From assembly GCA_949300115.1 (NCBI GenBank), contig CASGDD010000186.1, positions 1-33,299 of the forward strand: a stretch of 33,299 nucleotides of DNA. The letters are read 5' to 3'. The stretch is from an uncultured Oscillospiraceae bacterium (lineage in GTDB: Bacteria > Bacillota > Clostridia > Oscillospirales > Ruminococcaceae). Shown here piece after piece: positions 1-33,299 of the stretch (position 1 is the first letter of the stretch; every line of letters begins with the position of its first letter). The position numbers were made by a program, and so were the translations under genes. The notes under the pieces were generated by a model. That model did no database searches and was not told the origin of the DNA. It saw nothing but the letters and a program-made list of their open reading frames with translations.

Positions 1-1
1 G

Positions 2-1111
<1,110 letters not shown>

Positions 1112-1126
<15 letters not shown>

Positions 1127-1147
1127 CGGATGGTCCGCCCCTGTTTT
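1112..1147 (+). terminator. Probable terminator of the ABC-F gene
   Basis: GGGGCGGA (1112-1119) pairs with TCCGCCCC (1134-1141) and is followed by TGTTTT. The left arm lies in the last codons of the ABC-F gene. The 14-base loop can form a smaller internal GCGGA/TCCGC alternative. The T-run is short, so efficiency is uncertain. Confidence 0.55.
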
Positions 1148-1197
1148 CGATCGCGGGATATTCCGCAAAAAAATTTGAAAAAATCGCAAATTACATC

Positions 1198-1226
1198 TTG
1201 CTTTTTCCAATCGGATGCGCTATAAT
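1198..1226 (+). promoter_or_regulatory. Sigma-A promoter of the tRNA-Gln gene
   Basis: TTGCTT (1198-1203), a 17-bp spacer, then a perfect TATAAT (1221-1226). It lies 24 bp before the mature tRNA end. The same TTGCTT-N17-TATAAT arrangement recurs at 2344-2372. Confidence 0.85.
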
Positions 1227-1249
1227 AGCTTTCGTTGACAACGAAAGAT

Positions 1250-1323
1250 TGCCCGATTGTGTAATGGTAGCACGACAGACTCTGACTCTGTTTGTCTGGG
1301 TTCGAATCCTAGTCGGGCAACCA
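1250..1323 (+). tRNA. tRNA-Gln (anticodon CTG)
   Basis: The cloverleaf folds by eye. A 7-bp acceptor pairs TGCCCGA (1250-1256) with TCGGGCA (1313-1319), followed by A and an encoded CCA (1321-1323). The D arm is GTG/CAC with a GG-containing loop. The anticodon stem ACAGA/TCTGT holds the loop CTCTGAC, giving anticodon CTG, which reads CAG. The T arm is CTGGG/CCTAG around TTCGAAT. The U1-A72 end pair is typical of tRNA-Gln. The gene is monocistronic, with its own promoter and terminator. Confidence 0.97.
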
Positions 1324-1330
1324 AAGAGAA

Positions 1331-1360
1331 ACCGAAGCGTATCATCGCTTCGGTTTTTTC
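1331..1360 (+). terminator. Rho-independent terminator of tRNA-Gln
   Basis: Perfect 9-bp stem ACCGAAGCG (1331-1339) with CGCTTCGGT (1346-1354), a 6-base loop and a run of six T residues. It starts 8 bases after the encoded CCA. Confidence 0.95.
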
Positions 1361-1470
1361 TATTCCAATCCCTGAGGGCCGGAAAATAGAAGATTCGCGC
1401 ATACAGGAGCTCGAGGCCGGGATCGGGCGTCACATCCGGGACATACTAACCGAAAAAGGAGGTTGTTCGG

Positions 1471-2310
1471 ATGGTGGTGGTGATTACCGGTGCCTCCGAT
1501 GGCATCGGCAAAGCGGTGGCCCGCCGGATGCTCGCCCGGGGCGCCACCGTCTACGGCCTGTCGACCGGCTGCTGTCATCTGCCCGGCCTGCGGGAGCGGC
1601 GGGTGGATGTGACGGATCGCGAGGCGGTGAACCGTACCCTGGACGGGATTGTGCGGCGATGGGGCCGGATCGATCTGCTGATCCTCTCGGCGGGGGTCAG
1701 TCTGATTTCCTCTGCCGATCGTATCCCGCTGAAGGCTGCCCGTCGGCTGATGGAGGTCAACTTCTGGGGGGTGGTCTATCCGCTGGAACGGGTGCTGCGG
1801 CAGATGAAGCGGCAGCGGTCGGGACGGATTGTGATCCTCTCCTCCTTTACCGGCCTGATTCCCCTGCCCTATCTGGGCTTCTACAGCAGTTCCAAGGCCG
1901 CCCTGCTTGCCTACGCACAGGCGGTGGATGACGAAGTTCGTCCCTATGGCATCCGTGTCACCGCTCTGATGCCCGGCGGGGTCCGGACAGACTTCACCCG
2001 CAAGCGCAGATGCTACCCTCCGCCGGATGCATCCGCCGCTGCGCGCTGCCGCCGGGTGTATGACCGGCTGGGATGGGAGGAACAGACCGGGCTGCGCCCG
2101 GATACCTTGGCCGGCCGGCTGGCACAGCTGACCGAGAGGGACTGTCCGCCCGTCCTCCTGCCGGTCGGCGGCATCTACCGATTCTATGCGCTGGCGCTGC
2201 GATGGTTGCCCCATTCGCTGCTGCGTTCGGCTGTCCGGTTCAAATACTGTGCACCCCATCCCCTGCCCCTCCCCGGTATGCCGCACAAGCTTTACACCCC
2301 CTCCAGATGA
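1471..2310 (+). CDS. Short-chain dehydrogenase/reductase (SDR) family oxidoreductase
   Basis: A classical SDR of 279 residues, predicted to be a soluble NAD(P)-dependent oxidoreductase. The N-terminal cofactor motif is TGASDGIG (residues 6-13). The S-A-G stretch is at 73-75, and the catalytic Asn98, Ser125, Tyr138 and Lys142 are in place (Y-S-S-S-K). A P-G-G-V-R-T loop follows near 168. The ATG start is preceded by AAAGGAGG at good spacing. The C-terminal ~70 residues, with the pattern L-P-H-S-L-L-R, resemble the membrane-associated tail of SDRs acting on lipid or sphingoid-type substrates, but the substrate cannot be named. It stands alone between the tRNA terminator and its own terminator; no clear promoter was found in the ~110 bp before it. 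Confidence 0.9.
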   Translation: MVVVITGASDGIGKAVARRMLARGATVYGLSTGCCHLPGLRERRVDVTDREAVNRTLDGIVRRWGRIDLLILSAGVSLISSADRIPLKAARRLMEVNFWGVVYPLERVLRQMKRQRSGRIVILSSFTGLIPLPYLGFYSSSKAALLAYAQAVDDEVRPYGIRVTALMPGGVRTDFTRKRRCYPPPDASAAARCRRVYDRLGWEEQTGLRPDTLAGRLAQLTERDCPPVLLPVGGIYRFYALALRWLPHSLLRSAVRFKYCAPHPLPLPGMPHKLYTPSR

Positions 2311-2315
2311 TCGAG

Positions 2316-2350
2316 AGAACCCCCATCCAACGAGATGGGGTTCTTGCTTT
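2316..2350 (+). terminator. Rho-independent terminator of the SDR gene
   Basis: The arm starting AGAACCCC pairs with GATGGGGTTCT, with one extra C bulged in the left arm. A T-rich tail ending in TTTT follows. The tail overlaps the -35 element of the next promoter. Confidence 0.8.
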
Positions 2351-2372
2351 TCCATAGCACCTCTCTTATAAT
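2344..2372 (+). promoter_or_regulatory. Sigma-A promoter of the sugar-acid dehydrogenase operon
   Basis: TTGCTT (2344-2349), 17-bp spacer, TATAAT (2367-2372). The -35 box lies inside the T-tail of the preceding terminator, so termination and initiation are packed into about 60 bp. The untranslated leader to 2451 is about 70 nt. Confidence 0.8.
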
Positions 2373-2450
2373 GAAAGCAGCGGACCGGGGTTCGGCCGAC
2401 GCCATCCCCCGGCTGACAGAGGGATTTTCCCATTTGAAGGAGGCAGCAGC

Positions 2451-3464
2451 ATGAAACAGATTGTGATCCATACTCCGGGTGACGTTCGGGTCGAAGAGGC
2501 CGAACGCCCGGTTCTCAGCGAGGGCCATGCGATTTTAAAGCTGCTCTATGGCGGCATCTGCGGCTCGGATCTCGGTACCTACAGGGGCACCTTCCTCTAT
2601 GCCGATTACCCGCGCATCCCCGGACATGAGTTTTCCGCCGAGATTGTCGAAATCGGCCCCAACGACCGCGGACTTGTCCCCGGCATGGTCGTTACCGCCA
2701 ATCCCTATTTTAACTGCGGGCACTGCTATTCCTGCCAGCGGGGTTTCCGCAACTGCTGTACCTCCAACCAGACGATGGGCGCTCAGCGGGATGGCGCCTT
2801 CCGGGAGTATATCACGATGCCCATCGACCGTATCTACGACGGCAGAGGCCTCGATCCGATCAGCCTCGCGCTGATTGAGCCGTTCTGCATCAGCTACCAC
2901 GCCGCCAAGCGGGTGGAGATCAAGCCGGGTGACCGGGTGCTGGTGATCGGCGCCGGTACCATCGGCCATCTCGCCGCGGCGGCTGCCCGGATGCTGGGCG
3001 GGGAGGTCTGGATGACCGATATCTCAGCCCACAAGCTTGAGATGGCCCGGCCGATGGGGCTTGCCGGCAGCTTTCTCAATGGGGAGGATTTTCAAGAGCG
3101 GGTGGACGCGATTACCGGCGGACGGGGCTTTGACGTCTGCATCGAGGCGGTCGGGCTTCCCTCCACCTTCCAGAACGCGGTCGACGCCGCCGCCTTCCGC
3201 GGCCGTGTGGCGGTGGTTGGCATTGGCAAGCAGAGTCTCGACTTCTTCTATTCGGTCATCCAGACCAAGGAGCTCGATATCCGCGGGTCCCGCAACGCGC
3301 TGCCGGAGGATTTCCTCGAGCTGATCGAACGGGTGGGCCGTGGGGAATTCGATGTCAAGTCGATCGTGTCGGCGGTCTACGCGTTGGAGGAGGCGCCCCG
3401 AGCTTTTCAGGATTTCGCCGAAAATGGCGCCAATCTGCTGAAAGTCCTCATCCGCTTTTGTTAA
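2451..3464 (+). CDS. Zinc-dependent alcohol dehydrogenase (MDR family), probable sugar-acid/polyol 5-dehydrogenase
   Basis: A 337-residue medium-chain dehydrogenase. The catalytic zinc site is Cys37 (GICGSD) with His59-Glu60 (PGHE). The structural zinc site is Cys89, Cys92, Cys95 and Cys103. The NAD(P) Rossmann motif GAGTIG is at residues 167-172. Start: ATG after AAGGAGG. The next gene begins 10 bases downstream and encodes a tagaturonate reductase-like enzyme. That pairing suggests oxidation of a hexonate such as L-galactonate to tagaturonate (LgoD-like); this is inference from context. L-idonate 5-dehydrogenase, galactitol-phosphate or sorbitol dehydrogenases share the same fold and cannot be excluded. 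The promoter at 2344-2372 should drive both genes. Confidence 0.87.
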   Translation: MKQIVIHTPGDVRVEEAERPVLSEGHAILKLLYGGICGSDLGTYRGTFLYADYPRIPGHEFSAEIVEIGPNDRGLVPGMVVTANPYFNCGHCYSCQRGFRNCCTSNQTMGAQRDGAFREYITMPIDRIYDGRGLDPISLALIEPFCISYHAAKRVEIKPGDRVLVIGAGTIGHLAAAAARMLGGEVWMTDISAHKLEMARPMGLAGSFLNGEDFQERVDAITGGRGFDVCIEAVGLPSTFQNAVDAAAFRGRVAVVGIGKQSLDFFYSVIQTKELDIRGSRNALPEDFLELIERVGRGEFDVKSIVSAVYALEEAPRAFQDFAENGANLLKVLIRFC

Positions 3465-3474
3465 GGAGGCAGCG

Positions 3475-4947
3475 ATGATGCAGAAGATTCAACAGGCTGT
3501 ACCCAAGCGTTTCGGCGAGCTGCCGGTCAAGCTGCTGCAGATCGGTACCGGCAACTTCCTGCGTGCCTTCATCGGCCCGATGATCGAGCGGATGAATGCA
3601 CAAGGGCTTTTCGGCGGCAGTTACAAGGTGGTGCAGACCCAGGGAAGCGGCACGGCCGCTCGATTCAATGCCCAGAACGGCCTTTATACCGTCCTTTCGC
3701 GCGGCATCGAGGGGGGCACCTTTGTGGAGGAGGTGCTTCCGATCACCTCGGTGCGGGAGGCGATCTCCACCGAAACCGACTACGCGCGTTTTCTTGCCGA
3801 GGGGGAAAATCCCGATCTGGCGATCGTCCTCTCGAATACCACCGAGGCGGGACTGGTCTATGAACCGGACTGCCGTCTCGAGGATGGCCCGCCCCACAGC
3901 TATCCCGCCAAACTCACCGCCCTGCTGTATCGCCGTTTTACCGCCTTCGGCGGATCGGATGCGAGCGGCCTGCTGATCCTGCCGCTCGAGCTGGTTGACC
4001 AGGGCGGCGACCGGCTCAAAACGATCGTTCTCCGTCATGCCGGGGACTGGCAGCTGGGGGAGGATTTCTGCAGATGGCTGGAAACCGGCTGCACCTTTGC
4101 CAATACGCTGGTGGATCGGATTGTCACCGGCTATCCGGCCGAGGAGGATACCGCCCTCTTTGACAAGCTCGGCTATACCGACCCGCTGCTCACTACCTGT
4201 GAACCGTTCAGCTTTTTTGCCATTGAGGGGGATCCCCAGCTGGCCGACCGCTTCCCCGCCCGAAAAGCCGGCTTTGATGTCGTCGTCGAACGGGACATCA
4301 GCCGCTACCGGATGCGCAAGGTGCGCTTGCTCAACGGTGCGCACACAACCCTTGTGGCGGCTGGCTATCTTGCCGGACACGATACGGTGCGCGCATGCAT
4401 CACCGATCCTATTTTCCGCCGCTTCCTCGAACGGGCGCTCGAGGAGGAGATTATCCCCAATGTCCCGATGGATCCGGACGAGCTGCATGCCTTTAAGGAT
4501 GCCATCCTCGACCGTTTTCTCAATCCAAGCATCCGCCACCGGCTGCTCGATATTGCGCTGCATTCGGTCTCGAAGTTTACCGTCCGGCTGCTTCCCTCCA
4601 TCCAGGCGGCGGCCGATGCCGGACGGACAACCCCGCTGCTGGCCTTTTCCCTAGCGGCTCTTCTCCGCTTCTACCGGGTCGAACCGGATGGCAGCGGCGG
4701 TTATCGGGGCATGCGGGGGGATACACCCTATCCGGTGCGGGAGGATGAGGCGATTCTCCGCTATTTTTCCGCGCTTTGGCAGGGCGATACCACCGGCACC
4801 ACGGTTGCCCGGGCGGCCCTCGCCAACACCGCGCTGTGGGGGGAAGATCTTACCCGCCTGCCCGGTCTCCAGGAGTTGGTTGCCGCCCACCTCGACGCCA
4901 TCGAGGCGGAGGGGATCCTGCCGGCGCTGCAGCAGCTGCTCGGATAA
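3475..4947 (+). CDS. uxaB: Tagaturonate reductase / mannitol dehydrogenase family (UxaB-like)
   Basis: A 490-residue member of the polyol-specific long-chain dehydrogenase family. The N-terminal cofactor motif is QIGTGNFLRAF (residues 21-31). SNTTEAGL (~120) and LPLELVDQGG (~169) are typical of altronate oxidoreductases. The catalytic K-x4-N-x2-H motif is Lys282, Asn287 and His290. UxaB interconverts D-tagaturonate and D-altronate with NADH in galacturonate catabolism. Fructuronate reductase (UxuB) and mannitol dehydrogenase are related, so the exact substrate is inferred. The start is one of two adjacent ATG codons (3475 or 3478) behind AAGGAGG. No altronate dehydratase, isomerase or KDG kinase gene is nearby. 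Confidence 0.87.
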   Translation: MMQKIQQAVPKRFGELPVKLLQIGTGNFLRAFIGPMIERMNAQGLFGGSYKVVQTQGSGTAARFNAQNGLYTVLSRGIEGGTFVEEVLPITSVREAISTETDYARFLAEGENPDLAIVLSNTTEAGLVYEPDCRLEDGPPHSYPAKLTALLYRRFTAFGGSDASGLLILPLELVDQGGDRLKTIVLRHAGDWQLGEDFCRWLETGCTFANTLVDRIVTGYPAEEDTALFDKLGYTDPLLTTCEPFSFFAIEGDPQLADRFPARKAGFDVVVERDISRYRMRKVRLLNGAHTTLVAAGYLAGHDTVRACITDPIFRRFLERALEEEIIPNVPMDPDELHAFKDAILDRFLNPSIRHRLLDIALHSVSKFTVRLLPSIQAAADAGRTTPLLAFSLAALLRFYRVEPDGSGGYRGMRGDTPYPVREDEAILRYFSALWQGDTTGTTVARAALANTALWGEDLTRLPGLQELVAAHLDAIEAEGILPALQQLLG

Positions 4948-4994
4948 ACCACGCTGCCCGTCGGGCGGCTATCCAACCTCGGATTTCAGCTATG

Positions 4995-5029
4995 CAAAAG
5001 GGCTGTCCTTTTTAAGGACAGCCCTTTTG
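4995..5029. terminator. Bidirectional terminator between convergent operons
   Basis: Perfect 16-bp stem, from CAAAAGGGCTGTCCTT (4995-5010) to AAGGACAGCCCTTTTG (5014-5029), with a TTT loop. It has T-runs on both strands. It separates uxaB (plus) from the acyl-CoA synthetase (minus). Confidence 0.95.
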
Positions 5030-5042
5030 TTTGGCGCTGTGG

Positions 5043-6722
5043 TTATTGCTTCTGTCCGTTCGCGTTGCCGCGCAGGACGGTGCGGCGGATCTTGCCGCTG
5101 ATCGTCTTGGGCAGCTCGGGGACAAACTCGACGATGCGGGGGTATTTATAGGGTGCGGTTTGATGCTTGACGTGGTTCTGCAGCTCCTTGGCCAGCGCAT
5201 CACTCGGTTCATAACCTTTGGCCAGCACGACGGTTGCCTTGACCACCTGGCCGCGAACCGGGTCGGGGGCGCCGGTGACGGCGCATTCGAGTACCGCCGG
5301 GTGTTCGATCAGGACGCTTTCGACCTCGAAGGGGCCGATGCGGTAACCGGAAGCCTTGATGACGTCGTCGGTGCGGCCGACATACCAGAAGTAGCCGTCC
5401 TCATCCCGCCAGGCGGTATCGCCGGTGTGGTAGACCCCACCCCGCCAGACCTGGGCAGTCAGCTCGGGATCGCGGTAGTAGCCGCCGAAGATACCGACCT
5501 GATGCTCTCGGGGACGGATGATGATCTCGCCCACCTCACCGGTCCGGACGGGATGGAGGTCCTCGTCGACCAGGTCGAGGTCATAGACCGGATTGCGCTT
5601 GCCCATCGAACCGGGCCGGGGGTTCATCCCGCGGAGGGTTGCACACTGGACGGTCGTCTCGGTCTGGCCGAACGCCTCCATCAGCTTGAGCCCGGTCGCC
5701 TTGTAGAACTGCTGGAAAACCTCAGGGTTGAGCGCCTCACCGGCGATGGTCGTATGCTGCAGGCAGCTCAGATCATACTTCGAGAGATCCTCCTTGATGA
5801 AGAAGCGGAAGACGGTCGGCGGCGCGCAGAAGGTGGTGATGCGGTACTTCTGGATGCGCTCGAGCAGATCGGACGGCACAAATTTTTCGAAGTCGTAGAC
5901 AAAGATGCCGGCGCCCAAAAACCACTGGCCGTAGAGTTTGCCCCAGACCGCCTTGGCCCAACCGGTTTCGGCCAGTGTCAGATGCAGCCCGTTTGGATCG
6001 ACACAGTGCCAGTGTTTGGCGGTGACAATGTGGGCGATCGGATACTCGTAGTTGTGGACCACCATCTTGGGCTGGCCGGTGGTGCCCGAGGTGAAATAGA
6101 GCAGCATCATATCGTGGATATGGCTCTCCTGCCGCTCGAAGGTGTCCGGCTGGCTTTCCAGCGCCCGGTCGAAGTCGATCCATCCCTCCCGGGGTTCGCC
6201 GTAGCCGCCCGCGCTCATCTTGACCCCCATCCAGGGGCAGGCCTGCTGTGCCGCGTCGGCATAGGCCCTGACATCGCCGTCCGAGGTGCAAACGATCGCC
6301 TTGACCTCGGCCATCTCAAAGCGGTAGCGCAGATCCTTCTCGGTGAGCAGATGGGTGCCCGGCACCGCGACCGCGCCCAGCTTGTGCAGCCCGAGGATGG
6401 CAAACCAGAACTGGTAGTGACGTTTTAAAACCAGCATCACCTTGTCGCCCCGGCCGATGCCGTAGCTTTGAAAGAGGTTGGCCGCCCGGTTGCTCATCCG
6501 CTCGATGTCCGAAAAGCTGAAGGTATGCTCCTTCCCCTGTTCATCGCACCAGAGCATCGCCCGGCGGTCGGGCTCGATTTCGGCGATCTTGCGCACCACA
6601 TCGTAGGCGAAGTTGAAGTTTTCGGGCGCCATGACATCAAAGGAGGCAAGCACCCCGTCCTTGTCGTAGCTTTCCTTGCAGTATTGCAGGTGGAGCTCCT
6701 CCACCATCCGTTTTGCGTCCAT
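5043..6722 (-). CDS. AMP-forming acyl-CoA synthetase (acetyl/medium or branched-chain acyl-CoA ligase type)
   Basis: A 559-residue ANL-superfamily adenylating enzyme: carboxylate + ATP + CoA gives acyl-CoA + AMP + PPi. Core motifs in order: A3 loop YFTSGTTGQPK (~215), A5 EAFGQTET (~340), A7 YHTGD (~425), hinge GRTDDVIKASGYRIG (~445), and the C-terminal catalytic lysine in TISGKIRRT (~540). No acyl-carrier or membrane domain is present. Substrate class cannot be read from sequence. The ATG lies 4 bases after the stop of the upstream regulator, and its AGGAGG overlaps that gene's end, so translation is probably coupled. The pair sits behind a T-box leader that probably senses tRNA-Ile. This suggests activation of a branched-chain acid such as 2-methylbutyrate for isoleucine synthesis (inference). 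Confidence 0.9.
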   Translation of the reverse strand: MDAKRMVEELHLQYCKESYDKDGVLASFDVMAPENFNFAYDVVRKIAEIEPDRRAMLWCDEQGKEHTFSFSDIERMSNRAANLFQSYGIGRGDKVMLVLKRHYQFWFAILGLHKLGAVAVPGTHLLTEKDLRYRFEMAEVKAIVCTSDGDVRAYADAAQQACPWMGVKMSAGGYGEPREGWIDFDRALESQPDTFERQESHIHDMMLLYFTSGTTGQPKMVVHNYEYPIAHIVTAKHWHCVDPNGLHLTLAETGWAKAVWGKLYGQWFLGAGIFVYDFEKFVPSDLLERIQKYRITTFCAPPTVFRFFIKEDLSKYDLSCLQHTTIAGEALNPEVFQQFYKATGLKLMEAFGQTETTVQCATLRGMNPRPGSMGKRNPVYDLDLVDEDLHPVRTGEVGEIIIRPREHQVGIFGGYYRDPELTAQVWRGGVYHTGDTAWRDEDGYFWYVGRTDDVIKASGYRIGPFEVESVLIEHPAVLECAVTGAPDPVRGQVVKATVVLAKGYEPSDALAKELQNHVKHQTAPYKYPRIVEFVPELPKTISGKIRRTVLRGNANGQKQ

Positions 6723-6726
6723 CCTG

Positions 6727-7299
6727 TTAATCCTCCTTTTTCATGACAACGGCCAGAAAGACACAGTCCTCGCCGCCGGTGGCGATCATGCCGTGACCAT
6801 GGCCCGAATCGTAATAGATGGCGTCGCCCTCGTGCAGTACCTCGACGTGGTTTTCCATCACAACCTTGAGGCTACCCTTGAGGATGAGGTCGAATTCCTG
6901 CCCCTCGTGCACCGACAGACGGATCGGTTTGTTCTGGTCCTCCTCCCGGTAGGGCGCGGTCACGATGAACGGCTCGGACAGGCGGTTTTTAAACAGATGG
7001 GCCATGTGCAGGTAGCTGAACCCCTCCCTGCGCTGGATCGGCAGGCCCTGGTTTTTGCGCACCACCGTGTAGAAGGACAGACGGGGCGCGACACCGGTGA
7101 CAATCTCGGTCAGGTCCACCCCAAGGGTATCGGCCACATGGTAGAGGAAGGTGAAAGAAAAATCGGTCTCCCCCGCCTCCATCTGCCGGTACTCCTCGGG
7201 GGTCGTGCCGGTGGCCTCGGCCATCGTTTCGACCGGAATGTCGAGAATTTCACGCAGGGCATGGATGCGTTCGGCAATCTCTTTAATACGGTATTCCAT
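6727..7299 (-). CDS. XRE-family transcriptional regulator with C-terminal cupin sensor domain
   Basis: 190 residues. The N-terminal helix-turn-helix (about 1-65) includes an ME-AGE-type recognition segment, followed by a cupin_2-like beta barrel (about 110-185) with H-E-G-Q-E-F, L-H-E-G-D and D-S-G-H-G-H. Such proteins usually bind DNA and sense a small ligand through the cupin. The ATG at 7299 follows AAGGAGG at good spacing; a longer open frame runs up to 7407 through the T-box terminator and is not credible. The start is about 57 bases below the T-box terminator. It is co-transcribed with the acyl-CoA synthetase and may be its specific regulator, a common pairing in Clostridia. Confidence 0.9.
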   Translation of the reverse strand: MEYRIKEIAERIHALREILDIPVETMAEATGTTPEEYRQMEAGETDFSFTFLYHVADTLGVDLTEIVTGVAPRLSFYTVVRKNQGLPIQRREGFSYLHMAHLFKNRLSEPFIVTAPYREEDQNKPIRLSVHEGQEFDLILKGSLKVVMENHVEVLHEGDAIYYDSGHGHGMIATGGEDCVFLAVVMKKED

Positions 7300-7355
7300 C
7301 AGATAATCCTCCTTTTTGATGCTGCGTTGGGATGGGCAGCGGCGCCTGCAAGCAA

Positions 7356-7391
7356 CAAAAAACGTCCCGCCCCTCTTTGGGGCGAGACGTT
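7356..7391 (-). terminator. Regulated terminator of the T-box leader
   Basis: On the minus strand AACGTCTCGCCCC pairs with GGGGCGGGACGTT around AAAGA, with a single U-G pair in the stem (hairpin 7391-7361). A run of T residues follows. It directly follows the T-box core, as expected for the antiterminator/terminator switch. Confidence 0.93.
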
Positions 7392-7642
7392 GATCCCGCG
7401 GTACCACCCAATTTGCGTCCGGAAGGACGCCGCTCTGCGGAGTTCCAGCAAACTCCCGACCTTAACGCGATCCCACGGGGACAGCCTACTCACCTGCGGC
7501 GCATCCGCCGCATGGGTTTCGGTACCCGGCTCGGGAGTGATAGGTCCCTTCTCCATCCCCTCGGACTCGCACCAACCGTCCGCTCTCTGTAGAGGATCCC
7601 GTGGAGGGGGCCGTCTCCGTCACAGCCTTTTTGTATCTGCTT
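7356..7642 (-). promoter_or_regulatory. T-box leader (tRNA-sensing riboswitch), specifier probably ATC (Ile)
   Basis: Read on the minus strand, the leader has all hallmarks. Stem I carries the conserved GCTGTGACGGAGA start, AGAGAGCGG (about 7588-7580) and GGTTGGTG (about 7577-7570). The specifier region reads CCT-ATC-ACTCCCGAGCC, with ATC at 7541-7539 followed by the expected purine. The T-box core GGGTGGTACCGCGGG is at 7409-7395, and a terminator follows. Uncharged tRNA should stabilise the antiterminator and allow transcription of the XRE-cupin and acyl-CoA synthetase genes. The T-box class is secure; the isoleucine assignment is by alignment of the specifier flank by eye and is moderately sure. 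No aminoacyl-tRNA synthetase is downstream. Confidence 0.93.
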
Positions 7643-7646
7643 GCTT

Positions 7647-8336
7647 TTATTTTATGCGAAGCGGACAGGCTTCGTCAATAGCAGATGCTACAAGGTTTTT
7701 GAGCTTTTCCGGGCTTTCCATTAGGAATTTTGCACCATTCTGCACCAACTCCTCATAGCCGCGGAAGCCCCAGAGTACCCCGACCGGGATGCAGCCGGCG
7801 TTGCGGGCGGTCTGCATATCGACCCCCGAATCGCCCACATAGAAACAGTCGGCGGGCCGGATATCAAACGCCTCCAGCTCCTCGAGCACCGCCGTTGGGT
7901 CGGGTTTGTGCGGCCGTCCCTCCCGGTGTCCGATCACCGCGTCGAAGACATCCGCGCCGAACAGTGCCGCAACCACCCGATGGGCAGCCGCATCCGGTTT
8001 GTTGGTAAAAACGCCCAGACGCAGGCCGTGCATCTTGCAGAAACGCAGCAGCGCTTCGATGCCCGGATAGGGTGCGGTGCGTTCGAGGCTGTGGTCGTAG
8101 TAGTAGGCCTGCAGTTCCTCCTTCAGCCGGATCACCGCATCCTCCTCGAGAACAAGCTCCTTCGGCAGCATCCGCCGCGTCAGGTTGAGCATTCCATCCC
8201 CGACAAACAGCCGGAAAGCGTCGGTCGGGTGGGTCGGATAGCCGTGCATTTCGAGAATATGGTTGCCGGCCGCCGCGAGGTCGGCCAGTGAATTGATCAG
8301 GGTGCCGTCGAGGTCAAACATCATCGCGCGAATCAA
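7647..8336 (-). CDS. HAD-superfamily phosphatase, phosphoglycolate phosphatase-like
   Basis: 229 residues. HAD motif I is FDLDGTL (nucleophile Asp8, general acid Asp10). A helical cap follows (about 18-85). Motif II is in VFTNKPD (~110), motif III Lys in PHKPDP (~143), and motif IV FYVGDSGVDMQTA (~165). The family hydrolyses phosphate monoesters in the cytoplasm; Gph/PpaX/beta-phosphoglucomutase-like members look alike, so the substrate is open. A TTG start at 8336 is chosen because a GGAAAGGCGGG-like ribosome site lies upstream and a near-ideal promoter gives a start near 8362. The ATG at 8324 has no ribosome site. It is transcribed on its own, between gerAC and the T-box operon. Confidence 0.88.
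   Translation of the reverse strand: MIRAMMFDLDGTLINSLADLAAAGNHILEMHGYPTHPTDAFRLFVGDGMLNLTRRMLPKELVLEEDAVIRLKEELQAYYYDHSLERTAPYPGIEALLRFCKMHGLRLGVFTNKPDAAAHRVVAALFGADVFDAVIGHREGRPHKPDPTAVLEELEAFDIRPADCFYVGDSGVDMQTARNAGCIPVGVLWGFRGYEELVQNGAKFLMESPEKLKNLVASAIDEACPLRIK
7649..7678 (-). promoter_or_regulatory. Probable promoter of the T-box operon, inside the HAD gene 3' end
   Basis: On the minus strand TTGACG (7678-7673), 18-bp spacer, TAAAAT (7654-7649). The -10 box overlaps the HAD stop codon, placing the start near 7642, just before stem I of the T-box. Confidence 0.65.
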
Positions 8337-8368
8337 GCTGTATCCCGCCTTTCCTTCGGTCCAGCTCC

Positions 8369-8396
8369 ATTATACCCGCCCTGCGGATGATGTCAA
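8369..8396 (-). promoter_or_regulatory. Consensus sigma-A promoter of the HAD gene
   Basis: On the minus strand a perfect TTGACA (8396-8391), 16-bp spacer and perfect TATAAT (8374-8369). Expected start near 8362, leaving a short leader of about 25 nt. It separates HAD expression from the germination operon upstream. Confidence 0.88.
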
Positions 8397-8418
8397 GAGC
8401 GGGCGGCGGCTTGGGCTG

Positions 8419-9579
8419 TTAGAGCATCAGGCCGTTTGCGAGCCCGGTGCGGTTGATCTGCGCCTGCACCGTGACCGAGAGGGTCAGCGCCTCACAGACG
8501 GCGGCCCAATCCTCCCCTTCCCGCTGCCAGTAGTCGGGGTCGGCCCATCGGATCCTTCGGGAAAGCCCGAGCAGGTCGCAGTGCCAGCGGCCATAGGCGC
8601 GGTCCAGCATCCGTTCGATCCCAGCCTGCAGCGTTCGATTCACCTCCGCTTCCACCCTCTTCCGATCCGCCTCCCCGAGACCTTCCGGCCGTCCCGGTTC
8701 GGTTTCGGCGATGCTGCACTGAACCGACAGGCCCATTTCGATATGGGGACCGCCTGCCAGCACGGAGGTTCGCCAGCTGGGGTCAAAGTGGAGCAGGGAA
8801 ACGGTTACCTTACCGATGCCCTCCACCTCGCAGAGCAGGGTGGCCTCCGAGAGGGTGTCATCGAGCATCAGGAAAAAATGGGTCTCTTCCGGGCTGAGAA
8901 AACCGCACAGGCGGGCGTCGGAAAAGAGGGCCGTTCCCTTCAGGCGGACCTGGTCGCGGTCAAATGGATCGGTTTCGACGCTGACCACCGGCAGCCAGGC
9001 ACTGTCCATCTCGTTGTAGAGGGTCCGCTTGATATCGATAAGCCGGGTACAGGTGTTGAGCCCCTGCCTCGCGCCCGAAATCACCGCCTGCTGCAGGTCA
9101 TCCGCTGGTGTGATATCCTGGGTTGTTTCATAGCGGAGCAGGTCCGCCGCCTCCCCGTCGGCCATCACCACCATCAGATCGGCCCGCGTCTGGTTGTCCG
9201 CCTCGAAGAAGTTTAAGAGATCGTAGAGGCTGCGCTGGGCGAGTTCGCGGCCGATGATCAGCAGGCCGTTGAGCCCAAAAAAGGGGCGGCGGGAGAGAAT
9301 TTCACCGAAGTGATCGATCGTTTCGGTGATGCTCTGCCCTTCCGCCTGTACCAGCCGGCTGTTCTGCCCGGCAATTTCGAGGCCGCCGGCGGTCGATTCG
9401 GGCTGAAAGAGCATGAGGGTGACCCGGTATCCGCCCCGGCCGTTGTCGTCGACCGCCATACCGGTGACAAAGCTGCGTTGGCTCAGCTCCATCCGCACGG
9501 GAGAGGCAAAACCCAGGATGGCGAGCAGCAATGCCGCGGCCAGCGCGAGCAGCGGTACACTAGGCAATTTCATCCGCAT
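8419..9579 (-). CDS. gerAC: Ger(x)C family spore germination protein (GerAC-like), lipobox cysteine absent
   Basis: 386 residues, third gene of a germinant-receptor operon. The C-type subunits are normally lipoproteins on the outer face of the spore inner membrane. The N-terminus is a hydrophobic segment (about 5-24) followed by the family's conserved start (E-L-S-Q-R-S-F-V-T-G-M-A-V-D). Where the family usually has G-C-W-D after the signal, this protein reads G-F-A-S-P-V, with no cysteine. The segment may instead be an uncleaved anchor. The ATG at 9579 overlaps the end of gerAB by 20 bases (another ATG two codons on), indicating translational coupling. Length is normal for the family, so it is not obviously decayed. 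Confidence 0.85.
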   Translation of the reverse strand: MRMKLPSVPLLALAAALLLAILGFASPVRMELSQRSFVTGMAVDDNGRGGYRVTLMLFQPESTAGGLEIAGQNSRLVQAEGQSITETIDHFGEILSRRPFFGLNGLLIIGRELAQRSLYDLLNFFEADNQTRADLMVVMADGEAADLLRYETTQDITPADDLQQAVISGARQGLNTCTRLIDIKRTLYNEMDSAWLPVVSVETDPFDRDQVRLKGTALFSDARLCGFLSPEETHFFLMLDDTLSEATLLCEVEGIGKVTVSLLHFDPSWRTSVLAGGPHIEMGLSVQCSIAETEPGRPEGLGEADRKRVEAEVNRTLQAGIERMLDRAYGRWHCDLLGLSRRIRWADPDYWQREGEDWAAVCEALTLSVTVQAQINRTGLANGLML

Positions 9580-10666
9580 TTCCCCGCTTTCTTTGTTTTT
9601 GCAGCGTATCGAGCAGCAGAATGGCGAGCGGCAGGCCGCAGATCAATGCGGTGGTCAGTCCCAGCGAGCTGCCGAGGGCGCGTACAGCGGTAAAGATGTC
9701 CATCCGGCAGGAGAAGAGGACGGCGAGCAGCAGCGAGGCCGCCGACGACAGCGGCAGGGCCAGACCGCCCCAGCGCCGGGGCAGCAGCCTGCGCAGGCAC
9801 TGGGCGGTGAAAAAGAGCAGGATGGCCGATTTGACAAAGGTCATCGACAGCCAGGTGACCATGTGCAGCGCGTCCATCCGATCGAAGAAGCTCAGGCGGG
9901 CGATCGAAACCATGGCGTAGAAGGGATAGCTTTTGACCGACGCATAGTCGCCCAGCACCATCCCTTTCATCAGGATAAGCCCGCTCATGAGCAGAAAATG
10001 CACCAGCAGATATTTGGGGAACCCCCGGACGGCCCCCTCCTTGACGTAGGGGACCATCAGCAGCAGGAGGGTCAGCTGGTAGCTGCCCGAGAGGATACCG
10101 CTGGCGAGGTAATCCCCGTTGGCCAGAGCACCTGCCGGTGTGACGGGACTGAGGTAGAGCGGCTCGAGGTAGGGAATCAGGGTGATCAGAATGAGCAGCA
10201 TGGTGAGCAGGAAGTAGCCGAGTACCACCATCGCGGTGCGGCAGATCGCCTGGATCCCCAGTTTTGCGGCGTACATCGCCGCGACGGCAAAGCAGGCGAG
10301 GATAAAGGGCGGATAGGTCCCCACCGCGATCACCGAGGTAAAAAAGATCTCCCCCTGCGCGAGGGTATAGCTGGTGTTGAAGAGAAAGGCCGCAAAGAGG
10401 AGGGCGGCGGTGGCCCGGCCGCAGAGGGGGGAAATGTGCGCCCCGCATTCGAGAATCCCCTCCCCCGGATAGCGCCGCAGCAGCAGGTAGAAGGGGATGA
10501 GCAGAAGCGAAATCCAGAGGCTGCCGAGCAGCAGGCTGAGGATGCCGAGCAGGGTGACATCCTCCGAGGTCTCGCTGGGCAGATAGGTGATGAAGTTGCA
10601 CAGCCGCAGCAGGAACACCATCCCATAGAGCTGACGGCAGCTGATGTGAACCGGTTTGATCGCCAT
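9560..10666 (-). CDS. gerAB: GerAB/GerBB-type spore germination permease (endospore APC-like transporter)
   Basis: 368 residues, almost entirely hydrophobic with about ten predicted membrane segments, the pattern of the GerAB subunit (APC superfamily) that binds the germinant in B. subtilis GerA. A typical N-terminal part reads I-S-C-R-Q-L-Y-G-M-V-F-L-L-R. The ATG at 10666 sits only two bases behind AAGGAGG, an unusually tight spacing. No better start is near, and the longer open frame up to 10981 runs inside gerAA in another frame. It is 7 bases after the gerAA stop and overlaps gerAC. Confidence 0.88.
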   Translation of the reverse strand: MAIKPVHISCRQLYGMVFLLRLCNFITYLPSETSEDVTLLGILSLLLGSLWISLLLIPFYLLLRRYPGEGILECGAHISPLCGRATAALLFAAFLFNTSYTLAQGEIFFTSVIAVGTYPPFILACFAVAAMYAAKLGIQAICRTAMVVLGYFLLTMLLILITLIPYLEPLYLSPVTPAGALANGDYLASGILSGSYQLTLLLLMVPYVKEGAVRGFPKYLLVHFLLMSGLILMKGMVLGDYASVKSYPFYAMVSIARLSFFDRMDALHMVTWLSMTFVKSAILLFFTAQCLRRLLPRRWGGLALPLSSAASLLLAVLFSCRMDIFTAVRALGSSLGLTTALICGLPLAILLLDTLQKQRKRGNADEIA

Positions 10667-10673
10667 CACCTCC

Positions 10674-12224
10674 TTATGGGGTTGGGGGCTGGTTGGCCCT
10701 GGGGCTGGATTCCTGCCGGTCAACCCCCGGTAGATCCTCAATCCGGGCGGGATGCCGTCCCAGCCGTTTCCAGCCCAACCGGATGAAGACATCGCGCAGC
10801 TGGCCGATGTCCAGCGGTGAAACCGGCGCGGTATAGGGGATGCCGAACGGCTGGATGGCCGCGATGTTGACCGCCAGCACCGCCATCGAGAGGGTGAGTC
10901 CGAACAGTCCGGCCGCGCCGCCGATAAAGATGAGGATGATCCGCAGCACCGCTGCCTGCGGGTAGAGCTGGGGAACGACAAAGGAGCTGATGGCCGTCAG
11001 CGCGATGACCATGATCATCGGCGCCGAGATGAGTCCTGCCCGTACCGCCGTCTCCCCGATCACCAGTCCGCCGATAATGCTGACCGCATGCCCCATCGAG
11101 GAGGGCAGCCGCAGTCCGGCTTCCCGCATCACCTCGTAGATCAGATAGGCCGCCACCGCCTCCCACATGAGCGGAAAGGGGGTTGCTTCCTGGGATACCA
11201 CCAGGTTGGCCACCAGCGTACGGGGCAGCAGTTCGGGATGGAAGAGGCAGATGGCCACATAGAGGCCGGGCAGCAGGATGGAAAAGAGAAAGCTGCCATA
11301 TTTCAGCCAGCGCAGAAAACTGCCATAGAAGGGTCGGTAGGCGTAATCGTCGATGCTTTGGAAGTTTTCGATGAAGAGGGAGGGCACCACCAGCGCATAG
11401 GGGACGCCGTCGGTCAGGATGGCAATCCGTCCCTCGAGAATCCGTCCGCAGACGGTATCGGGACGTTCGGTGACCCCCACACCCGAAAAGAAGGAGAGCG
11501 GGCCGGTCTCCAAAAAGGCCTGCAGCGTACCGGCGGTCAGGACGGCATCGACCTTCGCCTGGGTCAGCCGCCGGCGCACCGCCCGCAGCAGATTCTGCGG
11601 AACCGCATCGTTCATATAGACGAGGCAGACGTCCGTCCGGGTCCGCTCCCCCACCGTCATCAGCTCGAAGTTGAGATGGGGGTTTTTGATCCGGCGTCGG
11701 ATCATCGACATGTTGACCCGGATCGGTTCGGTAAAGCCCTCCTTGGCCCCCAGGACGTTCGCCTCGGTGGTCGGTTCGCTCACCGACCGGCTGGCATACC
11801 CCTGCATGCCGAGGGCAAGTCCCATTGTGATGCCGTCGATGAGCAGCACCACAAAACCCGACATAATGCGGGCACAGAGCTCATCGAACGTCCAGATGGC
11901 CGCCTGATCGGTGGAGAAGATGATCCCCCAGCGCATCCGGTCGAGCAGCTCGTGGGCGTCGGAGGGGTCGCGCAGGCGGAGGTCCATCAGCGGCCGGACG
12001 ATCCCCTGCAGGACATGCTGCCGGTTGGTCAGCCCCTCGATGTCGATCATCGCAATCGCCACCGCGCCCACCTTCATCCGATTGATGTGCAGATCCTTGC
12101 TGTCGGCAAACAGCCGTCTTAGGGCGATCAGGTTGTCCTCCAGCGAGCGGCCGAACTGCTCGGGGTGATTGCCCCTAAGCTGCCGCTCGCCGTCCCCCTG
12201 ATAGGGATCGTTTCGCCGTTTCAT
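10674..12224 (-). CDS. gerAA: GerA-type spore germination receptor subunit A
   Basis: 516 residues, first gene of the receptor operon. The soluble N-terminal region (about 1-260) shows family landmarks such as L-I-D-G (~146), V-G-E-R-T-R-T-D-V, and the P-F-Y-G-S-F-L-R-W segment just before the membrane part. About five hydrophobic helices follow, and then the C-terminal D-V-F-I-R pattern. GerAA subunits form pentamers acting as germinant-gated channels. The ATG at 12224 is favoured over that at 12230 because GGGAGGG then has a 6-base spacing; the frame open up to 12386 has no start signals. Forespore expression is expected, and a sigma-G-like promoter lies upstream. Confidence 0.9.
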   Translation of the reverse strand: MKRRNDPYQGDGERQLRGNHPEQFGRSLEDNLIALRRLFADSKDLHINRMKVGAVAIAMIDIEGLTNRQHVLQGIVRPLMDLRLRDPSDAHELLDRMRWGIIFSTDQAAIWTFDELCARIMSGFVVLLIDGITMGLALGMQGYASRSVSEPTTEANVLGAKEGFTEPIRVNMSMIRRRIKNPHLNFELMTVGERTRTDVCLVYMNDAVPQNLLRAVRRRLTQAKVDAVLTAGTLQAFLETGPLSFFSGVGVTERPDTVCGRILEGRIAILTDGVPYALVVPSLFIENFQSIDDYAYRPFYGSFLRWLKYGSFLFSILLPGLYVAICLFHPELLPRTLVANLVVSQEATPFPLMWEAVAAYLIYEVMREAGLRLPSSMGHAVSIIGGLVIGETAVRAGLISAPMIMVIALTAISSFVVPQLYPQAAVLRIILIFIGGAAGLFGLTLSMAVLAVNIAAIQPFGIPYTAPVSPLDIGQLRDVFIRLGWKRLGRHPARIEDLPGVDRQESSPRANQPPTP

Positions 12225-12253
12225 CGGCATCCCTCCCCTTCCTTTTTCCTTTC

Positions 12254-12283
12254 CAGCATGCCCCATTCGGCCGCCGGTCATAC
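12254..12283 (-). promoter_or_regulatory. Possible sigma-G promoter of the gerA operon
   Basis: On the minus strand GTATG (12283-12279), 18-bp spacer, CATGCTG (12260-12254). This compares with the sigma-G pattern GHATR-N17/18-CATNHTA; only the last -10 base deviates. It lies 30 bases before the gerAA start. Confidence 0.5.
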
Positions 12284-12298
12284 ATGCGGGCGGGCGCC

Positions 12299-12327
12299 GC
12301 ATAAAGCCGGACGGGCGGCGCATACTA
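12299..12327 (+). promoter_or_regulatory. Sigma-G-type promoter of the DUF421-DUF4363 operon
   Basis: GCATA (12299-12303), 17-bp spacer, CATACTA (12321-12327), a full match to the forespore sigma-G pattern GHATR-N17/18-CATNHTA. It lies 36 bases before the DUF421 ATG. No sigma-A-like pair is seen in this gap. Confidence 0.7.
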
Positions 12328-12363
12328 GCGCCAAACCCGGCAGCTGCGATCGGAGGATACGCC

Positions 12364-13086
12364 ATGACCATCACCCTGTTCCGCACACTGATCCTCTACC
12401 TGCTCATCATCTTTTCCGTCCGGCTGATGGGCAAGCGGCAGATTGGGGAACTGCAGCCCTCCGAACTGGTGATCACCATCCTCATCTCCAACATCGCTTC
12501 TCTTCCGGTCGAGAACAGCGAAATTCCCCTGATTGCCGGTGTGGTTCCCATTCTGGCGCTCGTCTGTTTTGAGGTGCTCGTTTCGGCCATCACCCTCAAA
12601 AGCCCGGCCGCCCGCCGGATCGTCGGCGGTACCCCCCGCGTCATCATCCGCGACGGCGTGATCGACCAGCGGGAGCTGCGCAACCTGCGTTTTTCGGTGG
12701 ATGATCTGATGGAGGAGCTGCGGATAGCCGGGATCTTTGATCTCCGGGAGGTTCAGATGGCGGTGGTGGAAACCAACGGCAGCATCAGTACCGCCCTCAA
12801 GACGGAGGCACAGCCGCTTACGCCGCGCGATCTGGGACAGAGGGTCTCCCCCGCTCCGCCGCCCGCGCTGGTGGTCAACGACGGCCATCTGGTACCGGAG
12901 GGCATCCGGCTCAGCTGTAAGGACCGCCGCTGGATCGAAGGCTATCTGCAGGCGCAGGAGGTGGAGCTGCGCGAGATCTTCCTGATGACCATCGATGCGG
13001 AGGGTACCCCCTACCTGGTACGCAAGGACCCGCCGCCGCGCGGCCGCCTGCCCCGGCGGCCGGCAGAGGGAGGGATGCGCCGATGA
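12364..13086 (+). CDS. DUF421 (YetF/YcaP-like) membrane protein
   Basis: 240 residues. Two to three N-terminal hydrophobic helices (about 5-20 and 55-80) enclose the conserved R-L-M-G-K-R-Q-I-G-E-L-Q motif (~20-31). A cytoplasmic or forespore-facing DUF421 domain follows (about 85-150), with I-R-D-G-V-I-D and L-R-N-L-R-F-S-V-D-D-L-M-E-E-L-R. The C-terminal ~90 residues include E-G-I-R-L-S-C-K-D-R-R-W. Molecular function is not established for the family; several members in spore-formers are linked to spores. GGAGG precedes the ATG by 7 bases. It overlaps the next gene by 4 bases, diverges from gerA and has a sigma-G-like promoter, so a role in the forespore membrane is likely (inference). Confidence 0.88.
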   Translation: MTITLFRTLILYLLIIFSVRLMGKRQIGELQPSELVITILISNIASLPVENSEIPLIAGVVPILALVCFEVLVSAITLKSPAARRIVGGTPRVIIRDGVIDQRELRNLRFSVDDLMEELRIAGIFDLREVQMAVVETNGSISTALKTEAQPLTPRDLGQRVSPAPPPALVVNDGHLVPEGIRLSCKDRRWIEGYLQAQEVELREIFLMTIDAEGTPYLVRKDPPPRGRLPRRPAEGGMRR

Positions 13087-13463
13087 AACGGGTTCTGCTG
13101 GCGGGCATCATTCTCACCCTGCTGCTCGCCTTTTGCGGCTTTTCCCTCCATCGGATCGTCTCCCTGGAGGGGGAAATCGGGCAGCGGCTGCAGGAGATCG
13201 AGCAGGCCGCCCTTTCCGGCGATGGGGCAGCGACCTTCCGATTGACCCGATCCTTCTGTCAGGACTGGGAGGGATGGGAGGCCCAGCTTGCTTCGCTTGT
13301 TCAGCACCACGCGCTCGAGCGGATCGACGAATCGGTCGCCCGGCTGCTCCCGCTGCTCGCCGCCGGCGAGGAGGGGGGCTTTCTGTCCGAGCTCGCGGTC
13401 ATCCGGGCGCTGTCCGCCCATATCAGAGAGAGCGAGCTGCCCTATCCGAAAAATCTGATCTGA
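13083..13463 (+). CDS. DUF4363-like small membrane-anchored protein
   Basis: 126 residues. One N-terminal hydrophobic segment (about 4-20, R-V-L-L-A-G-I-I-L-T) is a signal anchor. A helical, charged domain follows, with F-C-Q-D-W-E-G-W-E near 59 and a Leu-rich helix with H-I-R-E-S-E at the end. This matches the DUF4363 partner commonly found after DUF421 in Clostridia; the assignment rests on context and general shape. The ATGA overlap with the DUF421 gene implies coupled translation. Function unknown. It ends before a strong bidirectional terminator. Confidence 0.75.
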   Translation: MKRVLLAGIILTLLLAFCGFSLHRIVSLEGEIGQRLQEIEQAALSGDGAATFRLTRSFCQDWEGWEAQLASLVQHHALERIDESVARLLPLLAAGEEGGFLSELAVIRALSAHIRESELPYPKNLI

Positions 13464-13472
13464 AACGCCGAA

Positions 13473-13510
13473 AGCCCGGGAACCTCACACGCGAAGTTCC
13501 CGGGCTGTTT
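13473..13510. terminator. Terminator between DUF4363 gene and the ABC importer genes
   Basis: AGCCCGGGAAC (13473-13483) pairs with GTTCCCGGGCT (13496-13506), followed by GTTTT on the plus strand. The minus-strand T-run (TTTCGGCGTTT) is weaker. It lies between two convergent gene ends. Confidence 0.9.
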
Positions 13511-13525
13511 TATGAAAAAGGGGAT

Positions 13526-14539
13526 TTAGGAGAGCGCTTTTTCTGCAAAGCTGTTGTCGACCAGCGTCTCGAACGGCACCCGTTCGGTCAGCTCGCCCGC
13601 CGACTCCATCACATCCATCAGCCGGTTGAGGCCCTCCTCGGTCATCACCGGGGTGGACGCATAGGCATCGATCGACTTGTAGCGCTCGATGGCGCTGGCA
13701 AGCAGGGCGACATCCGAATCGGGGAACTGGGGCTGGATCGCTTCGGCGATCTCCTGTGGACTGTGCTCGGCAACCCACTGCTGTCCCCTTGCAAGGGCAT
13801 TTACAAATTTCTGGACGGTATCCCCATGTTCCTCGAGGTAGCTCGACTTGGCATAGTAGGCGGTATAGGGGATTTCGCCGGCCAGCTCGCCGATCGAGGC
13901 CACGACATAACCGCGTCCCTCCGCTTCGACCGAGGAGGCGGTCGGCTCGAACATCGTCACATAGTCGCCGGTGCCGCCGAGAAAGGCGCCGGTCATCGCC
14001 GCGTACTGGATGGAGGTGTCGAAGTTGACATTCTCACCCGGTGTCAGTCCCGCCTCTCGGACGATGTATTCGAAGGTCATGTAGGGAACACCGCCCTTGC
14101 GGCCGGGCAGCACATGCTTGCCCTCGAGCTTATCGAGACGGAAGTCGGGGTCGGGTTCCCTGGCGACAAGCAGGCTGCCGTCCCGCTGGGTCACCTGGGC
14201 AAAGACCTTGGCGTAGTCCTCCTTGCCTTCGTTGTAGATATAGATGGCAGCCTCCGGCCCGGAAAAGCCGATGTCGACCGCGTCCGAGAGAACCGCCGTC
14301 ATGACATGGTCAGCCCCCTCGCTGGTGCTGAGCTCGATGTCGAGTCCCTCCTCCTCGAAAAATCCGAGCTCGAGTGCGACATACTGGGGGGCATAGAAGA
14401 CCGAATGGGTCACCTCACTGAGCCGGACGGTGGTGCGCGCTTCGGCCTCCTCCCCACAGCCGGCGAGCAGGCCGAGGCCCACTGCCAGTGCAAGCAGCAG
14501 CGGAAGGATGCGGATCCCCTTGATTCGTACCGCTTTCAT
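13526..14539 (-). CDS. ABC transporter substrate-binding lipoprotein, NMT1/THI5-like
   Basis: 337 residues, exported lipoprotein. A positively charged start and hydrophobic core end in the lipobox L-L-A-G-C (Cys about 26). The mature domain is the NMT1/THI5 or SsuA-like fold, with F-Y-A-P-Q-Y-V-A-L-E-L-G-F-F-E-E-E-G-L early, D-I-G-F-S-G-P-E-A around 90 and P-G-R-K-G-G-V-P-Y in the middle. Family substrates include thiamine pyrimidine precursors, sulfonates, nitrate and riboflavin; nothing here singles one out. The ATG at 14539 follows AGGAGGT; upstream in-frame codons lie in the permease gene. It is the last gene of the importer operon, 1 base after the permease stop. Confidence 0.9.
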   Translation of the reverse strand: MKAVRIKGIRILPLLLALAVGLGLLAGCGEEAEARTTVRLSEVTHSVFYAPQYVALELGFFEEEGLDIELSTSEGADHVMTAVLSDAVDIGFSGPEAAIYIYNEGKEDYAKVFAQVTQRDGSLLVAREPDPDFRLDKLEGKHVLPGRKGGVPYMTFEYIVREAGLTPGENVNFDTSIQYAAMTGAFLGGTGDYVTMFEPTASSVEAEGRGYVVASIGELAGEIPYTAYYAKSSYLEEHGDTVQKFVNALARGQQWVAEHSPQEIAEAIQPQFPDSDVALLASAIERYKSIDAYASTPVMTEEGLNRLMDVMESAGELTERVPFETLVDNSFAEKALS

Positions 14540-14540
14540 G

Positions 14541-15422
14541 CTATCGATTACCTCCTGACGGCGCCGGTTCTTCCGGACCCCGGCGCGAATGTATATGGCT
14601 GACAGCCCGAATGACAAAGCGTTCGAGCAGGCTGACGCCCCAATAGAGCAGCGCTGCGACGACAAGCAGGATGAGGACGCTGGTCATCACAAGGTCCATC
14701 TGAAAGACCTGGCCGCCGTAGACGATCAGATAGCCGAGCCCCGCCTTGGAGACGAGGAATTCCCCTGCGATGACCCCGACCAGCGACAGGCCGATATTGA
14801 CCTTGAGGGAGTTAAAGAGGGTGTGCAGGTTGGCCGGATAGACGACCGTCTGAAAGGTTTGCCATTTGCTGGCGCCAAAGGTGCGGACCATCTTGATCAG
14901 TTCGGGGTCGGTGCTGCAGAAGCCGTTTAGCATCTCGAGCACCGTGACAATCAGCGAGATGGCGAGCGCCATCACAATGATGGCCTGCATGCCGGCGCCC
15001 ACCCAGATGATGATGACCGGGCCCAGCGCGATTTTAGGCAGCGCGTTGAGGACCACCAGGTAGGGCGCCGCGACCCGGGAGAGAAAATCCGACCACCAGA
15101 GCAGGGTGGCCAGCAGATTGCCAAGCAGAAAGCCCAGCGAAAATCCCACCAGGGTTTCCAGACAGGTGACACCCACATGGGTCAGCAGCTGGTTTTCCCG
15201 AAGGTGGAACAGGGTCTCGAGCATCCGGCTCGGCTGGCTCATGATGAAGGTGTCGATGATCCCCAGCCGGCCGAGGAGCTCCCACAGGGCAAACAGCACC
15301 ACCACACCGGACAGCTGGCAGATCCGGACGAGCACACGGTCCCGCCTTCTGCGCGCCAGATAGATCTGCCGCTCGGCCGAAACCGTCCGGCCGGGTTCTT
15401 TACTGATCTTCCACATGCACAT
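14541..15422 (-). CDS. ABC transporter permease (SsuC/TauC/ThiX type)
   Basis: 293 residues with about six membrane helices. The binding-protein-dependent transport motif is near residues 190-215 (F-G-A-S-K-W-Q-T-F, then V-Y-P-A-N-L, corresponding to the EAA loop that contacts the ATPase). A V-I-A-G-E-F-L segment follows. The gene overlaps the end of the ATPase gene by about 23 bases. ATG codons at 15422 and 15416 are both possible (M-C-M-W start); the ribosome site is weak for either, consistent with coupled translation. It is the inner-membrane channel of the three-gene importer. Confidence 0.88.
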   Translation of the reverse strand: MCMWKISKEPGRTVSAERQIYLARRRRDRVLVRICQLSGVVVLFALWELLGRLGIIDTFIMSQPSRMLETLFHLRENQLLTHVGVTCLETLVGFSLGFLLGNLLATLLWWSDFLSRVAAPYLVVLNALPKIALGPVIIIWVGAGMQAIIVMALAISLIVTVLEMLNGFCSTDPELIKMVRTFGASKWQTFQTVVYPANLHTLFNSLKVNIGLSLVGVIAGEFLVSKAGLGYLIVYGGQVFQMDLVMTSVLILLVVAALLYWGVSLLERFVIRAVSHIHSRRGPEEPAPSGGNR

Positions 15423-16185
15423 CAAGCTCTTTCCATATGGTATTGAAATAGGTTTTGAAGTTCTCATGACTGCGCCGCTCGAGCGGTGAAAGCGGCTGTC
15501 CGTCTCCGGTCGGAAATCGAAGGGTATGGATCTGCCGGATACGGCCCGGCCGGGCACTGAGGACAACCACCCGGTCACACATGCTGATCGCCTCGGAGAT
15601 ATCGTGGGTCACCATCAGGGTGGTCACCCGCTCCTGCTGGAGAATGCGGCAGACATCCTCGGTCACCGCCAGCCGGGTCTGGTAGTCGAGCGCGGAAAAC
15701 GCCTCGTCGAGCAGCAGCAGATCGGGCCGTACCGCCAGCGTCCGGATGAGCGCCGCCCGCTGACGCATGCCGCCTGACAGCTGGGAGGGGTATTTGTCGC
15801 GGAAATCGTGCAGCCCATAGGTGGTCAGCAGATGGTCCACATAGCGGACCGTCTCCTCGCAGACAAGGCCGCGGATTTCAAGCCCCAGCAGGACATTGCG
15901 GTAGATCGACCGCCATTCGAGCAGGCTATCCTTCTGCAGCATATAGCCAATTTTATCCGATACCCCGTTTACCGGTTCGCCGCCGATCCAGACCGTGCCA
16001 TGGGTCGGCTGGACCAGCCCCGATACGATCGACAGCAGGGTGGATTTTCCGCAGCCCGACGGGCCGACAATGCCGAGCAGCTCCCCCTCATAAACCGAAA
16101 AGCTGATTCCCTCGAGTGCGGTAATCTCTCCATTTTCGGCCTGGTAGATCTCGTCGAGATTCTCCAGGCGTACAATTTCACGCAT
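15400..16185 (-). CDS. ABC transporter ATP-binding protein (nitrate/sulfonate/thiamine-precursor type)
   Basis: 261 residues. Walker A GPSGCGKST (~40), Q-loop in M-L-Q-K-D-S-L-L-E-W, signature LSGGMRQRAALIR (~135), Walker B LLLLDEAFSALD, H-loop T-H-D-I-S-E-A. The pattern is the SsuB/TauB/ThiZ subfamily that works with NMT1-like binding proteins. The ATG at 16185 is 6 bases after GGAGG; the open frame continues upstream to 16356 without start signals. It is the first gene of the importer operon. No TPP riboswitch or other recognisable riboswitch was seen in the leader, so regulation is unknown. Confidence 0.93.
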   Translation of the reverse strand: MREIVRLENLDEIYQAENGEITALEGISFSVYEGELLGIVGPSGCGKSTLLSIVSGLVQPTHGTVWIGGEPVNGVSDKIGYMLQKDSLLEWRSIYRNVLLGLEIRGLVCEETVRYVDHLLTTYGLHDFRDKYPSQLSGGMRQRAALIRTLAVRPDLLLLDEAFSALDYQTRLAVTEDVCRILQQERVTTLMVTHDISEAISMCDRVVVLSARPGRIRQIHTLRFPTGDGQPLSPLERRSHENFKTYFNTIWKELDVHVEDQ

Positions 16186-16281
16186 GGCCGTCCTCCGTTC
16201 GTCATCCGGAAAGAGAAGGATCGCCTCCCCATTCCGTTTCGTACTTGTTTTTGTATCCCATCCCCGTGCAGCCAACAGTCC

Positions 16282-16287
16282 ATTATA
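16282..16287 (-). promoter_or_regulatory. Candidate -10 element of the ABC importer operon
   Basis: A perfect TATAAT on the minus strand, about 100 nt before the ATPase start. The only -35-like sequence at 17 bp is CGCACA (16310-16305), a weak match, so an activator may be needed. The remaining 16186-16455 gap holds no further gene that I can support. Confidence 0.5.
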
Positions 16288-16455
16288 CGCAGCCTCGCGC
16301 AGGATGTGCGTTCGGCTGTAAATCTTTCCTTTCCTGCCAACCATTACAGCTTGCATCCCGCCGCCAAAAGGTCCATGATAAAGATAATCGATCGTTTTCC
16401 CTCCCGCGGGCCCCCGCGCGCGGGCGATTTCGAGTTACATAAGGAGGACTGCGGC

Positions 16456-16698
16456 ATGCATACCTGTACCGGCACCTGCTCGTGCCATCCCAAACGGACC
16501 TTTCATCTGGTAGAAACGCCCGGGACGGACGGTCAGTCCGCCCGCTATGGACTGCTGATGGAGGAGGAGGGCCGTCTGACCCTGCTCCCCGACCTCACCG
16601 GCCGGCACGCCCGGGCACTCTGCCTGGTCGAACGGCTCACCTTCGACGATGTCAGCCGCTATCACCTGCGGGAGGTGGTGGAGGAACTGATGTTTTAA
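16456..16698 (+). CDS. Small protein with Cys/His-rich N-terminus, DUF6514-like
   Basis: 80 residues, ATG behind AAGGAGG. The N-terminus is M-H-T-C-T-G-T-C-S-C-H, three cysteines and two histidines in eleven residues, which could bind a metal or form disulfides. The rest looks like a compact alpha/beta domain: Y-G-L-L-M-E-E, then L-L-P-D-L-T-G, ending Y-H-L-R-E-V-V-E-E-L-M-F. Its shape resembles small clostridial proteins annotated DUF6514, but I do not recognise a function. Upstream, TTGCAT (16351) with CATGAT 17 bp on could be a weak sigma-A promoter, or G-C-A-T-C/CATGATA a sigma-G-like one. A longer frame through 15808 overlaps the ATPase gene antisense and is rejected. Confidence 0.7.
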   Translation: MHTCTGTCSCHPKRTFHLVETPGTDGQSARYGLLMEEEGRLTLLPDLTGRHARALCLVERLTFDDVSRYHLREVVEELMF

Positions 16699-16746
16699 CA
16701 ACGGGTCCGGATGGGCGATTGCCGCCGGAAAGACGCACAAAGCATG

Positions 16747-16805
16747 AAAAACCCCCTTCCTGGAACGGTTCAAAATCTGAACGTCCCTCGGAAGGGGGAT
16801 TTTTG
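16747..16805. terminator. Bidirectional terminator
   Basis: AAAAACCCCCTTCC at 16747-16760 pairs with GGAAGGGGGATTTTT ending at 16804. The apical loop has its own small GTTC/GAAC hairpin. It serves the small gene (plus) and the LysR gene (minus), which converge here. Confidence 0.9.
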
Positions 16806-16820
16806 TGGGGAGCAGGCTCG

Positions 16821-17741
16821 CTATGTTTCGGAAAAGGAGAACAACCGGAAGGTGCGGTCGAGGTTGTGCAGAAACTCCCGGAGTTGGGACTGAAAAAGGC
16901 CCAGCGCAAAGGTCTGGCGGGAGCTCTGATGCTTGGGAAAGGACATGTAGCAGATCTTTTCGGGGGGCGGATTCTCCAGGCAATGGACCTGCAGCGCATG
17001 ACGCCGCTGCAGGGTCCGGGCGATGGACTGGGGCACAATCGACCAGGTGCCCGGCTGCAGCAGCAGATACTCCAGCATGATGGGATTGTTGATGGTGACC
17101 GGCGGATGAAATCCCTTTCTGCTCCGGGTTTCCCGCCAGGCCAAATACTCCGGCGACCAGGTGTGGAAGATCTCGCCGGAGGGGTCCAGCCGGCCGATGG
17201 CAACCGGCTGCTTCTCCTCCGCAAGCCCGGTCTGGCTGTGGACCAGGCAGAAGGGTTCCTGAAAAATGGGGACGGTTGCCAGATTGGCGTAATGCCCCAG
17301 GTTGTTGCAGAATCCGACATTGAGCTTGCGGGCACTCAGCATATCGTAGATTTCCCAGCTGTGGTGGGTATAGATGGAGAGGCGCATGGTCGGATACGCC
17401 TCGCGCAGCTGGAGGTAGAAGGGCGGAAAGAGGTAGTTGTTGACGCTGTGGACACATCCGATGGAGAGCGACAGCGTTTCATCGCGCACATGGAGATCCA
17501 GCGCTTCCTGATAGAGGTCCTCCCACTGTATGGCCAGCGGGATCAGCTCCTCCCCCCAGGGGGTCAGCGTGATGTCCCGCTGGCCCTTGCCGCGCCGGAA
17601 GAGCGGCCGCCCGATCTCCTTTTCCAACGACGAGAGCCGGTGGCTGACGGTGGATTGGGAGAGGTAGAGCTGTTCGGCCGCCTTGCTGATATTTTTCGTC
17701 TTGACAAGCGCCAAAAAGGTGCGGATTTCCTCGCTGGTCAT
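16821..17741 (-). CDS. LysR-family transcriptional regulator
   Basis: 306 residues. The N-terminal winged helix-turn-helix (about 1-60: T-F-L-A-L-V-K-T-K-N-I-S-K-A-A-E-Q-L, then L-S-Q-S-T-V-S-H-R-L) is typical LysR. A periplasmic-binding-protein-like effector domain follows (about 88-300). The ATG at 17741 follows GAGGGG; a longer start at 17777 is possible but lacks a ribosome site. It diverges from the permease and D-amino-acid genes, the classic arrangement for a LysR activator of that operon. The effector is therefore likely an N-acyl-D-amino acid, a D-amino acid or a product (inference). A tetramer binding T-N11-A half-sites in the AT-rich gap is expected. Confidence 0.92.
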   Translation of the reverse strand: MTSEEIRTFLALVKTKNISKAAEQLYLSQSTVSHRLSSLEKEIGRPLFRRGKGQRDITLTPWGEELIPLAIQWEDLYQEALDLHVRDETLSLSIGCVHSVNNYLFPPFYLQLREAYPTMRLSIYTHHSWEIYDMLSARKLNVGFCNNLGHYANLATVPIFQEPFCLVHSQTGLAEEKQPVAIGRLDPSGEIFHTWSPEYLAWRETRSRKGFHPPVTINNPIMLEYLLLQPGTWSIVPQSIARTLQRRHALQVHCLENPPPEKICYMSFPKHQSSRQTFALGLFQSQLREFLHNLDRTFRLFSFSET

Positions 17742-17829
17742 AGGGTTTCCCCTCATCGTTCGATCATTTTTGCACAAATTACAGAAAATATTTTAGAGAT
17801 TTCATCGACAAGATATCGATATTTTTAAT

Positions 17830-17858
17830 ATTATATCGCATTATTATTCGTTTTACAA
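17830..17858 (-). promoter_or_regulatory. Sigma-A promoter of the lysR gene, sharing its -35 with the divergent promoter
   Basis: On the minus strand TTGTAA (17858-17853), 17-bp spacer, TATAAT (17835-17830). Expected start near 17823, leader about 80 nt. The -35 hexamer overlaps the plus-strand -35 (17852-17857) by five bases. Confidence 0.8.
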
Positions 17859-17880
17859 GCATATTAAAACATTTTATAAT
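17852..17880 (+). promoter_or_regulatory. Sigma-A promoter of the permease/D-aminoacylase operon
   Basis: TTTACA (17852-17857), 17-bp spacer, TATAAT (17875-17880). Expected start near 17887, giving a leader of about 84 nt that holds two inverted repeats (17890-17904 and 17913-17934). Confidence 0.83.
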
Positions 17881-17889
17881 AAAAGTGAC

Positions 17890-17934
17890 CGATGGCGCCC
17901 ATCGCAACCGCTGCAATATCTGCGCAGGTATTGC
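17890..17934 (+). repeat. Two inverted repeats in the leader of the permease operon
   Basis: CGATGG-CGC-CCATCG at 17890-17904 is a perfect 6-bp hairpin. At 17913-17934 lies a 22-base dyad, GCAATATCTGC followed by GCAGGTATTGC, palindromic with one mismatch. Neither is followed by a T-run, so they are not terminators. They lie downstream of the predicted start and could be an operator (roadblock repressor) or an RNA element. Confidence 0.75.
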
Positions 17935-17970
17935 AACACACATCGATTTTTCATTTGGGAGGGACGATTT

Positions 17971-19302
17971 ATGGAACTTGGCAGCTGGTCACTTATCAGC
18001 GCGCCCTCGCTGCTGGCGCTGATCCCGCTTCTGGTGATGATCGTACTGGCCATCCGCGGGAGAAGCACGGCCACCGCCTGCGCGGCCGGCATCATCGTAG
18101 CCGCGTTGATCATGGGGCAGGATCTCAAAATGATGGCGAACATCTTCGCAACCAGTATGGGTTCGTCCACCGTCTTCATCGGCATTATCATCATGCTGGG
18201 CGCCGGACTCGGGGTGCTGATGACCGAAGCCCGCATCACCCAGACGATGGTCTACTGGATTGTCAAGGGGATCGGGGTCAACACCCAGGCAAAGGGCAAG
18301 CTCGCTCTGATCCTCAGCTCGCTGACCGTCTGCGGCCTGCTTGGAACCAACGGCGGCGGCAACTCGGTGATTGCCCCCATCATCATCCCCATTCTCGCAC
18401 AGCTCGGCGTCACGCCCAGTGTCGCGGCGGTTCTCTTTAAGATCAGCGGCGAGATGGGCCTTTTCCTGGGCCCGCTGACCGGTGTCACGCTGATTACCTG
18501 CGAGGTCACCGGCCTGTCCTACGGGGAGTTTTTGCTCTTTGCCGCGCTTCCCTTTACCCTTGTCTTTCTCGGCGCGGCCTGGTTTGCCACCAAGCGCACC
18601 CAGCGGCGTACCGAAGGAACCGAGCAGTTTGTCATCAGCGACGATATGAAGGACATCAACACCATCCAGATCGCCCAGCGGGATAAGGTCAACACGATCA
18701 TCTTCCTGCTCGCCTTTGTCGGGTTGGTGGTCTACGGCGTTGTGACCAAACAGGGTACCAACTATGCCCTGATTGTCATGCTCATCCTCTCCATCCTCGT
18801 CGGTGTTCTCGGCAGAATGGCGCCGGATCTGATTACCAAAAATCTGGCGAAGGGCGTCGCTTCGCAGGCCAACATCCTGCTCGTCTTCATCACCATCGAC
18901 GTCCTGCTGACGATGGTCACCGCGGGCGGCGGCTTTGACGCGCTGGGCGACCTGCTGGGCCACCTTGCCGGCAACAACCCCACCGCAATCATGCTGATTG
19001 CCTGTCTGGTCGGCGGTTTTGGCATCGAGGCCGCGGCGGTGGCTGAGGTTCAGATTATCGCCGAGATGTTCTTGGGCTCGGCGGTGGCGGCGGGGCTGCC
19101 GATGACGATGTTTGCCGTTTCGATCATCGCAGCGACCCGGCTGACCGGCTCGGTCTACCCCACCAGCAACTTTGCCATCGCGATGGGCATCGGCCGTTCG
19201 GACAACACCAAAGAGGTGCTGCAGGCACTCTGGATTTCCTGCGGTGTGGTGTGCATCGCACTGGTCATCTGGTCCTTCCTGGGCGTTTGGATCTTGACAT
19301 AG
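17971..19302 (+). CDS. Ion-transporter-superfamily permease (NhaC/GntP-like)
   Basis: 443 residues, strongly hydrophobic with about eleven or twelve membrane helices. A re-entrant-type G-T-N-G-G-G-N-S-V-I-A-P motif is near 127-138, and a related second-half segment, R-L-T-G-S-V-Y-P-T-S-N-F, near 390. This two-repeat layout with Gly/Asn/Ser loops is that of the ion transporter superfamily (NhaC, GntP, C4-dicarboxylate and citrate carriers). A substrate cannot be read from sequence. As first gene before a D-aminoacylase and a D-serine/threonine enzyme, it probably imports an N-acyl-D-amino acid or D-amino acid with Na+ or H+ (inference). The ATG follows GGGAGGGA. Confidence 0.8.
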   Translation: MELGSWSLISAPSLLALIPLLVMIVLAIRGRSTATACAAGIIVAALIMGQDLKMMANIFATSMGSSTVFIGIIIMLGAGLGVLMTEARITQTMVYWIVKGIGVNTQAKGKLALILSSLTVCGLLGTNGGGNSVIAPIIIPILAQLGVTPSVAAVLFKISGEMGLFLGPLTGVTLITCEVTGLSYGEFLLFAALPFTLVFLGAAWFATKRTQRRTEGTEQFVISDDMKDINTIQIAQRDKVNTIIFLLAFVGLVVYGVVTKQGTNYALIVMLILSILVGVLGRMAPDLITKNLAKGVASQANILLVFITIDVLLTMVTAGGGFDALGDLLGHLAGNNPTAIMLIACLVGGFGIEAAAVAEVQIIAEMFLGSAVAAGLPMTMFAVSIIAATRLTGSVYPTSNFAIAMGIGRSDNTKEVLQALWISCGVVCIALVIWSFLGVWILT

Positions 19303-19327
19303 CGGCAAGGAGGCGTTACATTCGAAT

Positions 19328-20926
19328 ATGTACGATTATCTGATTCAGAACGGCATCCTTGTGGACGGTACGGGCGCAAAACCGGTGCCGGCCGATCTTG
19401 CCATCCAGGGAAGCCGCATTGCGGCAATTGCGGCCCCCGGTACCCTGCAGGCGCGGACGGTGGTGGACGCCCGTGGGAAGGTGGTCGCCCCCGGTTTTAT
19501 CGATATTCACTGTCACTCCGACCTGACCCGCCGCGTCGACAACCGGGCGGAAAACAAACTCTACCAGGGTGTCACGACCGAGATTGGCGGCAACTGCGGC
19601 CTTTCGGTTGTTCCGGCGCCGCAGGACGACCATGAACGGGAGATCATGCTGCAAAATACGCTGCAGTGCATCCCGGCGCCCTACGTCCCCGATACCATCG
19701 GCGTACACGATCTGGATGAGCTCGCCGCATTTGTCGACCGGACACCGGGGCCCACCCATCTGGGGATTCTGGTCGGCCACAACGCGCTGCGCGGGATGGT
19801 GGTCGGCTACGAAAAGCGGGATGCCACCGACCGCGAGATGGAGCGGATGAAGGCGCTGCTTGAGATGATGCTGCAGCAGGGCGCGTTCGGTCTTTCGCTG
19901 GGGCTGGTCTACGCACCCGGCATCTTCTGCAAAACCGAAGAACTCATCGAGCTTGCCGCGGTTGTCAGCCGGTACGGTGGGATGATGAGTGTCCACATGC
20001 GGGACGAGAGCGAGCATATCGACGAAGCGCTGTGCGAGGTCTTCCGCATTGCGGAGGAGAGCGGTGTCCACCTCCATATCTCCCATCTGAAGCTGATGGG
20101 CAAGCGGGTGTGGGGCCGGGCGGAGCAGGTGCTGGAGACGATCGAACGGGCAAGGGCACGCGGGATTCAGATCACCGCCGATCAGTATCCCTACGACGCC
20201 TCCAGTACCAGCCTCAACCGGACGGTTCCCAACTGGGCGCATGCCGGCGGCCTGTCCGAGATGGTGAAGCGCCTGCGGGATCCCAATCTGCTGCCGCAGA
20301 TCAAGGCCGAGATGGCGGAGGAAATCGAGCGGCGGGGCGGTCCCGACTGTATCCGCATCAGCGACTCGAAGGGGATTCTGCCCGAGATCGAAGACCGGAC
20401 GCTGGATGCCATCGGTGCCGCGTGGGGTCTCTCCCCCGTCGACGCGGCGGTCGACATTCTGCTCCGTTGTGACGGCAGCGCGGGCTGCATCTCCCATTCG
20501 ATCAGCCCGGAGGATCTGCGCACCATCATGCGGCAGCCGTGGATCTGTGTCGGCAGCGATGGCATGACCTACACCTACGAGGAGACGCTTTCCGGCAAGC
20601 CGCATCGCAGAAATTTCGGCGCCTTCCCCCACTTTCTGGAGATGGTGCGGCAGGAGCAGCTGATGCCGCTTGAGATCGCCATCTACAAGCTGACCGGCTG
20701 TCCGGCCAAGGCCCTCGGTCTTTCGGATATCGGCGTCTTGCGTCCCGGCAACCGGGCGGATATCACCGTTTTCGACTATGACCGCATTGCCGACCGTTCC
20801 ACCTACAGCCAGCCACAGCAGAAACCGGCCGGCATCGAACAGGTCTTTGTCAGCGGCAGACAGGCGCTGCGGGACGGCGTTTCCACCCAGGATTTCTGCG
20901 GTACCCTGATCAGACGAAAGTGTTAG
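19328..20926 (+). CDS. N-acyl-D-amino-acid deacylase (D-aminoacylase, amidohydrolase superfamily)
   Basis: 532 residues. The amidohydrolase metal motif is H-C-H-S-D (His61, His63, Asp65). The conserved G-G-N-C-G (Cys90) of D-aminoacylases is present. Later metal and active-site segments are S-V-H-M-R-D-E (~221), H-L-H-I-S-H-L-K (~245) and G-S-D-G-M near 410. The enzyme hydrolyses N-acyl-D-amino acids to a carboxylate and the free D-amino acid, in the cytoplasm. The only ATG in frame is at 19328, 14 bases after AAGGAGG, a long spacing. It lies 25 bases after the permease and 38 before the PLP enzyme, so one operon is likely. Dihydroorotase- or dipeptidase-like activity is less likely. Confidence 0.92.
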   Translation: MYDYLIQNGILVDGTGAKPVPADLAIQGSRIAAIAAPGTLQARTVVDARGKVVAPGFIDIHCHSDLTRRVDNRAENKLYQGVTTEIGGNCGLSVVPAPQDDHEREIMLQNTLQCIPAPYVPDTIGVHDLDELAAFVDRTPGPTHLGILVGHNALRGMVVGYEKRDATDREMERMKALLEMMLQQGAFGLSLGLVYAPGIFCKTEELIELAAVVSRYGGMMSVHMRDESEHIDEALCEVFRIAEESGVHLHISHLKLMGKRVWGRAEQVLETIERARARGIQITADQYPYDASSTSLNRTVPNWAHAGGLSEMVKRLRDPNLLPQIKAEMAEEIERRGGPDCIRISDSKGILPEIEDRTLDAIGAAWGLSPVDAAVDILLRCDGSAGCISHSISPEDLRTIMRQPWICVGSDGMTYTYEETLSGKPHRRNFGAFPHFLEMVRQEQLMPLEIAIYKLTGCPAKALGLSDIGVLRPGNRADITVFDYDRIADRSTYSQPQQKPAGIEQVFVSGRQALRDGVSTQDFCGTLIRRKC

Positions 20927-20964
20927 GCCCTTGACGATTTCCGATTTCACAGGAGGATCAAAAC

Positions 20965-22023
20965 ATGCTTGCAGCACAACTTGAAACGCCCGCTCTGATT
21001 GCCGATCTCGATGTTCTTGAAAAAAACATCGCGCTGGCGCAGACGATGCTTGCCGGAAGCCATACCGCGATGCGTCCCCACTACAAATCCCACAAATGTC
21101 CGGCGATTGCCCACATGCAGATCGCTGCGGGCGCCAAGGGCATCTCCTGTGCCAAACTCGGCGAAGCCGAAGATCTGATCGCCTCCGGCATCGAGGATGT
21201 GCTGATCGCCAACCAGATTACCGATCCGGCCAAGATAGCCCGGTTGGCCTATCTGGCCGCCTGCTGCCGGCTCAGCATCTGCGTGGACGACCGGGACAAC
21301 ATCCTCGCGCTGCAGAAGGCAGCCGCTCTCGCGGGGTCGACGCTGCACTGTCTGGTGGAGTATGAGATCGGGATGAAGCGGTGCGGGGTTGACCGGCCGG
21401 AAGAGGTCTACGAGCTGGTCCGGACGATCGAGGCCTGCCCGAATCTCACCTTCGAGGGCATTCAGGCCTACGCGGGCAACCTTTCGCATGAGGCCGATTA
21501 CGCGACACGGGACGCCGAGTCGCTCCGGGTGGAGGAACGGCTGACCGAGCTGGTACAATACCTCGCTTCCAAAGGGGTCACCGTCCGGGAGATCAGCGGC
21601 GCCAGCACCGGCACCATCCAGTTCCGCGGCAAGGATACCGTCTACACCGAGGTGCAGGCGGGCAGCTACATCTTTATGGATATGGCCTACCGGGAATTGG
21701 ACCTGCCGTTTGCCCATGCGCTCTTCGTGCTGACCTCGGTCATCCGCCGGAAGGAGGGTGCTGTGATCACCGACGCGGGGCGGAAATCGGTCAGCATGGA
21801 CCAGAAGATGCCCGAATTTATCGAATATCTCGGGCATCCTGTCAAACTCAGCGAGGAGCACTGCGCGGTTTATGAAGACCTTCCGGTGCAGGTGGGCGAC
21901 CGTCTGCATCTGATTCCCGGACATTGCTGTACCACCATCAACCTCTACGACTACCTCTATCTGGTGCGAAACGGCAGGGTTGTCGACCGGATTCCGATCG
22001 AAAGCCGCGGGAAAAGCCTATAA
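20965..22023 (+). CDS. D-threonine aldolase / D-serine dehydratase-like PLP enzyme
   Basis: 352 residues, fold type III (alanine-racemase N-terminal domain). The PLP lysine lies in R-P-H-Y-K-S-H-K (Lys41). The C-terminal metal site H-x-C, known from eukaryotic-type D-serine dehydratase, is present as P-G-H-C-C-T-T-I-N-L-Y-D near 313. Such enzymes cleave D-threonine (or other beta-hydroxy-D-amino acids) to glycine and an aldehyde, or dehydrate D-serine to pyruvate and ammonia; the two cannot be told apart by eye. AGGAGG precedes the ATG. Following the D-aminoacylase, it would consume the released D-amino acid. The operon ends at the terminator at 22042. Confidence 0.9.
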   Translation: MLAAQLETPALIADLDVLEKNIALAQTMLAGSHTAMRPHYKSHKCPAIAHMQIAAGAKGISCAKLGEAEDLIASGIEDVLIANQITDPAKIARLAYLAACCRLSICVDDRDNILALQKAAALAGSTLHCLVEYEIGMKRCGVDRPEEVYELVRTIEACPNLTFEGIQAYAGNLSHEADYATRDAESLRVEERLTELVQYLASKGVTVREISGASTGTIQFRGKDTVYTEVQAGSYIFMDMAYRELDLPFAHALFVLTSVIRRKEGAVITDAGRKSVSMDQKMPEFIEYLGHPVKLSEEHCAVYEDLPVQVGDRLHLIPGHCCTTINLYDYLYLVRNGRVVDRIPIESRGKSL

Positions 22024-22041
22024 TCCCCTCGGTCTGAGCTC

Positions 22042-22074
22042 AAGGCGCTGCACAGCTTTTGTGCGGCGCCTTTT
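22042..22074 (+). terminator. Terminator of the D-amino-acid operon
   Basis: AAGGCGCTGCACA pairs with TGTGCGGCGCCTT (one T-G pair) around GCTTT, followed by TTTTG. It lies about 20 bases after the stop codon. Confidence 0.9.
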
Positions 22075-22097
22075 GATTACAAAAGTGTCGCCGCCTC

Positions 22098-22125
22098 TTG
22101 CCTTTTACCCGCAATCCTCTATAAT
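22098..22125 (+). promoter_or_regulatory. Sigma-A promoter of the NAT-GDPD operon
   Basis: TTGCCT (22098-22103), 16-bp spacer, TATAAT (22120-22125), about 50 bases before the NAT start. Confidence 0.75.
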
Positions 22126-22176
22126 AGATCCATCCGTAGTCTGCCGGAAGACGCCGGCAAAAGGGGGAATCTCGCT

Positions 22177-23061
22177 ATGGCCTGGTCGAGAGACACCGAC
22201 TGGTCCGACTATTACCGGCTTCCCAGCGGGTTTGCCGAACGGTATCTCCAGCGCCTGGGCGTCGAGCGCAGGCCGGTTTCCCGGGCATTTCTGGATGCAC
22301 TCATCCGCGCCCACCTGCTTGCCATCCCGTTCGAGAACCTGGATACCACCGACCTGGGCCATCCGGTTCATCTGGAGCCCGAGCGCCTGATGGACAAACT
22401 GCTCCTCCGGCGGCGGGGCGGTTTCTGTTTTGAGCTCAACGGCGCCTTCCAGCTGCTGCTTGTGGCGCTGGGCTTCGACGCCTGGCTCTGCCCCTGCCGC
22501 CAGATGCGCCATCAGGAACCCTGCCCGGTGCCGGCAACCCACTGCGCCATCCTCGTCCACCTGGCGGGTGAGACGCTCTTCTGCGATGTCGGGTATGGCG
22601 GTCCGGTCCCGCGGGACAGTCTCCTTTTTCAGCCCGACCTTCCCCAGCAACGGGCGGAGGGGACCTTTCTCTTTCGGGCCAGCGGCATCGTCCCCACCGA
22701 TCCGCGTTCGCGGGCGGAGAATTCCGGCTGGTACACGCTGATCCGGCGGTCCGCCCGCAGTGGAAAGGAGCTTCCGCTGATGCAGCTGGCACCGATTGCC
22801 TGCTATCTCTGCGACTTTTACGGGCAGAGCCTGCTGCGTTCGGAGGGTCCTACCGCCTACAGCCTGCGCCATGTCACCCGGATGCTGCCGGACGGCTTTG
22901 TCGATCTGACGGGCCATGCGCTGGTGGTTGCCGCCGAGGGCCGGCAGCGGCGGGAGGTTGTTCCGGACACCGCCCTGAACGATTGTCTGCGGCATTGGTT
23001 TGGCATCGAACTCGATGCGGACGATGCGCAGAAACTGGCTGCGAAGGGGGTAGACGCATGA
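22177..23061 (+). CDS. Arylamine N-acetyltransferase (NAT)
   Basis: 294 residues. The cysteine-protease-like triad of NATs is visible as Cys84 (R-R-G-G-F-C-F-E-L-N), His122 (T-H-C-A-I-L-V) and Asp137 (F-C-D-V-G-Y-G-G). The early P-F-E-N-L motif is at 51-55. NATs transfer acetyl (or other acyl) groups from CoA to arylamines, hydrazines or aromatic amines, in the cytoplasm. The physiological substrate in anaerobes is unclear. The family's usual length is about 260-290, so the protein is complete. The start follows AAGGGGGAA, and its stop overlaps the GDPD start by ATGA. Confidence 0.95.
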   Translation: MAWSRDTDWSDYYRLPSGFAERYLQRLGVERRPVSRAFLDALIRAHLLAIPFENLDTTDLGHPVHLEPERLMDKLLLRRRGGFCFELNGAFQLLLVALGFDAWLCPCRQMRHQEPCPVPATHCAILVHLAGETLFCDVGYGGPVPRDSLLFQPDLPQQRAEGTFLFRASGIVPTDPRSRAENSGWYTLIRRSARSGKELPLMQLAPIACYLCDFYGQSLLRSEGPTAYSLRHVTRMLPDGFVDLTGHALVVAAEGRQRREVVPDTALNDCLRHWFGIELDADDAQKLAAKGVDA

Positions 23062-24065
23062 CGATGCTGCGCCGAATGTTGTTGATCGTGGGCATTCTGC
23101 TGCTGATCGTGCTGGTGGTTCTCTTTCTGCTGCTGCCGGCATTGGGCAGCTATCGCTCCGACCCCGCCCATCTGCGGGATTATCCAACCGACAACCCCCA
23201 TATCGTGTCTGAAACCGAGATTTCCAGCCACCGAAGCGGCGGGGGGATTGCGCCTGAGCAGACGCTGCGGGCGCTGCGCACCTGTGCGGAGAGCAGGGAT
23301 TTCGCGGTGGATACCTTCGAATTTGATCTGCACCTGACGCGGGACGGGGTGCTGGTTCTGCTGCATGACGAGACGCTCGACCGCGTTTCGGACAGTGCGG
23401 TGGTCTTCGGTGAACAGGATGTCCGGCCGGAGGAGAAGGACTATGCCGAGCTGCGTACCCTCAACATGGGCGCGCAGTTTGTGGCGGCGGACGGCTCGAT
23501 GCCCTATGCCGGTCTGCATGGCGAGGCGGTCCCGGAGGATCTGCGCATCCTCAGCCTGTCCGACGCCTTCGAGTATCTGGCAAACTGGGGGGAATACAAG
23601 TTTATCCTCGAGATCAAAAATGAGGGGGAGCTGGGCCGGCGCAGTGTCGACCGGCTGTGGGAGATTCTCGAGGCATATGGACTGGTTGATCGGGTGGTGG
23701 TGGGAACCTTTCATGCCGAGATCAGCGATTATCTCGACGAAGCCTATCCCCTGCTTGCGCGCAGCGCCTCGGTCGCGGAGGTCGCTGCCTTCTGGCTGGC
23801 GGCGCTGACCGACAGTGACAGCTATACCCCACCCTGCCGGGTGCTGCAGATCCCCTTTACCGAAGAGTACCTCCGCTGGGGCGTCAACCTCGGTACGACG
23901 ACGGTGGTCAACTATGCCCACCGGCACAACATGGCGGTGCAGTACTGGACCATCAACGATCCGGAGGAGATGGCCTATCTGGCGAGCATCGGCGCCGACT
24001 GCATTATGACCGACTATCCCGACCGGCTCTATGCGCTATTGCATCGGGCGGAGGAGTCCGCCTGA
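23058..24065 (+). CDS. Membrane-anchored glycerophosphodiester phosphodiesterase family protein
   Basis: 335 residues. One hydrophobic N-terminal helix (about 8-30) anchors the protein, with the catalytic domain outside the membrane. Active-site residues of the GDPD TIM barrel are present: His58-Arg59 in S-H-R-S-G-G-G-I-A-P-E-Q-T, Glu88 and Asp90 in F-E-F-D, His103 in L-L-H-D-E. The usual H-R-G is H-R-S here. A late L-E-I-K motif and M-T-D-Y-P near the end fit the family. It would hydrolyse glycerophosphodiesters to glycerol-3-phosphate and an alcohol, perhaps in lipid or teichoic-acid turnover. The ATG at 23058 overlaps the NAT stop by 4 bases, with GAAGGGGG as ribosome site. Confidence 0.88.
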   Translation: MTMLRRMLLIVGILLLIVLVVLFLLLPALGSYRSDPAHLRDYPTDNPHIVSETEISSHRSGGGIAPEQTLRALRTCAESRDFAVDTFEFDLHLTRDGVLVLLHDETLDRVSDSAVVFGEQDVRPEEKDYAELRTLNMGAQFVAADGSMPYAGLHGEAVPEDLRILSLSDAFEYLANWGEYKFILEIKNEGELGRRSVDRLWEILEAYGLVDRVVVGTFHAEISDYLDEAYPLLARSASVAEVAAFWLAALTDSDSYTPPCRVLQIPFTEEYLRWGVNLGTTTVVNYAHRHNMAVQYWTINDPEEMAYLASIGADCIMTDYPDRLYALLHRAEESA

Positions 24066-24103
24066 TCCGTTTGGCCCTGTCAAATTCACCCTATACACAC
24101 AAC

Positions 24104-24144
24104 AAGGGAACCGTCTGCGATGTCCGCAAACGGTTCCCTTTTGC
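24104..24144. terminator. Terminator between GDPD gene and hydrogenase operon
   Basis: AAGGGAACCGT (24104-24114) pairs with ACGGTTCCCTT (24130-24140); a TGCG/CGCA pairing extends the stem inwards. The plus strand continues CCTTTTGCTTTTG (good T-run); the minus strand tail is TTGTTGTGTG, less ideal. Both convergent operons probably end here. Confidence 0.88.
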
Positions 24145-24166
24145 TTTTGATTGTTATGCTATCCCA

Positions 24167-25663
24167 TTAGTCCTGGGGCTCCAGCGGACAGAAGAGGGCC
24201 GATTCCTTGCGGATATCGGGGGTGGAGCCGCCGATTTCCATCACCCGGATGGCATCCTCCATCGACTTTTCCATCGCCTCTTTGCCGTATTTATCGACGC
24301 CCATCCGGTTTTTCTCGCCGTGGGTCAGACAGCCGGCGCCGCCGATGCAGCCGCCGATGCAGGCCATACCCTCGATGAAGTTGGCGTCGAGCACCTTTTT
24401 GCTCGCCTTGAGCAGCGCCGTCCGGCATTCCTCGATGCCGTCGCAGGCAATCGGCTTGAGTTCGAATTCCTTGTCCAGTCCCTGCTCCTTCAGTGCCTCC
24501 CGCACCGCGTCGGAAAGGCCGCCGCTGCGGGCAAAGATACGGCCGAAGTAGGAGGCGTTGTCGAGTACATCCTCCTCCATCGAGGCGAGGTCGAGCTCTT
24601 TGCTGTCAAACAGCGCCTGCAGTTCCTCGAAGGTGATGGCGCAATCGACAAAGGGGCGCAGGGTGTCCTTGAGCACCTCCGCCTTTTTGGCGGTGCAGGG
24701 GCCGATGAAGACCACCTTGCCGGTGGGATCGGTCTCCTTGATGTATTTGGCGATGGCGCCCATCGGGGAGAGGTTGTGGGAAACGTGGTCCCGCAGGGTT
24801 GGAAACTGTTTCTCGACATAATCGACAAAGGCCGGGCAGCAGGAGCTGGTGAGGAAGCCCTTTTCCGCCAGCTCCTTCGCCTCGTTCATGGCCACCAGGT
24901 CGGCACCCAGCGCGACCTCAACGGTGGTATAAAAGCCGAGCGCCTTGATGCCCGCGATCACCTGCCCCAGCTTGACATAGGTAAACTGGCTGGCAATCGA
25001 GGGCGCCACGATGGCATAGACCTTGTAGCGCTGGTTGTTCTGGCTCTTTTTGATCATGTCGATGACATTGAGGATGTAGGACTTGTCGCTGATCGCGCCG
25101 AAGGGGCACTGGTAGACACAGGCGCCGCAGGCGATGCAGGTATCGTTGTCGATGCTGGCCGCCTTGGTTTCGCTCATCGAAATGGCCTTGATCTTGCAGG
25201 CACGCTGGCAGGGGCGCTTGTGGTCGAGGATGGCCCCATAGGGACAGACCTTCGCGCAGCGTCCGCACTCGACGCATTTGGTCTTGTCGATGTGGGCGTG
25301 CTGATGATGGTCGAAGTAGATGGCGCCGCGGGGACAGGCCTCCTCACAGCGGTGGGCCAGACAGCCGCGGCAGGCGTTGCTGACCTCAAAGCCACCCATC
25401 GGACACTCGTCGCAGGCGATGTCGATGACCTCGATGACATTGGGGTTGTTTTTGTCTCCGCCGATGGCCAGCTTGACCCGTTCGTCCAGGATTGCGCGCT
25501 CCTTATAGACGCAGCAGCGCATGGTCGGCTCGTTACCAGGCACAATGGCTTTGGGGATATCGTGGATGGATTCGAGGAGATCGCCCTTCCAGGCATGCAT
25601 GGCGACCTCACGCAGCACGCGGTATTTCAAGTCCTGAACCTTGGTATCAAACTTTCTCATCAT
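24167..25663 (-). CDS. Monomeric [FeFe] hydrogenase with ferredoxin-type domains (group B-like)
   Basis: 498 residues. The Cys-rich N-terminal half carries several [4Fe-4S] ferredoxin motifs (for example C-V-E-C-G-R-C-A-K-V-C-P near 130 and C-I-A-C-G-A-C-V-Y-Q-C-P near 176). H-cluster motifs follow: L1 T-S-S-C-C-P-A-F (272-279), L2 G-P-C-T-A-K-K-A-E (321-329), L3 G-M-A-C-I-G-G-C (432-439). All H-cluster cysteines, including the proton-relay Cys275, are kept. The T-S-S-C-C-P-A-F form is what I associate with group B enzymes. It would reduce protons with ferredoxin or oxidise H2 in the cytoplasm. The maturases HydE/F/G are not in the window. Last gene of the operon, 32 bases after the phosphatase gene; the start is one of two adjacent ATGs. 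Confidence 0.92.
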   Translation of the reverse strand: MMRKFDTKVQDLKYRVLREVAMHAWKGDLLESIHDIPKAIVPGNEPTMRCCVYKERAILDERVKLAIGGDKNNPNVIEVIDIACDECPMGGFEVSNACRGCLAHRCEEACPRGAIYFDHHQHAHIDKTKCVECGRCAKVCPYGAILDHKRPCQRACKIKAISMSETKAASIDNDTCIACGACVYQCPFGAISDKSYILNVIDMIKKSQNNQRYKVYAIVAPSIASQFTYVKLGQVIAGIKALGFYTTVEVALGADLVAMNEAKELAEKGFLTSSCCPAFVDYVEKQFPTLRDHVSHNLSPMGAIAKYIKETDPTGKVVFIGPCTAKKAEVLKDTLRPFVDCAITFEELQALFDSKELDLASMEEDVLDNASYFGRIFARSGGLSDAVREALKEQGLDKEFELKPIACDGIEECRTALLKASKKVLDANFIEGMACIGGCIGGAGCLTHGEKNRMGVDKYGKEAMEKSMEDAIRVMEIGGSTPDIRKESALFCPLEPQD

Positions 25664-25695
25664 CTAGTCCTCTCTTTGTCCCTCACTTTTTACCG

Positions 25696-26871
25696 TTAGA
25701 AATAGCTTACCTTGACCCGCTTGCCCATCTTTTTGAGACAGTCGGACAGATCCTGCACCAGCGCCATCTTGATGCTGAAATTGATGGGCAGGTCGGGATT
25801 CTGGTGGGCGGGGTTGATGGCCCGGCCGGCGAAGATGTTGATATCGGTGGCATCCTCAAAGAGCATCCGGCTCATCAGCGAGGCACCGTCCTGGCTGCAG
25901 CTCCAGTGCTCGTAGCTCTCGTTGCCGCCCAGATAGTCCTTCGCGTACTCGAGCACCTTGTTGATGGTGATGACCCCCTCGGTCACCAGATCCACCCCGT
26001 CGATATGGGCGATCGGCGGAACATCCTTGTCGATAAAGTTGAGATCGGCCTTGAGCTCCTTGCCGAGGTATTTGGCCGCGATCGTCGAGGTAGTTCCGCC
26101 GGCGACGATGTGCTTGCCCTCCTTCGAGAAGAAGAGGGACATCATCCGGTCGCAGTCGTCCCGGTTGGAAGGGGGACCGAACAGGAGGTTGACCGGATAG
26201 CGCTTGCGTACCCGCACCACACAGGCGGTGGTGTCATCCCCCGGCTGGTACTCATAGAGCTTGTTGCATTCGTCCACCAGGATGGTCGCCAGCGTCTTGG
26301 CGGTAAATCCGACGTGGGCAATGTTCTCGAGGAAGGTGATGATATCCTCCCGTTTCCAGCCGAAGTTGTAGGCCATGCCGATGCCGGCGTGGGGACAGCC
26401 ATCGCTCATCGCGACGAAGATGTCCCCTTCCCGCAGGCCGATGGTGCTTTTGAAGATCTTTTTGCCCTCGATATTCATCTCGGTCATCGGGTACTCGTAG
26501 TTTCGTCCCTCCCGCAGCAGGATCACCAGCGGGTTGTCATACTGGATGATTTCCGCCATCTGGTTCTCCACGATATGCAGGATGGTGAAGGTCGAGTAGG
26601 CGACCCCGCGCACCGAGCAGACCGGCAGGGTTGCCGCCACCGTCGAGACACATTCCTCGATCGGCAGGCCCTCTGCAATCATAGTCGAAATGATCTTGGA
26701 TGTCAATGTCGAAAGGATGCTGGCTTTGACGCCGCTGCCCAGACCGTCCGCCAGCACGATCACCGAGGAGTTGGTGTCCGGCTGGTCGATGTAGTCGATA
26801 TGGTCGCCGCACAGCACCTCGCCCACATGGTTGATGCTCTTGTATCCGACGTCCACACAGTAGTTATTCAT
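25696..26871 (-). CDS. SpoIIE-family PP2C phosphatase with extra C-terminal region, hydrogenase-linked
   Basis: 391 residues. The N-terminal ~230 residues are a SpoIIE/PP2C Ser/Thr phosphatase domain with metal-binding aspartates in V-L-A-D-G-L-G-S-G (~41-49), A-M-S-D-G-C-P-H-A-G (~154) and G-D-D-T-T-A-C-V-V (~212). Residues about 230-391 are a second region with V-A-G-G-T-T-S-T-I-A, D-V-P-P-I-A-H-I-D-G-V-D-L-V-T-E-G and F-A-G-R-A-I-N-P-A-H; I do not recognise a named domain. No membrane segment, so it is not the sporulation protein SpoIIE itself. The start overlaps the end of the sensory hydrogenase gene by 8 bases (ATGAATAA). The genetic link suggests it is the output of that sensor, dephosphorylating an unknown protein. 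Confidence 0.88.
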   Translation of the reverse strand: MNNYCVDVGYKSINHVGEVLCGDHIDYIDQPDTNSSVIVLADGLGSGVKASILSTLTSKIISTMIAEGLPIEECVSTVAATLPVCSVRGVAYSTFTILHIVENQMAEIIQYDNPLVILLREGRNYEYPMTEMNIEGKKIFKSTIGLREGDIFVAMSDGCPHAGIGMAYNFGWKREDIITFLENIAHVGFTAKTLATILVDECNKLYEYQPGDDTTACVVRVRKRYPVNLLFGPPSNRDDCDRMMSLFFSKEGKHIVAGGTTSTIAAKYLGKELKADLNFIDKDVPPIAHIDGVDLVTEGVITINKVLEYAKDYLGGNESYEHWSCSQDGASLMSRMLFEDATDINIFAGRAINPAHQNPDLPINFSIKMALVQDLSDCLKKMGKRVKVSYF

Positions 26872-28540
26872 CGCGGATCGACTCCTTCAGATGGGAGAGG
26901 GCGGTTTTGGTTTCGGCTACCGTCTCGCCCAGCAGGGAGGCGATCTCCTGCACCACCCGCATCTGCTTGTCGACAACCGAATCGGCAATCTCGATCGTCT
27001 GGCGGCTGATATTTTCCTTCTTCTCCCGCTGGACCTCCTCCTCGGTCATATCCCGCATGATGCAGATCAGCACCCGGTATTCCTTGTCGTAGATCACCGA
27101 CTGCTCGACATAGCGCTCATACTCGGCAAGGTAGACCCGCTGGTTGCGCACCGAATGTCCCGTCCGTTTGACGTCGATAAAGACCTTGGGATCGAGCACA
27201 CGCACGACGGGTGAACCCAGCACGTCGGAGGCCATCCGCAGATTCATGATCTTGAGGGCGGCTGCGTTGATCTGCTGGACCTCGAGGTCCTCGTTGAGCA
27301 CCATCAGACCGTTGGGGGTGTTGTTGACGATGGTGTCCGAAAAGCTCTCCGCCCGCTTCATCAGAAACGGCAGGCACATCGAATAGTCCGCCTTGCCCTG
27401 GTAGATGGCGACCGCCTTGTCCCTACAGGACTCATAGCCGCAGCTGCCGCAGTTGAGCTCATCCTCCCGTTTGGTCTTGCCCATCTGACGGAGGATGCGG
27501 ATAATCTCCTCCTCGCTCGGCATCGCGTGCTGTTTTTCGAGGTAGTCCATCTGCTTGGTAAGCTTTTTCGCCTCCGGCTGGCCGATCGCGAAGTCCTTCT
27601 CCCCCGCATAGTCGGAAACCTTGATGTAGTCGCGCACCGGGCTGCGGTGGTACTTCTCCATGATCGGGCCGCCGATACAGCTGCCGACGCAGGCGGACAT
27701 CTCGATGAAGCAGTGCTGCATCCCGCCCTGGGCGATATCCCGCAGCGCGGCAATACAGTTCTCCACCCCGTCGATCGCTACATAGGTGTAGCCCGGCTCG
27801 TTGCAGGCCATCGTCTTGAGGATGCCGCCGGTCGTCGGGAAGAAGCGCGCCCGGCTCTCGGGGGTGTCATCCCGCTTCTGCTCGAGGGTAATCCCCTCTT
27901 CCTGCATCCACTCGGTCAGTTCTTCAAAGGTCAGCACCGCGTCGACCAGGCCCGCATACCGCTCGGCTTCGTCCTTTTTGGCCACACAGGGACCGATAAA
28001 GACGGTTTTGGCGCCGGGAATGCGTTCCTTGATCTGCTGGCAGTGGGCCTGCATCGGTGAGAGGACGTTGGCGAGATAGCCGAGCATCTCGGGGAAATGC
28101 TTCTGGATAAGCAGGTTGATCGAATGGCAGCAGGAGGAGATGAGGATCTCCCGATGCTCCTCATGCAGCAGCCGTTCATACTCCCGCTTGACGATGGTAG
28201 CTCCCAGCGCCGTCTCCTCGGCGTCGGCAAAACCGAGCTTGCGCAGCGCATCCCGAAGCGACTCGATCCCGATGCCGTTGTAGTTGGCGATAAAGGAGGG
28301 GGCGACACTCGCGATGACCGGTGCCCCGCTCTGGATCAGCACCCGGACCTTCTCGGTATCGTTGACGATCTCCTTGGCGTTCTGCGGACAGACCACAAAG
28401 CACTGGCCGCAGAGGATGCACTCCTCGTCCACGATGTGCGCCTGGTTGCCCGAAAACCGAATCGATTTGACCGGGCAGTTGCGGATACACTTGTAGCAGT
28501 TCTTACAGTTCGATTTTTTGAGCTTCAGGCAGCTCGCCAC
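26864..28540 (-). CDS. PAS-containing sensory-type [FeFe] hydrogenase (group C-like, HydS)
   Basis: 558 residues. Two N-terminal [4Fe-4S] motifs (Cys12/15/18/22 and Cys41/44/47/51) come first. The H-cluster domain follows: L1 I-S-S-C-C-H-S (134-140), L2 G-P-C-V-A-K-K-D-E (183-191), L3 M-S-A-C-V-G-S-C (281-288). Next is a four-cysteine iron-sulfur motif (Cys364, 367, 372, 389), then a PAS domain (about 400-505) and a helical tail. Group C hydrogenases with PAS domains are regarded as H2 or redox sensors, usually near phosphatases or kinases. A GTG start at 28540 is used, behind an AAAGGG site. The tail resembles a signalling helix, but no histidine kinase or cyclase domain is present, so output probably goes through the phosphatase encoded next. 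Confidence 0.9.
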   Translation of the reverse strand: MASCLKLKKSNCKNCYKCIRNCPVKSIRFSGNQAHIVDEECILCGQCFVVCPQNAKEIVNDTEKVRVLIQSGAPVIASVAPSFIANYNGIGIESLRDALRKLGFADAEETALGATIVKREYERLLHEEHREILISSCCHSINLLIQKHFPEMLGYLANVLSPMQAHCQQIKERIPGAKTVFIGPCVAKKDEAERYAGLVDAVLTFEELTEWMQEEGITLEQKRDDTPESRARFFPTTGGILKTMACNEPGYTYVAIDGVENCIAALRDIAQGGMQHCFIEMSACVGSCIGGPIMEKYHRSPVRDYIKVSDYAGEKDFAIGQPEAKKLTKQMDYLEKQHAMPSEEEIIRILRQMGKTKREDELNCGSCGYESCRDKAVAIYQGKADYSMCLPFLMKRAESFSDTIVNNTPNGLMVLNEDLEVQQINAAALKIMNLRMASDVLGSPVVRVLDPKVFIDVKRTGHSVRNQRVYLAEYERYVEQSVIYDKEYRVLICIMRDMTEEEVQREKKENISRQTIEIADSVVDKQMRVVQEIASLLGETVAETKTALSHLKESIRDE

Positions 28541-28610
28541 ATCCCTTTCCCCCTTCTTTCCCTTCGGCCGTCGCCGATTGCCTCAAAACCTCTGCTTCCC
28601 TTTTTCCTCT

Positions 28611-28874
28611 CTACTCGGCCTTCCTGCCGAGCGGGGTGAGCACATGCTCCTTAAAGAAATCGTCGAACGCTTCCACCTGCACGCCCTCATAGACATCGTC
28701 GTTGATCTTGACGGTCACACCGCGGCGGTTGCACCGGCCGAGACAGAAACTGCCGGCCAGCACCACCTCGTCCTGCAGTTTGTAGCGCGCGATAGCCGCC
28801 TCAAACTTCTGAACCATCTCGTACGATCCCTTGAGGTGGCAGGAACTGCCGATACATACGAAGATAAACAGCAT
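28611..28874 (-). CDS. Thioredoxin-like [2Fe-2S] ferredoxin (NuoE-like), second copy
   Basis: 87 residues, a short thioredoxin-like ferredoxin with four ligand cysteines: Cys7 and Cys12 in C-I-G-S-S-C-H-L-K-G, Cys44 and Cys48 in F-C-L-G-R-C. It should carry one [2Fe-2S] cluster and pass electrons to or from the hydrogenases, as NuoE/HydC-type subunits do. It starts one base after the stop of the other copy with hardly any ribosome site, so translation is probably coupled. The 70-base gap to the next gene (28541-28610) shows no clear terminator. Confidence 0.87.
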   Translation of the reverse strand: MLFIFVCIGSSCHLKGSYEMVQKFEAAIARYKLQDEVVLAGSFCLGRCNRRGVTVKINDDVYEGVQVEAFDDFFKEHVLTPLGRKAE

Positions 28875-28875
28875 C

Positions 28876-29118
28876 CTATTTCACCCTTGTCAGCACTTCC
28901 CGTTCGAAGAAGTCTTTGGTTGTGGCCGGCGAGAGGGAGAACTCCTGCTCGTCCAGCTTGACGCAGACACCGTTTTTGCAGTTGCCCATGCAGAAGGTCC
29001 CACCCAGTTCCACCTGATCCTGGAGCTTATGCTCCGCGATCAGATACTGCATCTCCTCGACAATCTGGCGCGAACCCTTGAGATGACAGGAACTTCCGAT
29101 ACAAATGGTGATCTTCAT
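28876..29118 (-). CDS. Thioredoxin-like [2Fe-2S] ferredoxin (NuoE-like), first copy
   Basis: 80 residues. Ligands are Cys6 and Cys11 in C-I-G-S-S-C-H-L-K-G-S, Cys43 and Cys47 in F-C-M-G-N-C. It shares the whole first motif and the K-L-Q-D core with the following gene, so the two are a tandem duplication that has since diverged. It is shorter than a full NuoE subunit (about 150 residues) and lacks that protein's N-terminal helical part. The ATG follows a GGAGG ribosome site about 10 bases upstream and lies 15 bases after the kinase-like gene. Confidence 0.88.
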   Translation of the reverse strand: MKITICIGSSCHLKGSRQIVEEMQYLIAEHKLQDQVELGGTFCMGNCKNGVCVKLDEQEFSLSPATTKDFFEREVLTRVK

Positions 29119-29133
29119 TCTTGCATGCCCTCC

Positions 29134-29886
29134 TTACTGGTAGTCGACAACATTCACCCAGGAAAGCAGGAATTCCCGCTCCTTGGGATTACCTTTGGTG
29201 GACTGGGCCGCCGCCACGATCGGCATCCATTTCTGGATATACGGTTTGGCGGTGTGGCTCTTCTCGCAGAAGAGATCGAGGTAGCGCTCGGCGCCGCTGA
29301 GATCCCCGTCCAGCCAGAAGAGCAGATAGGTGCGGGCCACATCGGCCGAGGCGTTGCCCTGGGCGGCGTGCGACCAGTCGAGGATATAGGGGGTTCCGTC
29401 CTCGGTGATGATGATATTGCTGGGGTTGAAATCCCCGTGGCAGAGCTTGTTGTGCCGGGGCATCGAATCGAGCCGGGTGTGCAGGTCATAGCGGGTGGTC
29501 GCGTCCAGATCGGCGTCCTCAATCTGCCGGTCGAGCTTCTCCCGCAGGCGGTTGAGCAGCGGAACCCGCATCGCGTGGACCTGCATCTGCAGATCGACAA
29601 AGAGGTTCAGATACTCCTCCTTCTTCTCGGGGTGCTCCTGCATCAGCTGCGCGAGCGTTTTACCCTTGATAAAGTCGGAGACGATCGCCCATTTTCCCTC
29701 GATCGAGGTGACTTCTTTGATCTTGGGGATGTGGAGGGTGGTGTTCTCCTCCACCCGGGCCTGGTTGAGCGCCTCGTTGAGGATATCCGACTTGGCGAAA
29801 TCCTCCCCGAAGACCTTGATTACCAAATCCCCATCCCGATAGACGGTCTTGGAGGTTCTGACAGCAATGACACGATCAAAGTTCAC
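29134..29886 (-). CDS. APH-fold phosphotransferase (aminoglycoside/choline kinase-like), substrate unknown
   Basis: 250 residues. Protein-kinase-like fold: ATP-binding Lys24 in L-V-I-K-V-F, catalytic Brenner motif H-G-D-F-N-P-S-N (His150, Asp152, Asn157), metal Asp170 in I-L-D-W-S-H. It lacks the signature of any known aminoglycoside resistance enzyme that I can place, so it should not be read as resistance. The GTG start at 29886 follows AAAGGGGGAA and overlaps the end of adhE by 11 bases; an upstream frame to 29943 lies within adhE. Its place between AdhE and hydrogenase-linked proteins suggests a metabolic or signalling kinase. It may even act against the operon's own phosphatase, which is speculation. 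Confidence 0.87.
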   Translation of the reverse strand: MNFDRVIAVRTSKTVYRDGDLVIKVFGEDFAKSDILNEALNQARVEENTTLHIPKIKEVTSIEGKWAIVSDFIKGKTLAQLMQEHPEKKEEYLNLFVDLQMQVHAMRVPLLNRLREKLDRQIEDADLDATTRYDLHTRLDSMPRHNKLCHGDFNPSNIIITEDGTPYILDWSHAAQGNASADVARTYLLFWLDGDLSGAERYLDLFCEKSHTAKPYIQKWMPIVAAAQSTKGNPKEREFLLSWVNVVDYQ

Positions 29887-32506
29887 AATCGGTTCCCCCT
29901 TTGGTTCCGTAATAGGCATTGAGGTACATCTGCTTGATCTCACGCATCAGCGGATAACGCGGATTGGCCGCGGTGCACTGGTCATCGAACGCCTGCTCGA
30001 CCATCGCGTCGAGGCGGTCGAGGAAGTCCTTCTCCTCCACCCCGTAGTCGCGGATGGTCTTTTTGATGCCGACCTGCTCCTTGAGCGCGTCGATGGCGGC
30101 AATCAGGCTCTCCAGCTTCTCCTCATCGGTCTTGCCGGACAGGCCGAGCGCATCGGCGACCTCGGCATAGCGGGCGAGGGTGTGCGGGTGGTCATACTGC
30201 GGGAAGGTTCCCATCTTGGTGGGTGTCTCGGAGGCGTTGAAGCGGAGCACCTCGTCGATCATCAGCGCGTTGGCGATGCCGTGAGCGAGATGGTGGAAGC
30301 TGCCCAGCTTGTGCGCCATCGAGTGGCAGACCCCGAGGAAGGCGTTGGCAAAGGCCATGCCGGCCATCGTGGCGGCGTTGGCCATCTTCTCTCTCGCCTC
30401 GACGTCATGCGCACCGTCCGCGTAGGCGCGCGGCAGGTATTTGAAGATGACGCGCAGCGCCTGCAGCGCCAGGCCGTCGGTATAATCGGTTGCCATCATC
30501 GAGGCATAGGCCTCGAGCGCATGGGTCACCGCGTCGATACCCGAAGCGGCGGTGAGGCCCTTCGGCGCGGTCATATGCAGGTCGGCGTCGACAATCGCCA
30601 TGTTCGGCAGGAGCTCATAGTCGGCCAGCGGGTACTTGACGCCGCTCTGCTCGTCGGTGATGACCGCGAAGGGGGTCACCTCCGAGCCGGTACCGGCCGA
30701 GGTCGGCACCGCGATGAAGTAGGCCTTCTCGCCCATCTTCGGGAAGGTATAGACCCGCTTGCGGATATCCATAAACCGCATGGCCATGTCCATAAAGTCG
30801 ACCTCGGGGTGCTCGTACATCACCCACATGATCTTGCCGGCGTCCATCGCCGAACCGCCGCCGAGCGCGATGATGCAGTCGGGCTGGAAGGCGGTCATCT
30901 GCGCAGCGCCCGCCTTGGCACAGGCGAGGGTGGGATCCGGCTCAACCTCAAAGAAGGTCTCGTGGGCGATGCCCAGCTCATCGAGTTTGTCGGTAATCGG
31001 CTTGGTGTAGCCGTTCTGATAGAGGAATTTGTCGGTGACGATGAACGCCTTCTTTTTGTGCATGACGTTCCCCAGTTCATCCAACGCCACCGGCAGGCAG
31101 CCTTTCTTGAGATAGACCTTTTCGGGGGCTCTAAACCACAGCATGTTTTCTCTCCTCTCGGCGACCGTCTTGATGTTGAGCAGATGCTTGACGCCAACGT
31201 TCTCCGAGACCGAGTTGCCGCCCCAGGAGCCGCAGCCCAGCGTCAGCGAGGGCTTCAGCTTGAAGTTGTAGAGGTCGCCGATGCCGCCGTGTGCCGCGGG
31301 GCAGTTGATAACCACCCGGCAGGTCTTCATGCGGGCCGCGAAGCGGTCGATCTTCTCCCGCTCCCGGATGGCGTTGACAAAGAGGGAGGAGGTGTGTCCG
31401 ATGCCGCCGTCCTCCACCAGCCGCTCAGCCTTGTCGAGGGCGTCCTCAAAGCTGGAAGCACGGTACATCGCCAGCACCGGCGAGAGCTTCTCGTGGGCAA
31501 ACTCCTCGCTGATGTCGACGCTTTCCACCTCGCCGATCAATACCTTGGTCGTTTCAGGCACCGTCACCCCCGCCATCGCGGCGATCTTGGCTGCCGGCTG
31601 TCCGACAATTTTGGCGTTGAGCGCGCCGTTGATGAGGATGGTCTTGCGGACCTTTTCGGTCTCATCCGGACGGAGCAGGTAACAACCGCGGTCGGCAAAT
31701 TCCTTGCGCACCGCGTCGTAGATGTCGTCAAGCACAATGACCGACTGTTCGGAGGCACAGATCATGCCGTTGTCAAAGGTCTTCGAGTGGATGATCGAGT
31801 TGACCGCCAGCTGGATATCGGCCGAGCTGTCGATGACGGCAGGGGTATTGCCCGCGCCGACACCGATCGCCGGCTTGCCGCTCGAGTAGGCCGACTTGAC
31901 CATGCCGGGACCGCCGGTCGCCAGGATGACATCCGCCTCCCGCATAACCGTCTGGGTGAGCTCGAGCGAGGGGATGTCGATCCAGCGGATGATGCCGTCG
32001 GGCGCGCCGGCCGCAACCGCCGCCTCAAGCACCACCTTGGCCGCCGCAATCGTGCTCTCCTTCGCACGGGGGTGGGGGCTGATGATGATGCCGTTGCGGG
32101 TCTTTAAGGAGATCAGCGTCTTGAAGATGGCCGTCGAGGTGGGGTTGGTGGTCGGGATGACCGCCGCGACCACCCCCAGCGGTTCGGCAATCGTCTTGGT
32201 GCCGAAGGCGGTGTCCTCCGCGATCACCCCGCAGGTTTTGGTGTTCTTGTAGGCGTTGTAGATATACTCGGAGGCGTAGTGATTTTTGATGACCTTATCC
32301 TCCACCACGCCCATCCCGGTCTCCTCGACCGCCAGCTTGGCCAGCGGGATGCGGGCCTTGTTGGCAGCTAAGGCCGCCGCCAGAAAGATGCGGTCGACCT
32401 CCTCCTGGGAGTAGCGGGCAAACTTCCGCTGCGCCTCACGGAGTTCCGCAAGAGCCGTTTCCAGTTTGTCTACACTGTCGATGATATCATATTTTTTGGT
32501 ATTCAT
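29876..32506 (-). CDS. adhE: Bifunctional acetaldehyde-CoA/alcohol dehydrogenase
   Basis: 876 residues, the normal AdhE length. The N-terminal aldehyde dehydrogenase domain (about 1-440) has catalytic Cys250 in D-N-G-M-I-C-A-S-E-Q and a G-A-G-N-T-P segment. The C-terminal iron-dependent alcohol dehydrogenase domain (about 450-876) has G-G-G-S-A-M-D-A-G-K and the metal histidines in H-K-L-G-S-F-H-H-L-A-H-G. It converts acetyl-CoA to ethanol through acetaldehyde, oxidising two NADH, and in this family assembles into spirosomes. The ATG at 32506 follows AGGAGA; its first base is the last base of the rex stop codon (TGATG). Control by Rex is expected from the operator upstream of rex. Confidence 0.97.
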   Translation of the reverse strand: MNTKKYDIIDSVDKLETALAELREAQRKFARYSQEEVDRIFLAAALAANKARIPLAKLAVEETGMGVVEDKVIKNHYASEYIYNAYKNTKTCGVIAEDTAFGTKTIAEPLGVVAAVIPTTNPTSTAIFKTLISLKTRNGIIISPHPRAKESTIAAAKVVLEAAVAAGAPDGIIRWIDIPSLELTQTVMREADVILATGGPGMVKSAYSSGKPAIGVGAGNTPAVIDSSADIQLAVNSIIHSKTFDNGMICASEQSVIVLDDIYDAVRKEFADRGCYLLRPDETEKVRKTILINGALNAKIVGQPAAKIAAMAGVTVPETTKVLIGEVESVDISEEFAHEKLSPVLAMYRASSFEDALDKAERLVEDGGIGHTSSLFVNAIREREKIDRFAARMKTCRVVINCPAAHGGIGDLYNFKLKPSLTLGCGSWGGNSVSENVGVKHLLNIKTVAERRENMLWFRAPEKVYLKKGCLPVALDELGNVMHKKKAFIVTDKFLYQNGYTKPITDKLDELGIAHETFFEVEPDPTLACAKAGAAQMTAFQPDCIIALGGGSAMDAGKIMWVMYEHPEVDFMDMAMRFMDIRKRVYTFPKMGEKAYFIAVPTSAGTGSEVTPFAVITDEQSGVKYPLADYELLPNMAIVDADLHMTAPKGLTAASGIDAVTHALEAYASMMATDYTDGLALQALRVIFKYLPRAYADGAHDVEAREKMANAATMAGMAFANAFLGVCHSMAHKLGSFHHLAHGIANALMIDEVLRFNASETPTKMGTFPQYDHPHTLARYAEVADALGLSGKTDEEKLESLIAAIDALKEQVGIKKTIRDYGVEEKDFLDRLDAMVEQAFDDQCTAANPRYPLMREIKQMYLNAYYGTKGGTDCEL

Positions 32507-33183
32507 CAATCCGTCTCCTTTATCGATTGTTCTTTCGAATCCTGTTGCCTGTTTTGTTCGGTCAGCCGGCCGGATAGATAGGCCAGCGAAAGGGCCATAT
32601 CCTCCTGCCGGATGAGGACGGTATCCGGCGCGCGAAGAAAGGCGGGCGCGAAGTTCCAGATGGCCCGGATGCCGCTTTGGACCATCAGGTCGCATGCCTG
32701 TTGCGCCTGCTCCCCCGGTACGGTGAGGATGCCAATCCGCACCGACCGCTGTCTGCAGAAGTCGGGCAGCGCTTCCACCGGCAGGATGGGCTTGCCCTCT
32801 TCGGTCGAGCCCCTGCGCGCCGCGTCGGTATCGAAGGCCGCGACGATCTCCAAGCCGTAGTTGCGAAAACCGCCGTAACCCAGCAGCGCCCGCCCGAGGC
32901 GGCCGGCCCCCATCAGTACCGCCGATTTGCGCACCCGGTAGCCGAGGCTCTCCTCCAGCCGGTCGATCAGCTCGCCGATCCGGTAGCCGACCTTCGGCTT
33001 GCCGCCGGCCGCGATGGCGGCCAGGTCCTTACGCACCTGAATCTCCCCCATCGACATCGCACCGGCGATGGCCGACGAGGAGATCCGGTCGTCCGGGTGA
33101 CAGGGCAGCATCCGCAGATAGCGCAGATACATCGGCAACCGTTCGGCTGTCGCCCGGGAAATGGTCTGCTGCAGACCGCTCAC
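32506..33183 (-). CDS. rex: Redox-sensing transcriptional repressor Rex
   Basis: About 225 residues. The N-terminal winged helix (R-A-T-A-E-R-L-P-M-Y-L-R-Y-L, then Q-V-R-K-D-L-A) matches Rex. The Rossmann NAD(H) domain has G-A-G-R-L-G (~90-95). The domain-swapped C-terminal helix is present. Rex binds DNA when NAD+ is high and leaves when NADH rises. The start is uncertain: GTG at 33183 gives the usual N-terminus length; TTG at 33204 extends it; the best ribosome site (AAAGGGAGG) would suit a CTG at 33174. It overlaps adhE by one base. An 18-bp Rex operator lies about 40 bases upstream, indicating autoregulation of the rex-adhE operon. Confidence 0.93.
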   Translation of the reverse strand: MSGLQQTISRATAERLPMYLRYLRMLPCHPDDRISSSAIAGAMSMGEIQVRKDLAAIAAGGKPKVGYRIGELIDRLEESLGYRVRKSAVLMGAGRLGRALLGYGGFRNYGLEIVAAFDTDAARRGSTEEGKPILPVEALPDFCRQRSVRIGILTVPGEQAQQACDLMVQSGIRAIWNFAPAFLRAPDTVLIRQEDMALSLAYLSGRLTEQNRQQDSKEQSIKETD

Positions 33184-33221
33184 CTCCCTTTGGATCCTTC
33201 CCAACAGAGCGTCCGCTCCAT

Positions 33222-33239
33222 TTGTTAATATTTTAACAT
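33222..33239 (-). promoter_or_regulatory. Rex operator upstream of rex-adhE
   Basis: TTGTTAA-TATT-TTAACAT on the plus strand, one mismatch to the Rex consensus TTGTTAA-N4-TTAACAA. The inner 16 bases form a complete 6-4-6 dyad. On the minus strand it covers TAAAAT, a possible -10; no convincing -35 was found. Confidence 0.88.
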
Positions 33240-33274
33240 AGCGTTCGCCGGGAGGAAAGAATGAATCTGATATA

Positions 33275-33297
33275 ATCGATATATTTTTATCGATATA
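33275..33297. repeat. Direct repeat ATCGATATA at the right edge
   Basis: ATCGATATA occurs at 33275-33283 and 33289-33297, separated by five T residues. It lies in a very AT-rich stretch, unlike the rest of the window. It may belong to a promoter or operator that extends beyond the window. Confidence 0.5.
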
Positions 33298-33299
33298 AC

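Follow-up and report, generated by a model that had tools for sequence, protein, structure and literature searches.

The window, i.e. the whole stretch of DNA analysed here, comprises 33,299 nt of an uncultured Oscillospiraceae bacterium (Ruminococcaceae; GCA_949300115.1, contig CASGDD010000186.1, positions 1-33,299 of the forward strand), whose draft genome amounts to 2.15 Mb and is 89.8% complete. The segment of interest lies between a gerA operon and a divergently oriented pair of genes for DUF421 and DUF4363 proteins. The features of the locus are the following:

8419..9579, minus strand: GerAC (Spore_GerAC, PF25198 and PF05504; Pfam 2.2e-32 and 9.1e-23)
9560..10666, minus strand: GerAB (Spore_permease, PF03845; Pfam 7.1e-13)
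10674..12224, minus strand: GerAA (PF03323; Pfam 4.4e-154), the first gene of the gerA operon
12225..12363, no strand: divergent intergenic region with both putative promoters and both ribosome-binding sites
12231-12238, minus strand: ribosome-binding site on the GerAA side, GGGGAGGG
12254..12283, minus strand: forespore-like promoter GTATG-N18-CATGCTG facing the gerA operon (motif, weaker)
12299..12327, plus strand: sigma-G-class forespore promoter GCATA-N17-CATACTA facing DUF421-DUF4363 (motif; recurs upstream of DUF421 in relatives)
12352-12357, plus strand: ribosome-binding site on the DUF421 side, GGAGGA
12364..13086, plus strand: DUF421 (YetF C-terminal domain, PF04239; Pfam 1.2e-33), a membrane protein of 240 aa
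13083..13463, plus strand: DUF4363 (PF14276; Pfam 3.1e-15), 126 aa
13470..13508, plus strand: GC-rich hairpin 3' of DUF4363 (fold energy)

GerAA, GerAB and GerAC follow each other in this order according to Pfam, i.e. the genes on the minus strand constitute a gerA germinant receptor operon. The ATG at 12224 is the likelier start of GerAA, with an alternative ATG at 12230. Both proteins of the divergent pair belong to their families, DUF421 scoring 115.8 bits with PF04239 (curated cut-off 23.6) and DUF4363 scoring 56.5 bits with PF14276 (curated cut-off 27.5); the DUF421 protein also matches YetF of PDB entry 3C6F (5.2e-14). The stop codon of DUF421 and the start codon of DUF4363 overlap in ATGA. 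The hairpin behind DUF4363 is the likely end of the transcription unit: the 60-nt fold of 13461-13520 has an energy of -25.4 kcal/mol (z -5.3), and a simple scan missed the structure, its loop being too long for that scan. The draft genome has a single DUF421, a single DUF4363 and a single gerAA, all at this locus. Farther along the window (24167-33204), inspection of the ORF translations by eye pointed to iron-sulphur hydrogenase-like proteins, a phosphatase-like protein, an AdhE-like enzyme and a Rex-like regulator.

The consensus of sigma-G promoters is GHATR at -35 and CATNHTA at -10, separated by 17 or 18 bp. A preliminary description of this DNA had noted a plus-strand site that fits the pattern fully and a minus-strand site that departs from it in one base, and the motif scan confirmed both statements. 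The plus site consists of GCATA (12299-12303), a 17-bp spacer and CATACTA (12321-12327), and it ends 36 bp before the DUF421 ATG (12364). The minus site consists of GTATG (12283-12279), an 18-bp spacer and CATGCTG (12260-12254), the last base being G instead of A, and it ends 29 bp before the likelier GerAA ATG. Both distances to the start codons are as one would expect of promoters. A gap of 15 bp separates the two -35 elements. Both strands of the entire window contain these two matches only to the relaxed pattern GHATR-N17/18-CATNHTR. When the 133-bp intergenic sequence (12231-12363) was shuffled 20,000 times with its dinucleotides preserved, the strict plus site occurred 11 times, the relaxed minus site 21 times and both together not once. 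Scored with a less strict weight matrix, the plus and minus sites have p values of 0.013 and 0.09, respectively; the minus motif taken alone would thus be modest evidence for a promoter. A scan of 12180-13560 found no sigma-70-type promoter.

The relaxed pattern occurs 35 times in the 2.15-Mb draft genome, as against 7 times for the reversed pattern. Seven of the 35 matches end in A, the plus site of the window among them. One of these strict sites lies 24 bp before a gene for Mn catalase (G000:C27, L036) and another lies 37 bp before spoIIR (G000:C40, L038), both of which are genes of forespore regulons elsewhere; for the remaining four no clear forespore gene was found downstream.

The conservation of the locus was investigated in 61 related genomes, the present one included. 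DUF4363 was found in 53 of them, and the surroundings of the other 52 were fetched; gpr, which was used solely as a sign of sporulation, was found in 49 of the 61 by a gpr search. DUF421 is situated directly 5' of DUF4363 on the same strand in all 53 cases. A divergent gerAA 5' of DUF421 is present in 25 of the 53, i.e. in 24 of the 34 genomes of the window's own family that have the pair (37 were searched, three being without a DUF4363 match) and in 1 of 19 elsewhere in the order. All counts given here, also those below, treat related genomes as independent and are uncorrected for shared ancestry. In 20 of the 24 linked family genomes no gerAA was found besides the linked one. The GerAA proteins at the linked loci share 35-54% identity with that of the window, which means that the arrangement has outlived much sequence change. 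The linkage is not shown in the other 28 genomes. In one of these, G007, the locus runs into the end of its contig; the upstream genes of the remaining 27 vary. In G007 (contig C222; L093, L118) a SASP gene is located ca. 1.5 kb from the DUF421-DUF4363 pair. The open-access literature searched yielded no paper that names a conserved linkage of gerA, DUF421 and DUF4363.

The upstream regions of these genes were compared by taking the best sigma-G-type match within 110 bp and evaluating it against shuffles of each region, the start codons of the relatives being set by alignment or by ribosome-binding-site score and not by annotation. G007, in which DUF421 is cut by the contig end, was left out, so that the DUF421 set comprised 52 loci. 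Here the sigma-G matrix gave p<=0.05 in 25 and p<=0.01 in 13 of the 52 regions (Fisher 6.8e-21), and other shuffles gave 23/52 and 12/52 at the same cut-offs. Neither DUF421 (0.11, 52 loci) nor GerAA (0.62, 25 loci) showed enrichment of the sigma-A matrix in its upstream regions, and a vegetative promoter was rejected on these values and on the empty sigma-70 scan. A control motif with its elements in reversed order was also enriched 5' of DUF421, i.e. base composition contributes some false signal, albeit far less than the real motif does (3.5e-5 vs 6.8e-21). The antisense strand of DUF421 regions that have no gerA was not enriched for the sigma-G matrix (0.14).

Two further sets served as yardsticks. 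The regions upstream of recA (30 loci) were enriched for sigma-A (5.4e-10) and not for sigma-G (0.057), those upstream of SASP genes for sigma-G (2.4e-5) and not for sigma-A (0.55); of the 30 SASP loci fetched 23 were used, as in the others the start codon was set wrongly by a rough caller (one of them without a SASP motif). In other words, the matrix separates a vegetative set from a forespore set, and the DUF421 upstream regions behave like the latter. In 17 of 29 SASP loci (L115-L144; L121 in the present genome) the DNA before the SASP gene contains an element (G)CAAACGC, a few bases 3' of a -10 that resembles ATACTA/ATAATA. It sits near the expected transcription start and may be a conserved element of forespore genes that marks the start site or binds a regulator; the window does not contain it.

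Forespore control of a DUF421-DUF4363 pair is already known from C. difficile. According to PMC3789822, CD1789 (DUF421 family) and CD1788 (conserved hypothetical) form an operon that has a sigma-G promoter and belongs to the sigma-G regulon. The CD1789 protein was detected in spores, and the sigG/wild-type ratios of 0.61 and 0.43 correspond to a modest effect, with no sigF ratio listed. We traced CD1788 by searching a peptide printed in PMC6174930, which led to a C. difficile contig: CD1788 is a DUF4363 protein (E 3.4e-23), and that genome has a single DUF421, directly 5' of the DUF4363 gene. Upstream of this DUF421 (L267) there is GAATT-N17-CATAATA (p=0.02). The likeness to the window thus extends to gene order, a forespore-type promoter upstream and, for the C. 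difficile pair, membership of the sigma-G regulon as given in PMC3789822. The difference is that no gerA lies beside CD1789-CD1788, whereas the pair of the window shares its intergenic region with gerA; C. difficile is in fact reported, in the same source, to be without homologues of the gerA, gerB and gerK operons. The fact that it nevertheless keeps the pair under sigma-G means that the role of the pair must be GerA-independent at least in that species. A shared intergenic region, from which the preliminary description predicted a forespore membrane role of the pair, is not in itself proof that the two operons function jointly, given the C. difficile pair without gerA and the 28 of 53 relatives in which the linkage is not shown.

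Taken together, the segment is very probably a divergent pair of forespore promoters, read by sigma-G and possibly also by sigma-F. A -10 element that starts with C and ends with A is a mark of sigma-G, and sigma-G is the favoured reading over sigma-F or dual use. A main role of sigma-F, i.e. transcription early in the forespore, or reading by both factors is less probable but a serious possibility. The -10 of the window is preceded by G and terminates in A, a mixture also described for spoVT (PMC3789822), and B. subtilis yetF is reported under sigma-F (PMC10126465). In addition, one of the strict matches in this genome precedes spoIIR, which in C. difficile is listed among the genes of the sigma-F regulon (PMC3789822). 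As for CD1789, a SigF-type consensus has been proposed upstream of it, but the gene depended on SigG and not on SigF (PMC7438776). The back-to-back forespore promoters of the preliminary description are supported on the DUF421-DUF4363 side by motif, position and gene order in relatives and by the C. difficile counterpart, and less strongly on the gerA side; the sequence at this locus does not tell a sigma-G from a sigma-F promoter.

The gerA side deserves separate consideration. It is unlikely, in our estimate, that the DUF421 side alone is a forespore promoter and that the minus match is due to chance, with gerA driven from elsewhere in the intergenic region. Such a reading would fit the p value of the minus site and the fact that only 6 of the 25 gerA-side regions reach p<=0.05 with the sigma-G matrix. 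Against this, 4 of the 25 reach p<=0.01 and the set as a whole is enriched (Fisher 1.8e-6, reversed-order control 0.033) for the sigma-G and not for the sigma-A matrix; no sigma-70-type promoter was found nearby, and gerA operons are established sigma-G targets.

The distribution of DUF4363 also bears on the nature of the locus. Among 398 genomes across the phylum DUF4363 occurs in 210 and SpoIVA in 340: 207 genomes have both, 3 have DUF4363 only, 133 have SpoIVA only and 55 have neither (Fisher 7e-17, uncorrected for ancestry). The three carriers without a SpoIVA match are G131, G362 and G416. In the B. subtilis control genome the match to the DUF4363 model stayed below its cut-off. Chance matches next to a pair of vegetative membrane genes, with the gerA neighbourhood inherited without meaning, are very improbable even though DUF421 is present in non-sporulating bacteria (E. 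coli and Lactococcus among the control genomes) and many relatives have varying genes in place of a demonstrated gerA, since the shuffles and genome-wide motif counts, the motif enrichment with its controls, the near confinement of DUF4363 to SpoIVA-bearing genomes and the sigma-G regulon data for C. difficile all speak against it.

We also looked at 40 distant DUF4363 loci, which were hand-picked from high-scoring matches in different families and are not a random sample. DUF421 was directly upstream in 39 of them; a directly divergent gerA was found in none of the 40. In one genome (G313, L217) a gerAA lies just 3' of DUF4363 on the same strand, and a second gerAA ca. 2.6 kb upstream of DUF421. 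In the 39 loci outside the order the sigma-G motif (1.7e-5) and the reversed control (3.5e-5) were about equally enriched, so the motif evidence is weak there.

A model of DUF4363, built from a two-sequence alignment, has a mean pLDDT of 87 and shows a long N-terminal helix followed by three helices; the protein is predicted to have an N-terminal membrane helix and a four-helix bundle. A profile search of solved structures with 40 DUF4363 proteins gave only weak matches to helical bundles (best E 0.0033). A fold search with the model gave no match at E<=0.001, and since it returned only generic four-helix bundles with a best Z of 11.9, below the caution level of ca. 13 for bundles, no function was read from it. 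In the open-access literature searched we found no paper that refers to DUF4363 by name or Pfam number, and none that ties it to sporulation.

The DUF421 protein is of the YetF type. YetF proteins are under sigma-F or sigma-G control (PMC10126465) and are located in the spore inner membrane, where they affect heat resistance and germination (PMC10126465, PMC12548441; the inner-membrane location is published for B. subtilis YetF and YdfS). B. subtilis YetF, YdfS, YkjA, YrbG and YdfR share with the window's protein the DUF421 domain, forespore expression, the inner membrane and effects on resistance and germination (PMC10126465, PMC12548441), the expression, location and effects being presumed for the latter. 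They differ in being five paralogues, as compared with one DUF421 in this draft genome, and a DUF4363 partner is not mentioned in the available parts of the two papers. The 2duf operon of spoVA2mob likewise is a forespore operon for a DUF421 domain protein with a sigma-G promoter in front, but 2Duf carries a fused DUF1657 and sits with spoVA genes instead of gerA (PMC10126465). Both gerA operons and DUF421 genes are already known to be preceded by forespore promoters. The preliminary description took both proteins of the pair to be of unknown function; this does not hold for DUF421, and only DUF4363 is uncharacterised in the papers searched.

We propose that RNA polymerase with sigma-G (possibly also sigma-F) would transcribe DUF421-DUF4363 rightward and gerAA-AB-AC leftward, this use of the promoters in the present organism being deduced from the comparisons above. 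Late in sporulation a single compartment would then produce the germinant receptor together with both membrane proteins, and all of them would go to the spore inner membrane, a location presumed for these very proteins by analogy with YetF. DUF421, being YetF-type, most likely stiffens or organises the membrane and thereby modulates resistance as well as germination through the receptor. The obligate partner of DUF421 is most likely DUF4363, with one predicted N-terminal helix anchor and a helical bundle; that the two act together is suggested by their near-universal adjacency. A coupling of the pair with GerA is conjectural, and a direct role with GerA is no more than suggested by the linkage. 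A tentative and rather doubtful extension is that DUF421-DUF4363 and the germinant receptor, usually the sole one in genomes of the window's family, work there as a single module, the pair serving GerA as its dedicated companion in the inner membrane of the spore (an accessory for receptor clustering or membrane stiffening, with DUF4363 as the helical partner), while the divergent promoter keeps the amounts in step. We note that YetF foci do not fit the germinosome and that for the single focus seen with B. megaterium YdfS the overlap with a receptor was indeterminate (PMC12548441).

DUF4363, nearly confined to SpoIVA genomes and sitting behind a YetF-type gene, is a candidate spore inner-membrane protein. 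The conserved linkage with gerA makes it possible to test directly whether germinant receptors are acted on by YetF-type proteins, which was left open for B. megaterium YdfS (PMC12548441).
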